DNA of 64,000 bases from Acidimicrobiales bacterium. GTDB taxonomy: Bacteria; Actinomycetota; Acidimicrobiia; Acidimicrobiales; Iamiaceae. The stretch is from the NCBI GenBank assembly GCA_035547835.1, contig DASZTW010000005.1:248001-312000 (forward strand), read 5' to 3'. This document shows positions 1 through 64,000 of this stretch, in pieces (the first letter of the stretch is position 1; every line of letters begins with the position of its first letter). A model generated the notes under the pieces. It made no database searches. It was not told where the DNA came from and saw only the letters and a list, made by a program, of their open reading frames with translations. Made by a program: the position numbers and the translations under genes.

Positions 1-811
1 CGGTCGCGCCCACTTGGCGGATCGTCGGCTCCGCGATCCAGTAGTCGGCACCAGCCGCGGTTCCGTACGTGATCGCTCCAGTCACCCGGGCCAGCTCGGC
101 GCCGTTGGGCTCGTCGATCCCGACCACCTGCACACCGGGCGCCTGGCGCACGAACTGCTCGAACGCCTTCTTGACGTGCGCGAGGTCGCCGTAGTGGTCG
201 AGGTGGTCGGCCTCCACGTTGGTGACGACCACCGAATCGGCGGGCAGTTCGAGGAAGGTGCCGTCGCTCTCGTCGGCTTCCACCACGAACAGCTCGCCGT
301 CCGTCCACACCGCCCCACTGCCGATCTCGTTGAGATCGCCGCCGATGATGAACGATGGCGCCAGCGCGGATCCGACCAGCGCCAGGGCGAGCATCGATGA
401 GGTCGTGGTCTTGCCGTGCGTGCCCGACACTGCGACCGTGCGCCGGGTCGCTGCGATCGCCGCCAGGATCTCGGCGCGTCGCAGGACGGGAATCCCGCGC
501 TCGCGCGCCGCGCGGACCTCGGGGTTGTCCTCGGGAACCGCCGTGGACACTGCGACCACGTCGGGCGCGCCGAGGTGTGCTGCGTCGTGGCCGACATGGA
601 CGACCCCGCCTTGGGCGCGCAGCCGGGTGAGCCCGTTGGACTCCTTGAGATCGGTGCCGGTGACCGAGTGGCCCATGGCGAGCAGGACCGACGCGATGGC
701 GTTCATCCCCGCGCCGCCCGCGCCGATGACGTGCACGGTGATCGGCGGCCCTGCGAGATCGAGGAGAGGGGCGCCACCCGGGCGAATCGCGGATCGTGCG
801 TCGTCAGCCAT
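1..811 (-). CDS. murC: UDP-N-acetylmuramate--L-alanine ligase MurC (C-terminus beyond window)
   Basis: MurC adds L-alanine to UDP-MurNAc, the first cytoplasmic step of the peptidoglycan stem peptide, using ATP. About 270 N-terminal residues are present. They show the Rossmann nucleotide-binding start (HVIGAGGAGMNAIA), the ATP-binding loop GTHGKTTTSSM and the family signatures FVVEADESDGTF and TNVEADHLDHYGD. The ATG at 809-811 lies 3 nt beyond the murG TGA (804-806), so the two genes are translationally coupled. The ATP-grasp-like C-terminal part and the stop lie outside the window. It is the last visible gene of the dcw cluster; ftsQ and ftsZ would be expected next. The identity is secure from the motifs and the gene order. 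Confidence 0.97.
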   Translation of the reverse strand, partial: MADDARSAIRPGGAPLLDLAGPPITVHVIGAGGAGMNAIASVLLAMGHSVTGTDLKESNGLTRLRAQGGVVHVGHDAAHLGAPDVVAVSTAVPEDNPEVRAARERGIPVLRRAEILAAIAATRRTVAVSGTHGKTTTSSMLALALVGSALAPSFIIGGDLNEIGSGAVWTDGELFVVEADESDGTFLELPADSVVVTNVEADHLDHYGDLAHVKKAFEQFVRQAPGVQVVGIDEPNGAELARVTGAITYGTAAGADYWIAEPTIRQVGAT

Positions 812-1922
812 GCACCACATCTTCGATCACCGCCGCGACCTTGTCGGCTGCGTCGATGCTCGCGGCGGTCCGCATCGCCTTGCGCATGCGGACGAGGCGG
901 TCGGGATCGGCGAGCAGGGTGGCGAGCTCGGCTTCGAGGCGATCCCCATCGAGGTCGGCGTCGGGCACCACGACGGCCCCACCGGTGGCCGCCACCGCCT
1001 CGGCGTTGGCGGTCTGGTGATCACGCGTGGCGATCGGCAGCGGCACGAGGATCGCCGGCAGCCCTGCGGCCATCAACTCGAAGACCGTGCCACCGGCGCG
1101 GGTGACCACCAGATCGGCGGCGTCGAGGAGCAACTCGACACGATCCTCGTACTCGACCACCTGGTACACCATGCCGCTGGACGGAGGGTGGGGAGCCGTC
1201 TGCAGGTACGTCGCAAAATCGCGCCGTCCGATGACATGGCGCACGGCGAGGTCGGAACGGTCCGCCCATCGCTCCACCACCTCCCGCACCGCTTCGTTGA
1301 TCCGCCGAGACCCGAGCGACCCGGAGAACACCCCGATCACCGTGCGGTCCGCGGGCAGCCCCAACGCCAGTCGAGCGGCTGCGGGCTCGGGGTGCTCGGC
1401 CATGTGCCGGATCTCGGGCCGGAGCGGGTTGCCGGTCACCGTCGCTCGCGGCAGGTCCGTGCCCTCGAACGACACGGCCGCTGCCGTGGTGAACCATCGC
1501 AGCAGCCGGTTCACGGCGCCGGCCTTCTTGTTCTGCTCCAGCGAGACGATCGGCACGCGCCACAGAACGGCACCGATGCCGCACGCCGCCGACGCGTAAC
1601 CCCCGAGCACCACGACGACCGCGGGTCGACGTCGGCGGACGACCATGATGCCGCGGAACAGCGCCTGGACCAGATCGGCGACCGCGCGGACGTTGGCCCA
1701 CGTCAGACGACGCTGGATCCCGCGTCCGGGGAGAACCTCGACGGTGAAGCCCGCCTTCGGGACGAGGTCGGACTCGGGGCCCCGGACCGCGCCGACGAAG
1801 TGGATCGTGGCGCGATCACGGCCCCCCTCGACGAGGGCCTGCGCCACTGCCAGACCTGGCAGGAGGTGCCCGGCGGTGCCGCCGCCCGCGATCAGGACCC
1901 CGCCGGGGCCCCCGGTGCTCAC
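804..1922 (-). CDS. murG: UDP-GlcNAc:undecaprenyl-pyrophosphoryl-MurNAc-pentapeptide GlcNAc transferase MurG
   Basis: MurG converts lipid I to lipid II at the cytoplasmic face of the membrane. The 372-residue product is of normal length. It starts with the glycine-rich lipid/pyrophosphate loop GGGTAGHLLPGLAVA and contains the GT28 donor-binding region VVTRAGGTVFELMAAGLPAILVP. I chose the GTG at 1920-1922: it overlaps the ftsW stop as GTGA, and the protein then begins STGGPGGVLIAGGGTAGH, as expected. The much longer open frame upstream is ftsW read out of frame. The position between ftsW and murC is the standard dcw order. Confidence 0.97.
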   Translation of the reverse strand: MSTGGPGGVLIAGGGTAGHLLPGLAVAQALVEGGRDRATIHFVGAVRGPESDLVPKAGFTVEVLPGRGIQRRLTWANVRAVADLVQALFRGIMVVRRRRPAVVVVLGGYASAACGIGAVLWRVPIVSLEQNKKAGAVNRLLRWFTTAAAVSFEGTDLPRATVTGNPLRPEIRHMAEHPEPAAARLALGLPADRTVIGVFSGSLGSRRINEAVREVVERWADRSDLAVRHVIGRRDFATYLQTAPHPPSSGMVYQVVEYEDRVELLLDAADLVVTRAGGTVFELMAAGLPAILVPLPIATRDHQTANAEAVAATGGAVVVPDADLDGDRLEAELATLLADPDRLVRMRKAMRTAASIDAADKVAAVIEDVVHG

Positions 1923-3283
1923 CGCAGTCGGGCGCCGAGCAGCCGACCCCCGCCGGCGCCGGCGGGTACGGGCCGGCGTGCGCCGGCGCGGGCGCGAGTC
2001 GACGCCCCGCGCGGCGCACGCGCGCGTGTGCGGGCATGGGCAGGCTCGGGGTGGCGGGCGACGTTCAACAGGAGACCGGTCGCGGCCATCGTGAACAAGA
2101 CGGACGAACCACCGAACGACAAGAACGGCAGCGGCACGCCGGTGATCGGCAGGATGCCGATCACCGCGCCGATGTTCACGAAGGCCTGCAACGTGATCCA
2201 CGTCGTCACGCCCACCGCCAGCAGCATCGAGAATCGATCGTTGGTGCGGACCGCGGCGCGCACGCCGAGAAAGGCCAGCGCGACGAACAGGATCACCACG
2301 AGCGCCGCGCCCAACAACCCGAGCTCCTCGCCGACGATCGCGAAGATGAAGTCGGTGTGGGCATACGGCAAGAAGCCCCACTTGGCCCGCGACGCCCCGA
2401 GGCCCAGCCCGAGGAAGCCACCATCGGCGAGCCCGACCTGCGACTGGATGAGCTGGTAGCCGGTGTTGGCCGGATCCGCCCACGGGTGCAGGAACGCCAA
2501 CACCCGGGCCCGGCGGTACGGGGCCGCCAGCGCGAGCAGCACCGCGGCGGCCAGCCCGACCGTCCCCCAACCCATCAGCTCCCGGCCGGGTGCGCCGGCG
2601 ACGAACAACATCACCATCACGATCGACACGAGGATGATCGTGGTGCCGAGGTTCGGCTGCAGCATCAACAGCACCGCGAAGAGACCGGCCACGGCCATCA
2701 CAGGCCGAATCGAGAATCGCGGGTCGTGCACGCGATCGGCGCGCCGGGCGAGCAGATCAGCCACGAACACCAGCACCGCCAACTTGGCGAACTCGGCCGG
2801 CTGGATCGACAGCGACCCGAAGCCGAGCCAGCGGGTAGAACCGTTGGCGCTCACGCCCAGGCCCGGCACCAACACCAAGAACAACATCCCGGCCGCCGCG
2901 AACAACGCCAGCGGGCCGATCCGGCGGATGACCCGCAGGTCGCACGCCATGCACACCAACAGCGCCCCGGCGCCGACGGTGACCCACATCGCCTGCTTGA
3001 TGAAGTACGTCCACGACGAACCCGTCGTGTCGAGCGACATCACCGACGACGCGGACAGCACCATCACGAGCCCGACGAGGCACAACACGACGACCACCAA
3101 GGCCAGCAGCCAAAAGCCGTTGCTCGGCGAGGCGGCGGCGCGGCTCGACGAGCCAGCGGCGCGGGTCGGACGCGCCGCGCGGGCGGTCGGGCGCACCGGA
3201 GGGGACGACGGGCGCGACTTGGTGCCAGCGGCACCCTTGCCAGAGCGAGGTCCGGCGGGTCGGGTTCCGGTTCGAGTGCTCAT
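1919..3283 (-). CDS. ftsW: SEDS peptidoglycan glycosyltransferase FtsW
   Basis: FtsW is the septal SEDS-family lipid II polymerase that works with FtsI. The 454-residue polytopic protein has the SEDS hallmarks NGSTRWLGFGSLSIQPAEFAKLA, the LQPNLGTT loop, GYQLIQSQ, and the SPYAHTDFIFAIVGEELG-like and PLPFLSFGGSS segments. The ATG at 3281-3283 overlaps the murD stop by 4 nt. It leaves a disordered basic Arg/Ala/Pro/Ser-rich cytoplasmic N-terminus of about 65 residues before the first membrane helix. The C-terminus is another Arg-rich tail encoded by the GC palindromes before murG. Long charged tails on FtsW are common in actinobacteria. Confidence 0.96.
   Translation of the reverse strand: MSTRTGTRPAGPRSGKGAAGTKSRPSSPPVRPTARAARPTRAAGSSSRAAASPSNGFWLLALVVVVLCLVGLVMVLSASSVMSLDTTGSSWTYFIKQAMWVTVGAGALLVCMACDLRVIRRIGPLALFAAAGMLFLVLVPGLGVSANGSTRWLGFGSLSIQPAEFAKLAVLVFVADLLARRADRVHDPRFSIRPVMAVAGLFAVLLMLQPNLGTTIILVSIVMVMLFVAGAPGRELMGWGTVGLAAAVLLALAAPYRRARVLAFLHPWADPANTGYQLIQSQVGLADGGFLGLGLGASRAKWGFLPYAHTDFIFAIVGEELGLLGAALVVILFVALAFLGVRAAVRTNDRFSMLLAVGVTTWITLQAFVNIGAVIGILPITGVPLPFLSFGGSSVLFTMAATGLLLNVARHPEPAHARTRARAPRGASTRARAGARRPVPAGAGGGRLLGARLR
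1949..1987. repeat. Two adjacent GC palindromes at the ftsW/murG junction
   Basis: CCCGCCGGCGCCGGCGGG at 1949-1966 is a perfect 18-bp palindrome. GCCGGCGTGCGCCGGC at 1972-1987 is a second inverted repeat 5 nt away. Both lie inside the last codons of ftsW, just upstream of the murG GTG, and could fold in the mRNA. Their effect on murG translation is unknown. Chance GC-rich structure is possible. Confidence 0.45.
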
Positions 3284-4599
3284 CTGGCCCCCAGGAGCTC
3301 GGTTACGGCACGGATGAAGTCGTCGCCTCGTTCGCGGTACGAGCCGTACCAGTCGAACGATGCGCATCCGGGTGACAACAACACGGCATCGCCGGGACCG
3401 GCGAGGTCACGCGCCGCCGCGACGGCCTCGTCCATGGACCCGGCCTGCACCACCGGTGCGTGGCCCGCCAGCGCGGCAGTCACATCGGCGGCGGCCTCCC
3501 CGATCGCGACGACGCCACGCAGGCGGTCCGCTGCTCGGCCCAACGTGGCGAGGTCGAGGCCCTTGTTCCGGCCTCCTGCGATCAGCACCACCCGATCGAA
3601 GGCGGCGATCGCTGCGAGGGTGGCGTGCGGCGCGGTGGCCTTCGAGTCGTCGTACCAGCGGACCCCACCCGACTCGGCCACGAAACTGACCCGGTGAGGG
3701 AGACCTTGGAAGGCAACGGCTGCTGCCTCCGCACCGGCAAGCGTGGCCCCGCCCCCGACCGCAGTGGCGGCCGCCGCCAGGAAGTTGGACAAGTCGTGGG
3801 GAAACGTCCGCCACAGGTCGGCCGTGCGAACCCACGGTGTTCCGTCCGGCGTGCAGAGGTCGGACCCGGCCACGTGCCAGTCCGCACCCGGGCCGAGTCC
3901 GAACGTCTCGACCCGGGGGGCGACCTTCGCGTGGGCCACCACGACGGGATCATCGGCGTTGGCGACAGCCAGGCCATCCGTCGCGACCGCCTCGAACACC
4001 TTGGCCTTGGCAGCCTCGTAGCGGGCGAGGTTGGCGTGCGCATCTTGGTGGTCGGGCGCGAAGTTCAGCCACGTGCCGACCTTGGCCCGGAACGTGTCGA
4101 TGGCTGCCAGCCGGAACGACGACGCCTCGACCACGAAGACCTCGGGTGACGGGTCGGCGATCGCCGCCACGAGGGGCACTTCGGTGTTGCCCGCCTCGAC
4201 TGCACGGAGGCCCGATGCCCGCAACATCGCCACGACCAACGACACGACCGTGGTCTTGCCATCCGTCCCGGTGATGGCGAGGAACGGCCGCTGATCCCAG
4301 TCCGCGGCCAGGTCGAGCTCGCTGCGCACGGGCACGGCGGCCGCGGCCGCCGCCGCGAACACCGGGTGGTGGTCCGGCACGCCGGGGCTCGGCAACACCA
4401 GGTCGGCGCGCCGCACCAGCGCGTCGAGCACCGCGGGATCGGGCGCCTCCACCAAGTCGACGCCGAGCTCGACCGCGGCCGCTCGGGTCGCCGCGGCGGG
4501 ACGGTCGTCGACCACGGTCACGTCGTGGCCGTGGCGCCGCAACGCTCCGACCAGCGCCTGCCCGGTCACGCCGAGCCCGACGACGAGCGCGGTGCTCAC
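3280..4599 (-). CDS. murD: UDP-N-acetylmuramoyl-L-alanine--D-glutamate ligase MurD
   Basis: MurD adds D-glutamate to UDP-MurNAc-L-Ala in the cytoplasm. The 439-residue product begins with a Rossmann fold (VVGLGVTGQALVGAL), has the Mur-ligase ATP loop ITGTDGKTTVVSL, and shows the C-terminal features WYDDSKATAPHATLAA and LLSPGCASFDWYGSYRERG. The GTG at 4597-4599 overlaps the mraY stop (4596-4598) as GTGA. The longer open frame that extends upstream is mraY read in the wrong frame. The P-loop reads GTDGKTT where many MurD proteins have GTNGKTT, a common variation. Confidence 0.97.
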   Translation of the reverse strand: MSTALVVGLGVTGQALVGALRRHGHDVTVVDDRPAAATRAAAVELGVDLVEAPDPAVLDALVRRADLVLPSPGVPDHHPVFAAAAAAAVPVRSELDLAADWDQRPFLAITGTDGKTTVVSLVVAMLRASGLRAVEAGNTEVPLVAAIADPSPEVFVVEASSFRLAAIDTFRAKVGTWLNFAPDHQDAHANLARYEAAKAKVFEAVATDGLAVANADDPVVVAHAKVAPRVETFGLGPGADWHVAGSDLCTPDGTPWVRTADLWRTFPHDLSNFLAAAATAVGGGATLAGAEAAAVAFQGLPHRVSFVAESGGVRWYDDSKATAPHATLAAIAAFDRVVLIAGGRNKGLDLATLGRAADRLRGVVAIGEAAADVTAALAGHAPVVQAGSMDEAVAAARDLAGPGDAVLLSPGCASFDWYGSYRERGDDFIRAVTELLGAR

Positions 4600-5645
4600 T
4601 CGGCGCCCTTGCCGAGCATCGAGAGGTGCGCGTTGAAGTCGGCGTAGTAGATGCCGAGAGCCAACGCCGCGCACAGCCCCGCGAGCATCCAGAACCGGAT
4701 GATCACCGTCGTCTCCGGCCACCCCCTCAGCTCGAAGTGGTGATGGATCGGGGCCATCCGGAACACCCGGCGGCCGAAGATCCGGAAGCTCGCCACCTGG
4801 ATGATCACCGACAGCGTCTCCACCACGAACAGCGCGCCGATGATCAACAACAGCAATTGGGTGTTCAACGTGAGCGCCAACCCGGCCAGGCCCGCGCCGA
4901 TGGCAAGGGCGCCGGTATCGCCCATGAAGATCCGTGCAGGCGCGGCGTTCCACCACAAGAACCCCGCACACGCACCCACCATCGCGGAAGCGACGACGGC
5001 CAGATCGAGCGCGTGGGCCACGCTGTAGTTCGGGTGGCGAAACGCCCAGTAGCCGATCACCACGAACACCGCGAACGCATAGAGGCTCGACCCCGCCGCG
5101 AGGCCGTCGAGGCCATCGGTGAGGTTCACGGCGTTGGTCGTGCCCACGATGAGCAGTACCGCCCAGATCACCCAGACCGGTTTGCTGAGGTGGAAGCTGC
5201 TGAAGTTGTTGTAGCGGGTGAGCGACACCTCGGTGTGGATGGCGGTGAGCTTCACCACGGCGATCGCGAACGCCAGCGCGACCACCAACAAGCCCCCGGC
5301 TTTGGCCCGCTTGTTCAGCCCGAGGTTGCGCTCCTGCCACACCTTGATCCAGTCGTCGGCGAGCCCGACCGCCCCACCGGCGATGATCAGCGCCATCACG
5401 AGCATCCCGGTGCGGGTGAACAGCAGGCCGTGGCGCACGTGCGCCACGGCGTAGCCGATGGCCGCGGAGCCGACGATCGCGATGCCGCCCATGGTGGGGG
5501 TGCCCGCTTTGGTGACGTGGCCTTTCGGGCCCTCCTCGCGGATGGGCTGACCGACTTTCAGGGCAGTGAGCCAACCGATCAGCAGGCGGGTGCCGAGCAG
5601 CGACAGGGCGAGCGAGATGGACCCGGCGAGCAGCAGGGCGATCAT
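4596..5645 (-). CDS. mraY: Phospho-N-acetylmuramoyl-pentapeptide transferase MraY
   Basis: MraY is the integral membrane enzyme that makes lipid I from UDP-MurNAc-pentapeptide and undecaprenyl phosphate. It has 349 residues and about ten hydrophobic helices. Family motifs are GTPTMGGIAI, the Asp pair in GLADDWIKV, TNAVNLTDGLDGLAAG, FMGDTGALAIGAGLA and the MAPIHHHFELRGWPE loop. The ATG at 5643-5645 overlaps the murE stop by 4 nt. In most bacteria murF sits between murE and mraY. Here there is no room for it. Confidence 0.98.
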   Translation of the reverse strand: MIALLLAGSISLALSLLGTRLLIGWLTALKVGQPIREEGPKGHVTKAGTPTMGGIAIVGSAAIGYAVAHVRHGLLFTRTGMLVMALIIAGGAVGLADDWIKVWQERNLGLNKRAKAGGLLVVALAFAIAVVKLTAIHTEVSLTRYNNFSSFHLSKPVWVIWAVLLIVGTTNAVNLTDGLDGLAAGSSLYAFAVFVVIGYWAFRHPNYSVAHALDLAVVASAMVGACAGFLWWNAAPARIFMGDTGALAIGAGLAGLALTLNTQLLLLIIGALFVVETLSVIIQVASFRIFGRRVFRMAPIHHHFELRGWPETTVIIRFWMLAGLCAALALGIYYADFNAHLSMLGKGAE

Positions 5646-7078
5646 GGGCGGTTCTCCGTGTGGCGCAGCGCGTCGCGAAGGACCTCACGGTCGTCGAACG
5701 GCAGCACGCGCGCGCCGATCGTCTGAGTGGTTTCGTGTCCTTTCCCGGCGATCAGCACGACGTCGCCCGGCTGGGCGCGCGCCACCGCCAACGCGATGGC
5801 GGCTGATCGGTCGGGCTCGACGACCAGCTCCAGCGTGTCAGATGCGGAGGTCGCACCCGAACGCACGGCTTCGATGATCGCCAGCGGATCCTCACTGCGG
5901 GGGTTGTCCGAGGTGAGAACGACCAGGTCTGCGCCTTGTGCTGCGGCCGCACCCATCTCCGGTCGCTTCGATCGGTCGCGGTCGCCACCCGCCCCGAACA
6001 CGACCAAGACGTGCCGTTCGCCGGCCAGGCCACGCGCCGACGCCAACGCGCGATGAAGGCCGTCGGGGGTGTGGGCGAAATCGACGATGGCCGTGAACGG
6101 CTGGCCTTCGTCGACCAGCTCGAACCGCCCGGGCACCGTGCCGGCGGCAGCCAGACCGGCCACCACGTCGGCCGGGTCCACGCCCAGCTCGACCGCGGCG
6201 GTGGCAGCGGCCAGCGCGTTCGACACGTTGAAGTCGCCGGCGAGCGCGAGGCGGACGTCGAGGTCGCGCCAGCGAAAGCTGCTGCCGCGGACGTCGAGCT
6301 CCAAGTCGCTGACATCGCCGAGCGAGTACCCGACCGTCGGCACGCGGGCAGCATCGTGGAGCAGGCGCCCCTCGGGGCTGTCGAGGTTGACGACCGCCTT
6401 GCGCGCCCGGACCGGCTCGAACAGCAAGGCCTTGGCTCGGAAGTACTCGGCCATGTCGTGGTGGTAGTCGAGGTGGTCGCGCGACAAGTTCGTGAAGACG
6501 GCGACGTCGTAACGAACGCCGTCGACCCGGTGCTGCACGAGCGCGTGGCTCGACACTTCCATCGCGACCGTGTCGACTCCGTCGGCCACGAACGTGGCCA
6601 GCAGGCGCTGCAGGTCGGTGGCCTCGGGCGTGGTCCTGGCACCGGTGAGTGTGCCGACCGCCCGCGACCGGCGACCTGCTGCGGTGAAGATCGCGTCGAG
6701 CAGGTGCACGACGGTGGTCTTGCCGTTCGTGCCGGTGACCCCGACCATGGCCAGCCGGTCGGCGGGCCGCCCGTGGATCGCCGCGGCGACCTCTCCCATG
6801 GCGGCGCGGGTCGACGTCACCACGAACTGCGGGACGGCGAGGTCGAGCTCGCGCTCGCACAACAACGCGACCGCACCAGCCTCCACGGCGGCGGGCGCGT
6901 ACCGGTGGCCGTCATGGGACTGGCCGGTGACACAGCAGAACAAGGTGCCAGGGGCGGCATCGCGCGAATCGTGGTGCGCGTCGCGCACGTCGAGTCCCGC
7001 GCCAGTCGATCCGCGCCGTATGGCGCCGTCCCAGCCTGGTGCTGCCTCCATGGCGGCCCAGAGCTCGTCGACCATCAT
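5642..7078 (-). CDS. murE: UDP-MurNAc-tripeptide synthetase MurE (meso-diaminopimelate type)
   Basis: MurE adds the third residue of the stem peptide. The 478-residue protein has the ATP loop GTNGKTT near residues 116-122, YHHDMAEYFRAKA, and the substrate-selecting motif DNPR at 391-394. DNPR is typical of meso-diaminopimelate enzymes, so the wall is predicted to be A1-gamma type. Two consecutive ATG codons (7076-7078 and 7073-7075) are possible starts, 2 nt after the ftsI stop. The gene is followed immediately by mraY with a 4-nt overlap, so murF is missing from the cluster. MurE itself has normal length and is not a MurE-MurF fusion. Confidence 0.97.
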   Translation of the reverse strand: MMVDELWAAMEAAPGWDGAIRRGSTGAGLDVRDAHHDSRDAAPGTLFCCVTGQSHDGHRYAPAAVEAGAVALLCERELDLAVPQFVVTSTRAAMGEVAAAIHGRPADRLAMVGVTGTNGKTTVVHLLDAIFTAAGRRSRAVGTLTGARTTPEATDLQRLLATFVADGVDTVAMEVSSHALVQHRVDGVRYDVAVFTNLSRDHLDYHHDMAEYFRAKALLFEPVRARKAVVNLDSPEGRLLHDAARVPTVGYSLGDVSDLELDVRGSSFRWRDLDVRLALAGDFNVSNALAAATAAVELGVDPADVVAGLAAAGTVPGRFELVDEGQPFTAIVDFAHTPDGLHRALASARGLAGERHVLVVFGAGGDRDRSKRPEMGAAAAQGADLVVLTSDNPRSEDPLAIIEAVRSGATSASDTLELVVEPDRSAAIALAVARAQPGDVVLIAGKGHETTQTIGARVLPFDDREVLRDALRHTENRP

Positions 7079-7080
7079 GG

Positions 7081-9078
7081 TCAACCCCCGTAGGAGGAAC
7101 GGGTCGTGGCCGTGCGGGGCGCAGCGGTGTTGGAAGCAGGCGCGGAAGTGGACGATGAGGACGAACGGGTGGACGACGTGGGCGCCGTGGTCGAGGACTG
7201 AGGCGCGGGGGTGTTGGCGGCACCGGGGCCGACGGCCCGCTCCGACTTGCTCGACGCAGCCGCGTCGGAGCTGAGCGCCGGGATGTCGGCGAACGGGTTG
7301 TCGCCCGGGGCCGCCGGCGGGATCCGCAATGTGCGCAACGCCAGTGCACCGAGTCGACTGAACAACGGTGCCGCGACTTCGGCGGCGTAGAAGCCCTTGG
7401 TCGGCTCGTCCATCACCACGATGATCGACAGGCGGGGGTTCTCCGCAGGCGCCATGCCCACGAACGTCGACACGTAGTGGTAGCCACTCGCGTCCTTGTA
7501 GCCGTCGCCGGGGACGTGGTCGGCGACCGGCTTGCGAGCGGTACCGGTCTTGCCGGCCACCGTGTAGCCGGGGATGGCCGCGTTGGTGCCCGTACCGTGC
7601 CGGACCACGTTCACGAGCATGCCGCGCACTTGCCGTGCCGTGGTGGCCGACACGACCCGGTGGCTGGCGGATGCGGGGCGACGATGCTCCACGCCCCGCT
7701 GGTCGATGGTCGCGTCGACGAGCCGCGGTGCCACATACACGCCGTTGTTGGCGATCACGTTGTAGGCCTCGAGCATCTGCAGAGCGGTCACGGCGATCCC
7801 CTGCCCGATCGGGATCGAGCCGATGGACGACCCGCTCCACTGATCGAGCGGCAACATGATCCCGGCCGCCTCGTTGGGGAAGTCGAGCGCCGTCTTGGTG
7901 CCGAACCCGAACTTGTGGAGGTAGTCGTTCACGACGTTGCCGCCGAGCTCGCGGGCGATGCCGATCGTCCCGAGGTTCGACGAGATCGTCAAGATGTCCG
8001 ACACCGTCTGGTCCGAAGGCTCGGCCTCGGCGTTGGTGAAGCGCGCACCGCCCAGGTAGAGCTCCGACGGCACGTGGAACCAGGTGGACGGCGTCACCTT
8101 GTGCTCTTCCAGCGCGGCGGAGACCGTGATGACCTTGTTGACCGAGCCGGGCTCGAAGACCGTGGTGAGCGCCGCGTTGTTCGACGACGCGGTCACTTTG
8201 TTCGTGGTGGAGTCGCGCTGCACGTTCGCGATCGCCAAGATGTTGCCTGTCGACGGGTCCGACACGATCGCGATGCCGCCGTGCGATCCAGTCGTCTTCA
8301 CCTGGTCGGCGAGCAACTGCTCGGTCTGGTACTGCAAGCCGCGATCGAGCGTGAGCACGAGGTCGTCGCCCGGTCGGGCCGGGTCCACCTTGCGGGGCGC
8401 CCCGGCGATGGTGCCGGCCTTGGAGTGCTCGTACTCCGCCGAGCCCGGGGTTCCGCGCAACAGCGAGTCGTACTGACGCTCGAGCCCGGCGATCCCCTGG
8501 CCATCCACCGTGGTGACACCGAGCACCCCCGAACCGAGGTCGCCCGCAGGGCGGATCCGGTCGTATTCGGGCATCAACGCGATGCCTTGGAGATGCAGAT
8601 TCGTCACCTTGCGCGCCACGGAGTCGGGCACGGTCCGCGCCAGGTACACGAAACGTCCGGAACGGTGCAGCTCCTGCGCCAGCGCACCCGGATCGAGACC
8701 GAGCACGGGTGCCAGCTTCTGGGCAGTGGCGACCGGGTCGTGGATCATGCTCGGGTCCGCGAAGACGGTCTGCTGGGGAACCGACATGGCCAGCTCGACG
8801 CCATTGCGATCGAAGATCGTGCCGCGCCCGGCCGGCAGCGATTCGCGGACCACGCGCTGCTCTTCGCCGAGGTGGACGTAGCGTCCGGGTTGCAGCACTT
8901 GCACGTCGGCAAGGCGGGCGACCGCTGCGCAGAACAACAAGACGAACACGCCGAACAGGCCCCCCAACCGGCGCCGTGCGACCGCGCGGGACCCTCGGCC
9001 CCGCGATGCAGGGCGGCGGGCGGCTCCGCTCGCGCGGCGTTGCGGAACCGCCCGACCCGTCCTTGGCCGAGCGGTCAC
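7081..9078 (-). CDS. ftsI: Penicillin-binding protein FtsI/PBP3-type transpeptidase
   Basis: This is the septal class B penicillin-binding protein that crosslinks new wall, anchored in the membrane with its catalytic domain outside. It has 665 residues: a basic cytoplasmic N-terminus, one helix near residues 38-55, a PBP dimerisation domain, then the transpeptidase domain. Active-site motifs are SVNK at 312-315, SSN at 366-368 and KTGT at 510-513. The C-terminal 60 or so residues are Ser/Thr/Ala-rich and probably disordered. The GTG start at 9076-9078 overlaps the ftsL stop. All catalytic residues are present. Confidence 0.96.
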   Translation of the reverse strand: MTARPRTGRAVPQRRASGAARRPASRGRGSRAVARRRLGGLFGVFVLLFCAAVARLADVQVLQPGRYVHLGEEQRVVRESLPAGRGTIFDRNGVELAMSVPQQTVFADPSMIHDPVATAQKLAPVLGLDPGALAQELHRSGRFVYLARTVPDSVARKVTNLHLQGIALMPEYDRIRPAGDLGSGVLGVTTVDGQGIAGLERQYDSLLRGTPGSAEYEHSKAGTIAGAPRKVDPARPGDDLVLTLDRGLQYQTEQLLADQVKTTGSHGGIAIVSDPSTGNILAIANVQRDSTTNKVTASSNNAALTTVFEPGSVNKVITVSAALEEHKVTPSTWFHVPSELYLGGARFTNAEAEPSDQTVSDILTISSNLGTIGIARELGGNVVNDYLHKFGFGTKTALDFPNEAAGIMLPLDQWSGSSIGSIPIGQGIAVTALQMLEAYNVIANNGVYVAPRLVDATIDQRGVEHRRPASASHRVVSATTARQVRGMLVNVVRHGTGTNAAIPGYTVAGKTGTARKPVADHVPGDGYKDASGYHYVSTFVGMAPAENPRLSIIVVMDEPTKGFYAAEVAAPLFSRLGALALRTLRIPPAAPGDNPFADIPALSSDAAASSKSERAVGPGAANTPAPQSSTTAPTSSTRSSSSSTSAPASNTAAPRTATTRSSYGG

Positions 9079-9554
9079 CGATCCGTGCCCAGATAGGGCT
9101 TGACGGTGGCGTACCCGGTGTTGGCGTCGGCGGGCGCGGGCGTGTTGTCACCCGGCACGTCGGCGATCTCGGCGCCGGTCCCTGGCGCAGGGGTGATGGT
9201 CTCGACCGTGGTCGGCGTCACCATCCCGAGTTGCTCGGCTCGGGACACGATCCGGTCGGGAGCGGACAGGCGGTCGACCTCGAGCCGCTGGCGGTCATAG
9301 GTCTGCTGCGCGTCGGACACCTGGCTGTTCAAGTGGTCGAGGCGTTGCTGTCCTTGCGCGAGCAGCGCGTGGAACACGGCCGACGCGAGCAGCGCGCCGA
9401 ACACGAAGACGAGCGCCGCGACCACCACCACACCCCGCCGGATGCGCCACGGCCGCGGGTCGACGACGCGGAGATCGGGCCGGCGGGTGGTCGTGGTGGC
9501 ACGGCGGGGGACGGCCGTCGCCGTACGCCGGGCAGGAGCCGTGGTGGCAGCCAT
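9075..9554 (-). CDS. ftsL: FtsL-like cell division protein
   Basis: This is a 159-residue bitopic protein. A basic Arg/Thr-rich cytoplasmic tail (1-38) is followed by one membrane helix (about 41-66) and a heptad-like segment (about 68-110: QQRLDHLNSQVSDAQQTYDRQ). A Thr/Pro/Ala-rich end follows. Sequence similarity among FtsL proteins is low. The call rests on this architecture and on the position between rsmH and ftsI, where ftsL is always found in dcw clusters. FtsL forms the FtsQLB complex that activates FtsWI. The ATG at 9552-9554 starts 2 nt after the rsmH stop. Confidence 0.85.
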   Translation of the reverse strand: MAATTAPARRTATAVPRRATTTTRRPDLRVVDPRPWRIRRGVVVVAALVFVFGALLASAVFHALLAQGQQRLDHLNSQVSDAQQTYDRQRLEVDRLSAPDRIVSRAEQLGMVTPTTVETITPAPGTGAEIADVPGDNTPAPADANTGYATVKPYLGTDR

Positions 9555-9556
9555 CG

Positions 9557-10552
9557 TCAGCGACCCTCCACGGCCGCGCGGGCCTCGTCAGGTGTGAGCT
9601 TCTGGAGGACCCGCAAACGGGCGCTCTCGGCGCGCGGGTTGCGGGTCACTTCGTCGGCCGTGGGCCGGGCCCCTTGGCGACCGATCGTCCGGGCGACCGG
9701 CACGGCACCGCACACGCACGGCAGCTGTGGCGGGCAGATGCAGCCGCCAGTGACGGCCTGACGGAAGGCGTCCTTCACGATGCGGTCCTCGCCGGAGTGG
9801 TAGCTGATCACCGCGATCCGCCCGCCCGGGGCGAGCACGTCGATCGCCGGAGACAGCGACGCGGCCAGCACTCGCAGCTCGTCGTTGACCTCGATGCGGA
9901 TCGCCTGGAAGGTGCGCTTCGCGGGATGGCCCCGCCGGCGGCGCGCCGCCGCCGGCATCGCGTCGCGGATCGCGTCGGCCAGCGCGCCCGTGGTTCGCAC
10001 CGGACGCGCCGCCACGACGGCGTCCGCGATTCGGCGCGCGAAACGCTCGTCGGCGTGGGCCTCGATGATCCGCGCGAGCTCGGCGGCGTCGTAGCCGTTC
10101 ACGACGTCGTCGGCCGAGAAGCGTTGGTCGGGGTCCATCCGCATGTCGAGCGGGGCGTCGAAGCGGTAGCTGAACCCGCGGTCTGCGTCGTCGAACTGCG
10201 GCGAGGAGACGCCGAGGTCGAGCAGCACACCGGTGATCGGCACGCCCAGCTCGGCGGCGGTCGTGGTCGCCAGCGCGGCGAGCGAATCGAAGCGGGCGCG
10301 GGCGAGGCGGCTCCGGCCGCTGAACCGCTCGAGCGTGCGCGACGCGGCCCGCAGGGCCACCGGATCCCGGTCGATCCCCAACAGCGCGATGTCGTCGCGG
10401 GCCCGCAGCAGCGCGCTGGCGTGGCCGGCCGCGCCCAACGTGCCGTCGACGACCAGGCCCGGCGGGACTTCGGCGAACACTTCGAGCACACGCTCGACCA
10501 AGACGGGCTCGTGGCGGAACTCGCCGGCAGGCGAGGTACGTGAAGGCGCCAT
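9557..10552 (-). CDS. rsmH: 16S rRNA (cytosine1402-N4)-methyltransferase RsmH (MraW)
   Basis: RsmH methylates N4 of C1402 in the 16S rRNA decoding site using S-adenosylmethionine. The 331-residue product has the N-terminal HEPVLVERVLEVF, the SAM site DGTLGAAGHASALL, GVLLDLGVSSPQFDDADRGFSYRFD, and the signature RIAVISYHSGEDRIVKD. The ATG at 10550-10552 has an AAGGAG ribosome-binding site about 8 nt upstream. A 75-codon in-frame extension upstream has no family similarity and is part of a leader. A short Cys cluster (GGCICPPQLPCVCG) near residue 275 is common in actinobacterial RsmH. Confidence 0.97.
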   Translation of the reverse strand: MAPSRTSPAGEFRHEPVLVERVLEVFAEVPPGLVVDGTLGAAGHASALLRARDDIALLGIDRDPVALRAASRTLERFSGRSRLARARFDSLAALATTTAAELGVPITGVLLDLGVSSPQFDDADRGFSYRFDAPLDMRMDPDQRFSADDVVNGYDAAELARIIEAHADERFARRIADAVVAARPVRTTGALADAIRDAMPAAARRRRGHPAKRTFQAIRIEVNDELRVLAASLSPAIDVLAPGGRIAVISYHSGEDRIVKDAFRQAVTGGCICPPQLPCVCGAVPVARTIGRQGARPTADEVTRNPRAESARLRVLQKLTPDEARAAVEGR

Positions 10553-10782
10553 GGACGCCGCTCCTTGCTGCTTCGGCCACGGAATCCGGACGCACGGATC
10601 GATGGTCGGCAGCCCCCCGGCCGGCGAATGCCCAGCCGGTTGTCTCTCCAACCAGGCGAGATGGAAAGCGGGCGGAGAAGGGGCTTGCCATCTTGCCGGC
10701 CGAGGGACTGCGGACGACCGATCGGTGCGTGGGGATTGGCAGTGGCGGGTGGGGAGCCGGCGAACGGCAGACGTGGACACGG
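10553..10782 (-). promoter_or_regulatory. Untranslated leader between mraZ and rsmH, candidate structured RNA
   Basis: This 230-nt gap has no plausible gene. It is unusual in a cluster where every other junction overlaps or is a few nt long. On the minus strand it contains a hairpin at 10655-10636: a 7-bp stem CTGGTTG/CAACCGG, with one G-U pair, closing a GAGAGA loop. It also has a 10-bp palindrome ACCGATCGGT and two GGCCGG runs. A conserved mraW leader RNA motif is known from actinobacteria. I cannot confirm a match without a covariance model. The leader ends in the AAGGAG site of rsmH. Confidence 0.4.
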
Positions 10783-11259
10783 TCAGATCCCCAGTCCCGT
10801 GTTCACGTGGTCCATGAGCAACGCCTCGCCGTCGGCGCGGACGTCATCCCATCGTTCGGGCGGCCACATCTCGATGTGCGTGCCCACTCCGACGAGGTGG
10901 ACCTCGGAGGTGACACCCACCTCGGCACGCATCGCCTCGGGGAGGTGGATACGTCCCTGCGCGTCGGGGGTGGCCTCCACGGCTCGGACCCACAGCGTGT
11001 CGTGCACGCGGCGAGCGGCCACGCCGTCGCGTGCACGGGCGCGCAAGTCGGCGGAGATCAGCTTGAGGTAGTCGAGCGGGAACAGGGCGATGCACGGGCC
11101 GGCCCACACCCGGACACGGGCCCCGGCGGCCAGGTGGGGGCGGTGCTCGGACGGCACCACGATGCGCCCCTTGTCGTCGATCGTGCGGTCCCACTCACCG
11201 CCGAACAGGTCGGGGGCGCCCGCGGAGAAGGTCGCCGCCACGGCGGTTCCCTCGTGCTG
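10783..11259 (-). CDS. mraZ: Transcriptional regulator MraZ
   Basis: MraZ is an AbrB-fold DNA-binding protein that represses the dcw operon. The family core is clear: FGGEWDRTIDDKGRIVVPSEHRP and, in the second repeat, DAQGRIHLPEAMRAEVGV. The reading frame stays open up to a GTG at 11313, but that codon lies inside the MraZ-box array and upstream of the likely transcription start. I chose the GTG at 11257-11259, 158 residues, which has GGGAG 5 nt upstream. The GTG at 11281-11283 is possible if the mRNA is leaderless. It is the first gene of the cluster and probably represses itself through the repeats directly upstream. Confidence 0.93.
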   Translation of the reverse strand, partial: QHEGTAVAATFSAGAPDLFGGEWDRTIDDKGRIVVPSEHRPHLAAGARVRVWAGPCIALFPLDYLKLISADLRARARDGVAARRVHDTLWVRAVEATPDAQGRIHLPEAMRAEVGVTSEVHLVGVGTHIEMWPPERWDDVRADGEALLMDHVNTGLGI

Positions 11260-11279
11260 CACGGGTACTCCCGACTCCT

Positions 11280-11320
11280 CCACTGCGAACCACCATAAAC
11301 CACTGCTCTCCACCGGTCAA
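11280..11320 (-). promoter_or_regulatory. dcw promoter overlapped by four MraZ-type boxes
   Basis: On the minus strand GTGG[A/T] occurs four times with exactly 10-bp spacing: 11313, 11303, 11293 and 11283 are the first bases of the four repeats. Direct repeats of a GTGG/TGGG core separated by 5-6 nt are the known MraZ operator. The boxes overlap a good promoter: TTGACC at 11320-11315, a 17-bp spacer, and TATGGT at 11297-11292. This predicts a start of transcription near 11285 and autorepression. Confidence 0.8.
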
Positions 11321-11399
11321 CGATGGCAAAGCACGGAAGAACCACGACGTTCCACGTCGCCAGGCGGGGCTCAGGGGTGAGGTCGCCGCCAGGGTGGCG

Positions 11400-12122
11400 T
11401 CAGCCCGACGGCAAGGCGTCCAGCAGCGCGGCCTCCAAGCGCGCCGGATCGGCCGGGACTTCCCATGCGGCGACGGCGAGCGCGGCCTCGGCGCGCGCCC
11501 GCTCGGCGGGTGCGAGATCGAGCAGGCGAACGAGCGCTGCGGGGTCCCAACGGCGGTGGAGCGCGCACTGGAACGTCGCGCTGTACCGGGTGCGCCGCTG
11601 GGCGATGCCCACCACCTTGGCCAAGCCACCGCCGGGTCGACGACCCATCACCTCGCCCGGCCCGACACCGGCGAAGCACACCAACCGCGACCACTCCGTG
11701 TGCACCATGGCGCCCGCGTGCACGGACAACGTCGGCGCGTCGAGCACCGTTGCGACCGCGGACCGCCACGCTTCACCGACCCACGCAGCCGCCACCCCCA
11801 CGTCGTCGTGCCAGCACGGATCGCCGCGGGGGATCACCAGGTCGACCCACCACGCGCCACCGGGCTCCAAGAGCACCGCTCCGCCACCACTGCGCCGCCG
11901 GACGATCTCGACTCCCGCCGCGTCGGCGGCCGCGCGATCGACGATCGCGTCGGGTTGGGTGCTGCCGAGCACGACGGCGGGCCGGTCGACTTCGAGCAGC
12001 CACATCGTGCGTTCGACGGGCGGCGAGAGCGCGCGGCCATGCAGCACGCCGGCGCTGCCATGCGCGTGCTCGACGCGCCAACCAGACGTCAACGTCCGAT
12101 CCAGACCTGCTCGACGGTGCAC
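11400..12122 (-). CDS. Lipoate-protein ligase A-like protein
   Basis: This is a member of the biotin/lipoate protein ligase (LplA/LipB) superfamily, which attaches lipoate or octanoate to E2 or glycine-cleavage H proteins. The signature RRRSGGGAVLLEPG lies at about 75-88 and the catalytic-type lysine is in GGLAKVVGIAQRR (Lys169). TRYSATFQCALHRRWDP matches the family core. The product is 240 residues from the GTG at 12122. A TTG at 12092 that overlaps the menC stop is an alternative start with the usual coupling. The family also contains octanoyl transferases and biotin ligases, so the substrate is not settled. Confidence 0.8.
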   Translation of the reverse strand: MHRRAGLDRTLTSGWRVEHAHGSAGVLHGRALSPPVERTMWLLEVDRPAVVLGSTQPDAIVDRAAADAAGVEIVRRRSGGGAVLLEPGGAWWVDLVIPRGDPCWHDDVGVAAAWVGEAWRSAVATVLDAPTLSVHAGAMVHTEWSRLVCFAGVGPGEVMGRRPGGGLAKVVGIAQRRTRYSATFQCALHRRWDPAALVRLLDLAPAERARAEAALAVAAWEVPADPARLEAALLDALPSG

Positions 12123-13186
12123 ACGTCGAGGTGCTGTGGGTCGGGTACCACACCGAGGCCCACACCCCCCGGCACTTCGAGCGTGCCGCGCGCGTCGAGG
12201 TCGAACGGCTCGGTGAGGTCACGCTCGAAGTACGACGTGGAAGGCCCGAGGTCGGCGGGGAGGGTGAACGCCGGCAAGGCGGCCACCGCCAGCGCAGCGG
12301 CCCGGCCGATCCCGGTCTCGAGCATCCCGCCGCAGAGGACTTCGAGCCCCGAGTCGTGCGCTGCTCGCGCCACTGCGATGGATTCGCGGCCGAGCCGGCC
12401 GGGCTTCGCGTTCACCCCATCCGCCGCGCCGAGCGCCACGATCGTGGCGACCGCGCCACTGGACGTCACCGACTCGTCGAGCACCACCGGTGTCCGCAGG
12501 CGAGCGGCGAGCGCGGCCGACCCGGTGAGGTCGTCGGGAGCAAGGGGTTGCTCGAGGTACGCCAACCCCAGCGCTTCGACGGCGTCGTAGTCGCGGTCGT
12601 CGCATTCGGCGAGGCTGCCGTTGGCATCGGCCGACAGGTCGAGGTCGGGCCACGTGGCCCGGAGCTCCGTCAACGGTTCGACCAGCCAAGTCGGGTCGAT
12701 CTTGACCTTGACGGAACGGTGACCGAGCTCGAGTGCCGCCGCCACCCGCCGGTGGAGCTGGTCGAGGTCGCGCTCCAGGCCGACGACCGCGGTCGACGCG
12801 ACCCGGCCCCTGGCTCCCGCCGGCCCGGCCCACAACGACGACAACGGGCACCCGTGTGCCTGGGCCCGCACGTCGGCGAGCGCGGTGTCGATCGCCCAGC
12901 ACGCGGGTGCGTGACCGACTGGTCGGGCCCCAGCGCCCCCGAGCAACGAAGGCACGAGCAGATCGACGAGCAGGCGCCACTCACCGTCGGTGTACTCGGG
13001 GATGTAAGTGGGGGCGGACAACGTGGGACATTCGCCCCAGCCGGTGCGGCCATCGTCGGTCTCGACCCGGACCACCACGACATCGCGCTCGACTTGCGTG
13101 CCGCGGGCGTCACCGTGGGGATGTACGAGCGGCAGCCGGACCCGTCGGAGCTCGATCCCGCGCAACGGCACGTCGGCAGCCTCCAT
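12089..13186 (-). CDS. menC: o-Succinylbenzoate synthase (enolase superfamily)
   Basis: OSBS dehydrates SHCHC to o-succinylbenzoate in menaquinone biosynthesis. The 365-residue protein has the muconate-lactonising-enzyme subgroup residues in order: KVK at 160-162, metal ligands D187 (DANG), E212 (EQPL) and D237 (DES), and a second catalytic Lys261 (NAKPGRLG). Actinobacterial OSBS proteins are known to be promiscuous for N-acylamino acid racemisation. No other men gene is in the window, so a dipeptide epimerase or racemase role cannot be excluded. The 34-nt overlap with the downstream lipoate-ligase-like gene suggests co-translation. Confidence 0.82.
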   Translation of the reverse strand: MEAADVPLRGIELRRVRLPLVHPHGDARGTQVERDVVVVRVETDDGRTGWGECPTLSAPTYIPEYTDGEWRLLVDLLVPSLLGGAGARPVGHAPACWAIDTALADVRAQAHGCPLSSLWAGPAGARGRVASTAVVGLERDLDQLHRRVAAALELGHRSVKVKIDPTWLVEPLTELRATWPDLDLSADANGSLAECDDRDYDAVEALGLAYLEQPLAPDDLTGSAALAARLRTPVVLDESVTSSGAVATIVALGAADGVNAKPGRLGRESIAVARAAHDSGLEVLCGGMLETGIGRAAALAVAALPAFTLPADLGPSTSYFERDLTEPFDLDARGTLEVPGGVGLGVVPDPQHLDVCTVEQVWIGR

Positions 13187-13226
13187 GGGCTCCGACGCTA
13201 CCGGCCGGCCTCCGGGGGCCCGCGGG

Positions 13227-13658
13227 TCAGCGGTGGGCGCGGCGAACCGACTCGCGCACGACCTGGTACCCGACGGCCACGACGGTGGCGGCCGCAGCCG
13301 CGCCCGCCATCGCGCGGGTGCGGTCGATCGCGGCGAGCGTCAAGGTCAAGATGGCCAACCCCACCGTGCACCACGTGACGACGCGGCGCCGACGCCGCAA
13401 GACGGTGACCGATGGCGGCAGCGGCCGGGTCAGCGAGGTGATCGGTGGGAGGCCGAGGCCGAGGCCGGACCCGCCGCCGACGCCGCGCAGCGCGGGGGTC
13501 GGGCGATCGCCGTTGACCGAAACGGACGCCGCCAGGGAGCGCATGGCGCGACGGAACTGACGTCGCGGCAGCGCAGATCGTCGCTCGAACGAGCGCACGA
13601 TGACCCAGCCGAGTCCGGCGAGCAGCCAGATGGCGGCGACCAGCGCGAGTCCAGACAT
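13227..13658 (-). CDS. Hypothetical membrane protein
   Basis: This is a 143-residue protein of unknown function. A hydrophobic N-terminal helix (about 2-22, LALVAAIWLLAGLGWVIV) is followed by a basic cytoplasmic stretch and a Gly-rich linker. Two more hydrophobic helices lie around residues 92-110 and 115-132. It precedes menC on the same strand with a 40-nt gap. I do not recognise the family. The codon bias matches its neighbours and no competing frame is better. Confidence 0.55.
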   Translation of the reverse strand: MSGLALVAAIWLLAGLGWVIVRSFERRSALPRRQFRRAMRSLAASVSVNGDRPTPALRGVGGGSGLGLGLPPITSLTRPLPPSVTVLRRRRRVVTWCTVGLAILTLTLAAIDRTRAMAGAAAAATVVAVGYQVVRESVRRAHR

Positions 13659-13804
13659 GGGGCAACTCCAGAGGGCGGGTGGATGCCGGAGCTGCGATGG
13701 AGGTGGATGACCGGCGGTGGTGAGTCAACCCGATCGTCGCCAGCGGCGGCAAGCCCTTGGCCTCTCGCCCGCACGGTACGCGGCCAGCCGACCGTGGAAC
13801 GTGC

Positions 13805-14077
13805 TCATCCGGCGACTCGCCGCCACGCTCGGCACCACGTCAACCACGTGACGATGTCGGACGGATCCGGGTCGTGGTCGACTCCGTAAGCCGTGTGGAC
13901 GCGAAAGCGGAGGTAGTCACGGTCCGGCAGCGGCAGGAACGGAGCGCGCCGCCACCACCCCTTCCCTGCCAGCCGCCACACCTGCGCCAGCGCGGTGGGC
14001 CACAACGTGGGGCGCCGGACCACGGCACGGGTCGCGGCCAGCGACCACGCGATTGGGGATGTGGCCCGCTCCGTCAC
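13805..14077 (-). CDS. Conserved small hypothetical protein
   Basis: This is a 90-residue protein rich in Arg and Trp, with no signal peptide or membrane helix. The middle (WRLAGKGWWRRAPFLPLPDRDYLRFRV) and the end (YGVDHDPDPSDIVTWLTWCRAWRR) look like a conserved actinobacterial family of unknown function. The ATG at 14075-14077 is the first start after a divergent-looking AT-poor gap. The function is unknown, and I see no catalytic motif. Confidence 0.65.
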   Translation of the reverse strand: MTERATSPIAWSLAATRAVVRRPTLWPTALAQVWRLAGKGWWRRAPFLPLPDRDYLRFRVHTAYGVDHDPDPSDIVTWLTWCRAWRRVAG

Positions 14078-14162
14078 GAGCGCATCCTATGGGCCTGCAC
14101 GACGGGGCCAGCGGCTCACCGAGCCGGCCAGGGCACCCTGCCGTCGGCGTCAGCTGCAGCGC

Positions 14163-14588
14163 TCAGCAGAGCTGGGCGAACTCCTGCACCGTCCACACTC
14201 GGCCGTCCGCAGTGCGGGCGTAACCCACACCGACCCGGTTGAAGGCCGAGTTCAAGATGTTGGCACGGTGCGGCGGCGATGCCATGTACTGGCCTTCGAC
14301 GCCGGCGATGCTCGCGCCGTAACCGACGTTCTCACCGATCCGCACCCAGCAGCCGCTGATCCCGGCTGTCAGGGTCGAATGGTGGAGGTAGCCGTCGCGG
14401 GCGAGTTGGTCCGCCCAGGCTTGGGCTTTGAGGTCGAGCATGTCGCTGGGAGCGAGTGCGGGGAGTTGATGGGCGATTCGGTCACCGTTCACGGCGTCGG
14501 CAACTTGGTTCTGCTGCTGCGAGCGGCAGCCAACCAACAAGAGCACAGCCGTGAGGGCGACGGTCAGAGCTACGAGACCACGGCGCAT
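14163..14588 (-). CDS. CAP (SCP/PR1)-domain lipoprotein
   Basis: This is a 141-residue exported protein. The signal peptide ends in a lipobox (LLLVGC, Cys21), which predicts attachment to the outer face of the membrane. The rest is a compact CAP domain: HHSTLTAGISGCWVRIGENVGYG, PPHRANILNSAFNRVGVGYA and the final aromatic VWTVQEFAQLC. The bacterial YkwD-like branch of this family has no proven general activity; roles in the wall or in lipid binding are suggested. The two Cys of the mature domain (GISGCW and the C-terminal QLC) could form a disulfide. Confidence 0.85.
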   Translation of the reverse strand: MRRGLVALTVALTAVLLLVGCRSQQQNQVADAVNGDRIAHQLPALAPSDMLDLKAQAWADQLARDGYLHHSTLTAGISGCWVRIGENVGYGASIAGVEGQYMASPPHRANILNSAFNRVGVGYARTADGRVWTVQEFAQLC

Positions 14589-14633
14589 GGCCCACTTGTC
14601 GGCACGGGCCCCCGAGCCTTGAGGAGATGTCGC

Positions 14634-15518
14634 TCACGATTTGGCGCGGTGACCGAGTTGCTGGAACGCGATCGCCGCCGCGCCCACCAGCCCAGCCTCG
14701 GCGCCCAGCCCGGCCGGCACGATGCGGGTACCGGCGCTGAACTCGAGTCGAGCCGACGCGTCGAGTGCAGCCTGAGCGGCAGCGAAGAACGGGCCACCGA
14801 ATCCGAGCGCCACGGATCCGGCCACGACGACCAGTTCGAGATCGAGCAGGTTGACCACCGACGCCACGCCACGTCCCACCAAACGACCCGTGCGCTCGAT
14901 CACCTCGGGCCCCGCTTCTTCGGCCGGACGGCCCGTGATCGCACGGATGGCCGTCCCCGACGCCTCGGCTTCCAGACAGCCGATCGCGCCGCACCCGCAT
15001 GGACGACCGTCCGGCTCGACGATCACGTGCCCGACATGTCCCGCATTGCCACCGTGCCCATCGAGCAGCCGGCCGTCGACCACCAGACCGCCACCGACCC
15101 CAGTCGACACGACCATGGCCAGGTAGTCGGTGCAGCCCTGCGCGGCGCCGCACCATCCCTCGCCGAGCGCCAGCGCCTTGGCGTCGTTGTCCACGTACAC
15201 GGCCAACCCAGTGGCCTCGGCCAGACGCGCGGCCAAGGGGAAGTCACGCCACTGGGGGATGTTGAGCGGCGACACTTCGCGACCGGTGCGGGTCATCGGG
15301 CCGCCGCAGCCGACCCCGCAAGCGCCCAGTTCACCTGCACCGCGATCCGCCGCGACGGCACGTACCTCGTCGAGCAACGCGACCAGCGTCGCGAGCAGGC
15401 CGTCGGGGCCGTCGCCGGCAGTGGGCACCTTGGCGCGGTGGAGCACCTCGCCGGTGTCGTCGACCACACCGGCGGCCAACTTGGTGCCGCCGATGTCGAC
15501 CGCAAGCACATGTGACAC
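14634..15518 (-). CDS. ROK-family sugar kinase (glucokinase-like)
   Basis: This is an ATP-dependent sugar kinase of the ROK family, 294 residues from the GTG at 15516-15518. It has the phosphate loop AVDIGGTKLAAGVV, catalytic Asp in YVDNDAKALALGEG, STGVGGGLVVDG, and the ROK zinc motif CGCGAIGCLEAEASG. Glucose, or another hexose or amino sugar, is the likely substrate. It is one of two ROK kinases here (the other is at 35075-36073). It is divergent from the MoxR operon across 133 nt. The in-frame extension upstream of the GTG is not conserved and was rejected. Confidence 0.85.
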   Translation of the reverse strand: MSHVLAVDIGGTKLAAGVVDDTGEVLHRAKVPTAGDGPDGLLATLVALLDEVRAVAADRGAGELGACGVGCGGPMTRTGREVSPLNIPQWRDFPLAARLAEATGLAVYVDNDAKALALGEGWCGAAQGCTDYLAMVVSTGVGGGLVVDGRLLDGHGGNAGHVGHVIVEPDGRPCGCGAIGCLEAEASGTAIRAITGRPAEEAGPEVIERTGRLVGRGVASVVNLLDLELVVVAGSVALGFGGPFFAAAQAALDASARLEFSAGTRIVPAGLGAEAGLVGAAAIAFQQLGHRAKS

Positions 15519-15618
15519 GGGCGGCACCGTACCGGCACGGTGGTGGCGGCGGCCCCCGACAGGCACACCGGCGCGCACGCCGGCGCGACGTCGCTCTCCG
15601 CTCGGCTCCCCTGCCGCG

Positions 15619-15651
15619 TACGCTGTTGACCCCGCTCTCGTGGAGGAACCC
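15619..15651 (+). promoter_or_regulatory. Candidate -10 box and ribosome-binding site of the MoxR operon
   Basis: TACGCT at 15619-15624 fits an actinobacterial -10 (TAnnnT). GGAGGAA follows at 15642-15648 just before the GTG at 15652. A convincing -35 is not visible. Confidence 0.4.
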
Positions 15652-16626
15652 GTGTCCACTGCCCGGACCCGACGCCCGGACGACCTGGCCCAACACTTCT
15701 CGGTCATCGCCGACAACATCGCCCATGCCATCCAGGGCAAGTCCGACGTCATCCACCTCGTGCTGGTGGCGCTGCTGGCCGACGGTCACCTGCTCCTCGA
15801 GGACGTGCCGGGCGTGGGCAAGACCTCGCTCGCCAAAGCCCTTGCCATCTCGATCGACGGCACCTTCGGCCGGGTGCAGTTCACTCCCGACCTCCTGCCT
15901 TCCGACGTCACGGGCGTCAACGTGTGGGACCGCGCGAACAGCCGCTTCGAGTTTCACCCCGGACCGATCTTCGCCAACGTGGTGCTCGGCGACGAGCTGA
16001 ACCGGGCATCGCCGAAGACGCAATCAGCGCTGCTCGAGGCCATGGCGGAGCAGCAGGTGACGGTCGACGGGGTGACGTATCACCTGCGCGACCCGTTCAT
16101 GGTGATCGCCACCCAGAACCCGCTCGAGCACGAAGGCACCCATCCGCTGCCGGACTCGCAACTCGACCGCTTCCTGCTGCGCCTGTCGATGGGTTATCCA
16201 GCGCGCTCCGCCGAACTCGACATCTTGTCGCTGCACGAAGACCACGCGCCGCTGTCGGAGCTCGGCCCGGTGGTGACGGCCGACGCGATCGCCGCCGCCC
16301 GCGCCGGGCTGCGCGCCGTGCATGTCGCACCCGCGCTGCGCGGGTACTTGGTCGACCTCGCCCACGCCACCCGCCAACACCCGGCCGTGGCGATCGGGAT
16401 GTCGCCACGGGCCACGCTGAGCTTGCAGCGCACCGCGCGGGCACGCGCCGCGCTCGACGGTCGCGCGTACGTCATCCCTGACGACATCAAGGCCCTGGCC
16501 GAGCCCGTGATCGCTCACCGGCTGGTCCTGGCCCCCGAAGCCGAGTTGCGCGGCATCACCGCCGCCGACGTGGTCCACGACGCGCTGACCGGGGTGCCGG
16601 TGCCGGCCGCGCGACAGCCGGGATGA
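15652..16626 (+). CDS. MoxR-family AAA+ ATPase
   Basis: This is a 324-residue AAA+ ATPase of the MoxR group, thought to act as a chaperone for metal-dependent or secreted protein assembly. Walker A is DVPGVGKTSLAKALA, Walker B is VVLGDELNRASPKTQSALLEAM, sensor 1 is ATQNPLEHEGTHPLPDSQLDRF, and the C-terminal lid is present. The GTG at 15652 is preceded by GGAGG. Upstream in-frame sequence belongs to the divergent intergenic region. The stop overlaps the DUF58 ATG by 4 nt. MoxR, DUF58 and transglutaminase genes form a widespread actinobacterial trio. Confidence 0.93.
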   Translation: MSTARTRRPDDLAQHFSVIADNIAHAIQGKSDVIHLVLVALLADGHLLLEDVPGVGKTSLAKALAISIDGTFGRVQFTPDLLPSDVTGVNVWDRANSRFEFHPGPIFANVVLGDELNRASPKTQSALLEAMAEQQVTVDGVTYHLRDPFMVIATQNPLEHEGTHPLPDSQLDRFLLRLSMGYPARSAELDILSLHEDHAPLSELGPVVTADAIAAARAGLRAVHVAPALRGYLVDLAHATRQHPAVAIGMSPRATLSLQRTARARAALDGRAYVIPDDIKALAEPVIAHRLVLAPEAELRGITAADVVHDALTGVPVPAARQPG

Positions 16627-17852
16627 GCGAACGGGTCGGGCCGGGCCAGCTCCTGACCCGGCCCGGATGGGCGGTGACCGGCGGCTCGCTCGCCGCCCTG
16701 TCGATCGGCGCGGCAGTGGGCGTCGTCGAGGTCGTCGCGCTCGGGGGTATCGGCCTGGCCCTGGTGGCCGTGTGCCTCGCCTGGGTGATCCTGCGCAGGC
16801 CCGCGCTCGACGTGCGACGTCGGGTGGTCCCACCCAGGTGCCAGGCCGGAGCCGTCGCCCGCGTCGAGCTCACCGTCACCAACCGTGGCCGCACTCGCAG
16901 CCCGGACGCCACGCTCCACGACCCCGTGTCCAGCACGGTAGGCGCACGGCTCGATCTCAGTCCGCTCCTCCCCGGCGCGCACGCGACCACCGCGTACCGG
17001 CTGCCGACGCAGCGGCGAGGACGCTTCGACATCGGCCCGATGTCGGTCGCGGTGAGCGACCCGTTCGGCATCGCCCGGCGGGAACGCACGTTGGCCGGCA
17101 CCGCCACCACGACCGTCCTCCCCCACATCGACCGCATCACCGCGCGGCTGCCCGGTGAGGGACGCGACGACCTACCCGGACCGCCGCGACCTCAGCTGCT
17201 CGGCCAGGGCCGCGAGTTCGCCGGGTTGCGCCCGTACGTGCGCGGCGACGACCTGCGCCGGGTGCACTGGCGGTCCTCCGCGCGCGCGTCTGACCTCCTC
17301 GTCCGCCAAGACGAGCCGCCGGCGGCCGGCCGCTTGACCGTGCTCGTCGACGTGCGCACCTCGGCCGTGCCGCCCGCGGCGCAAGAGCACGTCGTGTCCG
17401 CGGCCGCCAGCATCTTGTCGGCGTGCAGCGATCGGGGCGACGCGATCCGCCTCGTGGTGAGCGACGGCGCCGACTCGGGCACCGGCTCGACTGCCCGCCA
17501 CCTCGACGAGGTGCTCGACCGGCTCGCCGTGTTGGAGCCCCACTACTCGTCGTCGCTCGCGCCGGCGCTGGCCACCCTCCGTGCGCGGCCCACCGACGCG
17601 CTGGTGGTGGTCACCGCCGCCATGCCCCCCGACGACCTGGTCGCGCTCGCGGCGGCGGCTCGCTACGCCACCCTGGTGCGGTTCGAGCCGTCATCGTGGG
17701 CGCTCGGCCCTGGCGCCGGGCTGCCCTCGACTTGGGATGACGGTCCGGCCATGACCGACGCCGACCTGCCCGCGCCCCCGCATGCCTTCGGCAACGTCAT
17801 CCGCTGCAATGCAGCCCGACCCTTCCCCGTCGCCTGGCGGTCGACCCGATGA
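16623..17852 (+). CDS. DUF58-domain membrane protein
   Basis: This is a 409-residue protein with two adjacent N-terminal membrane helices (about 16-56), then an extracytoplasmic-looking beta domain, then the DUF58 core around residues 195-240 (GREFAGLRPYVRGDDLRRVHW followed by RSSARASDLLVRQDE). The C-terminal part has a von Willebrand A-like fold (VLVDVRTS near 240-250). DUF58 proteins are partners of MoxR ATPases. Start and stop overlap the neighbouring genes by 4 nt each, so the three products are made together. The biochemical role is not known. Confidence 0.9.
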   Translation: MSERVGPGQLLTRPGWAVTGGSLAALSIGAAVGVVEVVALGGIGLALVAVCLAWVILRRPALDVRRRVVPPRCQAGAVARVELTVTNRGRTRSPDATLHDPVSSTVGARLDLSPLLPGAHATTAYRLPTQRRGRFDIGPMSVAVSDPFGIARRERTLAGTATTTVLPHIDRITARLPGEGRDDLPGPPRPQLLGQGREFAGLRPYVRGDDLRRVHWRSSARASDLLVRQDEPPAAGRLTVLVDVRTSAVPPAAQEHVVSAAASILSACSDRGDAIRLVVSDGADSGTGSTARHLDEVLDRLAVLEPHYSSSLAPALATLRARPTDALVVVTAAMPPDDLVALAAAARYATLVRFEPSSWALGPGAGLPSTWDDGPAMTDADLPAPPHAFGNVIRCNAARPFPVAWRSTR

Positions 17853-20176
17853 GCGACGAACACCGCGGCGTCGCCGACCCGCGCACGACCCCCCAGCCAG
17901 GGGACCAGCGCCGAGGCGCACGGGTCCGCATCGACCTGCCGTTCCTGGCGCTGACCACTGTCACCATCACGTGCGCGTTCAGCTTCGTGCGCCTCCTCAA
18001 CGGCACCAGCTTCCTCTGGCCGCTCGTCGCAGTGTCGCTCACCGCCCACGTCGCGTCGCTGCTCGGGCGGCGCTGGCGCTGGCCGGCGGGTGTCGCCGCG
18101 CCAGCCGCGGCCCTGGCCTCCCTCGTGGTCATGGTGGCCATGCGCTACCGCGCGCACTCGCTGCTGGGTGTGTTGCCGACCGTCTCGGTGCTCTCGCACA
18201 TGCGCGGCGACCTCCGCGCGTCCGCCGACGCATTCCGCAACGTGGTCACACCGACGGCTCCTCTTCCCGGATTCGTGCTCGGCCTCGGGGCGCTGCTGGT
18301 CCTGATCGCGATCGCGGCCGACGCGCTCGCCTTCCGCCTGAGCGCCAGGGCCGAAGCGCTCGTGCCCGCCACTGGTCTCTTCCTGTTCGGCGCGGTGCTC
18401 GGTGGGCCACGGCTGCGCTTGACGGCAACGGGGTTGTTCGCGGCCGCCGCGCTGCTGTTCGTGCTGGTCGACCGGGTCAACCGGGGCCGCGACACCGATC
18501 GGTGGCTCGTGGGCAACCCACGTACGGAATCTCGCAACCGGCTCCAGGCCGGCGTGCTCATCGTGGCCGCGACCAGCTTCGTGGGCATCGCCGCGGCCAC
18601 CGCGGCGCCACGTCACGACCAATCTCCGTGGACCAGGTGGCGGGGGGATGGCCAAGGTGACACGCGGGTCACGGTGAGCCCGCTCGTCGATCTCCGCGAC
18701 CGGCTGGTCCGCGAGTCCAACACTTTGCTTTTCACGGTGCAGGCGGATCGACCTGCCTACTGGCGGATCACGGCGCTCGACGACTACCACGACTACGTCT
18801 GGTCGTCGAACAACAGCTTCAGCAAGGCCGACGGCAAGCTCGACCACCCCGGCCAGGCCACCCGCTCGACCGAGTTGGGCCAGCACTTCGACCTCATCAA
18901 CCTCGCGCAAGTCTGGGCGCCGGCCGCTTACCAGGCCACCCACATCTCCGGTACCTCGAAGTTGCTGTACGACCCCGGGTCAGCCACGTTGATCGTCCGG
19001 CGGGGGCTGTCGAGCTCGGACGGGCTGCAGTACTCGATCACGTCGCAGGTCCCGTCGCTCACGCCGGCCGACCTGACCGCCGGCGGTCAGCCAATGGGCA
19101 GCTCCGACTTCCGGCACTACACCGCGCTGCCGGCCGACCTCCCGCCGACGGTGCGGGCAACGGCCGAGCGGGTGGTCGGCGACGCGGGCGCGACCACCGA
19201 GTACGCCAAGGCACGCGCCTTGCAGGACTGGTTCCGCAACAACTTCACGTACTCGCTCCAGCCCGGATTGAGCGAGGTCGGCGGTTCCCCGATCACTGCC
19301 TTCTTGCAAGTCCGTAGGGGATGGTGCGAACAGTTCGCCGGCACGTACGCCGTGATGGCGCGGGCGCTGGGCTTGCCGGCCCGCGTGGCGGTCGGGTTCA
19401 CGCCCGGCCAGGCGACGGCCGGGGCGGTGGAGTCCTTCGCCGTGTACGGGCGCCAAGCGCACGCCTGGCCCGAAGTGTGGTTCCCCGGCCAGGGCTGGGT
19501 TGCGTTCGAGCCGACCCCGGGACGAGGCGCTCCCGGGAACGAGAGCTACACGGGGGTGCCGTTCCAACAAGACGTGGCCACGTCCGGCTCACCGGCCACG
19601 CTCCCCAACTTCTCCCCCGGCGCGCAGCCGAGCCCGACCACCACCGCGCCGAGCGCGGCAGCGCCCTCGCGCCCCACCACGACCGTGGCCCGCGCCACGA
19701 CCGCCCGGCGCTCCTCGAGCGCGGCAAGCCGGATCGCGGGCGTGCTGGCGTGGATCGGCATCGTCATCGTGGCCGCGGTCTTGGTGGTGGTCGCGGCCCT
19801 GGCCGGTGTGCGCTGGTGGCTGCGCCAGCGTCGCCGCCGGCGGGCCCGATCCGACGCCGCGCAGGTGGCCGTCGCCTGGAGTGAAGCATGCGACGCCTTG
19901 GCGCTGGTCGCGCCCCCGCCGCAGCGCACGGAAACCCGCCTCGAGTACGCCGCACGGGTCGGTGACCGCCAGGCGCCGGCCGGTTCGGTGGCCACACTGG
20001 CACGCCTGGCCACCGACGCGGTCTGGGACGACGCACCCGCCTCGCCCGATCGGATGCGTGCCGAGGAGCTGGCGAACGACATCGACCGGGCGATCCGCGA
20101 CGAACTGGGACCGTGGCGCCACGCCACGTCCTCACTGCGGCCCCGCACCTTGCGCGAGCTCGCCGGCCGTGACTGA
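17849..20176 (+). CDS. Transglutaminase-domain membrane protein (TgpA-like)
   Basis: This is a 775-residue protein. Five or six N-terminal membrane helices (about 30-260) precede an external transglutaminase-like domain. Catalytic Cys and His lie in RRGWCEQFAGTYAVMARALG and GRQAHAWPEVWFPGQGW; the acidic residue is Glu in WVAFEPTPG, where many relatives have Asp. A Thr/Ser/Pro linker, one more helix (about 630-655) and a cytoplasmic DUF4129-like end (ETRLEYAARVG) follow. The substrate is unknown. The Pseudomonas homologue is essential. It is the third gene of the MoxR-DUF58-TgpA operon. Confidence 0.92.
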   Translation: MSDEHRGVADPRTTPQPGDQRRGARVRIDLPFLALTTVTITCAFSFVRLLNGTSFLWPLVAVSLTAHVASLLGRRWRWPAGVAAPAAALASLVVMVAMRYRAHSLLGVLPTVSVLSHMRGDLRASADAFRNVVTPTAPLPGFVLGLGALLVLIAIAADALAFRLSARAEALVPATGLFLFGAVLGGPRLRLTATGLFAAAALLFVLVDRVNRGRDTDRWLVGNPRTESRNRLQAGVLIVAATSFVGIAAATAAPRHDQSPWTRWRGDGQGDTRVTVSPLVDLRDRLVRESNTLLFTVQADRPAYWRITALDDYHDYVWSSNNSFSKADGKLDHPGQATRSTELGQHFDLINLAQVWAPAAYQATHISGTSKLLYDPGSATLIVRRGLSSSDGLQYSITSQVPSLTPADLTAGGQPMGSSDFRHYTALPADLPPTVRATAERVVGDAGATTEYAKARALQDWFRNNFTYSLQPGLSEVGGSPITAFLQVRRGWCEQFAGTYAVMARALGLPARVAVGFTPGQATAGAVESFAVYGRQAHAWPEVWFPGQGWVAFEPTPGRGAPGNESYTGVPFQQDVATSGSPATLPNFSPGAQPSPTTTAPSAAAPSRPTTTVARATTARRSSSAASRIAGVLAWIGIVIVAAVLVVVAALAGVRWWLRQRRRRRARSDAAQVAVAWSEACDALALVAPPPQRTETRLEYAARVGDRQAPAGSVATLARLATDAVWDDAPASPDRMRAEELANDIDRAIRDELGPWRHATSSLRPRTLRELAGRD

Positions 20177-20260
20177 CGAGCGCCCCGGGTCGCGTCGGGC
20201 GAACGCGTTCAGCCGACCGTTGAAGAGGTCACGCCGACCGTGCTCGCGCCGGCGGCGGGG

Positions 20261-20647
20261 TCACTCGGAGTCGTTGCGGTGGAACCGCTCGCGCATGCGC
20301 TCGGCGGTCTGGTTGAGCTGATCGCGGAACGCGCCGTTGCGGATCGAGTCAGTGGCGCGCTGCCAGCCGGCCCGCCCGAGTTTGCGGGCGTTTCGCTCGA
20401 ACCACAGCGCCGCCCCCAACATGATCACGAAGCCCACGAACGCCACCACGAACGAGGTGGCCGTGGCGAGGGCTACGACGAGGACCACGACGCCGACCAC
20501 GAAGGCCGCGAGCGCCCACTTCATCTGGCCGAGGGTGTGCGAGTACAGGCTGGTGGTCTCGAGCTCACCCGCCAGGGCCGGGTCGTGCTCGTAGAACTGC
20601 TGCTCGATCTGGTGGAGGATGCGCTGTTCGTCCTCGGAGAGCGGCAC
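20261..20647 (-). CDS. DUF3040 membrane protein
   Basis: This is a 128-residue protein starting at the GTG 20645-20647. The DUF3040 signature PLSEDEQRILHQIEQQFYEHDPALA opens the protein. Two hydrophobic helices follow (about 44-85) with a charged C-terminus. DUF3040 proteins are small actinobacterial membrane proteins found near cell-division and wall genes. The function is unknown. An upstream in-frame extension to 20770 lacks the family pattern and was rejected. Confidence 0.85.
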   Translation of the reverse strand: MPLSEDEQRILHQIEQQFYEHDPALAGELETTSLYSHTLGQMKWALAAFVVGVVVLVVALATATSFVVAFVGFVIMLGAALWFERNARKLGRAGWQRATDSIRNGAFRDQLNQTAERMRERFHRNDSE

Positions 20648-20821
20648 GTCTACGACCCTTTCCGCCTCGGCGGCTCCGCCCGAACAGTCTCGCACAGGCG
20701 ACGGTGACCAACAACGCAGAGCGGGCTGATTCTCATATTCACGAAGTCGACGTCCGAGAAGCTGCGGCACCCGCGCACGGGCCGCGGAGTAGCCGCCCCA
20801 GGTGCCGGGCGGGCTCGCCGC

Positions 20822-22108
20822 TCACGGGTCCGCACCCGCCGCGTCGGGGCCCCATTGCTGGTCGCCTCGCCGCTTGACCCGGACGCCGTCGGCGTCCACC
20901 AGCCGGGCCGGCACCACCGCGTCGGTACCGAACCGGTCACGAACCTCGCCGACGGCCTGCTCGGCCGCGTCCCACGAGGCCGCCCGCGCCGCGCGACCCG
21001 CCGTGCGAGAGGTGGCGTCGTCGTCGAACAGCCCGAGCTGGCGGGTGCCGCCCTCGTCGAGGTTCGTGACGGCCACGCCCACCAAGCGGACGCCGGAAGC
21101 CGGGTCGATCTGGTCGAGCAAACCGCGCGCGGCTCCCGCGATCGCCCGTGCCGAGTCGGTCGGTCCCGACAACGTGACGGAGCGGGTGATCGTGCGGAAC
21201 GAGCCGAAGCGGACCTTCAACGTGACCGTCCGGCCGGTGACCCCCGCTCGCCGCATCCGCTCGGCGGTGGCGTCGGCCATCCGCACGACCTCGGGCGTGA
21301 GGGTCTCCACGCGGTGGTGGTCGGTGGCGAAGGTCTCCTCGTGACTCACCGACTTCAGCGCCTGCTCCGGCACCACCGGACGCGGGTCGCGGGCGTGCGC
21401 GAGCTCGTGCAAGTGCGTCCCGTGGTGGTTGCCGACGCGGTGCTGCAACGTGGTGAGCGGGATGGCAGCCAAGTCGCCCACCGTGGACACACCGAGTCGC
21501 TGGAGTCGCTCGAGCGTGGCCGGGCCGACGCCCCACAGCGCGGCGACGGGCAGCGGGTGGAGGAAGGCCAGCTCGGCGCCGGGCTCGACTTCGATCACGC
21601 CCGGACCGGGGTCAATGCGATCGAACGACGCGCGCGGCTTGGCAGCTTCCGACGCCAGCTTGGCCAGGAACTTGGACGGCGCAACCCCCACCGAGCACTG
21701 CAGCCCCTCCTCGCTGCGCACACGACCGCGGATGCTCGCGGCGATGGTCGGTCCGTCGCCGCGGAGCCGCCGTGCCGCGGTGACGTCGAGAAACGCCTCG
21801 TCGAGCGAGATCGGCTCCACCAGCGGCGTGTACGACCGGAAGATGGCCATCACCCGCGCGCTGACCTCGCCGTAGTACGCGTGGTCGCCTGGCAGGAAGA
21901 CCGCGTGCGGGCAGAGCCGCTGGGCCCGGGTCGACGGCATCGCGGAGTGCACGCCGTAGCGACGCGCTTCGTAGCTGGCGGCAGCCACCACTCCTCGCGG
22001 GCCGGACCCGCCGACCACGACGGCTCTGCCTTCGAGCTCGGGGCGTCGCAGCACCTCGGCCGACACGAAGAAGGCGTTCATGTCGACGTGGAGGATCGTG
22101 CGGGGCAC
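20822..22108 (-). CDS. dinB: DNA polymerase IV (Y-family)
   Basis: This is a 428-residue translesion polymerase. The catalytic residues are in HVDMNAFFVSAE (Asp near 9) and SLDEAFLDV (Asp-Glu near 101). The steric finger YEARRYGVHSAMPS, two HhH-like motifs (LWGVGPATLERLQRLGV) and the little-finger domain (SVSHEETF) follow. RQLGLFD near residue 352 is a good beta-clamp binding motif. Some actinobacterial DinB proteins lack clamp motifs; this one has it. No imuB or dnaE2 gene is nearby. Confidence 0.95.
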   Translation of the reverse strand: MPRTILHVDMNAFFVSAEVLRRPELEGRAVVVGGSGPRGVVAAASYEARRYGVHSAMPSTRAQRLCPHAVFLPGDHAYYGEVSARVMAIFRSYTPLVEPISLDEAFLDVTAARRLRGDGPTIAASIRGRVRSEEGLQCSVGVAPSKFLAKLASEAAKPRASFDRIDPGPGVIEVEPGAELAFLHPLPVAALWGVGPATLERLQRLGVSTVGDLAAIPLTTLQHRVGNHHGTHLHELAHARDPRPVVPEQALKSVSHEETFATDHHRVETLTPEVVRMADATAERMRRAGVTGRTVTLKVRFGSFRTITRSVTLSGPTDSARAIAGAARGLLDQIDPASGVRLVGVAVTNLDEGGTRQLGLFDDDATSRTAGRAARAASWDAAEQAVGEVRDRFGTDAVVPARLVDADGVRVKRRGDQQWGPDAAGADP

Positions 22109-22129
22109 CCCCGACAGGGTACGGGTGCG

Positions 22130-23650
22130 TCAGGCGCCGAGCAGCGCTCGTTCGTCGCCCATCGGGTCGTCGACCATCTCGCACAGGCCGACGTCGAGCG
22201 TCATGGTGGCGCGGCGGCCGGCATCGTACGGTGCCCAGGCCGGCAGGCCGTCGCCCGCGGGTCGGCCTTCGTGCGCGAAGGTCGCCCACGACGACGCGAT
22301 GGCCGACGACAGCTCTCGCATCGGCGGCAGGATCGGGCCCGTCATCATCGACACGCCCGGCGCGTCGAGCACTTCGAACACGAACGGGAGCTCCAGCGCG
22401 TGGAAGGAGCCCAGACGGCCCCCGAACGCCGGGCTGCGGAACGTGAACAAGTACATGTACGTGTCGGACTGGTGGGCGGACTGCTGGGCGGCCAGGCGGA
22501 TGGCCGGCATCCGGAAGACCTGGTCAGTGGCCGCGGCCACCCACAGATCGGCCGCCGAGGCGCCCGCGCCGAGCCGTGCGCGGTACTGGCTGATCACGTC
22601 ACCCGCCGCGTCGTGGCCGACTGCGCTGGCCACTTGGTGGACCAGCCCCGTCTCGTCGATCTCGGCCAACGCCGGCACGAGCATCTGGAACAGCCGCATC
22701 TCTTCCAACGTGGTGCCGACGAGGATCGGCACGTCGGCCACCGAACCGGCAGCGACCTGGTCCATCGGCGCCGCAGGGATGACTCGGCCGTCGACGTGGG
22801 GCTGCCACGGCAGGGAGAGGTCGGAACCACCGGCGCCCGCGCCGGTGAGGCCTCCGGTCTTGGCCTGCGCCGCGAGCACCTCGTCGACCGACAACGACCG
22901 CAGGCGCTCGGCGTCGGTCCCGACACCGGCGGCTTCCACGAACGCTTCGGCCACCGCCGCCGTCCGGTCGGGCCGGTGCAGGTTCTCTGCCGCGCCGCTC
23001 TGCAGGATCGCCTTGTGGAACAGCCCGCGCGCGGCGGGCGTACCGAGCAGGGTGCCGACGCTCATCGCGCCGGCCGACTCGCCGAAGATGGTGACGTTCG
23101 AAGGATCGCCGCCGAACGACGCGATGTGGCGCTGCACCCAGCGCAACGCCTCGACCTGGTCGAGGATCCCGAGGTTGCCACTGTCGGGGAACGCATCGGT
23201 CATCCCGATGGATCCGAGGTCGAGGAAGCCGAGCGCGCCGAGGCGGTAGTTGATCGTCACGACGACCACACCGCGTTTGGCGAAGCCGGTGCCGTTGTAC
23301 CAAGGGGTGTGGCCCGAACCGGTCTCGAAGGCCCCACCGTGGATCCACACCATCACGGGGCGCGCGCCGTCGTCGGCCGCGGGCGTGAAGATGTTGAGGC
23401 ACAACGCGTCCTCGCTGAACGAGACCGCCTCGCCCGATGTCAACATGCCTTCGAGGGCGCCGAGGTTCTGCGGCAGTGCCGCGCAGAACTCGGTGGCATC
23501 GAGATCGCCGGAGTGCTCGGTCGGCGCGGGCGCCAGCCAGCGGCGCGCGCCCGCGGGCGCCTCGGCGTAGCGAATGCCGCGGAACGACAAGACGCCGTGC
23601 TGCTCGATCCCCCGGACCTTGCCGAAGCTGGTGGTTGCGATCGGTTCCAT
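22130..23650 (-). CDS. Type B carboxylesterase
   Basis: This is a 506-residue alpha/beta hydrolase of the carboxylesterase/lipase family. The nucleophile Ser192 is in FGESAGAMS, the oxyanion loop is HGGAF at 104-108, and EDALCLNIFTP and GNLGILDQVEALRWVQ are typical. The likely acidic and His members of the triad are in TTLEEMRLF and SFHALELPF. No signal peptide is visible, so it is probably cytoplasmic. I chose the ATG at 23648-23650. The longer open frame upstream is shadow sequence. The natural ester substrate cannot be inferred. Confidence 0.93.
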   Translation of the reverse strand: MEPIATTSFGKVRGIEQHGVLSFRGIRYAEAPAGARRWLAPAPTEHSGDLDATEFCAALPQNLGALEGMLTSGEAVSFSEDALCLNIFTPAADDGARPVMVWIHGGAFETGSGHTPWYNGTGFAKRGVVVVTINYRLGALGFLDLGSIGMTDAFPDSGNLGILDQVEALRWVQRHIASFGGDPSNVTIFGESAGAMSVGTLLGTPAARGLFHKAILQSGAAENLHRPDRTAAVAEAFVEAAGVGTDAERLRSLSVDEVLAAQAKTGGLTGAGAGGSDLSLPWQPHVDGRVIPAAPMDQVAAGSVADVPILVGTTLEEMRLFQMLVPALAEIDETGLVHQVASAVGHDAAGDVISQYRARLGAGASAADLWVAAATDQVFRMPAIRLAAQQSAHQSDTYMYLFTFRSPAFGGRLGSFHALELPFVFEVLDAPGVSMMTGPILPPMRELSSAIASSWATFAHEGRPAGDGLPAWAPYDAGRRATMTLDVGLCEMVDDPMGDERALLGA

Positions 23651-23739
23651 CCATCTCCCCCTGTGCGGCCGTGGCGAGGACCTCGCCTCCAGGTGCCGGC
23701 GCCACGCCGACGCATGCACGGCCGCATCGTAGGACTCCC

Positions 23740-23753
23740 TACGATGATCCGGA
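23740..23753 (+). promoter_or_regulatory. Candidate leaderless promoter (TACGAT)
   Basis: TACGAT at 23740-23745 is a TAnnnT box 8 nt before the ATG at 23753. This distance suits a leaderless transcript and supports that ATG over the one at 23744, which lies within the box. No clear -35 is seen. Confidence 0.4.
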
Positions 23754-24034
23754 TGACCGACCCGTCCCAGCCTGCCGCGGCCACCCCACCGGTGGTGGTG
23801 CGGATCCTGGCCTTCGCCGCGGTGCTGGTCGGCGGCGCCTGCGGTGGTGCGATCGGCTGGGCGTTGATGGACCTCCAGTACAAGGGCAATCGCACGCTCG
23901 CCGGTGTGGGGATCCTCATCGGCGCCCTGCTGGCTGCCGCGGGGACCGCCGTGGTGGCCGTGCTGGTGATGCGTGCGATGACCGAATGGCGCACGATCGA
24001 GCACCCGCTGCCGCGCCGACACACTCGCCGATGA
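23753..24034 (+). CDS. Small two-helix membrane protein
   Basis: This is a 93-residue protein with two strongly hydrophobic helices (about 17-41 and 51-73), separated by a short loop containing MDLQYKGN, and a basic Arg/His C-terminus. I do not recognise the family. It overlaps the next gene by 4 nt (ATGA), which argues it is translated and linked to the inositol-phosphatase-family gene. An ATG 9 nt upstream is the alternative start. Confidence 0.7.
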   Translation: MTDPSQPAAATPPVVVRILAFAAVLVGGACGGAIGWALMDLQYKGNRTLAGVGILIGALLAAAGTAVVAVLVMRAMTEWRTIEHPLPRRHTRR

Positions 24035-24870
24035 CCGATCCGTCGCCGGCCGCGGTGCCCAGCCCCGGCGAGCTGCTGTCGGTCGCGGTCGAGGTCGTGC
24101 GGTCCGCCGCAACGCTCATTCCCGAGGTCGCCCATCCCGCCGGCGGCGTGCGCGCAGCGGCCGTGCCGTTGATCTCGACCAAGTCGTCGGCCACCGACCT
24201 GGTGACCGAAGTCGACCGTGCGGTGGGACGCCGCATCGTCGAGGAGCTGGCCCGACGCCGCCCCGGCGACGGGTTGAACGGCGAGGAAGGCGCTGCTCGC
24301 CCGGGCTCCACGGGCGTCACCTGGCACATCGACCCGATCGACGGCACCACCAACTTCGTGTATGGACTGCCCGGTTATGCCGTGTCGGTTGCCGCGGAGC
24401 ACGGCGCTCAGATGGTGGCGGGCGTGGTGCTCGACGTGGTCCGCGACGAGCTGTTCACGGCCACGGTCGGCGGTGGCGCGGCCCGCAACGGTGCACCCAT
24501 CCGCTGCTCGTCGGCCGCGGACCTGTCGACAGCCCTGGTGGCGACCGGGTTCTCGTACCTGGCCGAGCGACGCGCCCGCCAAGCCCGCGTGCTCGAGACC
24601 GTCCTGCCGGCCGTGCGCGACATCCGCCGGCTCGGCGCGGCGTCGACCGATCTCTGCGCCGTGGCGTGCGGACACGTCGACGCGTTCTACGAGAAGGGTC
24701 TCGGGTCGTGGGACTACGCGGCAGGCGCGCTGGTGGCCACCGAGGCCGGCGCGATGGTCGGCGGCCTCGATGGTGGACCGCCTTCGGGCGACTTCGTGCT
24801 GGCGTCGTCGCCCGCGCTGTTCGGTCCGCTTCGCACCCTTTTGGCGCGCAGTGGTGCTGGCGACGCGTAG
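24031..24870 (+). CDS. Inositol monophosphatase family protein
   Basis: This is a 279-residue Mg2+-dependent phosphatase of the IMPase/SuhB superfamily. Metal and substrate motifs are NGEEGAA, DPIDGTTNFVYGLPGYAVSVA and, in the C-terminal half, GAASTDLCAVACGHVDAF with SWDYAAGALVATEAGA. Substrates in this family include inositol-1-phosphate, histidinol phosphate, fructose-1,6-bisphosphate and PAP. In actinobacteria, which make phosphatidylinositol, the inositol phosphate role is attractive but unproven. It is coupled to the upstream membrane protein. Confidence 0.9.
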   Translation: MTDPSPAAVPSPGELLSVAVEVVRSAATLIPEVAHPAGGVRAAAVPLISTKSSATDLVTEVDRAVGRRIVEELARRRPGDGLNGEEGAARPGSTGVTWHIDPIDGTTNFVYGLPGYAVSVAAEHGAQMVAGVVLDVVRDELFTATVGGGAARNGAPIRCSSAADLSTALVATGFSYLAERRARQARVLETVLPAVRDIRRLGAASTDLCAVACGHVDAFYEKGLGSWDYAAGALVATEAGAMVGGLDGGPPSGDFVLASSPALFGPLRTLLARSGAGDA

Positions 24871-24921
24871 CCGGTCGGGGATCGTCACCGGATCGCAACG
24901 CGGCTGTCACCGAAACGAGAG

Positions 24922-25230
24922 ATGGGTTCGACAAGGTCGAACCCCGTGACGCCACCCGAGCCTCCTCTGGATCCCGGCACGCTCGTGTTGGAGGTACGGG
25001 GCAAGCTCGACCGGACGGCGGGACGCACGCTGCTCGCCGCGGTGCGTGCCGCCGTCGAGCGCCACCCCTCCCGACTCGAGATCGACCTTCAGTCGCTCGA
25101 GGCCTTCACCCCCGAAGGCCTCGAGGCGTTGTCCGAGTGCAGCACCTACCGAGCGCGCTTCCCCGGCGGGCTCCACGTGCGCACCATGGGCGACGTGGCG
25201 CGCGAGGCGTTCCTCACGGCCTTCGCCTGA
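24922..25230 (+). CDS. Small STAS-like protein
   Basis: This is a 102-residue protein with a beta-alpha pattern like anti-sigma-factor antagonists: LVLEVRGKLDRTAGRTLLAAVRAA, then a hydrophobic beta strand RLEIDLQSLEAFTPEGLEAL. The usual phosphorylatable Ser after the central strand (D-[FL]-S) is not evident; the site reads LQSLEAF. The GTG at 24946 is an alternative start. It lies just upstream of the MtrA-like regulator on the same strand but is separated from it by a hairpin. The function is unknown. Confidence 0.55.
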   Translation: MGSTRSNPVTPPEPPLDPGTLVLEVRGKLDRTAGRTLLAAVRAAVERHPSRLEIDLQSLEAFTPEGLEALSECSTYRARFPGGLHVRTMGDVAREAFLTAFA

Positions 25231-25251
25231 TCCGTTCCTCGCCCAACGCCG

Positions 25252-25270
25252 CCGGTCCTCACGGGACCGG
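25252..25270 (+). terminator. Hairpin between the STAS-like gene and the response regulator
   Basis: CCGGTCC-TCACG-GGACCGG forms a perfect 7-bp stem with a 5-nt loop. There is no T tract, so termination would be of the GC-hairpin type often proposed for actinobacteria. Confidence 0.45.
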
Positions 25271-25293
25271 GCCGTGTGGCACGATCTACGCCG

Positions 25294-25977
25294 ATGTCCG
25301 TGCGCATCCTGGCCGTGGAAGACGACGAGCGAATCCGCACGGTCGTCCGCCTCGGGCTCGAGGACGAAGGCTGGCAGGTCGAGGAAGCCCCCACTGGTGA
25401 GGACGCGATCGACCTGTTCAAGCAGCACCCTGCCGACGTCGTCCTGATCGACATCATGTTGCCGGGCATCGACGGTTTCGAGGTGTGCCGGAACCTGCGG
25501 CGCGTCAGCGACGTGCCGATCGTGATGGTCACCGCGCGCGACGACACGCACGACGTCGTGGCTGGTCTCGAAGCGGGGGCCGACGACTACCTGACCAAGC
25601 CGTTCGCCACCAAGGAGCTGTCGGCCCGCATCCGTGCGCTCCTGCGCCGGGCCCGGGCGAGCGACCACGGTGGTGCCAGCCACTTGCGGTTCGGTGACCT
25701 CGAGATCATCCCCGACGAGGGCACGGTCCGACGCGGAGGTCAAGAGCTGCACCTGACCCGGACCGAGTTCCGCCTCCTGGTGGAGCTCGCCGGTGCCCCT
25801 GGGCGGGTGTTCAGCCGCGAGACGCTGCTCGAGCGGGTCTGGGGCTATGGCTACTTCGGCGACGGGCGCCTGGTCGACGTCCACGTCCGCCGACTCCGGA
25901 CCAAGATCGAAGTCGACCCTGCGAACCCCCGCTACGTGGTCACGGCCCGCGGCATGGGCTACAAGCTGATCGCGTAG
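25294..25977 (+). CDS. mtrA: OmpR-family response regulator (MtrA-like)
   Basis: This is a 227-residue DNA-binding response regulator. The receiver has acidic pocket residues EDDE near 9-12, phosphoacceptor Asp53 (LIDIMLPG), the conserved Thr in VTARDD and Lys in LTKPF. The winged-helix domain begins near 130 and ends VDVHVRRLRTKIEVDP...RGMGYKL. In MtrAB-LpqB systems MtrA controls wall metabolism and division genes. The assignment rests on the order regulator-kinase-GerMN lipoprotein. The ATG at 25294 was chosen because the six extra upstream codons are not part of the receiver fold. Confidence 0.85.
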   Translation: MSVRILAVEDDERIRTVVRLGLEDEGWQVEEAPTGEDAIDLFKQHPADVVLIDIMLPGIDGFEVCRNLRRVSDVPIVMVTARDDTHDVVAGLEAGADDYLTKPFATKELSARIRALLRRARASDHGGASHLRFGDLEIIPDEGTVRRGGQELHLTRTEFRLLVELAGAPGRVFSRETLLERVWGYGYFGDGRLVDVHVRRLRTKIEVDPANPRYVVTARGMGYKLIA

Positions 25978-25995
25978 GGAACCGCGCGGGCGCAC

Positions 25996-27420
25996 ATGAC
26001 CCGGATCCGACGCCTGCTCTCCCGCCTCCGACCCCGCCGGCCCGGCCTTCGCGCGCGCCTCACGATCGGCTTCGCGCTCGGCGGGTTGGTGCTCTCGGCG
26101 CTCTTGTCGTTCGTGTCGTACGGGCTCACCCGGCGCAACCTGCTCGAACAGCGCGAATCCGCCGCCTTGAGCCAGGCCACCACCAACGCTCGCAACCTCC
26201 GCAACCAGATCGGCACCACCAACATCACGACCGAAGAGCTGAACGACGATGTGAACTCGCTGGCCACGCCCAGCGGCTCGTGGCCGGTGTTGCAGTACCG
26301 CGACGTGTGGCTGCATCCCAACGCACAGTTCGGTCACGACGCGCTGCCCGCCGCGCTGCGCGCTGCGGTCGACCGGCGCGAACCGGCGCGGATGCGGTTC
26401 GAGCGCAACGGCGAGATGGAGCTGGCGGTCGGCCTCCCCATGCCGGGCATCGACGCGGCGTACTTCGAGATCGTCTCAATGTCCGAGGTCGAGAACACCT
26501 TGCGGACGCTCACGGTGGCGCTGCTCGGTGCCGCCGCCCTCACCACGGTGGCCGGGGCCTTCCTCGGTTGGATCATGTCGCGCCGGAGTCTGCGACCGCT
26601 CGACGAGGTCACCCTCGCGGCCGAAGCCCTCGCCAGTGGCCACATGGAGACCCGGCTCGATCCGGGTGGCGACGCCGACCTGGTGCGGCTCGTCGAGTCG
26701 TTCAACTTGATGGCCGAGACGCTCGAGGGCCGCATCGACCGCGACAACCGCTTCGCGTCCGATGTCAGCCACGAGCTGCGGTCACCGCTGATGACCATCT
26801 CCGCGTCGGTCGAGGTCTTGAACTCGCGTCGCGACGAACTCCCCGACGGCCCGATGCAGTCCGCGCTCGACCTCATGGTCGCCGACATCGCCCGCTTCCG
26901 GCAGCTCGTCGAGGACCTGCTCGAGATCTCGCGCTTCGACGCCGGCGCGGCCCGCCTGGATCTGGAGGAAGTGCGGCTGGCCGAGCTGGTGATGCAGGCG
27001 GTGAGCTTCGGCAACGACCACGAGATCCCCGTCGACCTCGACGCCGAGCTCGCCGGTGTGGTGGTCCGGGCCGACAAACGTCGCCTCATGCGGGTCCTCG
27101 CCAACTTGCTCGACAACGCGGCCAAGTACGGGGGCGGCGCGACCCGCGTGGCGCTGGAACAGAGCGGTGACCACAGAGTGCACCTGCTCATCGAGGACAG
27201 CGGCCCCGGCGTGCCGCCCGAGGAGCGCGACACCGTGTTCGACCGCTTTGCACGCGGCGTCTCGGCCGGACGGCGAACGGGCAGCGAAGGAGTCGGGCTC
27301 GGCTTGTCGCTGGTGGCCGAGCACGTCCGGCTCCATGGCGGTCAGGTGTGGGTGTCCGACCGGCCCGACGGTCGTTCGGGCGCGCGGTTCGTCATCGAGT
27401 TACCGGTGAACCCCGCATGA
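25996..27420 (+). CDS. mtrB: Sensor histidine kinase (MtrB-like)
   Basis: This is a 474-residue membrane sensor. Two helices (about 21-43 and 172-194) flank an external sensor domain of about 125 residues. A HAMP linker (RRSLRPLDEVTLAAEALASG), a HisKA domain with phosphorylated His259 (SDVSHELRSPL), and an HATPase domain with N box (LANLLDNAAKYG), G1 (EDSGPGVPPEE) and G2 (GVGLGLSLVAEHV) follow. It sits 18 nt after the regulator and overlaps the lipoprotein gene by 4 nt. The order matches MtrAB-LpqB of other actinobacteria, although the sensor domain is shorter than in mycobacteria. Confidence 0.88.
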   Translation: MTRIRRLLSRLRPRRPGLRARLTIGFALGGLVLSALLSFVSYGLTRRNLLEQRESAALSQATTNARNLRNQIGTTNITTEELNDDVNSLATPSGSWPVLQYRDVWLHPNAQFGHDALPAALRAAVDRREPARMRFERNGEMELAVGLPMPGIDAAYFEIVSMSEVENTLRTLTVALLGAAALTTVAGAFLGWIMSRRSLRPLDEVTLAAEALASGHMETRLDPGGDADLVRLVESFNLMAETLEGRIDRDNRFASDVSHELRSPLMTISASVEVLNSRRDELPDGPMQSALDLMVADIARFRQLVEDLLEISRFDAGAARLDLEEVRLAELVMQAVSFGNDHEIPVDLDAELAGVVVRADKRRLMRVLANLLDNAAKYGGGATRVALEQSGDHRVHLLIEDSGPGVPPEERDTVFDRFARGVSAGRRTGSEGVGLGLSLVAEHVRLHGGQVWVSDRPDGRSGARFVIELPVNPA

Positions 27421-28043
27421 GGCGCCGCCTGCGGTGCCGCGCCGTCGCCGTGCTCGCCGCGATCGCCGTGGTGGCCGGATTGGCGGGCTGTGGGGTGCCG
27501 ACCGACCGGCACCCCCGGGCCATCAACCGCGAGCAGGTCCGCGATCTCCTCGCCCCCAACACCACGGCACCCAGTGCCGGCGAGCAGGGCCCGTACATCC
27601 AGCACTTGTTCTTCGTCCGCGACCAGCGCCTGCAAGAAGTGTGTCGGCGTGGCTACACCGACGACGTCCGCACCCTCCTCGACCAGCTCATCGGCGGTCC
27701 GAGCGACACAGAGCGCAGCGCCCAGCTCCTCACCACGTTCATCCCGCCCGGCACCCGGCTGTTGTCGCTCGACTTGTCGTCGCGCGGCGTGTTGGTGATC
27801 GCGCTCAGCAAGGAGATGGACGACTTGTCGGGCGTCAGCGCCCGCAACGCGTACGCCCAGTTCGTCTACACCGCCACCGCCCTGCCCGGCGTGTCGACTG
27901 TGTCGTTCCGCAGCCGGGGACGGTTGATCGAGGTGCCGACCGCGGGTCGCAACAAGAAGGCGGTGACACGCGTCGACTACGACGCGAGCTCATCGGACGG
28001 CTCCGGCGCGGCCTCGTACAACCCGGGTCGCTGCGTGCCCTGA
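27417..28043 (+). CDS. GerMN-domain lipoprotein, shortened LpqB-like
   Basis: This is a 208-residue lipoprotein. A signal peptide ends in a lipobox (GLAGC, Cys25). A GerMN/sporulation-like domain follows: YIQHLFFVRDQRLQEV, LIGGPSDTERSAQLLTTFIPPGTRLLSL and a final ISRNAYAQFVYTATALPGVSTVSF-like core near 145-170. LpqB proteins associated with MtrAB are normally close to 600 residues with a C-terminal beta-propeller. Only the GerMN part is present here and the gene ends cleanly. The ATG overlaps the kinase stop. In mycobacteria LpqB influences MtrB activity. Confidence 0.82.
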   Translation: MRRRLRCRAVAVLAAIAVVAGLAGCGVPTDRHPRAINREQVRDLLAPNTTAPSAGEQGPYIQHLFFVRDQRLQEVCRRGYTDDVRTLLDQLIGGPSDTERSAQLLTTFIPPGTRLLSLDLSSRGVLVIALSKEMDDLSGVSARNAYAQFVYTATALPGVSTVSFRSRGRLIEVPTAGRNKKAVTRVDYDASSSDGSGAASYNPGRCVP

Positions 28044-28065
28044 CCAGCCGAGGACGATCGCCCGG

Positions 28066-29094
28066 TCACGCCTCGAACACGCGGGCGACGTCGTACAGAG
28101 CCGGGTCGACCAGCTTGAGCGAGCCGACGGCGTCGGCCAGCGGCACCCGGACGATCTCGCCGGCCCGCAACGCCACCATCTGCCCCCATGCTCCGTCGTG
28201 CGCGGCTTCGACGGCCGCCACGCCGAACCGCGTCGCCAGCACCCGGTCGAACGCGGTCGGCGTCCCGCCGCGCTGGACATGACCGAGCACGGTCGCGCGC
28301 GTCTCGAACCCGGTGCGCGCCTGGATCTCCCGGGCGAGCAGGTCGGCGATGCCGCCGAGCTGGGCGTGGCCGAACTGGTCGACCGCGCCCGACTGCACCG
28401 ACAACGTGCCTTCTCGGGGTACCGCGCCTTCGGCCACCACGACGATCGACGCGAAGCGCCCTTGCGCATGCCGAGCCACGATCGACTCGCACACTGCGGC
28501 GATGTCGAACGGCACTTCCGGGATCAGCGTGACCGCCGCCCCGCCTGCGATGCCCGACCACACGGCGATGTGACCGGCGTGGCGTCCCATGACCTCGACC
28601 ACCATGACGCGGTCGTGGGACTCGGCGGTGGTGTGCAGGCGGTCGATGGCGTCGACGCAGATCTGCACCGCCGTGTCGAAACCGAACGTGAGCTCGGTGG
28701 CCGACAGGTCATTGTCGATCGTCTTCGGGACGCCGATCACCGGGACGCCTTCGGCGGCCAGCTTGTCGGCGACGCCGAGCGTGTCCTCACCACCGATGGC
28801 GATGAGCGCATCGACGCCCCGCGCTTCGAGGGACGCCGCGCACGCGACAGGAGCGCCGTCGATCTTGAAGGGGTTGGTGCGCGACGAGCCCAACACCGTG
28901 CCGCCGCGGGGCAGCGTGCCCCGGAAGGTGGCCACGTCGACCGCCATGGCGTCGTCGTCGATCAGCCCACGCCACCCGTCACGAAAGCCCAAGAACTCGT
29001 CGCCCCAGCCGTCGGTGCCCCGGCGCACCACGGCTCGCATCACGGCGTTCAGGCCCGGGCAGTCGCCGCCGCCGGTGAGCATCCCGATCCGCAT
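28066..29094 (-). CDS. pfkA: 6-Phosphofructokinase, probably pyrophosphate-dependent
   Basis: This phosphorylates fructose-6-phosphate to the 1,6-bisphosphate. The 342-residue protein has GGGDCPGLNAVMR at the N-terminus, GGEDTLG at 101-107, PKTIDNDL at 123-130, EVMGRHAGHIA and LGHVQRGGTPTAFDRVLATR. Asp104 and Lys124 are the residue pair characteristic of PPi-dependent enzymes; ATP enzymes have Gly104. The reaction would then be reversible and could serve gluconeogenesis. The ATG at 29092-29094 is close to the expected N-terminus. It is divergent from glpK. Confidence 0.92.
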   Translation of the reverse strand: MRIGMLTGGGDCPGLNAVMRAVVRRGTDGWGDEFLGFRDGWRGLIDDDAMAVDVATFRGTLPRGGTVLGSSRTNPFKIDGAPVACAASLEARGVDALIAIGGEDTLGVADKLAAEGVPVIGVPKTIDNDLSATELTFGFDTAVQICVDAIDRLHTTAESHDRVMVVEVMGRHAGHIAVWSGIAGGAAVTLIPEVPFDIAAVCESIVARHAQGRFASIVVVAEGAVPREGTLSVQSGAVDQFGHAQLGGIADLLAREIQARTGFETRATVLGHVQRGGTPTAFDRVLATRFGVAAVEAAHDGAWGQMVALRAGEIVRVPLADAVGSLKLVDPALYDVARVFEA

Positions 29095-29168
29095 CTGCGT
29101 CCTCCTCGAGGTGATCCCAGCCGCTACCTGACCAGGCTGGACCGTACCGGCTGCATCGGGACGCGGGT

Positions 29169-29182
29169 TAGCGTGACCGCCC
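29169..29182 (+). promoter_or_regulatory. Candidate -10 box of glpK
   Basis: TAGCGT at 29169-29174 lies 9 nt before the glpK ATG at 29183. The spacing suggests a nearly leaderless mRNA. No Shine-Dalgarno sequence is present between the box and the start. Confidence 0.4.
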
Positions 29183-30667
29183 ATGCCCGTCGTGATCGCC
29201 ATCGACGCGGGCACCACCGGGGTGCGCGCTGCTGCGTACGACACGACCGGACGGCCCGTCGACTACCGCTATCAGGAGTTCCCCCAGCACTTCCCGCAGC
29301 CGGGCTGGGTCGAGCACGACGCCGGCGACATCTGGGACGCGGTCGTGGCCGTTCTCGGCGGCCTGCTCGCGGTGCTCGAAGACCCGGTGGCCGCGATCGG
29401 CATCACCAACCAGCGCGAGACGGTCGTCGTGTGGGACCGACGCACCTCGCAGCCGCTGCACCGGGCCATCGTGTGGCAGGACCGCCGCACTGCCGACCGC
29501 TGCCAGGCGCTCGCCGAGGCTGGCCACCTCGACCTGGTCCGCCGCACGACCGGTCTGGTGCTCGACCCGTACTTCTCGGGCACGAAGCTCGCTTGGCTGT
29601 TCACCGAAGGCGGGGTCGACCCGGGTCCGCACGTCGCCGCGGGCACCGTCGACTCGTGGCTGCTCTGGAAGCTGACCGGCGGCGAAGTGCACGCGACCGA
29701 GCCCACCAACGCGAGCCGCACGATGCTGTACGACATCGGTCGGCTCGCCTGGTCCGACGAGCTGTGCGACTTGTTGGGTGTGCCGCCACACGTCTTGCCC
29801 GAGGTGCGACCCACGTCGGGCCGCATGGCGCGCACCGCGGCCCTCGACGGGCTACCGGGCGGCCTCCCGATCTCGGCCATTGCCGGCGACCAGCAAGCTG
29901 CGCTGTTCGGCCAGGCCTGCTTCGAACCGGGCGACACGAAGAACACGTACGGGACTGGATCGTTCGTGCTGATGAACGTGGGCGACCAGCTGCCCGAACC
30001 GGTCGAGGGCCTGCTCACCACCGTGGCGTGGCAGCTCCCGACAGAGGGCGGTGCCCACCGGGTCGATTACGCCCTCGAAGGCTCGATCTTCGTCACCGGC
30101 GCGGCCGTCCAGTGGTTGCGGGACGGGCTGCACGTGATCGACGAGGCCGCCGAAGTGGGTCCGCTGGCGGCCAGCGTCGCCGACAGCGGCGGGGTGGTCG
30201 TCGTCCCCGCGTTCACCGGGCTGGGCAGCCCGTGGTGGGACCCGTATGCCCGCGGGGCCGTCCTCGGCATCACGCGGGGCACCGGGCGGGCCGAGCTGGC
30301 GCGGGCCACCGTCGAGTCGATGGCGTTCCAGACCCGCGACGTGGTGGAGGCGATGTCCGCCGCGTCCGGCCACCCGATCCGGGGCCTGCGGGCCGACGGT
30401 GGCGCCTCGGTCATGGACCTCCTGTTGCAGATCCAAGCCGACCAGCTCGGGGTGCAGGTTCGCCGGCCGGCCGTGCAGGAGACCACCGCCTTGGGCGCGG
30501 CGTACCTCGCGGGCCTGGCAGAAGGGGTGTGGTGCGGTCTCGACGACGTGCGCCGCAACTGGGTGCTCGATCGTGAAGTGGAACCGGTGGCCGACCGCGC
30601 CGCCGCCGACGCCGCGTACGCCCAGTGGCGCAACGCGGTCGAGCGCTCGCGACGCTGGGCCACCTGA
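29183..30667 (+). CDS. glpK: Glycerol kinase (FGGY family)
   Basis: This phosphorylates glycerol with ATP to glycerol-3-phosphate. The 494-residue protein is the normal length. It begins VIAIDAGTTGVRAAAYD, and has WDRRTSQPLHRAIVWQDRRT, FSGTKLAWLF, NASRTMLYDI, YGTGSFVLMN, the phosphate-binding AFTGLGSPWWDPYARG and GGASVMDLLLQIQADQL. No glpF or glpD gene is adjacent. Other FGGY sugar kinases share most motifs, but the match to glycerol kinases is strong along the length. Confidence 0.93.
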   Translation: MPVVIAIDAGTTGVRAAAYDTTGRPVDYRYQEFPQHFPQPGWVEHDAGDIWDAVVAVLGGLLAVLEDPVAAIGITNQRETVVVWDRRTSQPLHRAIVWQDRRTADRCQALAEAGHLDLVRRTTGLVLDPYFSGTKLAWLFTEGGVDPGPHVAAGTVDSWLLWKLTGGEVHATEPTNASRTMLYDIGRLAWSDELCDLLGVPPHVLPEVRPTSGRMARTAALDGLPGGLPISAIAGDQQAALFGQACFEPGDTKNTYGTGSFVLMNVGDQLPEPVEGLLTTVAWQLPTEGGAHRVDYALEGSIFVTGAAVQWLRDGLHVIDEAAEVGPLAASVADSGGVVVVPAFTGLGSPWWDPYARGAVLGITRGTGRAELARATVESMAFQTRDVVEAMSAASGHPIRGLRADGGASVMDLLLQIQADQLGVQVRRPAVQETTALGAAYLAGLAEGVWCGLDDVRRNWVLDREVEPVADRAAADAAYAQWRNAVERSRRWAT

Positions 30668-30682
30668 ATCGCCCTCCGCCCG

Positions 30683-30716
30683 CGGCTGACCGGCCGGCGG
30701 CCCGCCCGGTCAGCCG
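30683..30716. terminator. Bidirectional hairpin terminator between convergent genes
   Basis: CGGCTGACCGG and CCGGTCAGCCG form a perfect 11-bp stem with a 12-nt loop, followed by TTT on the plus strand. It lies 15 nt after the glpK stop and overlaps the last codons and stop of the convergent ACT-domain gene. It could terminate both transcripts. Confidence 0.65.
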
Positions 30717-31399
30717 TTTGCAGGGTGCGACTGGCGGCTGCGGAGGCGCACCAGCTCGCGCAGCCGGGTATCGGCGATGCGTGCCAACGCGGCGAGCTGG
30801 CGTCGCTCCCGGGCGCGGAACCGGGGGCCTGCGCTGCGGCCAGCCACCAGCACGAGGTCGGCCGCCGGCAATGGGGCCCAGGCGACGTCGTCGGCGCTGT
30901 GCTCGATGCCGTCGGGGCCGGCGAGCTGGGTGGCCGCCTGGGAGCCCCGCACGAACGCCGCCAACCAGGGGGCATCGGGGGCGGCGCCCGTCGCGGACCG
31001 GAGCTCGATGGCGTCGACGTCGACCAGCGCGACCCAAGCTGCGCCGAGCGTGCGCCCCGCGTGCGTGCAGAGGTGGTCCTCCAACTCGAGCGGATCGGAT
31101 GCGCCGACGAGCTGGGCGGCCGTCTCGAGGGCGTCGAGGCGCGGGTCGTGCACGCCTTCTTCCACGAGCGCCACCGATTCGATCTTCACGCCGTCGACTT
31201 CGGACATCTCGGCCACCAAGAGCTCGACGAGACCCTCGTCGGGCAGCTCGACCACCAGCTCGTCGACCGCCTGACCGCCATCGCGCTCGAGGATGTCGAT
31301 GCCCACGACGTCGCCACGGACGGCCCCCACCCGCGACGCGACGGCACCCAGCGCGCCTGGTCGGTCGGGTAGCCAAGTTCGGACGATGTACGTGACCAT
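30710..31399 (-). CDS. ACT-domain protein
   Basis: This is a 229-residue cytoplasmic protein. The N-terminus is an ACT regulatory domain (TYIVRTWLPDRPGALGAVASRVGAVRGDVVGIDI-like), a fold that binds amino acids. The C-terminal 130 residues resemble a GAF-like sensor but are not clearly assignable. No catalytic domain is present, so a regulatory role is likely. The ATG at 31397-31399 is preferred; a GTG three codons upstream is possible. It is divergent from the TetR gene across about 115 nt. Confidence 0.75.
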   Translation of the reverse strand: MVTYIVRTWLPDRPGALGAVASRVGAVRGDVVGIDILERDGGQAVDELVVELPDEGLVELLVAEMSEVDGVKIESVALVEEGVHDPRLDALETAAQLVGASDPLELEDHLCTHAGRTLGAAWVALVDVDAIELRSATGAAPDAPWLAAFVRGSQAATQLAGPDGIEHSADDVAWAPLPAADLVLVAGRSAGPRFRARERRQLAALARIADTRLRELVRLRSRQSHPANG

Positions 31400-31479
31400 G
31401 ACGGCCACGCTACGGATCGACCGTGAACGGCGTGTTTCGAGGACGCGAACTCACGATGAGCGTCGACGGCCCAGGGTTC

Positions 31480-31509
31480 TTGACCGACCGGTCAACTCTT
31501 TCTTAGCGT
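31480..31509 (+). promoter_or_regulatory. TetR operator and promoter
   Basis: TTGACCGACCGGTCAA at 31480-31495 is a perfect inverted repeat (TTGACCG/CGGTCAA with 2 central bases). Its first half is also a -35 hexamer, TTGACC. An 18-bp spacer and TAGCGT (31504-31509) complete a promoter. Repressor binding would block the -35. This strongly suggests autoregulation by the adjacent TetR protein, and possibly control of the divergent gene. Confidence 0.75.
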
Positions 31510-31516
31510 GCAGGCC

Positions 31517-32113
31517 GTGGCCCGAAAGCTCACCAGCCGAGGCGAGGAACGCCGCCGCCAGCTCATCGAGTTCGCGACCGAGCGCTTCGCGTCGAACGGT
31601 TACCACCCCACCTCGGTGGCCGACATCGTCCGCGGGGTCGGTGTCGGCAAGGGCGTCTTCTACTGGTACTTCGACTCCAAAGAAGCGCTGTTTCGGGCGA
31701 TCCTCCGCAACGCCCAGGGCGAGCTCCGGCGTTACCAGGCCGACGCGATCGCCGACGCCGGTGACCCGCTCGACCGACTGGCGCGGGGCATCGAAGCGTC
31801 GATCAGGTGGTCAACCCACAACAGCCGCCTCGCCAAGCTCGTCGAGTTCGCCGCCACCGACGATCGCTTCGCCGACGCCATCCGCAAGGGCCGCGAGGTT
31901 GCGATCAGCGACACGATGCAACACATCAAGGACGCGATCGCCGACGGGCTCATCCCGGACGGCGACCCGGTGCTGTTGACGCACGCAACCTTCGGCGTGG
32001 TCAACGAGCTCAACCGCCACGTGCTCACCGGCCCGCAGGAGCCGACCGAGGCCGACCTGCACGCCGCCGTCGGCTTCTGCCTCGGCGGGCTGCTCGGCGC
32101 AGCCCCCCGCTGA
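31517..32113 (+). CDS. TetR-family transcriptional regulator
   Basis: This is a 198-residue one-component repressor. The N-terminal helix-turn-helix region is ERRRQLIEFATERFASNGYHPTSVADIVRGVGVGKGVFYWYFDSKEALF-like (about residues 10-58); the ligand-binding domain is variable. I chose the GTG at 31517: it lies 8 nt after the predicted -10 TAGCGT, so it suits a leaderless mRNA. The GTG at 31508 overlaps that box. The gene converges on an MFS exporter gene, a common target for such regulators. The ligand is unknown. Confidence 0.88.
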   Translation: MARKLTSRGEERRRQLIEFATERFASNGYHPTSVADIVRGVGVGKGVFYWYFDSKEALFRAILRNAQGELRRYQADAIADAGDPLDRLARGIEASIRWSTHNSRLAKLVEFAATDDRFADAIRKGREVAISDTMQHIKDAIADGLIPDGDPVLLTHATFGVVNELNRHVLTGPQEPTEADLHAAVGFCLGGLLGAAPR

Positions 32114-32188
32114 CCCGCGGCCCTGCCCCGAACTGGGGGCCGGTCGCCGCAACGACCACGTTCCCACCCGCCACGGCGTGCCCGGGCG

Positions 32189-33364
32189 TCAGTGCGGCTC
32201 CGCGAGCAGCGCCGCGTCGGTGTCGTGCACCAGAGCGACCGGCTCGCGGAACTGCGCCCGGCGGCTCGCCAGCACCACCAGGCCCACCGTGCAGAGCACC
32301 GCTGCGGCACCGAACGCGGCGCGTTCGTCGGCCACCGACACCAAGACGCCCAGCAGCGGCGCCCCCAAGCCCTGCGACAGGTCGAAGAACAACGAGAACG
32401 TGCCGACGGCATGGCTGCGCTCCTCGTCGGGTGCATCGCGCATGACTTGGAGGAACAGCGCCGGAAACAGCAGCGACATGCCGACGGAGAAGACGGCTGT
32501 GCCGGCATACAGCCCGGCAGGGGCGGGCCAACTCGTCATGACCGTCAGCCCGGCCACGAGCGCGAACAGCGACGCGACGCTGGTGGCCAGCGGACCGAAG
32601 CGGTCGGGCACTTTCGCCCCCACCAGGCGCACCAGCAAGATGATGACGGCGTACAGGCCGAAGACACCGCCCGAGCCGTGCAGGTCGAGATGGTCGGTCC
32701 ATGTCGGTACGAACGTGCCGAACGCCGCGAACCCCATCATGGCGAGCACCAACACGACGCCAGGGCCGATCGCGGCGGTGTGGAGGAACCCACGGCGGGT
32801 TGGGACGTCGCCCTCGACGCTCGACGGCACCCACTTGCCGACCAGCGGCGCCACGGCGGCACACGCAGCGATGATGAACCAGGTCTGGTGCCAGCCGAGG
32901 TGGTGCGACACGTACTCACCGAATGGCGGCCCGATCGCCAGACCGCCGTACAGCGACACCGAGAAGAACGACGCCGCCTCCCCACGACGTTCGGGTGGCG
33001 CCAGATCCTGCACGGCCGTGGCGGCGCCCACGAAGAACGCCGCCTCGCCCGCTCCGGTCAACAGGCGCAGCACCACCAGCACCACGAGGTTGCTGGCCAG
33101 CGCATAGCCCGCGATCGACGCGGCGACCACCAGCCCGCCACCGACCACCAACAGCCGTCGCCCACGAAGGTCGCCGAGGCGGCCGACCGCCGGGCGCAAC
33201 AGGGCGGCCGACACGCTGAACGCCCCCACGGCCAGCCCGATCGCGAACCCGCTACCCCCGAGCTCGTCCTCGACGAAGTGCGGGAGGACGGGAAGCAGCG
33301 CCCCCAGGGCCGTGAAGTACGCGAGCCCGGCCAGCGTGATGACGACGAAAGCCGGCGTCCACAA
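32189..33364 (-). CDS. MFS transporter
   Basis: This is a polytopic major facilitator of about 391 residues with twelve predicted helices. The conserved loop 2-3 motif GRLGDLRGRRLLVVGG and the helix 4 signature VVLRLLTGAGEAAFFVGA are present. It is probably a drug or metabolite exporter. No ATG or GTG suits the N-terminus, so I placed the start at the TTG 33362-33364 (LWTPAFVVITLAGLAYF). Initiation at an upstream rare codon inside the aminotransferase gene is possible because the two genes lie about 20 nt apart. Confidence 0.82.
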   Translation of the reverse strand: MWTPAFVVITLAGLAYFTALGALLPVLPHFVEDELGGSGFAIGLAVGAFSVSAALLRPAVGRLGDLRGRRLLVVGGGLVVAASIAGYALASNLVVLVVLRLLTGAGEAAFFVGAATAVQDLAPPERRGEAASFFSVSLYGGLAIGPPFGEYVSHHLGWHQTWFIIAACAAVAPLVGKWVPSSVEGDVPTRRGFLHTAAIGPGVVLVLAMMGFAAFGTFVPTWTDHLDLHGSGGVFGLYAVIILLVRLVGAKVPDRFGPLATSVASLFALVAGLTVMTSWPAPAGLYAGTAVFSVGMSLLFPALFLQVMRDAPDEERSHAVGTFSLFFDLSQGLGAPLLGVLVSVADERAAFGAAAVLCTVGLVVLASRRAQFREPVALVHDTDAALLAEPH

Positions 33365-33387
33365 CGACGCCGGCGCGGGCGACCTGT

Positions 33388-34560
33388 TCAGAGCCGGTCC
33401 AAGGCGCGACGCAGGTTGCGGATGCCTTGTTGGGTCCGCTGCTCGTTCTCGATCATGGCGAACCGCACGAAGCCGTCGCCCCGCGGGCCGAAGCCGACGC
33501 CGGGCGACGTGGCGACGTGTGCCTCGCGCACGAGGTACGACGCGAACTCGATCGATCCCATCTCGAGGTACGGCTCGGGGATCGGCGCCCACAAGAACAT
33601 GGTGCCGCCTGGCGGGGTGACCTCCCAGCCGATGCGGTTCAGCCCTTCACACAAGGCGTCGCGGCGGGCCTGGTAGATCTTCTGCACCTGCTCAGGGTGG
33701 TCCGGGTCCTCGTTCAAGGTGACGGTCGACGCGATCTGGATCGGCTGGAAGGCGCCGTAGTCGAGGTAGCTCTTGATCTTCGCCAGCGCGGCCACGATGT
33801 CGGGATTGCCGGCGAGGAACGCCATCCGCCAACCCGCCATCGAGAACGACTTGGTCAGCGAGTACAGCTCGACCGCGCACTCCTTGGCGCCTTCGGCCTG
33901 GAGGATCGACGGCGGCCGGTACCCGTCGAACCCGAGCTCGGCGTAGGCATTGTCGTGCACCAAGATCACGCCGCGCTCGCGGGCGAAGTCGACCATCCGC
34001 TGCATGAAGCCCAGGTCGACACACGTGGTGGTGGGGTTGTGCGGGAACGACAGCACGATCACCCGCGGCTTGGGCCACGAGTACTCGTACGCCTCCTGCA
34101 CGTTCTCGAAGAAGTCCTCGTCGGTGCCGATCGGGATCTCCCGTACGTCAGCGCCGGCGAACAAGGGCCCGTAGATGTGGATCGGGTACGACGGCGACGG
34201 CACCAAGGCAGCGTCCCCAGGCTGGAGCAGCACCCACATGAGGTGGCTGAAGCCCTCCTTGGCGCCGATCGTGGCGATGACCTCGGTCTCGGGGTCGAGC
34301 TCGACGTCGAACCGACGCCGGTACAGGGCGGCGACCGCATCACGGAGCTTGGGGATGCCTCGGCTCGACGAGTAGCGGTGGTTGCGGGAGTTGTGCGCCG
34401 CCTCGCAGAGCTTCTCCACCGCCACCTCTGGTGACGGAAGATCCGGGTTGCCGAACCCGAAGTCGATCACGTCGACCCCGTCGCGACGAGCCTGCACCTT
34501 CAGCGTGTCGATGATCGTGAAGACGTACGGCGGCAGGTTCGTGATCCGGCGGAACTCCAT
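33388..34560 (-). CDS. PLP-dependent aminotransferase (alanine transaminase-like, AlaC type)
   Basis: This is a 390-residue fold-type I class I/II aminotransferase. The PLP Schiff-base lysine is in SLTKSFSMAGWRM. NPTTTCVDLGFMQ and the N-terminal FGFGNPDLPSP are typical, and the C-terminal Arg region is GFVRFAMIENEQRTQQGI. Close relatives are annotated as alanine or LL-diaminopimelate-type aminotransferases, so the amino donor is uncertain. The ATG at 34558-34560 fits the start of the domain. It may be co-transcribed with the MFS gene. Confidence 0.88.
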   Translation of the reverse strand: MEFRRITNLPPYVFTIIDTLKVQARRDGVDVIDFGFGNPDLPSPEVAVEKLCEAAHNSRNHRYSSSRGIPKLRDAVAALYRRRFDVELDPETEVIATIGAKEGFSHLMWVLLQPGDAALVPSPSYPIHIYGPLFAGADVREIPIGTDEDFFENVQEAYEYSWPKPRVIVLSFPHNPTTTCVDLGFMQRMVDFARERGVILVHDNAYAELGFDGYRPPSILQAEGAKECAVELYSLTKSFSMAGWRMAFLAGNPDIVAALAKIKSYLDYGAFQPIQIASTVTLNEDPDHPEQVQKIYQARRDALCEGLNRIGWEVTPPGGTMFLWAPIPEPYLEMGSIEFASYLVREAHVATSPGVGFGPRGDGFVRFAMIENEQRTQQGIRNLRRALDRL

Positions 34561-34820
34561 GGGCGACGACAGTACTGCTGCCGTTCGGAGCGTCAGAAGC
34601 CGGTTCCGGCGGCCACGGCGGACCCGGTGCGCCACGCCATGTGGACCGGGATCGAGCGGCCCGGGCGTGCTTCGTCGACGCCGACCGCACCCCGCGTCAC
34701 TGATTGCACGTGCAACTGGTTTTGCGCCTATCCGCCAGTCAGGCCACGACACCGCCCTAGCGTGTGCAGCGGTCGGAAACCCGACCCTGGATCGCTGCCA
34801 TGCAGCGCAGGGAGGAACCA
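34561..34820. promoter_or_regulatory. Intergenic region with palindrome and -10 box
   Basis: This 260-nt gap between divergent genes contains a perfect 12-bp palindrome TTGCACGTGCAA at 34704-34715, a TAGCGT box at 34758-34763 and a small inverted repeat GGTCGG/CCGACC near 34770-34786 in the likely 5' leader of the zinc-ribbon gene. A strong GGAGGAA site (34811-34817) precedes its ATG. No coding sequence is seen. Confidence 0.45.
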
Positions 34821-34979
34821 ATGAGCGAGAAGTTCAACGGTGAGGCGTACTGCGTCAAGTGCCGTGAGAAGCGAACCTTCGAGGGCGACGTCGTCGTGAA
34901 CGACAAGGGCACCCGCATGGCCAAGGGCATCTGCCCGACGTGCGGAACCAAGCTGAACCGCATCCTCGGCAAGGCCTGA
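34821..34979 (+). CDS. Small zinc-ribbon protein (DUF5679-like)
   Basis: This is a 52-residue protein, MSEKFNGEAYCVKCREK at the start, with two CxxC knuckles (YCVKCREK and CPTCGTKLN) that should bind zinc. The middle RTFEGDVVVNDKGTRMAKG is typical of a family found across actinobacteria and archaea, often with a DUF5679 label. It has a strong ribosome-binding site. The role is unknown; the sequence resembles ribosome or RNA-polymerase-associated zinc ribbons. It is too short to overlap anything and is surely a real gene. Confidence 0.88.
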   Translation: MSEKFNGEAYCVKCREKRTFEGDVVVNDKGTRMAKGICPTCGTKLNRILGKA

Positions 34980-35074
34980 CCAGGCCTGACGCCGAACCAG
35001 CCCCGCCAACCCTCGCTTCCGCGCGAGAAATCCAACCGTCCCGGTCGGAATGCACGCGCGGAACGGGGGTGGGC

Positions 35075-36073
35075 TCAGTCGTCACCGCCACGCGCCGCCT
35101 CGTCGGCGAGCAGCGCCGCGCCGATCGCGCCGGCCCGCTCCCCCAACTGCGCGGCGCGGATCGGCACGGTCGGCCGCATGTGGTCGCCGTAGACCAGGCC
35201 GTGATACGCGCCCCGGGCCGGCGCGAGGATCAAGTCGCCGGCCTCCACCAACCCACCCGCCACCACCACGACCTCGGGATCGAGCACGTTGACGAGGTTG
35301 GCGATGCCGAGGCCGAGCCAGTGGCCGACCTCCGCGAGCACCCCGAGGGCGCCGCGGTCGCCTTCGGCGGCGGCTTGCGTCACGTGCTCGCCCCGGACCG
35401 CGGACGCCTCGCCGCCGGCCAGCGTCACCAGCAGCGGGCTGTGCCCCGCCCGCGCTGCCGCCTGGCCCAATCGGGCCAGCCCTGAACCCGACGCGTAGCG
35501 CTCCCAGCACCCCCGCCGCCCGCACGTGCACTCGGGGCCGTCTGGGTCGACGGTCATGTGGCCGGGCTCACCGGCGAACCCGTGGGCGCCCCGGAACACC
35601 GCGCCGTTGACGACGATCCCGGCGCCGATCCCGGTTCCCAACGTGACCAGCACGGAATTGTCGCAGTCGACCGACGCGCCTCGCTCGTGCTCGGCCCAGG
35701 CGGCGCACGTGGCGTCGTTGTCGACCGCGACGGGGAGGCCGGTGCGCCGGCGCAGCTCATGGGCGAAGTCGACGTCGACCACGCCGGGCAGGTTGGCCCC
35801 GAACCGGAGCACGCCGGCTCGGTCGACGAGCCCGGGCGCGCCGAGTCCGACCGCCACGAGGTCCACACCGCGCTCGGCCTGGGCGCGCGCCCGCAAGCCG
35901 GCCACCATGTCGCCCAGTGCGTCGAACAGCACTTCCGGTCCGCCGTGGGGGTTCGGGATGCGCGCTTCGAGCAAGGGCGCGCCCGCGTCCCCCGCGGCGT
36001 CGACGACCGCCCCGAGCAACTTGGTCCCGCCGAGGTCGAGCCCGGCAACGAGCCGAGGCGTCACGGTGGTCAA
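35075..36073 (-). CDS. ROK-family glucokinase
   Basis: This is a 332-residue ATP-dependent glucose or hexose kinase. It has GLDLGGTKLLGAVVD, catalytic Asp in AVDNDATCAAWAEHERGAS, VTLGTGIGAGIVVNG, and the ROK zinc motif CTCGRRGCWERYASG. It is the last gene of a minus-strand block headed by a glycosyltransferase and lies 6 nt after the release-factor-like gene. In streptomycetes a ROK glucokinase occupies a comparable neighbourhood. It is the second ROK enzyme here, and its signatures fit GlcK better than the one at 14634-15518. Confidence 0.88.
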   Translation of the reverse strand: MTTVTPRLVAGLDLGGTKLLGAVVDAAGDAGAPLLEARIPNPHGGPEVLFDALGDMVAGLRARAQAERGVDLVAVGLGAPGLVDRAGVLRFGANLPGVVDVDFAHELRRRTGLPVAVDNDATCAAWAEHERGASVDCDNSVLVTLGTGIGAGIVVNGAVFRGAHGFAGEPGHMTVDPDGPECTCGRRGCWERYASGSGLARLGQAAARAGHSPLLVTLAGGEASAVRGEHVTQAAAEGDRGALGVLAEVGHWLGLGIANLVNVLDPEVVVVAGGLVEAGDLILAPARGAYHGLVYGDHMRPTVPIRAAQLGERAGAIGAALLADEAARGGDD

Positions 36074-36079
36074 GTGGCG

Positions 36080-37195
36080 TCAGTAGCGCAGGAAGGCGCC
36101 GATCCGACCGGCGACGTCGAGATCGGCATTGCCCGTGCACACGTCGACCGAACATGACTGGGCGAACGCGACTTCGATGGCTTCTTCGACGACGTCGTCG
36201 ATGCGGGCCATGTCGGTCTCGCAGACCGGGCACCGGGGTCCTTTGACCGAGAGCCAGCCGCACGGCTCGCAGCGGAACCCGGGCACGCTGTAGCCCTCGG
36301 AGACCACCAACCGTTCAACCCGCCGCTCGTCGAGCGCCGCCAAGGTGGCGTGGAGCCCCACCACGGCCCGGGTCGCGGCGCCGGCCTGCTCGCGCAGGCG
36401 GCCGACGAGGTCGGCCTCACGCTGCCGGCTGGTGGCGATCTCGAGTTCGATCGCGGCGTCGCGGATCTGCGCCACCGACGCGGTCATCGGCACGTTGATG
36501 CGGGTGCGGCACCGCTCGCGGAGGTAGGGGTGCAGCGCAGCGGTCACCTGGCCGACGACGTCGTCGGGGCCGCCGAGCGCGAGGTGGTCGAAGGGCCGCT
36601 CCTGATGGGCGGCCCACGCCGCCTGCGCGGCACCGCGGGCGTGCTGGTGGGCGAGCTCGTCGGCGTGCGGCTGCACTTCGCCCCGCTCGCGCATGCCTCG
36701 CACGTCGTAGTCGCGGGGCAACTCGTCGACCAGCTCGGACCGGTCGACCAGCTCGCCGAGCTCGAAGCGGAACAACCGGGTGCGTTGGCGGTCGACGAGC
36801 AGCACCCCGAACGGCTCGTGGTCGCTGAGCAGCGACTCGAGCTGCGAGACGGCGGGCTGGTGGTTCACGGTGACCCGGCTGCGGACCCGCACGGGCAGCG
36901 CCACGACTTCCCACAGCGCCTCGGCGCTGCACGAAAAGAAAGCGAGGCCCCGGATCCCGGAGCGCTCGAAACCACCTTTGACGTAGGCCTCGATCCGGCG
37001 CAGGTCGTCGTGCACCGATGCCGTTCCGTTGGCTTTGCTTCGCAATCGACGGAGGAGCGGTTCGAGCTCCTGTTCGACGTCGGCTTGGCGGGTGAGCCGC
37101 CTTCCGTCGACATCGAGGTAGCAGGTCGTGACCGGCGCTCGCTCCCCCCGGAACTGAGCCAAGCGTCGGACGGTGTCCTCCGTGATGACGGGCAA
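36080..37195 (-). CDS. Archaeal/eukaryotic-type release factor-like protein (baeRF/Vms1-like)
   Basis: This is a 371-residue protein resembling the bacterial eRF1-like family. The N-terminal domain (VTTCYLDVDGRRL), the central LLVDRQRTRLFRFELGELVD, a basic-acidic HARGAAQAAWAAHQERPFDHLALGGPDDV segment, and a C-terminal four-Cys zinc ribbon (CEPCG...CPVCET) are visible. The GGQ motif is absent. Vms1-like relatives release stalled peptidyl-tRNA, but a function is not established here. The start is TTG at 37193-37195 because GGAGG lies 8 nt upstream; a nearby ATG is out of frame. Confidence 0.75.
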   Translation of the reverse strand: MPVITEDTVRRLAQFRGERAPVTTCYLDVDGRRLTRQADVEQELEPLLRRLRSKANGTASVHDDLRRIEAYVKGGFERSGIRGLAFFSCSAEALWEVVALPVRVRSRVTVNHQPAVSQLESLLSDHEPFGVLLVDRQRTRLFRFELGELVDRSELVDELPRDYDVRGMRERGEVQPHADELAHQHARGAAQAAWAAHQERPFDHLALGGPDDVVGQVTAALHPYLRERCRTRINVPMTASVAQIRDAAIELEIATSRQREADLVGRLREQAGAATRAVVGLHATLAALDERRVERLVVSEGYSVPGFRCEPCGWLSVKGPRCPVCETDMARIDDVVEEAIEVAFAQSCSVDVCTGNADLDVAGRIGAFLRY

Positions 37196-37354
37196 GCCAT
37201 TACCTCCGGACTCGGCGCTGCGCCCTGCCGGGCACACGTAGCGCGATCGTACGCGGGCCCGGGCGGACGTGCTCGCCGGACCCGAACCCTCCCGCGCCGA
37301 TGCCGACAGGAGGGGTGCCCGACATCGCTCGACATCGGGGCACACCGGACGCTG

Positions 37355-37687
37355 TCAGTCCACTCGGATCCGTTCGATCGGGTTGTCGTCGGACGAAGCG
37401 CGTGCGGCGCCCCCGTGGCCGGTGGCCGCGCCTGCCGCGCTGCGACCGATCTTGGCGGCGGCGTCGACGATCGAGGTCAGCGCGCCCGTGGCGTGGCGCA
37501 GCGCGTCGGGGTCCTGCACGACTTCTTCCGCCGCGTCGAGCACCGACCGGGCAGCCGCGATCAGCTCGAGCGCGGCACCTTGGAGGTGATCGAGCGCGGC
37601 CGAGGCGTTGGCACGTGGATCACCGGGTGGCACCTGCGCCGTCTCGGCGTCGGTCGCGGTGGATGGTCGCTCTGGTCGGTCAGCCAT
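37355..37687 (-). CDS. Small hypothetical protein upstream of the release-factor-like gene
   Basis: This is a 110-residue, mostly helical Ala-rich protein (ALDHLQGAALELIAAARSVLDAAEEVVQDPDALR) with a disordered N-terminus and an acidic/basic C-terminus. The ATG at 37685-37687 overlaps the ArsA-like gene end by 8 nt. In mycobacteria a small protein gene of unknown role lies next to the equivalent ATPase (Rv2183c next to Rv2184c). Equivalence is inferred from position only. Confidence 0.65.
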   Translation of the reverse strand: MADRPERPSTATDAETAQVPPGDPRANASAALDHLQGAALELIAAARSVLDAAEEVVQDPDALRHATGALTSIVDAAAKIGRSAAGAATGHGGAARASSDDNPIERIRVD

Positions 37688-39152
37688 GGTCGAACCCCAC
37701 TTCCAGCACGCTGCCCTCGAGGCTGGCACCGGTGACCGCGCGACGCTTGAGCGAGTCGGGCAGCAGGACAGCTCGCCGATACGGGCCGACCCGGATCAGC
37801 AACTCGTCGTCGCGGCGACCCAGCTCGAGGTCGTCTTTCGAGGCGTTCGGCAGCGTCATCCGGAGCGCGAAGCCGCCACCGGGCCGCTCCCGAATGTCGA
37901 TGGGGTCACCGTCGTGCAACATCGCCGCAGGGTCGACGTCCGGGTACAAGGTGGCCGCGAAGGGGCGCAGCCGGTCGAGCCCGATCAGCTCCTCGGCCGC
38001 CAGCTCGGCGCGCAACACAGGTATGGGCGCGAACCCTTGCTCGATCTGGTCGAGATGCTCGGCATGGGCCGCCTTCCACCGGTCGAACCACGGGTCGCTC
38101 ACGACGTCAGGGAGCAGCCGGTTGGCGATGACCGCGTCGACTCGGTAGCCGAACAGCGACAAGTACGTGTGCGTGCGGCGGGCCTCGGCGATGACCATCC
38201 GCTCGGGGTTGACGACCAGGCGGACGGACGAACGCAGCCCGTCGCCCAGGATCTCGCGGACGCCGTCGAGCCGGTCGTAGAACCTCTGGACCGAGCCCAG
38301 CACGTCGTCGCCCGCGACCGGCAGCGAGGTGACCCGCGACAGCACCGGCGCCACGACCTTGTTGACCCGCCGCCCCATGGGGAACAGCCGCTCCATGTAC
38401 CACGACAAGATGTCGGGCAAGGAGAGCAGCCGGATGGTCTCCGCAGTGGGCGCGCAGTCGACGACCACGACGTCCCACTCCCCCGACGACGCGTAGTGCT
38501 TGATGTCCGCCAGCGCGAAGATCTCGTCGAGTCCGGGCAGCACCGACAGCTCCTCGGCCTCGATCCCGTCGACGCCGGCCCAGTCGAACACGCCCCGCAG
38601 CCACTCTTGGATGTCGGCCCAGGCGTCCTCCATGCGGTCCTGTGCGTCGAGCTGCTGACCAAAGAGGTTGGGGGCGATCTCGCGGGTGAGCGGCCCCAGC
38701 TCGATGCCGAAGGCGTCGGCGAGGCTGTGGGCCGGATCGGTGGACAGCACGATCGTGCGGTGCCCCAGCTCCGCGCACCGCAAGGCGGTGGCCGCGGCGG
38801 TGGTGGTCTTGCCGACCCCACCCTTACCGGTGAACAGCAGCACGCGGGTGCCGTCGAGCGACGTGGGGGTGACCTGCTCGGCATCGGTGCTCCGGCTACG
38901 GGGACGAGCTGACCCAGCTCTCGCGCCAGCGGCGCCCTTCTTCGCCGATGCCTTCTTCGCCGTTGCCTTCTTCGCCGTTGCCTTCTTCGCCGTTGCCTTC
39001 TTCGCCGCGGCCTGCTGCGGCGTCGGCTTCTTCGTCGCGGTCCGCCTCGCCGCCGCGGACTTCGCCGTGGCGCTCTTGGCGCGCCCACCCGGGTGGGCGC
39101 CGCGCGTCACCGCGGCGCGCTCGTCGGGCGTCGATCTCGGCTCACCGGCCAC
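37680..39152 (-). CDS. ArsA/GET3-family ATPase with H1-like N-terminal tail
   Basis: This is a 490-residue ATPase of the ArsA/TRC40 group. The P-loop is FTGKGGVGKTTTAAATALR near 107-125; STDPAHSLADAFGIEL and VVVDCAPTAETIRLLSLPD are the switch and adenine regions. A C-terminal HSP20-like domain (about 412-490) marks the ArsA-like subfamily. The first 90 residues are a basic Ala/Lys/Thr tail with AKKAT repeats at 50-73. The GTG at 39152 overlaps the upstream stop. The neighbourhood resembles mycobacterial Rv2184c, which lies near pimB. Confidence 0.87.
   Translation of the reverse strand: MAGEPRSTPDERAAVTRGAHPGGRAKSATAKSAAARRTATKKPTPQQAAAKKATAKKATAKKATAKKASAKKGAAGARAGSARPRSRSTDAEQVTPTSLDGTRVLLFTGKGGVGKTTTAAATALRCAELGHRTIVLSTDPAHSLADAFGIELGPLTREIAPNLFGQQLDAQDRMEDAWADIQEWLRGVFDWAGVDGIEAEELSVLPGLDEIFALADIKHYASSGEWDVVVVDCAPTAETIRLLSLPDILSWYMERLFPMGRRVNKVVAPVLSRVTSLPVAGDDVLGSVQRFYDRLDGVREILGDGLRSSVRLVVNPERMVIAEARRTHTYLSLFGYRVDAVIANRLLPDVVSDPWFDRWKAAHAEHLDQIEQGFAPIPVLRAELAAEELIGLDRLRPFAATLYPDVDPAAMLHDGDPIDIRERPGGGFALRMTLPNASKDDLELGRRDDELLIRVGPYRRAVLLPDSLKRRAVTGASLEGSVLEVGFDHG
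38934..39005 (-). repeat. 15-bp tandem repeats encoding AKKAT
   Basis: Four to five copies of a 15-bp unit (plus strand GCCGTTGCCTTCTTC) encode the lysine-rich tail of the ATPase. Three consecutive copies are identical. A similar unit recurs in the sepH tail near 42230-42300. Confidence 0.8.
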
Positions 39153-39619
39153 TACGACGGCTCGACTCCTGCCGCCTGCTGTTCGATCCGGGCCCGCAAG
39201 TCGTGCAGGGCGGTGTGGATGATCTTGAGCTCCGTGCGTCGCTTGATGAACGCCGGAAGCGGCACCACCAGCTCCGCCTCGAGGAGGTAGTCGACTTCGG
39301 TGCGGCCAGGGTCGCCATCGGCGGGTCGGAAGTCGTAGTAGCCGTCAAGCTTGCGGCACACGTCGCTCTCGACCAGCGTCCACGACAGCCTGCCGGGCGA
39401 GCCCGAGTAGTCGTAGCGCAACCGGTACGTCGTGCTGTGCCCGAAGCCCGCGGCGCGGAACTGCACTTCGAGCGGGCGACCTTCGTCGTCGCGGGACGCG
39501 ACGGTGACTTCCTTCAGCGCACGTGCCCACTCCGGGTAGCGCTCGAAGTCGAGGACGACGGCCAGGCAGTCGTCGACGGGAGCGTCGACGGTGGTGTGTT
39601 CGATGGCGTGCTCGGCCAT
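39152..39619 (-). CDS. SRPBCC-family protein (polyketide cyclase/START-like)
   Basis: This is a 155-residue helix-grip protein. EHTTVDAPVDDCLAVVLDFERYPEWARALKEVTV is the N-terminal SRPBCC pattern; a long C-terminal helix ends in TELKIIHTALHDLRARIEQQ. Such proteins bind lipids or hydrophobic ligands. The ATG at 39617-39619 has GAGGAG about 12 nt upstream. It matches the position of mycobacterial TB16.3/Rv2185c in the pimB-ArsA neighbourhood. Its stop overlaps the ATPase GTG, so the two are co-translated. Confidence 0.88.
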   Translation of the reverse strand: MAEHAIEHTTVDAPVDDCLAVVLDFERYPEWARALKEVTVASRDDEGRPLEVQFRAAGFGHSTTYRLRYDYSGSPGRLSWTLVESDVCRKLDGYYDFRPADGDPGRTEVDYLLEAELVVPLPAFIKRRTELKIIHTALHDLRARIEQQAAGVEPS

Positions 39620-39702
39620 GATCCCCGCTGATCTCCTCTGTTGCCATGTGACCGGTCGCCCGCTGCCGACGGGCGCGTCCCTGCCCATTCGGTTCGAACT
39701 GG

Positions 39703-40350
39703 CTACCGATCTTCGCATTCTGGCCGAACCCCACCAGCATCCGCATCCCGGTCGTCGTCGAGCCCCACGGGATCGAACCAGCGACGGCGGGGTGGACCAG
39801 GAACCCGGCCGTCGCCACCCCGGCGACGGTCACGCACATCGCCCCTGGCGACGCCCCGCGGCGGGAAGTCGCCGTACCGAGCTGACCACCGGCACGCGGC
39901 GGCGCCGCCGAACAGCGGCACGAGGATGCCGAACGCCAGCGCAGAGAACGGCCGGACGGCCGCTGCACCGAGCGCCACCACGACTTGGACCGCGAACGCC
40001 GAGGCCAGCACCCGGCGGATCGTGCGGGGCGCGTCGGCCAACAAGAACAGCCCAGCCAAGTCGACTTCCTCCGCGCGGCTGCGGCCCACCGCCTGGAGAA
40101 AACCCACGACGTAGCCGACGATGCCCACCACGAACAGGGTCAGCGCCAGCGCGACCGACACCACCAGCAGCGGCTTGGCGCCGAGCGCCGCGGCGAGGAT
40201 CTGCACCACGACGAACACCGCCGTGGCGATCACGTCGACCCGCAGGATCGTCAGTCCGGGCTCGTCGGCGAGCGAGCGTTCGTCACCACGGGCGTCAACC
40301 CACTCGGCATCGTCGTCATCGGGCTCGACGGGCCCGAGCTGGTCCGTCAC
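39703..40350 (-). CDS. Hypothetical membrane protein with questionable C-terminus
   Basis: This is a 215-residue protein. An acidic N-terminus (PVEPDDDDAEWVDARGDERS) is followed by four hydrophobic helices (about 36-58, 62-88, 106-122, 128-145) ending with ARYGDFPPR. After residue 155 the sequence turns into an Arg/Asp/Gly-rich run unlike a natural C-terminus, while another frame becomes hydrophobic. A frameshift or recent loss of the stop is possible. The GTG at 40348-40350 overlaps the glycosyltransferase stop. The family is not recognised. Confidence 0.7.
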   Translation of the reverse strand: MTDQLGPVEPDDDDAEWVDARGDERSLADEPGLTILRVDVIATAVFVVVQILAAALGAKPLLVVSVALALTLFVVGIVGYVVGFLQAVGRSRAEEVDLAGLFLLADAPRTIRRVLASAFAVQVVVALGAAAVRPFSALAFGILVPLFGGAAACRWSARYGDFPPRGVARGDVRDRRRGGDGRVPGPPRRRWFDPVGLDDDRDADAGGVRPECEDR

Positions 40351-41483
40351 GGCGCGCCCTGCGCGGCCCGGTCGAGCGCGTCGACCAGGCGCGCCGCCAG
40401 CACGTCGTAGCCATACTCGGACTCCGCGCGGGCGCGCCCGGCCGCCGCGGCGCCGGCTCGCAGGGCGGGTTCGTCGAGCAACCTCGACAAGGCGGCGGCA
40501 GTGGCCGCCACGTCGGTGGGGTCGTCGACCACCAGGCCGGACTCGCCGTGTGCGACGGCCTCGGCGGCTCCTCCGCTGTCGCCGGCCACTTGTGGAACGC
40601 CTGCGGCGGCCGCCTCCAGGAACACGATCCCGAAGCCTTCCTGCTCGAGACCGGCCCACCGGTTGCGGCACAACATCGCGAAGACGTCGCCGACGCCGTA
40701 CAACGCCGGGAGGTCGTCGTCGGGCACCCGTCCGAGAAAATGTGCCGGCGCGCCCGTGCGACGAGCGAGGCGCTCCAACCTCACCCGGTCGCGGCCGTCA
40801 CCGCCGACCGCCAACGTGAGCCCCGGATGCGTCGGCGCGAGTCGGGCGACGGCCTCGATCACCACGTCGACGCCCTTGCGCGGCACCAGGCGGCTGACCG
40901 ACACGACGAGCGGACCATCAGCGGGCAGTCCGAACCGGGCACGCGTGCCGGCACGCGCCGGCGCGTCGAGCGGTTGGAAGCGGGTCGGGTCGACACCAGG
41001 CGGGATCACCGTGACCGGCAACGAGGTGCCGGCCGCCCGTTCGGCTTCGCGGGCCGGATAACCGCCCGCTGCGATGACGGCGCGCGCCCCACGCAGGACC
41101 CAACCGAGGAGCCCCCGCACGCCCGGTGCACGGCCGGGCACGGTGACTTCGGCCCCGTGCACGACCACCGCGTACGGCAGCTCGAGGCGGGGGCCGACCA
41201 AGCCCAACGGAAGGGCCGGGTCGAGCACCACCAACTTCGCGCCGACGTCGGCGGCGAGCTCGTTGATCCTCCGCACGATCGGCGGCGTCGGGAACAGCAC
41301 CCGCGCCGGGTCCCGCACCACGCGGTACGGCTGCTCGCGATCCCACGCTGCGTCGCCACGAAACGACGTCGTCAGCACGGTGACGTCGTCGGGTGGAAGA
41401 CGGCGCCACAGCTCCCACAAGTACGACTGGATCCCACCGTGCTTGGGCGGGAAGTCGTTGGTGACGAGCAGGTGGGGCACCAC
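40347..41483 (-). CDS. Glycosyltransferase family 4 (PimB-like mannosyltransferase)
   Basis: This is a 378-residue GT-B glycosyltransferase. TNDFPPKHGGIQSYLWEL opens the acceptor domain. The donor-binding half has SVSRLVPRKGVDVVIEA and EGFGIVFLEAAAAGVPQVAG with the E-x7-E motif. This pattern fits PimB', which adds the second mannose to phosphatidylinositol monomannoside at the membrane. The neighbourhood (SRPBCC, ArsA-like ATPase) matches the mycobacterial pimB' locus and supports the call. Other GT4 acceptors are possible. The start is a GTG at 41483. Confidence 0.8.
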   Translation of the reverse strand: MVPHLLVTNDFPPKHGGIQSYLWELWRRLPPDDVTVLTTSFRGDAAWDREQPYRVVRDPARVLFPTPPIVRRINELAADVGAKLVVLDPALPLGLVGPRLELPYAVVVHGAEVTVPGRAPGVRGLLGWVLRGARAVIAAGGYPAREAERAAGTSLPVTVIPPGVDPTRFQPLDAPARAGTRARFGLPADGPLVVSVSRLVPRKGVDVVIEAVARLAPTHPGLTLAVGGDGRDRVRLERLARRTGAPAHFLGRVPDDDLPALYGVGDVFAMLCRNRWAGLEQEGFGIVFLEAAAAGVPQVAGDSGGAAEAVAHGESGLVVDDPTDVAATAAALSRLLDEPALRAGAAAAGRARAESEYGYDVLAARLVDALDRAAQGAP

Positions 41484-41531
41484 GAAGGAAGTCCTGGATC
41501 AAGGGGATGCGGCGGGGCCGTCTCCGAGCGG

Positions 41532-43277
41532 TCAGCGCTCAGCGCGCAGCGGTGCGCGGCGGCGATGAACGGGTGCGGATGAGGGGTCGCCCCCGTCGGT
41601 CTCGTCGCCCGGGGCGGCGCCGCCCTCGACCCGCGGCGGCCATTCGGTGCGTGCCAGCCGCGGCGAAGGCGAGGGGTCAGGGTCCGGCTCGCCCACCGGG
41701 GTCTCACGCCAGTTCGGCGAGAACCCAGCCGACAAGTCGAGGCCTGCGAACGGGTCCTCGGTCGGCAGCATCCGGCCGCCGCCAGCGGGTGACGCAACGG
41801 ACGTACGCCCCTCGGGCTGGACCACCGCGCCCTGGCCATTCGAGGACACCGGCTCGGCGAGCGCCGCTTGGGACGCCGCGACCGACGTCTCGACGACCGG
41901 CGCCGCGGGTTCCCGGGCGGGACGTGACGGCGTGCCGCCGCGCGAGGGGCGCGCCGACGAGGAGCCCGTGCCGGTGGCCTTCGTTCGCGCGTTGTTCCCG
42001 GGGGCGCCGGCCCGCTTGCGTGCCGCGCCACGAGTGGCCGACGGCTTCGCGGCCGCAGCCTTGCCGGCCGCTCGCTTGCTGGCCGCTCGCTTGCTGGGCG
42101 GCGCGGCCTTCGCTGGTGTGCCCTTCCTCGCGGCGGCGCGCTTGTTGGCAGGTGTGGCCTTCCTCGCGCCAGCGCCCGCCGTCGCTGCGCTCCGGACGGT
42201 CCCAGCCCGCTTGGCCGCCGGCTTCTTCGCCGTTGCCTTCTTCGCCGGTGCCTTCTTCGAGCCGGTGGACTTGGCGGCGGCCGCCTTCTTCGCCGTTGCC
42301 TTCTTCGAGCCGGTGGACTTGGTGGCGGCCGCCCGCTTGGCCGTCGTCCCCTTGGCCGCGGCCCTCGTCGCCGGACGGCGTTTGGCGGCCGCCTTCTTCG
42401 CGGCCGGACGCGACGGGGCCACTTCTGTGCCGCCCTCGCCGGCGCGGGTGGTGCCTCCCGTCCGCTTCGAGGCCCGCTTGGCACGCGCGCCGTTCGACGG
42501 AGCACGGTCGCCTTCGCCGCCGGATGGGTGGCGGGACCGACTCCCGGTACGCGTGTGCAGGGTCGGGGGCGAGACGATGGCCGCCACATCCCCCGCGTCG
42601 TGCTCGAGGTGGGCGAGCTCCGCCGCCAAGCGGTTCACCGCAACGGCACGACCGCTACGACGACGCCAGCGCCACTCGGCCACCTGCGTGCGGCCCCTCG
42701 ATCGGTAGTCGAACCGCACGAGCCATTCGTCGCCCTCGACCTGATGCGCGCGCCAACCCTGCTCGAGCTGCTCGGCGACATCGGTGACGCCTTTGTCGAG
42801 CAGGTTCCGGGCGATGGACTCGGCCACCGGTGCGGCCGACGGACCCTTGCGCCGCGCGGAGAAGGTGGCCTCGCGCAGCTCGTTGACCACCGCGGCTTGC
42901 TCGGCGACCACTGGCGCGGCGAACCGCGCCACCCACTCGCGACTCACGCCGGCCTCTTTGGCGACCTCGTCGAGGCGGTGGCCTCGCCGGAGCCGGGTCT
43001 GGATGTCGCGAACGCTGAGCGAGCTGTCTTGGCGCAGACGAGCCTCTTGCTCGCCGAGGATCTCCTCCAACTCGGCAGCCTGTTGGGCGTTGGGCGTCGA
43101 GCGGCCACGCTTCGCGGTGGGCACCGGCGTCTCGCTGCCGCTGGCCGGCTGCGTCAGCGCCTGCACGAGGTCGTCGTCGATCTCGACGGTGTACGCGCCC
43201 GACTTGCTGCCGCGACGCGTGCTCAACATCAGGTTCTTGCGGTCGGTTGTGAGGCCGACCAAGTGGAGTTTCTTCAC
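41532..43277 (-). CDS. sepH: Septation protein SepH with long H1-like tail
   Basis: SepH stimulates FtsZ assembly in actinobacteria. The N-terminal DUF3071 domain is clear: KKLHLVGLTTDRKNLMLSTRRGSKSG, then a helix-turn-helix near 86-122 (LSVRDIQTRLRRGHRLDEVAKEAGVSREWVARFA-like), and a WRWRRRSGRAVAV segment. From about 263 to 430 it is an Ala/Lys/Arg/Pro tail like histone H1, including a 16-residue direct repeat (KSTGSKKA...). Many SepH proteins are roughly 300-350 residues; this one is 581. The GTG at 43275-43277 was chosen because the protein then begins at the conserved KKLHLVG. Confidence 0.9.
   Translation of the reverse strand: MKKLHLVGLTTDRKNLMLSTRRGSKSGAYTVEIDDDLVQALTQPASGSETPVPTAKRGRSTPNAQQAAELEEILGEQEARLRQDSSLSVRDIQTRLRRGHRLDEVAKEAGVSREWVARFAAPVVAEQAAVVNELREATFSARRKGPSAAPVAESIARNLLDKGVTDVAEQLEQGWRAHQVEGDEWLVRFDYRSRGRTQVAEWRWRRRSGRAVAVNRLAAELAHLEHDAGDVAAIVSPPTLHTRTGSRSRHPSGGEGDRAPSNGARAKRASKRTGGTTRAGEGGTEVAPSRPAAKKAAAKRRPATRAAAKGTTAKRAAATKSTGSKKATAKKAAAAKSTGSKKAPAKKATAKKPAAKRAGTVRSAATAGAGARKATPANKRAAARKGTPAKAAPPSKRAASKRAAGKAAAAKPSATRGAARKRAGAPGNNARTKATGTGSSSARPSRGGTPSRPAREPAAPVVETSVAASQAALAEPVSSNGQGAVVQPEGRTSVASPAGGGRMLPTEDPFAGLDLSAGFSPNWRETPVGEPDPDPSPSPRLARTEWPPRVEGGAAPGDETDGGDPSSAPVHRRRAPLRAER
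41988..42491 (-). repeat. Low-complexity KA/KKA-repeat coding segment of sepH
   Basis: This encodes residues about 263-430 of SepH. It includes two copies of a 48-bp unit encoding KSTGSKKA[T/P]AKKA near 42230-42320 and several AKKAT-type units shared with the ATPase gene at 38934-39005. Such tracts expand and shrink by slippage. Confidence 0.75.
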
Positions 43278-43403
43278 AGCAGCCGTCCTCGACCCGCCCT
43301 CAGGTCTGCGACGACGGTAGCAGTTCGCCCCAATCGCCCCGGCGATCAACCAGGCGGGGTCAGGCGCCCGAGGCGAGGCGCGCCGTCACCGCGGCGGGTG
43401 GGA

Positions 43404-43649
43404 TCACGACGACCTGCGGTGGCCCGGATCGGGTTCGTAGCGGAGACCCGGCGCAAGCAGAGTGCGCTGCAGCAAACGCAGCGCACGCACCTCGGCGACG
43501 TCGATCACCACGGCTTCGTCGGGCTCGCGCGAGCACAGGAACGTGACGACGCAGTCGTCGCACGCATCGGTGCGCCGCATCACGCAGGTGTCGCAGTCGA
43601 TCCGGACACCACCGTGCTCGTCGCGCACGTTCGGGTCGTTCCAACCCAT
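43404..43649 (-). CDS. Small Cys-rich protein
   Basis: This is an 81-residue protein with a cluster of five Cys near the N-terminus (CDTCVMRRTDACDDCVVTFLC), suited to bind zinc or an Fe-S cluster. An acidic-hydrophobic region (VVIDVAEVRALRLLQRTLL) follows. The ATG at 43647-43649 is chosen because the preceding in-frame 29 codons look like shadow sequence. It is tentatively a conserved actinobacterial family of unknown function. It forms a pair with the zinc-ribbon gene upstream. Confidence 0.7.
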   Translation of the reverse strand: MGWNDPNVRDEHGGVRIDCDTCVMRRTDACDDCVVTFLCSREPDEAVVIDVAEVRALRLLQRTLLAPGLRYEPDPGHRRSS

Positions 43650-43742
43650 CGCCAGGCCTCCTCGGGGACCGGTAGCTGACGGGCACCAGTCAACCCGCGG
43701 GGTGTGACAGCGGGCCGGGGCTCGGCCCCGAGGCAAGGTGGG

Positions 43743-43982
43743 TCAGGCGTTCCCCTGCGCGGCGGCCTCCGCCGCCTCTTGAGAGATCTGCTCGACCTGG
43801 GTGCCCGAGCCACACCAACGGCACAGGACTTCCTCGACCTGCTCGTCGAGCACTTCTTCGGCCTCGACCGTGAGGTCGCCACCCACGGTGTAGTGGTGGA
43901 ACGAGCGGGTGCGGCGCGACGCAGTGACGTCGAAGCGGGTGAGGTTGCCGCAACCGGTGCAGCGATAGCGCGAGGTGGTCAC
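43743..43982 (-). CDS. Small zinc-ribbon protein
   Basis: This is a 79-residue protein with an N-terminal CTGC knuckle and a second CRWC knuckle (VLCRWCGSGTQVEQI), which together should form a zinc ribbon. An acidic helix-like segment (DLTVEAEEVLDEQVEEV) sits between them. The ATG at 43980-43982 lies 38 nt from the divergent exonuclease gene, so the two promoters overlap. The function is unknown. Confidence 0.75.
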   Translation of the reverse strand: MTTSRYRCTGCGNLTRFDVTASRRTRSFHHYTVGGDLTVEAEEVLDEQVEEVLCRWCGSGTQVEQISQEAAEAAAQGNA

Positions 43983-44020
43983 GGCGAGATGTTACCGACC
44001 GCACAAAGGATGGTGCCCCA

Positions 44021-46003
44021 GTGACCACTCCGGACACCGGCGACGGGGAACGCGGCCCCCAGCGCCGACCCGCGGACCTCTTGACGACCGAACGCCTGTT
44101 CGATACAACGGTGGCGATGCGCGACCCCGGCGACGCAGTGCCCGCTCCCCGCTTCGTGCAGCGCACGCTCGACGATCTCGGCACGCCGCTGTCGGAGGTC
44201 ACCTTCTGCGTCATCGACCTCGAGACCACCGGCGGTACCGCGACCGACGGCGGGATCACCGAGATCGGCGCTGTCAAGCTCCGGGGCGGCGAGTGCCTCG
44301 GTCGCTTCCAGACGCTCGTCAACCCGGGGGCACTCATCCCCCCGTTCATCACCGTGCTCACCGGCATCACCCAGGCGATGGTGATGCCGGCGCCGCACAC
44401 CAACGAGGTCCTCCCGTCCCTGCTGGAGTTCATCGGCGACGCGGTGATCGTCGGTCACAACGTCCGCTACGACTTGGGCTATCTCGACGCGGCGCTCGAG
44501 CGCACGGGTCGCCCCCGGCTGTCGAACCGCTCCGTCGACACCTGTGCGCTCGCCCGACGCCTCGTGCGCGACGAAGTGCCCAACTGCAAGCTGGGCACCC
44601 TTGCCGACCGGTTCCGCCTCGACCACCAACCCAGCCACCGCGCGCTCGACGACGCGCTCGCCACCGGCGACCTGCTCCACTTCCTGCTCGAACGGGCCGC
44701 CGCATGGGGCGTGCTCGGGCTCGACGACCTGCTCACCCTTCCGAAGCTCGGCGGTCACCCCCAGGCCGACAAGCTCCGCTTCACCGAAGACCTCCCGCGC
44801 TCGCCGGGCGTGTACATCTTCCGGGACCGGGGTGGCCGCGCCTTGTACGTCGGCAAGGCCACCAACCTGCGGAGTCGGGTCCGCTCGTACTTCTCGGGCG
44901 ACGAGCGGCGCAAGATCGGGCCGATGCTCCGCGAAACGGCGGGCGTCGACCACATCGGGTGTGCCACTCCCCTCGAAGCCGCCGTGCTCGAAGTGCGCCT
45001 GATCCACCAGCTCGAGCCACGCTTCAACCGCCAAGCCAAGACCTGGCGCTCGTACGCGTACGTGAAGCTCACCAACGAGCGCTTCCCTCGCCTGTCGGTC
45101 GTGCGCCGAGCACGCCCCGATGGCGCACGCTACCTGGGGCCGCTGTCGTCGACCCGCGCCGCGCAACGGGTGATCGAGGCCGTCCAGACCGTCGTACCGC
45201 TGCGACGCTGCACCGCGCCCGTCCCGGTCCAGGCACGACGCGAGGGCGCATGCGCGGCTGCGCAGCTCGGCGTGGCGCTGTGCCCGTGCACTGGCGGCGT
45301 GTCAGAGACCGAGTATCGACGCCACGTCGACGCCGTGGTCCGGGGCTTCACCACCGACCCGTCGATCCTGCTCGGACCGCTCGAGGCGCGCATGGTGGAC
45401 CTCGCCGCCCAGGAACGGTTCGAGGAAGCGGCCGACCTGCGCGACCGTGCCGACGCGCTCGCCACCGCGCTGCGCCGCCAGCGCCGCTTCGAGGGTCTGT
45501 GGCGCTCGGCGCGGGTCGTGCTCGACGTCGCGGTGAGCCGTACGGCCGGCGGCGACCACGACGCCCGCCAACGCCTGGCGTTCGTGCGTGGCGAGCTGGT
45601 CGAGGCCGGGCCCGTCGGGCGGCAAGACCCGTTCCCCACCTTCGGCCCGGGCTGCCTTCCCGCGCCGGGTGACGGCACCCCCTCCCCGACCCGCGACGCC
45701 TCCACCCCGGTCGGCGACACCCACTCGCCGGCCGGCGACACCCCCGCGCCGGTCGGCGACACCCACTCGCCGGTCGGCGACACCCCCGCGCCGGCCGGCG
45801 ACGCCGGGATCGGCTGCCCGGATGCGCTGGTCCACGCCTTTGAGCGGCACGTGGCCGACGAGCTGGCCTGCGTCGCCGCCTGGCTCGACCGGCATCCGGA
45901 CCAGGTCCGCCTGGTGTCGTGCGACGGCGCGCTGGCCACCCCGCTCCCGCCGCTCCCCCAGTTCCGCCCCACCGCGCGCGCCACCCACGCGCCCCGCCGC
46001 TGA
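44021..46003 (+). CDS. DEDD exonuclease / GIY-YIG (UvrC-N-like) fusion protein
   Basis: This is a 660-residue protein. The N-terminal half is a DnaQ-type 3'-5' exonuclease: FCVIDLETTGG, GHNVRYDLGYLDAAL and HRALDDALATGDL supply the DEDDh residues. The next domain (about 255-340) is a GIY-YIG nuclease: PRSPGVYIFRDRGGRALYVGKATNLRSRVRSYF-like, as in UvrC. A UVR-like motif (LEARMVDLAAQERFEEAADLRDRADAL) follows. Mycobacteria carry a similar fusion of unclear repair role. A 7-residue tandem repeat interrupts the C-terminal region at about 564-595. The GTG start has no strong ribosome-binding site. Confidence 0.88.
   Translation: MTTPDTGDGERGPQRRPADLLTTERLFDTTVAMRDPGDAVPAPRFVQRTLDDLGTPLSEVTFCVIDLETTGGTATDGGITEIGAVKLRGGECLGRFQTLVNPGALIPPFITVLTGITQAMVMPAPHTNEVLPSLLEFIGDAVIVGHNVRYDLGYLDAALERTGRPRLSNRSVDTCALARRLVRDEVPNCKLGTLADRFRLDHQPSHRALDDALATGDLLHFLLERAAAWGVLGLDDLLTLPKLGGHPQADKLRFTEDLPRSPGVYIFRDRGGRALYVGKATNLRSRVRSYFSGDERRKIGPMLRETAGVDHIGCATPLEAAVLEVRLIHQLEPRFNRQAKTWRSYAYVKLTNERFPRLSVVRRARPDGARYLGPLSSTRAAQRVIEAVQTVVPLRRCTAPVPVQARREGACAAAQLGVALCPCTGGVSETEYRRHVDAVVRGFTTDPSILLGPLEARMVDLAAQERFEEAADLRDRADALATALRRQRRFEGLWRSARVVLDVAVSRTAGGDHDARQRLAFVRGELVEAGPVGRQDPFPTFGPGCLPAPGDGTPSPTRDASTPVGDTHSPAGDTPAPVGDTHSPVGDTPAPAGDAGIGCPDALVHAFERHVADELACVAAWLDRHPDQVRLVSCDGALATPLPPLPQFRPTARATHAPRR
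45710..45805 (+). repeat. 21-bp minisatellite inside the exonuclease fusion gene
   Basis: Four 21-bp units plus a partial fifth encode VGDTHSP, AGDTPAP, VGDTHSP, VGDTPAP and AGDAG. Two alternating unit types suggest a duplicated 42-bp block. The repeat keeps the frame. Confidence 0.85.
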
Positions 46004-46303
46004 CCGCCCTCCCGCCCCGTCCCGCCCGCGCCCGCGCCCGCGCCGCCCCGTCACGCCCGCGCCCGCGCCGCCCCGCCCCGTCCCGCTCGCGCTCCGTCCC
46101 GCGCCGCCAGAATCCTGCGATTCGTACGAAAGTGGCGACCATGCAGCCAAAAAGTGCACGAAGAGTTCGACGCGGCCCACATCGCGCTCGTTCTTCGCGC
46201 GGAAGTGGCGAAATCGCAGCCACTTCTGCACGAATCGCACGGTCGTGGCTGAGGGTGGATGGGACGGGGCTCGGGGCGGGACGGGGTTTCGTAGGCTGGT
46301 CAG
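46004..46303. repeat. Repeat-rich intergenic region
   Basis: This is a 300-nt gap without a gene. 46004-46110 is a C/G-rich run. It contains two identical 20-nt copies of CCCGCGCCCGCGCCGCCCCG (46031-46050 and 46056-46075) at 25-bp spacing. 46116-46239 is a less GC-rich inverted-repeat element, listed separately. The end leads to the GTG of the membrane protein. Confidence 0.7.
46116..46239. repeat. Inverted-repeat element with nested hairpin
   Basis: Arms at 46116-46136 and 46219-46239 are 21-nt near-perfect inverted repeats; both contain TGCGATTCGT and AAGTGGC. A nested 8-bp hairpin (GAAGTGGC 46202-46209, GCCACTTC 46219-46226) reuses the right arm. The AT content is higher than the surroundings. 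It may be a REP-like or MITE-like element or a structured RNA. No transposase is nearby. Confidence 0.6.
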
Positions 46304-46876
46304 GTGCTGTCGACGGGGCTCAACCTCGCCATCGGAGGCCTGTTCACCAAAGGCGTGGCGGCCGTGTTGGTCCTGTTGGCCATCACGCTGTTCCTACGGG
46401 CCCGGGTGCTCCACGTGCTGCGGCTCGCGCCCGGGCTGCGCACGCCAGTGCGATGGCGATGGGCGCTGATCCCGTCCCGTTCGGCCCGGTTGCATCGTCG
46501 CCTCCAAGTGGTAGCCGGCGTGTGCCTCGACGCACTGGGCAGCCGCGCCAAGCCCCCCGGTCGGCTGCGTCGGCGGCGTGGTCCGGTCCCCGAGCCGGTC
46601 GACGACGCGCACCGTCAGCTGCGCGCCCTGGTCGATCAGGCCGTCGAGCTCGACACCCGCCTTGGCCGCAACCACCGCGCCAACACCACTGCCAGGGAGC
46701 GTCGAGCTGCGCTGCGCGGCCTGGCCGATGAGGTCGACCAGCTCGAGTCGTCGGCCCGCGCGGCGCTCGCCCGGTTACGCCACGCGAAAGCCGAGACCGG
46801 CACCGTGCGCCCCGACCGGATCATCGACGAGCGACCGGCGGCCACCACCGTCGAACCCGACCCGTCCAGCACCTGA
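46304..46876 (+). CDS. Hypothetical single-span membrane protein
   Basis: This is a 190-residue protein with one N-terminal helix (about 10-33, IGGLFTKGVAAVLVLLAITLFL), then a basic cytoplasmic region and a long helical segment (DDAHRQLRALVDQAVELDTRLG...LADEVDQLESSARAALARLRHA) that may form a coiled coil. The start is a GTG at 46304. I do not recognise the family. The codon pattern and the absence of a better frame support it as a gene. Confidence 0.6.
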   Translation: MLSTGLNLAIGGLFTKGVAAVLVLLAITLFLRARVLHVLRLAPGLRTPVRWRWALIPSRSARLHRRLQVVAGVCLDALGSRAKPPGRLRRRRGPVPEPVDDAHRQLRALVDQAVELDTRLGRNHRANTTARERRAALRGLADEVDQLESSARAALARLRHAKAETGTVRPDRIIDERPAATTVEPDPSST

Positions 46877-46891
46877 CCGACCTGGTCCCGG

Positions 46892-46903
46892 TATCCTCGC
46901 CGC
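46892..46903 (+). promoter_or_regulatory. Candidate leaderless promoter (TATCCT)
   Basis: TATCCT at 46892-46897 is a TAnnnT box 7 nt before the ATG at 46904. There is no Shine-Dalgarno sequence. It is consistent with a leaderless mRNA. Confidence 0.45.
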
Positions 46904-47182
46904 ATGGTCAGCGCCTTCGTGCTCATCGCGGCCGAACCGGCGCGCATCACCGAGCTGGCGAGCGCGCTCACCGAGATCGACGGCGTGGCCGAGGTGTACT
47001 CCGTGGCGGGCGACGTCGACTTGGTGGTGATCGTCCGGGTGCGCCACCACGACGATCTCGCCGCCGTGGTCACCGGCAAGGTGGCCACGCTGCCCGGCAT
47101 CGTGTCGACCCGCACGATGATCGCCTACCAGGCGTTCAGCAGCCACGACCTCGAGAGCATGTGGAGCCTCGGCGTCGACTGA
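46904..47182 (+). CDS. Stand-alone Lrp/AsnC ligand-binding (RAM) domain protein
   Basis: This is a 92-residue protein equal to the C-terminal alpha/beta RAM domain of Lrp/AsnC regulators: VSAFVLIAAEPARITELASALTEIDGVAEVYSVAGDVDLVVIVRVR-like, ending in TRTMIAYQAFS. The helix-turn-helix part is absent. Such proteins bind amino acids and may oligomerise with full-length Lrp proteins. A full Lrp regulator is encoded 5 kb away at 52164. No effector is known here. Confidence 0.88.
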   Translation: MVSAFVLIAAEPARITELASALTEIDGVAEVYSVAGDVDLVVIVRVRHHDDLAAVVTGKVATLPGIVSTRTMIAYQAFSSHDLESMWSLGVD

Positions 47183-47325
47183 GGCCGGCGCGACCCCAAC
47201 AGCCCCAGCGAGCGGCCCGGCAGCCAGCGGCCCGCCCCCGGACAACGGTCACCCCCGCCTTCTGGGCGCCTCCGCGCGCCCCCGGCGGCACGGCAGGTGC
47301 CCAGAGCGGAATCGGCGGGCGCCGC

Positions 47326-47805
47326 TCAGTACAAGCCGCTGAGCAGGCCGGCGGCCAACGTCGCTCCCAGCTCCCAGGCCGCGTCGGTGTGCTCGACGGT
47401 CACATCGTCGCCCACCGCCACGACCGGGGCCAGCACTTGCTTCCACTGCAATCCGGCGACGATCCGCTCCACGCTGCGCACGGCGCCCGAACCGTCGTTG
47501 CCCGCCTTGACGAAGAGTCCCCACGGCTTGCTGCGGGTCTCGTCGATGACCTCGTAGTAGATGCGCTCGAGGAAGTCCTTCATCAGCCCGGCCATGTAGC
47601 CGAACCGCTCGGGGCAGCCGAGCACGACCAACTCTGCCCAGCGCACGTCGTCGGGCCCGGCGGCCTCGCACTCCAGCCGGCGCAGTTCGAGTGAGGCGGT
47701 GGCGCCCATCTCCTCGGTGGCCGAGGCGATCCCGTCGAGCACGGCGTCGCGCAGTTGCGCGGTGCCGCCCGATCGTGAATGCGACACCACCAAGAGCCGA
47801 GCCAC
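47326..47805 (-). CDS. Flavodoxin-fold NAD(P)H-dependent reductase-like protein
   Basis: This is a 159-residue flavodoxin/NADPH-dependent FMN reductase-like protein. The FMN phosphate loop is VSHSRSGGTAQLRDAVLDG near 6-24; LGCPERFGYMAGLMKDFLERIYYE and a PWGLFVKAGNDGSGAVRSVERIV core are typical. I start it at the GTG 47803-47805, which gives the usual N-terminal beta strand RLLVVSHS. It is on the same strand as the tyrosine-degradation operon, 81 nt downstream of it. A link to quinone or redox chemistry there is speculative. Confidence 0.8.
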   Translation of the reverse strand: MARLLVVSHSRSGGTAQLRDAVLDGIASATEEMGATASLELRRLECEAAGPDDVRWAELVVLGCPERFGYMAGLMKDFLERIYYEVIDETRSKPWGLFVKAGNDGSGAVRSVERIVAGLQWKQVLAPVVAVGDDVTVEHTDAAWELGATLAAGLLSGLY

Positions 47806-47886
47806 CCGCGGCAGGCTACGACTCGGTTGCCGGGCCGACGCCACAGTCGAGCCCGCGTCGGCGCCGCCACGATGGCCACCGGCGGG

Positions 47887-48795
47887 TCAGGGGCGGGCGA
47901 CAACCTCGTTCGTGAGGGTGCCGATGCCCTCGACGGTGAGCTCCACCCGCTGCCCCGGCGCCAGCCACGGGAACCGATCGCTGCCGTGGACGAGCGACAG
48001 TTCGAGGATGCAGCCCGTGCCCACTGTGCCGGTGCCGAGCACGTCGCCCGGCCGCAGCCGTGTGTCGCGAGCGGCTTGCGCGAGCATCGTGGGCCACGGA
48101 TGGTGCAGTGCGGCGAGGTCGCCGCTCGACCATTGCACGCCGTCCACGCTGGCCGTCATGGACCCCGCGGTGGCCGGGAACTCGTCGGGCGTCACCAGCC
48201 ACGGTCCGAGCGACGTGGCGAAGTCCTTGCCCTTGGCTGGACCCAAGCCGACCGCCATCTCGGTGGCCTGCACGTCGCGGGCGGACCAGTCGTTCATCAC
48301 GCAGAAGCCTCCGACCACCGACCGCCAGTCCGCAGGATGCCGCTCGAGGTCGTCAGCTCCGTCGACCTCGACACCGACCACCGCCGCCACCTCCAGCTCG
48401 TAGTCGAGCCGTTCACAACCGCGCGGCGCGTGCACGGGATCGCCGTGAGCCAACACGGCCACCGGGTTGGTGAAGTAGAAGGCGGGCACCTCGTACCAGG
48501 CCGCCGGCACGGTGCGTCCCCGCGCGCCCATCGCAGTGGCCACGTGCTCCTCGAACGCGTAGAAGTCTCGGATCGACGGCGGCTCGGGCACCGGGCTCAA
48601 GAGGCGGACGGCGTCGAGCCCGAGCGGCGGTCGGATCGGGTCGGGAGCGTGTCGGGTCATCGCCACCCGCAACAGCGACTGCTGGCCTTCGAGCAACGAT
48701 GGCGACGCCGCGATGGGTGACGCGGTGCCCGCAGCGGAATCGACGGTGGCCACCCACTCGAGGCCTTCGCGGTCGGCTATCAGCGCCAGCTTCAC
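47887..48795 (-). CDS. fahA: Fumarylacetoacetate hydrolase family protein
   Basis: This cleaves fumarylacetoacetate to fumarate and acetoacetate, the last step of tyrosine degradation, if the operon context is right. The 302-residue protein has the FAH metal-binding features: FYAFEEHVATAMGARG, LDYELEVAAVVGVEVDGAD, and GPWLVTPDEF with GSGTVGTGCILEL-like C-terminal core. It is shorter than eukaryotic FAH but normal for the bacterial type found beside hmgA. The GTG at 48793-48795 lies 13 nt after the hmgA stop. No maleylacetoacetate isomerase gene is present. Confidence 0.82.
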   Translation of the reverse strand: MKLALIADREGLEWVATVDSAAGTASPIAASPSLLEGQQSLLRVAMTRHAPDPIRPPLGLDAVRLLSPVPEPPSIRDFYAFEEHVATAMGARGRTVPAAWYEVPAFYFTNPVAVLAHGDPVHAPRGCERLDYELEVAAVVGVEVDGADDLERHPADWRSVVGGFCVMNDWSARDVQATEMAVGLGPAKGKDFATSLGPWLVTPDEFPATAGSMTASVDGVQWSSGDLAALHHPWPTMLAQAARDTRLRPGDVLGTGTVGTGCILELSLVHGSDRFPWLAPGQRVELTVEGIGTLTNEVVARP

Positions 48796-48808
48796 CGGAC
48801 CACCCGTC

Positions 48809-49975
48809 TCAGCGATTGGCCGGTTCGCTCGACCACGACGCCACATACCCCTCGACTTCGGCCGCCGCGGCCGCGTCGGAAGGCACGGGGTGCAGCGGCC
48901 GGAACACGTCGATCATCACCGCGTACTCGTCCGTGCGCACGTGGACCTTGCCGTCGCCCGCGCGGGCTGCCTCCGCCGCGGCGCGGTCACGGTCGACCGC
49001 GCCGGGCTGCGGTCCGTGGTGCAGACCCGACGGGTGGAACGTCAACATCCCCGGACCGATGCCGGCTCGCGAGAAGAACTGCCCGGAGTGGTAGAGGATC
49101 ACCTCGTCGCAGTCGACGTTGCGGTGGAAGAACGGCAGCCGCACCGAGTCGGGATCCTCTTCCAGCGGCCGCGGCGCGAACACCCCGACGGCCAGGCCGT
49201 CAGCCACGAAGTCGGTGTGGACCGACGGTGGCAAGTGGTAGCGGGGCGACACGATCGGTCGGTGGTCAGCCACGTTGAGCCGCATCGGAGCGACGTCGCC
49301 TTTCCAACCGACCACGTCGAAGGGATGGAACGGGTAGCGGACCACGGTTTTCTCGCCGTCGCGCTTGATCACCACCGCGAAGTCGCCGGACTCATCGATG
49401 GGCGCCGGTTCGGGGACTTCGAGGATGGCGGGATCAAACGGTGCATGCCGACCGAGCAGTCCGCGATCGGGGAGGTCGAACCGCGAACCGATCGCCTCGA
49501 CGGCGAGCAAGTGCGTCGACTGCGCCGGCTCGAAGCGGAACGTGGTGCCACGCGGGACCACCAGAAAGTCACCCGGTTGGTAGTGCAGCGGTCCGTACTC
49601 CGTGGCCAGCACGCCGACACCGGTGTGGACGAACCAGCAGAGGTCGCCGTCGGCATCGCGGAGGAACTCGGCGGCGTCGCCGGCCGGGTCGCCCGGCTCG
49701 AAGTGCAACACGCCGATGGCCACTTGCCCGTTGGTGAGCAGCCACAGTGGCCACCGCATCGCGCTGTTCGTGATGCGGGTGGTGTCCCAGGCGCGATGGG
49801 CGGCGGGCCCGTCGACCGAGGTCCACCCGGTCGGCGCGTGGAGGCGATACAAGTGCGACGCCGGCCCGCTGAAGCCACCGCGACCATGCTCGTCTTCGAC
49901 CGTGCCCGGTGGGAGCCCGACATGGGCCTGCCGGGTGACGGTTCCCTGTTGCCACTGCGGCAAGTTCGTTGCCAT
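48809..49975 (-). CDS. hmgA: Homogentisate 1,2-dioxygenase
   Basis: This opens the aromatic ring of homogentisate with Fe2+ and O2 to maleylacetoacetate. The 388-residue cupin-fold protein has the iron and substrate motifs FFHRNVDCDEVILYHSGQF and LTFHPSGLHHGPQPGAVD. It is shorter than the roughly 440-residue classic enzyme but matches an actinobacterial type. The ATG at 49973-49975 has GGAGG 5 nt upstream; a GTG two codons earlier is less likely. It follows HPPD by 27 nt. Confidence 0.92.
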   Translation of the reverse strand: MATNLPQWQQGTVTRQAHVGLPPGTVEDEHGRGGFSGPASHLYRLHAPTGWTSVDGPAAHRAWDTTRITNSAMRWPLWLLTNGQVAIGVLHFEPGDPAGDAAEFLRDADGDLCWFVHTGVGVLATEYGPLHYQPGDFLVVPRGTTFRFEPAQSTHLLAVEAIGSRFDLPDRGLLGRHAPFDPAILEVPEPAPIDESGDFAVVIKRDGEKTVVRYPFHPFDVVGWKGDVAPMRLNVADHRPIVSPRYHLPPSVHTDFVADGLAVGVFAPRPLEEDPDSVRLPFFHRNVDCDEVILYHSGQFFSRAGIGPGMLTFHPSGLHHGPQPGAVDRDRAAAEAARAGDGKVHVRTDEYAVMIDVFRPLHPVPSDAAAAAEVEGYVASWSSEPANR

Positions 49976-50002
49976 GTCCACCTCCGGCCCGGGCCTGCGC
50001 GG

Positions 50003-51130
50003 CTACAGGTTGCCGCGCTGCGCCTGCGCCCGCTCGATCGCCTCGAACAACGCCTTGAAGTTGCCTTCGCCGAACCCGGTGGCGCCCTCGCGCTGGATCA
50101 GCTCGAAGAACACCGTGGGGCGGTCGCCGAGCGGTTCGGTGAAGATCTGCAGGAGGTGACCCGCGTGGTCCCGGTCGACCAACACCCTTGCGCCGGCCAG
50201 CGCATCCCATGGCAGATCGAGGCCAGCCATCCGGGCCCGCGCGTCGTCGTAGTAGTTGTCCGGCACGTCCATGAAGCGCACGCCGCGGGCCCGCAGGGCG
50301 TGCACCGACGCCACGATGTCCGGCGTGGTCATCGCGACGTGCTGGACCCCCGGGCAGCCGTAGTAGTCGAGGTACTCCTCGATCTGGCTCTTCTTGCGCC
50401 CGTCGGCCGGTTCGTTGATCGGGAACACGACGCTGTCGCCGTCCCACACCACCGTCGAACGAAGCGCCGAGAACTCGGTGGCGATCTGGTCGGCCTCGAA
50501 GTGCTGGAGTCGACGGAACCCGAACACGTCCTCGTAGAACTGCACCCACCGGTCGAGGGTGCCGCGCTCGACGTTGGCGACCGTGTGGTCGATGCGACCG
50601 AGTCCGACGTCCGGCCCGACCGGCGTGACCAGATCGGCGCGCTCGAAGCCAGGGAGGAACGGGCCCGAGTAGTCGTGGGGATCGACCAGGCGATGGACGG
50701 TCTCGCCGAACGTCGCCACCGACCCCTCCGCGACGGTGCCGTGGCGATCGCCGACGTGGGTCGGCTCGGCGACCGGCGTGGCACCCCTCGCGACCAGCGC
50801 GTCCCACGCGCCGGCCACGTCGTCGGTCGCGAACGCCACGACTTTCACGCCATCGCCGTGGCGTCGAACGTGATCGGCCACCGGCGAATCGGGGCCGAGC
50901 GCACTGGTGACCGCGAAGCGGATCGAGCCCTGCTCGACCACATAGGTGGCGGTGTCCGGCCGACCGGTCTCGGGCCCGGCGTACGCCGTCGGCGCGAAGC
51001 CGTACGCCGAGCACAAGAAGCCGGCGAACGCCCGGGCGTTGCCGACCCACCATTCGAGGTGGTCGAGCGCCTTCAACCGGGGGGCCGACGGTGCACCGCC
51101 AGCCGCGCGGGCATGTCGGATGGCGGTCAT
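50003..51130 (-). CDS. hppD: 4-Hydroxyphenylpyruvate dioxygenase
   Basis: HPPD converts 4-hydroxyphenylpyruvate to homogentisate with O2 and Fe2+. The 375-residue protein has two vicinal-oxygen-chelate halves. The iron ligands are His182 (RIDHTVANV), His264 (GVQHVAMTT) and Glu343 (TVFFELIQR). The C-terminal GFGEGNFKALFEAIERAQ helix gates the active site. The ATG at 51128-51130 overlaps the upstream gene stop by 4 nt. All catalytic residues are present. Confidence 0.95.
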   Translation of the reverse strand: MTAIRHARAAGGAPSAPRLKALDHLEWWVGNARAFAGFLCSAYGFAPTAYAGPETGRPDTATYVVEQGSIRFAVTSALGPDSPVADHVRRHGDGVKVVAFATDDVAGAWDALVARGATPVAEPTHVGDRHGTVAEGSVATFGETVHRLVDPHDYSGPFLPGFERADLVTPVGPDVGLGRIDHTVANVERGTLDRWVQFYEDVFGFRRLQHFEADQIATEFSALRSTVVWDGDSVVFPINEPADGRKKSQIEEYLDYYGCPGVQHVAMTTPDIVASVHALRARGVRFMDVPDNYYDDARARMAGLDLPWDALAGARVLVDRDHAGHLLQIFTEPLGDRPTVFFELIQREGATGFGEGNFKALFEAIERAQAQRGNL

Positions 51131-51999
51131 CGGACGGGCTCCGCGACGCGCCCGTCGCGCGGATGCAGCGGGCCCGCCCGACGGTCGGTCTCGAGTCCGT
51201 CCCAGAAGACCTGCACCCCGTCGAGCATGTGCGCCGCGCCGCGGAGGAAGGCCACGCCGTCGAACCCCTCGGTGCCGTACAGCTCGGCCAGCTCGGCCTC
51301 GGTGTGGCCCGCGTGTTGGTCCTCGACTTTGTCGTGCCACGTCCAGAAGGCGAGCGGGAGGTCGACACCAGCTCGTGCCGCGAAGCGCTGGAGCCCGTCG
51401 ATCAGCTCCTTCCAGAACCCGGCGGCCGCCCAGTGCTCGACCGCATAGCTGGCGCCCTCGGCCTCCCACACGTCGTCGGACCCGTACCAGCGGAGCAGCT
51501 CGTCGCAGAACAACCGGGTCGCGGGGGTGGCCAGGCGCCGCTTGCCGAGGTCGGCGAATCCGAGACCCAGCGGGGCACCGAAGCGGAGCAGCCATTCGAA
51601 GTGGGCGGCACCGAAGCGAAAGCGTCCACCGTCGACGCTGCCTTCTGTCGACAGCAGCGCCGGGTCGACGTCGTCACTGGGGAGCCTCGACGGAGCGCGG
51701 GCCGGACGGAACACGACCCCCAACTCGTTGAGGAGGATCTCCTTGCCGGCGTGGTACGCCTCGAGGGTGGGGGCGTTCAGGACCTTGCGGAGCGCCGCCT
51801 CCATGAACAAGTGGCTGAAGACCGAGAACTGCACGGTGAGGTGGCGGACTTGGTCGACCGTGGCGTCGCCTGCCGCGAACCAACGCGTGTAGACGTTGTC
51901 GACAACGACCGGGTGCGTGTCCACCAACTGGTCGACCTCCGCCCGGAAGGACCCGAGGCCCGAGTCGACCGGCCCCGTCAGCACTGGAACGCTGGTCAT
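51127..51999 (-). CDS. Heme-oxygenase-like diiron protein (HDO-like) of unknown function
   Basis: This is a 290-residue all-helical protein. Its pattern fits the heme-oxygenase-like iron-containing redox family: FSHLFMEAALRKVL near 61-74, LLNELGVVF near 89-97, FDELLRWYG-like near 164-172, and the His/Glu cluster WHDKVEDQHAGH at 221-232. No TenA or PqqC catalytic signature is obvious. It leads the tyrosine operon and is translationally coupled to HPPD (ATGA overlap). A strong AGGGGGAG ribosome-binding site precedes the ATG at 51999. The chemistry it performs is unknown; a companion oxygenase or a cofactor or quinone modification is possible. Confidence 0.72.
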   Translation of the reverse strand: MTSVPVLTGPVDSGLGSFRAEVDQLVDTHPVVVDNVYTRWFAAGDATVDQVRHLTVQFSVFSHLFMEAALRKVLNAPTLEAYHAGKEILLNELGVVFRPARAPSRLPSDDVDPALLSTEGSVDGGRFRFGAAHFEWLLRFGAPLGLGFADLGKRRLATPATRLFCDELLRWYGSDDVWEAEGASYAVEHWAAAGFWKELIDGLQRFAARAGVDLPLAFWTWHDKVEDQHAGHTEAELAELYGTEGFDGVAFLRGAAHMLDGVQVFWDGLETDRRAGPLHPRDGRVAEPVR

Positions 52000-52057
52000 T
52001 TAGACTCCCCCTTTCGGCGATCCAACCGCGACACTGCCGAGGACCGCGAATTCCGAC

Positions 52058-52157
52058 GATCTGTGCAGTCCAGTGAAGGTGCACTCGTAGATCCCGTCAA
52101 CACTTCTACGATCTGCTGCACAATCTGTCACCTCTCTCGCCAGATTTGCTGTACGGT
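52058..52157. promoter_or_regulatory. Divergent regulatory region with repeated GATnTGTGCAG-like sites
   Basis: Three related sequences lie between the tyrosine operon and the divergent lrp gene. They are GATCTGTGCAG at 52058-52068, an inverted partner GATCTGCTGCACAATC at 52110-52125, and CAGATTTGCTGTAC at 52141-52154. TACGGT at 52152-52157 is a -10 box 7 nt before the lrp ATG and overlaps the third site, so autoregulation is plausible. Confidence 0.5.
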
Positions 52158-52163
52158 TCGCTC

Positions 52164-52805
52164 ATGTTGCCTACGGGGATCGACGAGCTCGACGCCCGGC
52201 TGATCACTGCGCTCGCGGCGTCTCCCCGCAGCGGCGTGATGGAGCTGGCCCGCCAGCTCCAGGTGGCCAGGGGGACCGTGCAGGCCCGCCTCGACAAGCT
52301 GCAGTCCCGGGGGGTGATCGCGGGTTTCGGTCCGGACCTCGACCTCGAGGCGCTGGGGTACGGGGTGCTCGCCTTCGTCACGCTCGAGATCGCGCAAGGC
52401 GGGCTGGCCGAGGTCGTGGCGCACCTCGAGACGATCCCCGAGGTGATCGAGGCGCACTCGACCACAGGACCCGGCGACCTCCACTGCCGCGTCGTCGCAC
52501 AGTCGAACGAGCATTTGCAGGAAGTCCTGTCCAGCGTGTTGTCCGTGTCGGGCATCCGTCGCACGTCCACGCAGATCGCCCTCACCAGCCAGATCCGCAC
52601 ACGGGTCCTGCCGATCGTCGAGATGGTGGTCGACGAAGCGCCGGTACAGCCCGCCACCAACAACGCGCCCGCCAGACCCGCCGCAGCGACCGACGGCAAC
52701 GAGGCGGGCCGACGCCGCCGCAGCAGCCCGGAGACACCGACCTCGGGGAACGTCCCCGCGCGGCGGGCAGGCCTGACTCGCGGTCCCCGCGGCCGCAAGA
52801 GCTGA
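52164..52805 (+). CDS. Lrp/AsnC-family transcriptional regulator
   Basis: This is a 213-residue regulator. The N-terminal helix-turn-helix is LDARLITALAASPRSGVMELARQLQVARGTVQARLDKLQSRGVI-like (about 10-53); the RAM domain follows (LAFVTLEI...HLETIPEVIEAHSTTGPGDLHCRV). A basic, Pro-rich tail of about 60 residues extends the C-terminus. It is divergent from the tyrosine operon across 164 nt and is the best candidate for its regulator, probably sensing an aromatic amino acid or its keto acid. The ATG at 52164 suits a leaderless transcript. Confidence 0.9.
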   Translation: MLPTGIDELDARLITALAASPRSGVMELARQLQVARGTVQARLDKLQSRGVIAGFGPDLDLEALGYGVLAFVTLEIAQGGLAEVVAHLETIPEVIEAHSTTGPGDLHCRVVAQSNEHLQEVLSSVLSVSGIRRTSTQIALTSQIRTRVLPIVEMVVDEAPVQPATNNAPARPAAATDGNEAGRRRRSSPETPTSGNVPARRAGLTRGPRGRKS

Positions 52806-52816
52806 GTGGGCGCAGG

Positions 52817-53734
52817 GTGCTGGAGCTGACCGACGGGCAGATCGTGTGGGGCATCCAGCTCCCGATCCAGGCCCAGAGCGAGATCTTCGTGGAGGACTGG
52901 GAGCGCACGGCGGGCGCCGAGGAGCTGGCCACCATCGCCCGGGCAGCCGAAGCGGCCGGGGCCTGGTACGTGGCCGTCTGCGACCACGTCGCCATCCCCG
53001 ACGACAAGGTCCCGACCATGGGGGCCACGTGGTACGACACCATCGCGACGCTCGGCTACTTGGCCGCGCGCACCACCGATGTCCATCTGGTCAGCCATGT
53101 GTGGGTGGCGGCGTACCGCCACCCGCTGGTGTCCGCCAATGCGTTCGCCACCCTCGATCGCCTGTCGGGCGGGCGCATCGTGATCGGCGTCGGCGCCGGG
53201 CACGTGGAGGCCGAGTTCGACGCCCTTGGCATCGACTTCCACCGCCGCGGCGCGCTGCTCGACGCGGCGATCGACGGGATCGACCGACAACTCCGTGAGG
53301 TGTCGGTCGATGGCATGCACGTCGCGCCACGCCCGGTGCAGACGCCTCGTCCACCGATCTGGGTCGGCGGCTCCGCACCGGCTGCGATCCGCCGTGCCGC
53401 CGAGCGCGGTGACGGGTGGCTGCCGCAAGGCACGTTGAAGCGCGACATGCCCGCGGCCATCGAGCAGCTTCGTGCACACCGCGCCGCGGCCGGTCGGTCG
53501 GGACCGTTCGCGATCGGTGCGATCGCCGGGCCGGTGCACGTCGGCACCCCCGAGTGGGACACCGGGCCCTGCCTCGAGGGCGAGGCCGAGCGCATCGCGT
53601 CGTACTTGCGCGACTACCGCGAGCTGGGCGTGCACCAAGTGCAGGTGCGGATGGTCTCGCGCGACGTGGCAGAGCAGGCCGACCAGCTGCACGCGTTCGG
53701 CGAGCAGGTCTGGCCGCTCGTCCTCACCAGCTGA
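52817..53734 (+). CDS. LLM-class (luciferase-like) oxidoreductase, probably F420-dependent
   Basis: This is a 305-residue TIM-barrel protein of the bacterial luciferase-like superfamily. WGIQLPIQAQSEIF, AVCDHVAIPDD, HLVSHVWVAAYRHPLVSANAFATLDRLSGGR and GVGAGHVEAEFDALGID are typical, as is the C-terminal PRPPIWVGGSAPAAIRRAAERGDGW. Actinobacterial members of this type generally use coenzyme F420. The substrate is unknown. It follows the Lrp gene by 11 nt (GTG start), so the two are probably co-transcribed. Confidence 0.87.
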   Translation: MLELTDGQIVWGIQLPIQAQSEIFVEDWERTAGAEELATIARAAEAAGAWYVAVCDHVAIPDDKVPTMGATWYDTIATLGYLAARTTDVHLVSHVWVAAYRHPLVSANAFATLDRLSGGRIVIGVGAGHVEAEFDALGIDFHRRGALLDAAIDGIDRQLREVSVDGMHVAPRPVQTPRPPIWVGGSAPAAIRRAAERGDGWLPQGTLKRDMPAAIEQLRAHRAAAGRSGPFAIGAIAGPVHVGTPEWDTGPCLEGEAERIASYLRDYRELGVHQVQVRMVSRDVAEQADQLHAFGEQVWPLVLTS

Positions 53735-53807
53735 CCGCGTCGCCACACCGGCGGAGCCCGCGCCGCCGCAGCCGCCGATGACGTCGCCGCCGACGCCGCG
53801 CGACCGG

Positions 53808-53821
53808 TACGGTGCGGCGCC
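53808..53821 (+). promoter_or_regulatory. Candidate -10 box of the dienelactone hydrolase-like gene
   Basis: TACGGT at 53808-53813 lies 9 nt before the ATG at 53822, the same arrangement seen before several other genes here. Confidence 0.4.
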
Positions 53822-54643
53822 ATGGCTGACGACGAGCTGCACGACTTCGAGCACACAACGTTCACGCACGACGGGAAGACTCGCAAGGTGTTCCGGCTCG
53901 GCACCGGCCCGGCCGTGATCGTGATCGCGGAGATGCCGGGCATCACGCCGAAGGTCGCCGACTTTGCCCGGAAGGTCGCAGCGATCGGTTGCACCGCGGT
54001 CATGCCGCACTTGTACGGCGACCCCGGGCGAGACCCGGACCCGAAGGCGCACGGCATGCTCCGCACGGTTGGGTACCTCACGTCGTCGATCATCCCGACC
54101 TGCATCAGCCGCGAGTTCACGGTGCTGGCAACCGGCCGGACCTCGCCCGTCATCTCGTGGCTGCGGGCGCTCGCCGCTGACGAGCACGAGCGGTGCGGCG
54201 GGCCGGGCGTCGGCGCCATCGGCATGTGCTTCACGGGTGGATTCGCGCTCGCCATGGCCGCCGACGACCGCATCTTGGCGCCTGTGCTGTCGCAACCGTC
54301 GATGCCGGCGGCGATCACCAAGAAGCGGAAGGCGTCGATCGACATCTCCCCCGACGACCTCGCGGTGGTGAAACACCGCTGCGCAGCCGAGGGGCTCCAA
54401 GTCCTCGGGATGCGCTTCAAGAGCGACCCGATGTCACCGGGTGAGCGGTTCGACTTCCTGCGCCGCGAGCTCGGCGACGCATTCGTGGCCGTCGAGCTAG
54501 AGGACAGCGACGCCAACCCGGACTCGAAGATGCGCCCGCACTCGGTCGTGACCGAGCATCTGATCGACGAGCCCGGCAGCGCCACCCGCGCGACGCTCGA
54601 CCAGGTGCTCGACCTGTTCCGCACCCGCCTGCTCACCAGCTGA
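53822..54643 (+). CDS. Dienelactone hydrolase family protein
   Basis: This is a 273-residue alpha/beta hydrolase. The nucleophile is Cys136 in GMCFTGG, the Gly-x-Cys-x-x-Gly elbow of dienelactone hydrolases. EMPGITPKVADFARKVAA and MPHLYGDPG fit the N-terminal half. The expected Asp and His triad members would be near DPMSPGERF and PHSVVTEHLIDE. The substrate may be an aromatic-derived lactone, but many members act on other esters. It is convergent with the alcohol dehydrogenase. Confidence 0.85.
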   Translation: MADDELHDFEHTTFTHDGKTRKVFRLGTGPAVIVIAEMPGITPKVADFARKVAAIGCTAVMPHLYGDPGRDPDPKAHGMLRTVGYLTSSIIPTCISREFTVLATGRTSPVISWLRALAADEHERCGGPGVGAIGMCFTGGFALAMAADDRILAPVLSQPSMPAAITKKRKASIDISPDDLAVVKHRCAAEGLQVLGMRFKSDPMSPGERFDFLRRELGDAFVAVELEDSDANPDSKMRPHSVVTEHLIDEPGSATRATLDQVLDLFRTRLLTS

Positions 54644-54671
54644 TCCCCACCACACGCCCGCCGAATCTTCG

Positions 54672-54798
54672 GGTTCGCTGCCCGCAACCGAACCTGGCGG
54701 CGTCCGACCGACTCCGGATCTGACCACGCGCGCCGAGCTCGGGGGACGCTCAGCGGCGCCAAGCGACCGGATCTCCCCCCCCCGTTCGGGGATCTGCG
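54672..54798. terminator. Hairpins and C9 tract between convergent genes
   Basis: GGTTCG/CGAACC (54672-54677 and 54889-style partner at 54689-54694) forms a 6-bp stem with an 11-nt loop shortly after the dienelactone hydrolase stop. A homopolymer of nine C (54775-54783) runs into CCCCGTTCGGGG, a tight hairpin just before the alcohol dehydrogenase stop. They are plausible terminators for the convergent genes. Confidence 0.4.
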
Positions 54799-54800
54799 GG

Positions 54801-55907
54801 TCAGAACTCGAGGACGCCTCTGGCGAGACGGCCGGCTTCCATGTCCTCGACCACGGTGTGGAACTTCTCGAGGGGATACGTCTCGGTCACCAGCTCGTCG
54901 AGCAACAGCTTCCCCTGGGTGTACCAGTCGGCGTACAGCCGCACGTCGTGTTGGGGGCACGAGCTGCCGTACCGGCAGCCGATGATCCCGCGGTCGACTT
55001 GGGCGAGCGCGCCGACCGTCGAGGAGAACTCGTCGGTCGGTCCCGGCGTACCGACCGCAACGGCGTAGCCGCCCCAGTCGATCGAGTCGATGCACTGGCG
55101 CAACACCTTGGTGTTGCCGATGCACTCGAACGCGAAGTCGACCCCACCTGCGCCGAGCGGGCCGACCACCATCTTCGGGTGGAACGGGAACAACTCGCGG
55201 ATGGCCGCCACGGCATCGGTGTCGGCGGCGTTGATGAAGTCGGTGGCGCCGAACTGACGGGCCAGCGCTTCTTTGGCCGGGTTGGTGTCGACCGCGATGA
55301 TCCGGCCTGCCTGCGCCAGCTTCAAGCCCTGGATCACGTTGAGCCCCACGCCGCCGGTGCCGAACACCGCCGCGGTCTGGCCGGGTGCCGGACGGGCGCG
55401 GTTCAACACCGCGCCCACCCCGGTGAGCACCCCGCACGCGATCAGGCACGCCGACGTCAGTGGGATGTCCTTGGAGATCGGAACCGCTTGGACCTCGGAC
55501 ACGATGGTCCGCTCGGCGAACGACGACGTGGCCGCGAAGTTCGACGCCGGCTCGCCCTTGTACAGGAACGGCTGTTTGATGACGCCGATCGACTTGCGGC
55601 ACTGCGTGGGGTGACCCGTCTGGCACTTGGGGCACACGCCACAGTTGGCCAACGTGGATACGACCACGTGGTCGCCGACCCGCACGGATCGGACCTCCGC
55701 GCCGACTTCCTCGACGACTCCCGCGCCTTCATGGCCGAGCACCGACGGCGGCTTCCACGGGATGGTGCCGTTCATCACGCTGACGTCGGAGTGGCACACG
55801 CCTGCGGCGACCATCCGCACGACCACCTCGCGCGGCCCCGGCTCGATCAGCTCCAGTTCCTCGGTGTACTCGACGACGCCGTCGCCGAGGAAGACCAGCC
55901 CCTTCAT
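54801..55907 (-). CDS. Zinc-dependent alcohol dehydrogenase (MDR family)
   Basis: This is a 368-residue medium-chain NAD(P)-dependent dehydrogenase. Catalytic zinc ligands are in VCHSD and GHEGAGVVEEVG; a structural zinc loop reads CGVCPKCQTGHPTQC. The cofactor Rossmann motif is FGTGGVGLNVIQG. It resembles the MDR subgroup including S-(hydroxymethyl)mycothiol and aryl-alcohol dehydrogenases. It is the last gene of the minus-strand operon, 19 nt after the aldehyde dehydrogenase, so the two could oxidise an alcohol to an acid in sequence. Confidence 0.9.
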   Translation of the reverse strand: MKGLVFLGDGVVEYTEELELIEPGPREVVVRMVAAGVCHSDVSVMNGTIPWKPPSVLGHEGAGVVEEVGAEVRSVRVGDHVVVSTLANCGVCPKCQTGHPTQCRKSIGVIKQPFLYKGEPASNFAATSSFAERTIVSEVQAVPISKDIPLTSACLIACGVLTGVGAVLNRARPAPGQTAAVFGTGGVGLNVIQGLKLAQAGRIIAVDTNPAKEALARQFGATDFINAADTDAVAAIRELFPFHPKMVVGPLGAGGVDFAFECIGNTKVLRQCIDSIDWGGYAVAVGTPGPTDEFSSTVGALAQVDRGIIGCRYGSSCPQHDVRLYADWYTQGKLLLDELVTETYPLEKFHTVVEDMEAGRLARGVLEF

Positions 55908-55926
55908 GTGCTCCCCTTCTCGGCCC

Positions 55927-57399
55927 TCACGAGGGCCAGACGATGCTCTGCATCTCGGTGTACGCGTGCACGCCGAACATGCCGCCGTCGCGGCCGACCC
56001 CGCTCATCTTGAAGCCGCCGAACGGCGCTTCGTGGTTGCGCTGCGCGGTGTTGATACCGACGTTGCCGGCTTCGAGGCGCTGCGCGATCGCGTACCCCTT
56101 GGCCATGTCGGACGTGTACACGTAGTCATACAGGCCATATGGCGAGTCGTTCGCGATCGCGATGCCCTCCTCCTCGTCGTCGAAGGGGATGACCACGATG
56201 ACCGGCGCAAAGATCTCCTCACGGGCCACGAACGTGGTGTTGTCCGACAGCATCAGCGTCGGTGCCACGTAGAAGCCCTTGTCGATCGCTGGTCGCTCGC
56301 CGCCGAGCAGCACTTCGGCACCTTCGTCGATGCCGCGCTGCAAGTGCGCCTCGACGCGGTCGCGGTGCGTCTCGGTGATGACCGGGCCGACGACCGTGGT
56401 CTTCTCCCGCGGGTCGCCGACGGTCATCTTGGCCGACGCCGCGGTGAGCGCCCCGACCAGCTCGTCGTAACGGCTGCGGTGCACGATCGCCCGGGTGGGC
56501 GCGGTGCAGATCTGGCCCGAGTGGAAGCCCCACACACTCGCCAGGCCCGTGGTGGCAGCGCGGATGTCGGCGTCCTCCAGCACGAGGCAGGCGCCCTTGC
56601 CGCCGAGCTCCATGAGAGAGCGCTTGAACGTCTTGGCGCACTCGGTGGCGATCGCGACGCCGACGTGGCTGGAGCCGGTGAACGACACCATGTCGACGTT
56701 GGGCGACCCGACCAGCGCCGCGCCGGCCTCGGCGCCAGAGCCGGTCACGATGTTGACCACGCCGTCGGGGATCCCGACTTCGTGGCACACCCGCAGCACT
56801 TCGATGCACGCCAAGGGGTCCTGCGGTGCGGGCTTCACCACGACCGCGTTGCCGGCGGCGAGTGCCGGGGCGAGCTTGCCGGCCATGTTCGTGACCGGGA
56901 AGTTGTACGAGGTGATCGCGGCCACCACACCCACCGGCGCGCGGTGCACCACCGCGCCGATCAGGCCCCCAGGGGCGAGGGCCGTGTTGGGCATCGGTTG
57001 CGGCGGCAGCGGGATGTCGACCGATTGCAGGGCCGCCTTGGCGTAGTAGTCGAACCGGGCCGCGCCTTGGGGCACCTGCATCGTGGACCCGACCATCCGG
57101 GTGGCGCCCGTCTCGGCGATCACCAGGTCGGTGAAGTCGCGCGAACGGGCCTTCAGCTCGTCGGCCACCTTCTGCAACAGCTCCGCGCGCTCCTCGCGCC
57201 GCAGCGCCGCCCACTTCGGCTGCGCCTCCTTGGCGGCGGCCGCCGCCGCCTCGACGTCGTCGACCGACGCCTCGGGCGCCTCGCCGACGACGTCCTCGGT
57301 GGCGGGGTTGATGATCGGGTACGTGCCCTTGGCGCCCTCGACCCACTGGCCTCCGATGAGCTGGCGGTACGGGCCGGAGCCGATGGTGTGGTCGGTCAT
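55927..57399 (-). CDS. Aldehyde dehydrogenase
   Basis: This is a 490-residue NAD(P)+-dependent aldehyde dehydrogenase. The catalytic Cys is in HSGQICTAPTR, the general base Glu in MELGGKGACLV, and the coenzyme loop is VSFTGSSHVG. The C-terminal DYVYTSDMAKGYAIAQRLEAGNVGIN is family-typical. The substrate is unknown. The ATG at 57397-57399 has a moderate GGA-rich leader. It lies in the same operon as the alcohol dehydrogenase and an amidohydrolase. Confidence 0.93.
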   Translation of the reverse strand: MTDHTIGSGPYRQLIGGQWVEGAKGTYPIINPATEDVVGEAPEASVDDVEAAAAAAKEAQPKWAALRREERAELLQKVADELKARSRDFTDLVIAETGATRMVGSTMQVPQGAARFDYYAKAALQSVDIPLPPQPMPNTALAPGGLIGAVVHRAPVGVVAAITSYNFPVTNMAGKLAPALAAGNAVVVKPAPQDPLACIEVLRVCHEVGIPDGVVNIVTGSGAEAGAALVGSPNVDMVSFTGSSHVGVAIATECAKTFKRSLMELGGKGACLVLEDADIRAATTGLASVWGFHSGQICTAPTRAIVHRSRYDELVGALTAASAKMTVGDPREKTTVVGPVITETHRDRVEAHLQRGIDEGAEVLLGGERPAIDKGFYVAPTLMLSDNTTFVAREEIFAPVIVVIPFDDEEEGIAIANDSPYGLYDYVYTSDMAKGYAIAQRLEAGNVGINTAQRNHEAPFGGFKMSGVGRDGGMFGVHAYTEMQSIVWPS

Positions 57400-57448
57400 C
57401 GTCCTTCTTTCGCGAATCGGTACGGGCGGTCGAGGCGGGGCGAAGCGA

Positions 57449-58642
57449 TCAGTCGAGGCGGAGCAGGCGCTTGGCGTTGCCCCTCACGAGCATCTCCACC
57501 GTGACTTCGTCGAGCCCCTTCATCTGTTCTTCGGCGATCTGGCGGGTGTTGGGCCAAGTCGAGTCGGAGTGCGGATAGTCACTCTCGTACGTGACGCGGT
57601 CGCGGCCGATCTTGTCGAGCAGCGCCAAGCCGTTGGGGTCGTCGAAGAAGCAGCCGTACACGTGCTTGCGGAACAGGTCGGACGGCGGCTCGAACACCTT
57701 GTCGGCCACGCCGCCCCAGCCCCGGTTCTCACGCCACACGACATCGGCGCGTTCCAGCACGTAGGGGATCCAGCCGATCTGGCCCTCGGAGAACGCGATC
57801 TCGAGCTTCGGGAAGCGGGTGAACACGCCCGACATCAGCCAGTCGACGAGGCTCAAGCTGGCGTTCACGAACGTGAGCGTGGAGCCGACGGCCGCCGGGG
57901 CGTCGGGCGAGGTGGACGGCATCTTCGACGACGACCCGATGTGCATGTGGATGACGGTGTCGGTCTCCTCGCACGCTTGGAAGAACGGGTCCCAGTAGCC
58001 CGAGTGGATGCTCGCCAGACCGAGGAACGGCGGGATCTCGCTGAAGCACACCGCGCGCACGCCGCGGGCAGCCATGCGCCGCACCTCGGTGGCCGCCAAG
58101 TCGGCATCCCACAACGGCACGATGATCAGCGGGATCAGCCGGCCCTGCGACGGCCCGCACCATTCGTCGACCGTCCAGTCGTTGTAGGCCTGCACGCACA
58201 ACAGCGCGAGGTCCTTGTCGCTCGCCTCGGTGAAGGTCTGGCCGCAAAATCGCGGGAACGTCGGGAAGCAGAGCTGCGCTTCGGTCCAATTGGTGTCCAT
58301 GTCGGCGAGACGGTCCGGCAACGAGTACGAACCGGGTCGCATCTCCTCGTACGTGACACCGCGCATGGTCACGTCGTCGCGGTCGACGCCCACCGCGGAG
58401 TCGACGCGGACGAGCGGCCGGTGCAGGTCCTCGTAGATCCACCAATCGGCCACAGGCCCGTCGTCGCCATCCGTGCCCATCACCGGCGCGAACTTGCCGC
58501 CGACGAACGTGATCTCCTTGACCGGCGCGCGCACGATGCGCGGCCCGACCTCCGCGTACCTGCTCGGCAAGCGGTCGACCCACACGTTGGGCGGTTCGAC
58601 CACGTGGTCATCGACGGAGATGATCCTGGGGAACTCCGACAT
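57449..58642 (-). CDS. Amidohydrolase family 2 protein (ACMSD-like)
   Basis: This is a 397-residue TIM-barrel metal-dependent hydrolase or decarboxylase of the amidohydrolase_2 group. It opens ISVDDHVVEPPNVWVDRLP, with a DDHVVE metal site; HMHIGSSSKMPS, EGQIGWIPYVLERAD and YESDYPHSDSTWPNT carry other conserved residues. Relatives decarboxylate or hydrolyse aromatic ring-cleavage products. The ATG at 58640-58642 gives the expected N-terminus; the in-frame extension upstream is not conserved. Confidence 0.88.
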   Translation of the reverse strand: MSEFPRIISVDDHVVEPPNVWVDRLPSRYAEVGPRIVRAPVKEITFVGGKFAPVMGTDGDDGPVADWWIYEDLHRPLVRVDSAVGVDRDDVTMRGVTYEEMRPGSYSLPDRLADMDTNWTEAQLCFPTFPRFCGQTFTEASDKDLALLCVQAYNDWTVDEWCGPSQGRLIPLIIVPLWDADLAATEVRRMAARGVRAVCFSEIPPFLGLASIHSGYWDPFFQACEETDTVIHMHIGSSSKMPSTSPDAPAAVGSTLTFVNASLSLVDWLMSGVFTRFPKLEIAFSEGQIGWIPYVLERADVVWRENRGWGGVADKVFEPPSDLFRKHVYGCFFDDPNGLALLDKIGRDRVTYESDYPHSDSTWPNTRQIAEEQMKGLDEVTVEMLVRGNAKRLLRLD

Positions 58643-58674
58643 GGGCCGGAGCCTACCGTCGATCTGACGACCCG

Positions 58675-59049
58675 TCAGGTTCGGCGGACCGGGCCATCTC
58701 CGAGCCGATCGATCACGACGTCGGGCTCCTCGGTCAGTATCCACTGCAGGGCGTCGGTGTCGATGAACGTGGCGACATCCGCGTCGATCTCGGCGTAGTC
58801 GGCGGCGCTGGTCGAGGCCCAGAAGTCCTCGATCGAGGCAAACCACTGGATCGTGCAGCCGTCGGGCCCGTCGGGCATCCCGGTGCGGTCGTAGTCACCG
58901 AGAGGTCGGGCGTTGCGCTCATAGCGCAACACGTAGCTGCCCGACTCGGAGCCGGCCACGAGCGGGCCGTGCACCTTCGACCAGTGCTGGTGGAACTCCT
59001 CGCGTGACAGCCCCGGCTTGCGCTTCACGAAGCAGATCAACTTGATCAC
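58675..59049 (-). CDS. EthD-domain protein
   Basis: This is a 124-residue ferredoxin-like dimeric alpha/beta barrel protein. IKLICFVKRKPGLSREEFHQHWSKVHGPLVAG is the EthD/REDY-like signature. Such small proteins often assist catabolic operons, as lactone-forming or degrading enzymes or with unknown roles. The GTG at 59047-59049 has GGAGG 7 nt upstream. It overlaps the membrane protein stop by 4 nt. Confidence 0.85.
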   Translation of the reverse strand: MIKLICFVKRKPGLSREEFHQHWSKVHGPLVAGSESGSYVLRYERNARPLGDYDRTGMPDGPDGCTIQWFASIEDFWASTSAADYAEIDADVATFIDTDALQWILTEEPDVVIDRLGDGPVRRT

Positions 59050-59804
59050 CCCGCAACCTCCGTCCGTTCCGGATGCGTACCCGCTCGCTCGCGCTCGACG
59101 GAAGGCCGGGCCCTGACGAACCACAACGACGCCAGCAGGACCGCACCGGCGACGAGCGCCAGCCACGGACCGCTACCGGCGTGGGGCGACGGTACTTGCA
59201 CGTTCGCCACGTGGCTGGCGTCGACGATGTCGGACGCAGCCAGCGCGAGCGTCGCCGCGGCCCCGACGAAGATCAGCACCCGCGGCCACCTCACCGGCAC
59301 CGATCCCACGATCAACGAGCCGACCGCCAGTGCGACGATGCCGGCGCCCAGCAAGAACTTGGCGTCGCTCGTGGCGTGCCAGCCATCGACTTCGATGCCC
59401 GTGCCGACGACCCAGGGCAGGAAGGCGGCCACCACCAACGCCACCCCGGCGAGGATCACGAGGACCGCACCGAGGAGCACCGATCCCGATACCGACGGCC
59501 CGCCCGGCCGGGGGTCGGGTCGTGGACGCCGCGGCCGGGTGGGCGCGGGCTCCGGCACCCGTGGGGCAGGCGGCGGCGCGATCGCGGGCGGCGGGCCGGG
59601 CAACGGTTCGGCGGGGGGCGGAGGCGTCCAGTCGGGCGCGCTCCCGACCCAGATCGGCGCGGCGGCCGGCGGCGCGTTGGGGTGCTCGGGGATGAACGCG
59701 TCGGGGCGGTGCTCGTGCGGCGGCGACGGCGGCGGCCGGTGGGGCCAGGCGCGCGGCTGGTCGTCCGCGCCCGGCGCGTCGTCAGTCACTGGGTCGTCGG
59801 CCAT
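59046..59804 (-). CDS. Hypothetical membrane protein with Pro-rich cytoplasmic N-terminus
   Basis: This is a 252-residue protein. The first 105 residues are Pro/Ala/Arg-rich and disordered. Four hydrophobic helices follow (about 107-134, 150-168, 174-191, 213-231). The ATG at 59802-59804 overlaps the putA stop by one base; a TTG one codon earlier is also possible. I do not recognise the family. Its presence inside a catabolic operon is unexplained. Confidence 0.75.
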   Translation of the reverse strand: MADDPVTDDAPGADDQPRAWPHRPPPSPPHEHRPDAFIPEHPNAPPAAAPIWVGSAPDWTPPPPAEPLPGPPPAIAPPPAPRVPEPAPTRPRRPRPDPRPGGPSVSGSVLLGAVLVILAGVALVVAAFLPWVVGTGIEVDGWHATSDAKFLLGAGIVALAVGSLIVGSVPVRWPRVLIFVGAAATLALAASDIVDASHVANVQVPSPHAGSGPWLALVAGAVLLASLWFVRARPSVERERAGTHPERTEVAG

Positions 59805-62800
59805 CAACCCTGTGGACTATCACGCGGACCATCACTTGCGGGCTCGGGCGCGAAGCCCTGACGCAAGGTGTTCTCCGAGGTGGCGATCGGGTCGAGGAAG
59901 TGGAGGAGGTAGTCGGGACCGCCCGCCTTCGAGCCGAGGCCCGACATGGCGAACCCGCCGAAGGGTTGGCGTCCCACCACCGCGCCGGTGATCCCCCGGT
60001 TGAGGTAGACGTTGCCCGCCTCCAGATGCTCGGCCGCGAGCGCCAGATGCGCGGGCGACCGCGAGAACACCCCAGCGGTCAGCGCGTACTCGGTGTCGTT
60101 GGCGAGCTCGAGGGCATGGTCGAACGACGACGCCCGGACCACCGCGAGCACCGGGCCGAACAGCTCGTCGCGCCACAAGGAGCTGGCTCGATCGACGTCG
60201 GTGCACACGGTGGGGCCGACGAACCAGCCGCCGTCGGGGACGTCGGCGCGATGCAGGGCGACGTCGGAGTGTTCGCCGGCGTGATCGACCACGCCGGCCA
60301 GGCGCGCGGCTGCCTCGGCGTCGATCACCGGGCCCACGACCGTCTCGGGATCTGACGGCCGGCCCACGTGCAGCTCGGCCACCGCGTCGACGAGCCGGGG
60401 CACGATCGCGTCCCACGCGGCCTCGTGCACGATGAGGCGCGACAACGCCGAGCACTTCTGGCCCGCGAACGCGAAGGCCGAGTCGACGACGGCCGGGATG
60501 ACCTGATCGGGGTCGGCGTCGCTGTCGACGATCACCGAGTTCTTGCCGCCCAGCTCGCAGATCACGCGCTTCAGGTGGCGCTGGCCGGCTCGGTGGACGG
60601 CCGCCGACGCGTTGATCGCCAGGCCCACGGCACGCGAGCCGGTGAACGCGACCGTGGCGACGTCTGGGTGGGCAACGAGGTGGGCGCCGACGACTTCGCC
60701 GATGCCCGGGACGAACCCGATGACCCCCGGCGGCACGTCCGACGCCAACAGCGCTTCGACCAACCGCGCCGCAATCGCGGGCGTCTGCTCGGCCGGCTTG
60801 AGCACCACCGGGTTCCCGGCCACGAGCGCAGCCACGGTCATGCCGGTGGGGATCGCCAGCGGGAAGTTCCACGGTGAGATGACCACCGCCACGCCGTGGC
60901 CGCGGTAGCGCAACTCGTTGACCTCGCCGGGCGGCGACTGCACCGCCCCGCCACGGTCGAGCCGGAGCATCTCCCGGGCGTAGTACTCGCAGAAGTCGAT
61001 GGCTTCGCACACGTCGGCATCGGCTTGCGCCCACGGCTTGGCCGCTTCGCGCACTTCGAGCGCCGCCAGCTCGTCGCGGCGGTGCCGGAACCACGAGGCG
61101 GTGCGGAACAGCGTCGCCGCGCGCTCGGCCACGGGGGTCGCCCGCCAAGCGGGCGCCGCCGCCGCCGCTGTGGCAATCGCACGGTCGGCCTCGGTGATGC
61201 CGCACGACGCGCTGCGCGCCACGACCACCGGCGGGCAGGCAGGATCGACCGAGTCGATCGCGTCGGTGGTCGCCATCGCCTCACCGTCGACCACCGCCGG
61301 TACCACGAACGGCTCACCGCCGGGTCCTGTCAGGTCGCGGTCGAGCCGGTCGAGGGCGGCCTGGAAGTCGGTCCGCACGTCGCGCCGGTGCCACTCACGC
61401 ACCGGCTCGGGCGCGTACGGCGCGGGATCGGCGGGGTCGGTGTCGGCGCGCCGCGCCGCACGTGGTGGCTCGGGGATCGACGTCACCGCCGGCATCGCGA
61501 GCAGGCGGTCGAGGTCTTGACCCTCGGCGAAGCGATGGCGCACGAACGACTCGTTGGACGTGTTCTCGAGCAGACGCCGCACCAGGTACGCCATCCCGGG
61601 GACCAGCTCCCCGACCGGGCAGTACACGCGAAGCCGGTAGCCCATCTTCACGACCGCGTCGTGGATCGGCTCCGCCATGCCGTTCAGCAGTTGGATCTCG
61701 ACCGCCCGGTCGTCGATCCCGTTCGCCTTCGCATACGCCATCGTGTAGGCGAGTGAACGGAGGTTGTGGCTGCCCACCACCGGTCGCACCTCGCCGTGGT
61801 GGTCGAGCAGGATCCGCACCAGCCGCTCGAAGTTGGCGTCCGTCTCGACCTTTTGTGCGAACACCGGCGACGGCCAGCCCGCCGCTTCGGCACGGATGGT
61901 CTCGGTGTCCCAGTACGCGCCCTTCACCAGACGGATGCGGATCGGCTGCGCGTCGGGCACCGCACCGGCGCGCTTGGCCGACCAGGCCACGAGATCGGCG
62001 AGGTCGTCGCGGGCGTCGCACCGGTAGGCCTGCACCACGACACCGGCATCGACGGCTGCGAACTCCTCCTCGGAGAGGAGCTGGCGGAACAAGTCGAGTG
62101 TGAGGTCCTTCGACTCGTGGTGCTCCATGTCGAAGTGGACGGTGGCGCCGCGGTCACGGGCGATGCTCAGGATGGGACGTAAGCGCGCCGCGGCTTCGCT
62201 CAGACCTCCGGCCCTGCTGAGCGGGTGGTAGTGGACGCTCAGCGCGCTCGGCTTCACGCTGAGGTTGGCCCGCGGCACGACGCCGCTGCCGTCGTGGTCG
62301 AGGTGATCGTCGGGCGCCCATCCGGGAGCGGCGTCGGCCAGCGCCGTGATCAGCTCCGATGCTCGCGCCGCGTACCGATCGGCATCCGCCGCCACCACCG
62401 TCTTTTCTCCCAGGACGTCGACCGTGGCCGCCCGACCCGCGCTCCACATGCGGGCCACGCGGTCGACGGCCTGCTCTGCGGTCGAGCCGATGATGAACTG
62501 CTCCGCCATCGCCCGGATGTTCCGCCGTGCGACGCCGGCCGACACCGACCGGCCGAACGGCACTTTCGCGGCCACGTCGACGCCGTGCTCCACCAACCAG
62601 GGCGCGTCGCCGCTGAAGTACTCCTGCAAGTGGCGAGCGATGTCGTCGTCGTCGACCATGGCAGGGAACGCGTCGACGAAGCGGAACAGCTGGGCTCTGA
62701 ACGCCGGGCGCGCCATCGCCCAGGCCATCATCCGGTCCGACACGAATGACCGGCGGTACACCCCACTGGTCTCCCGCTCCCCCATGGCCGCAAGCTGGCG

Positions 62801-62851
62801 TGCCAGCTCGGCGACCCGGGCCTCGGACGGGAGGGTCACCTCACGCGCCAC
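59804..62851 (-). CDS. putA: Bifunctional proline dehydrogenase / L-glutamate-5-semialdehyde dehydrogenase
   Basis: PutA oxidises proline to glutamate in two steps, using FAD then NAD+. The 1015-residue protein has a PRODH barrel (about 180-450: VHFDMEHHESKDLTLDL, RIRLVKGAYWDTE, YCPVGELVPGMAYLVRRLLENTSNESF-like) and an aldehyde dehydrogenase domain (about 520-985: SPWNFPLAIPTGMTVAAL, ICELGGKNSVIV, catalytic Cys in GQKCSALSR). No ribbon-helix-helix DNA-binding domain is present, so unlike enterobacterial PutA it cannot repress its own operon. It starts with a GTG that overlaps the thioesterase gene by 11 nt. Confidence 0.95.
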   Translation of the reverse strand: MAREVTLPSEARVAELARQLAAMGERETSGVYRRSFVSDRMMAWAMARPAFRAQLFRFVDAFPAMVDDDDIARHLQEYFSGDAPWLVEHGVDVAAKVPFGRSVSAGVARRNIRAMAEQFIIGSTAEQAVDRVARMWSAGRAATVDVLGEKTVVAADADRYAARASELITALADAAPGWAPDDHLDHDGSGVVPRANLSVKPSALSVHYHPLSRAGGLSEAAARLRPILSIARDRGATVHFDMEHHESKDLTLDLFRQLLSEEEFAAVDAGVVVQAYRCDARDDLADLVAWSAKRAGAVPDAQPIRIRLVKGAYWDTETIRAEAAGWPSPVFAQKVETDANFERLVRILLDHHGEVRPVVGSHNLRSLAYTMAYAKANGIDDRAVEIQLLNGMAEPIHDAVVKMGYRLRVYCPVGELVPGMAYLVRRLLENTSNESFVRHRFAEGQDLDRLLAMPAVTSIPEPPRAARRADTDPADPAPYAPEPVREWHRRDVRTDFQAALDRLDRDLTGPGGEPFVVPAVVDGEAMATTDAIDSVDPACPPVVVARSASCGITEADRAIATAAAAAPAWRATPVAERAATLFRTASWFRHRRDELAALEVREAAKPWAQADADVCEAIDFCEYYAREMLRLDRGGAVQSPPGEVNELRYRGHGVAVVISPWNFPLAIPTGMTVAALVAGNPVVLKPAEQTPAIAARLVEALLASDVPPGVIGFVPGIGEVVGAHLVAHPDVATVAFTGSRAVGLAINASAAVHRAGQRHLKRVICELGGKNSVIVDSDADPDQVIPAVVDSAFAFAGQKCSALSRLIVHEAAWDAIVPRLVDAVAELHVGRPSDPETVVGPVIDAEAAARLAGVVDHAGEHSDVALHRADVPDGGWFVGPTVCTDVDRASSLWRDELFGPVLAVVRASSFDHALELANDTEYALTAGVFSRSPAHLALAAEHLEAGNVYLNRGITGAVVGRQPFGGFAMSGLGSKAGGPDYLLHFLDPIATSENTLRQGFAPEPASDGPRDSPQG

Positions 62852-63305
62852 CCGCAGGGATCACGGCCTGGGTCTGGGTTACCAGCACGACCCGCTTGCC
62901 CCGGTCGTCGCGCACGTCGGTCTGCACCACGATGTTCGTGCGGCCCACGTGCAGCGGCGTGCTGGTGCCCACGATCGTGGCGCCGCGCACGCCGCGGAAC
63001 AGGTTCGTCTTCGACTCGATGGTGGCGGTGCTGGCACCTTCGGGCAGGTTCCCGAACGCGCACACCGCACCCAGGCTGTCGGCGAACGACATCAGCACCC
63101 CGCCGTGCAACAGCCCCGCCGTGGTGCACAGGTTCGGTGCCCAGTCGAGCTCCCCGACCACTTCGGTCTTGCTGACGGACCGCAACCGAAGCCCGAGCTC
63201 GACCGCGAACGGCATCAGCGCGACCAGCCGCTCGAGTGCGGCGGGATCCGTGACGGGTTCCTCGGCGGCAGCGTGGTCGGGGCTCACGAGCGGGACCTCT
63301 TTCAC
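62841..63305 (-). CDS. PaaI-family hotdog thioesterase
   Basis: This is a 154-residue hotdog-fold acyl-CoA thioesterase. LCTTAGLLHGGVLMSFADSLGAVCAF contains the conserved HGG with a downstream Asp/Ser, and the strand ESKTNLFRGVRGATIVGTST is typical. It hydrolyses an acyl- or phenylacetyl-type CoA, but its substrate is unknown. It opens the catabolic operon, with its ATG at 63303-63305. Confidence 0.87.
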   Translation of the reverse strand: MKEVPLVSPDHAAAEEPVTDPAALERLVALMPFAVELGLRLRSVSKTEVVGELDWAPNLCTTAGLLHGGVLMSFADSLGAVCAFGNLPEGASTATIESKTNLFRGVRGATIVGTSTPLHVGRTNIVVQTDVRDDRGKRVVLVTQTQAVIPAGGA

Positions 63306-63510
63306 GACGCGTTCGGTTCGCAGCCAGCATGCCGCATCACACCGTCCGCGCGGCGGCCCCGAAGGAAGTCGACCGAAGATGACAACAGGTCCCGGCTCAC
63401 CGACGTAGCCGCTACCTGCGGCGGCACCGCAGTTCTCACCCCGCCTCGATCGTCACTCGCGGTGCGTCTGGCGGCGCTTCCGCGGAACGGGGAAGTCACC
63501 GTCAGAGAGT
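63306..63510. other. Intergenic gap without a recognised gene
   Basis: About 205 nt lie between the thioesterase start and tRNA-Cys. I see no convincing promoter, gene or repeat; it must hold the promoter of the minus-strand operon. Confidence 0.4.
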
Positions 63511-63585
63511 TGGAGGCGGTGGCGGGAATCGAACCCGCGTACAGGGCTTTGCAGGCCCTTGCCTGAGCCACTCGGCCACACCGCC
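63511..63585 (-). tRNA. tRNA-Cys (anticodon GCA)
   Basis: On the minus strand the gene runs 63585 to 63511. The acceptor stem GGCGGTG pairs with CACCGCC; the anticodon loop CTGCAAA gives anticodon GCA; the T-arm is GCGGGTTCGATTCCCGC. The discriminator is U and a CCA end is encoded at 63513-63511. D-arm GCCGAGTGGCTCAGGC resembles other bacterial tRNA-Cys. Confidence 0.95.
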
Positions 63586-63706
63586 TGGGGTGGGTCACTC
63601 TAGTGGGCACCGGGTGGGCCACTCGCACGCAACCGGGAGGCGGCACGGCCGCCGGCACGTCCCGGTCTCCCCAGCTGGACCGGGCCTGGCGACGCACGGG
63701 CGCTGC

Positions 63707-63721
63707 TAGATTGTATGCAAT
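63707..63721 (+). promoter_or_regulatory. Promoter -10 with GntR-like palindrome
   Basis: TAGATT at 63707-63712 is a TAnnnT box 11 nt before the ATG at 63723. It overlaps ATTGTATGCAAT (63710-63721), an imperfect palindrome close to the TnGTATACnA half-sites bound by FadR/GntR regulators. No regulator gene is visible within the window on this side. Confidence 0.5.
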
Positions 63722-63722
63722 C

Positions 63723-64000
63723 ATGGAACAGGAACGAAATGGCGCTGACAACGTCGACGGCGAAGCAGCCGCGGCACCAGTCGACGCGACGACCACTCCA
63801 GGAGCTTTGACGCTGCGCGACGTCACGCTGCGCGACGGGCTGCAGGACGAGGGGGTCGTGGCCACCACGGACAAGGTGGCGCTGTACGAAGCGCTCGTCG
63901 CTGCCGGTGTCCGGGACCTGGAGCTCACCTCGTTCGTGCGTCCCGACCGCGTGCCGGCCATGGCCGACGCCGACGAGCTGTGTCACCGCACCGGCACCTC
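63723..64000 (+). CDS. Hydroxymethylglutaryl-CoA lyase-like protein (N-terminal part)
   Basis: This encodes the first 92 residues of a DRE-TIM metallolyase. A disordered N-terminus of about 28 residues is followed by LTLRDVTLRDGLQDEGVVATTDKVALYEALVAAGVRDLELTSFVRPDRVPAMADADEL; the RDGLQ motif is typical of HMG-CoA lyase and related citramalate or homocitrate enzymes. HMG-CoA lyase would serve leucine degradation. The gene continues beyond the right edge. Confidence 0.85.
   Translation, partial: MEQERNGADNVDGEAAAAPVDATTTPGALTLRDVTLRDGLQDEGVVATTDKVALYEALVAAGVRDLELTSFVRPDRVPAMADADELCHRTGT

Follow-up and report, generated by a model that had tools for sequence, protein, structure and literature searches.

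The first gene of a tyrosine-degradation operon in the window, the whole stretch of 64,000 nucleotides analysed here, probably encodes a pterin-independent diiron phenylalanine 4-hydroxylase that stands in for PhhA. Textbooks attribute the hydroxylation of phenylalanine to a single family of pterin-dependent enzymes, and the classical phenylalanine hydroxylase is of the type that people with phenylketonuria lack. The gene of the window protein, a predicted member of the heme-oxygenase-like HDO superfamily, swaps with PhhA between genomes, which makes phenylalanine its likelier substrate; in PhhA's place, it would probably make tyrosine from phenylalanine without a pterin cofactor.

The operon and its regulator comprise the following features:

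51127-51999, minus strand: HDO-family gene, an ORF of 290 aa with an ATG start, first gene of the operon
52004-52014, minus strand: ribosome-binding site for HDO, which reads AAAGGGGGAGT, with AAAGGGGGAG just 5' of the ATG
50003-51130, minus strand: HPPD, 4-hydroxyphenylpyruvate dioxygenase (TIGR01263, 402 bits against a cut-off of 277)
48809-49981, minus strand: HmgA-like homogentisate 1,2-dioxygenase of divergent sequence (HgmA_N, E 1e-15; TIGR01015, 86 bits, below the cut-off of 510)
47887-48846, minus strand: FAH-like fumarylacetoacetate hydrolase (FAA_hydrolase, E 3e-48)
52146-52805, plus strand: AsnC/Lrp-type regulator, divergent from the HDO operon; it flanks HDO- and PhhA-type operons alike

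The genes follow the order HDO-HPPD-HmgA-FAH, all on the minus strand and with HDO at the head. An earlier note had placed the ORF at exactly these coordinates and length, leaving out its strand, and had read it as the leader of a tyrosine-degradation operon; the gene order agrees with this. The translational coupling to HPPD that it proposed is seen in the 4 nt shared by the HDO stop and the HPPD start (ATGA, 51127-51130). The ORF is real, since relatives with 50-70% identity occur across many phyla. The HmgA-like and FAH-like proteins are identifiable, yet they score far under the equivalog cut-offs. Orthologues of the AsnC regulator share 52-77% identity, and in the window it carries a low-complexity C-terminal extension, about 60 residues past the usual 150. 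Near the operon end, a 92-aa protein has the AsnC ligand-binding (RAM) domain by itself and lacks a DNA-binding domain (46904-47182, plus strand). An FMN_red-family protein that may belong to the operon is encoded 3' of FAH (47326-47844, minus strand); it was set aside as an electron donor, with 0 homologues in the other HDO loci.

Searches of Pfam, NCBIfam and PDB sequences with the window protein give 0 significant matches, and the best sub-threshold ones, CADD and BesC, are both HDOs. Its AF2 model (pLDDT 83, pTM 0.80) is a seven-helix heme-oxygenase-like bundle, in line with the fold suggested earlier, and resembles BesC, FlcD, HrmI, CADD, PolF, UndA and AetD with Z of 15-20. The nearest structures are BesC, FlcD, HrmI and CADD (Z 18.6-20); individual VIA Z values are 19.9 for BesC (rmsd 3.1, 216 residues), 19.8 for HrmI, 18.6 for CADD and 18.1 for PolF, and the top Foldseek match is CADD (E 4e-5). 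PF14518 ('Iron-containing redox enzyme') is weakly matched by 42/55 relatives, with a best E of 6e-5, and leaves the window protein itself unmatched. The window protein stays far below the equivalog cut-offs of CADD/PabS (TIGR04305, 16.2 bits against 200) and BesC (NF042919, 15.4 bits against 500), and PF00351 (Biopterin_H) does not match it in the Pfam scan. Judged from the model, it belongs to the HDO superfamily, as a distinct family that no database family names: the fold match, the conserved ligands and the weak PF14518 and TIGR04305 matches among its relatives together argue for a separate family.

The putative diiron ligands form a 3H/3C set made of E92, H133, E188, H222, E226 and H229. 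The same set provides the ligands of most HDOs according to a 2026 review (PMC13108848). Four of the six residues were assigned through a profile-search alignment to BesC, E92 and H133 through motif and conservation. Their codons, and an insert between them, are located as follows:

51724-51726, minus strand: codon of E92, proposed ligand (NELG), invariant in 56/56 sequences
51610-51717, minus strand: insert of about 35 residues between E92 and H133, partly conserved (G120, V122, G124), pLDDT mostly <50
51601-51603, minus strand: codon of H133, proposed ligand (AAHFEW), kept in 55/56
51436-51438, minus strand: codon of E188, proposed ligand (VE[HN]WAAAGFW), invariant in 56/56 and aligned with a BesC Glu
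51313-51336, minus strand: codons of H222, E226 and H229 (HxxxExxH, third metal-binding helix), invariant in 56/56 and aligned with the HxxxExxH of BesC (7twa)

The clustered His/Glu residues pointed out in the earlier note, WHDKVEDQHAGH, are residues 221-232. They are not a chance feature, because H222, E226, H229, H232 and E236 are invariant in 56/56 aligned sequences. Once run, the suggested check of metal-ligand conservation finds the ligand residues kept across homologues; the one exception at H133 is a Melainabacteria HDO with Leu at this position (L053, 8001-8723). A diiron oxidase or oxygenase, as had been proposed, is upheld as far as the predicted superfamily and the ligands are concerned, and the window protein is predicted to bind two Fe. 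The alignment of 55 sequences has 42 invariant columns.

Among characterised HDOs, BesC (4-chloro-allylglycine synthase) is one of the closest in fold; it shares the HxxxExxH and Glu ligands and also acts on an amino acid. In contrast, it is only 15-19% identical to the window protein, lacks the insert, with an E92-H133 spacing that is much shorter in known HDOs, and cleaves 4-Cl-Lys in the biosynthesis of amino-acid natural products, whereas the window gene sits in a primary catabolic operon. CADD/PabS, the self-sacrificing pABA synthase, is the best sub-threshold family (TIGR04305, weakly matched by 26/55 alignment members), yet CADD gives up its own tyrosine for folate synthesis and the window gene has neighbours of the HPPD pathway. 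AetD and PolF have the same fold (Z 15-18), and the AetD substrate is an aromatic amino acid; both enzymes belong to secondary metabolism, where their products are a nitrile and an azetidine, with no ring hydroxylation reported (PMC13108848). PhhA shares with the HDO gene the genomic slot before HPPD, the operon partners, the regulator and the proposed reaction, but it is an unrelated mononuclear-iron, pterin-dependent protein of the PF00351 family.

A scan of public genomes found 246 stretches that encode relatives. The best 80 of the 246 were kept as loci; their proteins are 50-70% identical to the window protein and come from about 15 phyla, as assigned from record titles, mostly of metagenome bins. 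These phyla include Actinomycetota, Cyanobacteria/Melainabacteria, Gammaproteobacteria, Acidobacteria, Chloroflexi/Dormibacterota, Krumholzibacteriota, Gemmatimonadota, Eremiobacterota, Bdellovibrionota, Neomarinimicrobiota, SAR324, Planctomycetota and others. Within these best 80 loci, HPPD is found in the fetched stretch of 41 (38 on the same strand), directly downstream (<=300 nt of the matched region) in 24, and HmgA without HPPD lies near HDO in 4. Neither gene adjoins HDO in 35 of the same 80, which counts against the phenylalanine hydroxylase reading.

Gene content was compared in 198 genomes of the window's order, 185 Gammaproteobacteria and 50 HDO genomes reached via the loci, three of which recur in the gammaproteobacterial sample. 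The window's order has HDO in 11/198 genomes, HPPD in 41/198 and PhhA (PF00351) in 30/198. The pairing of HDO and HPPD across genomes, another check suggested beforehand, holds throughout: all 11 genomes of the order with HDO carry HPPD, compared with 41/198 for the order as a whole (p 9e-9, shared ancestry ignored), as do 5/5 HDO genomes of Gammaproteobacteria, compared with 31/185 of those sampled, and 50/50 from other phyla.

HDO and PhhA exclude each other. Among genomes with HPPD, PhhA occurs in 25/30 without HDO and 0/11 with HDO in the window's order, and in 21/26 and 0/5, respectively, in Gammaproteobacteria. Combined, this amounts to 46/56 against 0/16 (Fisher p 1.3e-9); such p-values ignore shared ancestry and overstate the evidence, because the independent contrasts number 2 supported and 5 at best, too few for a sign test. 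A PhhA search in the 50 locus-derived genomes, all HDO-bearing and without a matched HDO-free background, found it in 0/50. The two genes also share a slot: each of the 11 genomes of the order with HDO has it immediately 5' of HPPD, and 14 PhhA genomes have a co-oriented PhhA gene <=200 nt upstream of HPPD. The window's nearest relatives, three genomes of its own family (G002, G061 and G185), have AsnC, HPPD-HmgA-FAH and PhhA without HDO, with identities to the window of 66-72% for AsnC, 65-66% for HmgA and 58-60% for FAH. Two families (f29 and f47) contain HDO genomes as well as PhhA genomes, and none with both genes. The partner gene switches about 5 times along the HPPD tree; the exclusion is therefore not inherited from one event. 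A phenylalanine hydroxylase is not obligatory beside HPPD, since 5/30 HDO-free HPPD genomes of the order and 5/26 of Gammaproteobacteria have neither enzyme. The HDO gene occupies the genomic role of a phenylalanine 4-hydroxylase, together with HPPD and to the exclusion of PhhA.

The operons of other phyla point the same way. Besides HDO, they hold a class I aminotransferase, HPPD, HmgA, MaiA (a GST-family isomerase), FAH and acetoacetyl-CoA synthetase. Each step from tyrosine to acetoacetyl-CoA having its own gene, phenylalanine to tyrosine is the unfilled one. The earlier statement that the HPPD-HmgA-FAH route needs no such enzyme is correct if the route starts at tyrosine, and otherwise is not.

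A nearby para-hydroxylation would fit the exclusion and the slot equally well, as it would also replace PhhA: the enzyme could convert phenylpyruvate to 4-hydroxyphenylpyruvate, or phenylalanine and O2 directly to 4-hydroxyphenylpyruvate and NH3. We consider this unlikely. Several HDO operons include an aminotransferase, a sign that transamination of tyrosine or phenylalanine still takes place, and most amino-acid HDOs retain the amino acid. The second, bolder reaction balances on O2 alone, without an external reductant, which suits operons that conserve no reductase; it is perhaps a slim prospect.

An action after tyrosine, in which the enzyme would oxidise tyrosine, 4-hydroxyphenylpyruvate or homogentisate, perhaps by deaminating tyrosine or in a shunt, would account for the tight HDO-HPPD coupling and was the earlier proposal of a tyrosine-derived substrate. 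It appears improbable: other HDO operons supply a separate gene for each later step, the absence of PhhA wherever HDO occurs would be left unexplained, and the swap with PhhA places the role one step upstream. On this point the earlier proposal is not supported.

A protective or accessory protein that limits peroxide or oxygen damage or maintains the iron of HPPD and HmgA, both O2-using iron enzymes, has a precedent in DtpC, an HDO-like protein tied to oxidative stress that limits peroxide in dried Acinetobacter (PMC13232832), but it is very improbable, as PhhA genomes of the order run HPPD and HmgA without HDO, the exclusion with a hydroxylase would go unexplained and so many invariant residues suggest a specific substrate. 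The quality-control role for HPPD raised in the earlier note gives way likewise to a step before tyrosine, which the comparative evidence favours.

For the candidate phenylalanine 4-hydroxylase, we infer the metal content, the substrate, the reaction with its product and the electron donor, whereas the modelled fold, the ligand conservation, the linkage to HPPD and the exclusion of PhhA are computed results. The predicted reaction is L-phenylalanine + O2 to L-tyrosine, which would open the phenylalanine/tyrosine-homogentisate pathway. The six 3H/3C residues would bind two Fe(II), and the amino or carboxylate group of phenylalanine would bind Fe1, like the substrates of AetD, PolF and HrmI. O2 would then give a peroxo-diiron(III) species, an intermediate shown for other HDOs (PMC13108848), that may hydroxylate ring C4 directly or after O-O cleavage. 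Two electrons would come from a cellular reductant encoded outside the operon. The resulting tyrosine would be transaminated and passed on to the coupled HPPD, HmgA and FAH. Known HDO substrates are mostly amino acids and fatty acids (PMC13108848), which we count in favour of this reaction; against it we count that the same review reports no aromatic-ring hydroxylation by an HDO, and that no dedicated reductase is conserved in HDO operons, though hydroxylation needs two electrons. With regard to an anabolic role, i.e. tyrosine made from phenylalanine without TyrA, the 50 HDO genomes have TyrA in 24/50 and PheA in 29/50: 8 have PheA without TyrA, 3 TyrA without PheA and 18 lack both. Almost all genomes of the window's order have TyrA (191/198).

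We found no open-access work that connects heme-oxygenase-like proteins to homogentisate, to phenylalanine hydroxylase or to the hydroxylation of aromatic compounds, subscription papers and preprints being outside the scope. It seems fairly likely that the family constitutes a widespread pterin-independent diiron phenylalanine hydroxylase, a second and unrelated solution to the conversion of phenylalanine to tyrosine, and the first HDO of primary metabolism that hydroxylates an aromatic C-H. If so, it fills an annotation gap in genomes of many phyla that have HPPD without PhhA, extends HDO chemistry to aromatic rings, and gives biotechnology and research on phenylketonuria a hydroxylase that needs no pterin regeneration. 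A conserved family unnamed by databases also gains a precise and cheap functional test, the conversion of phenylalanine to tyrosine.

Some loci have a layout of their own. On a Gloeothece verrucosa plasmid (L012, 7893-10788), the genes after HDO encode a 2OG-Fe dioxygenase and a PLP protein resembling cysteine desulfurase in the place of HPPD, which we count against the proposed reaction; these genes perhaps form a secondary pathway that consumes the HDO product. Three cyanobacterial genomes (G227, G243 and G247; loci L080, L097 and L103) have 2 HPPD copies each, of which one may serve the HDO catabolic operon and the other quinone or tocopherol synthesis. In Krumholzibacteriia-type loci (L043, L044, L046, L059, L064, L065, L069, L070, L077, L083 and L101), HDO is not beside HPPD and adjoins a conserved 289-aa protein of the opposite strand that has no Pfam match. 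Citrate synthase is encoded upstream in L047, L075 and L085.
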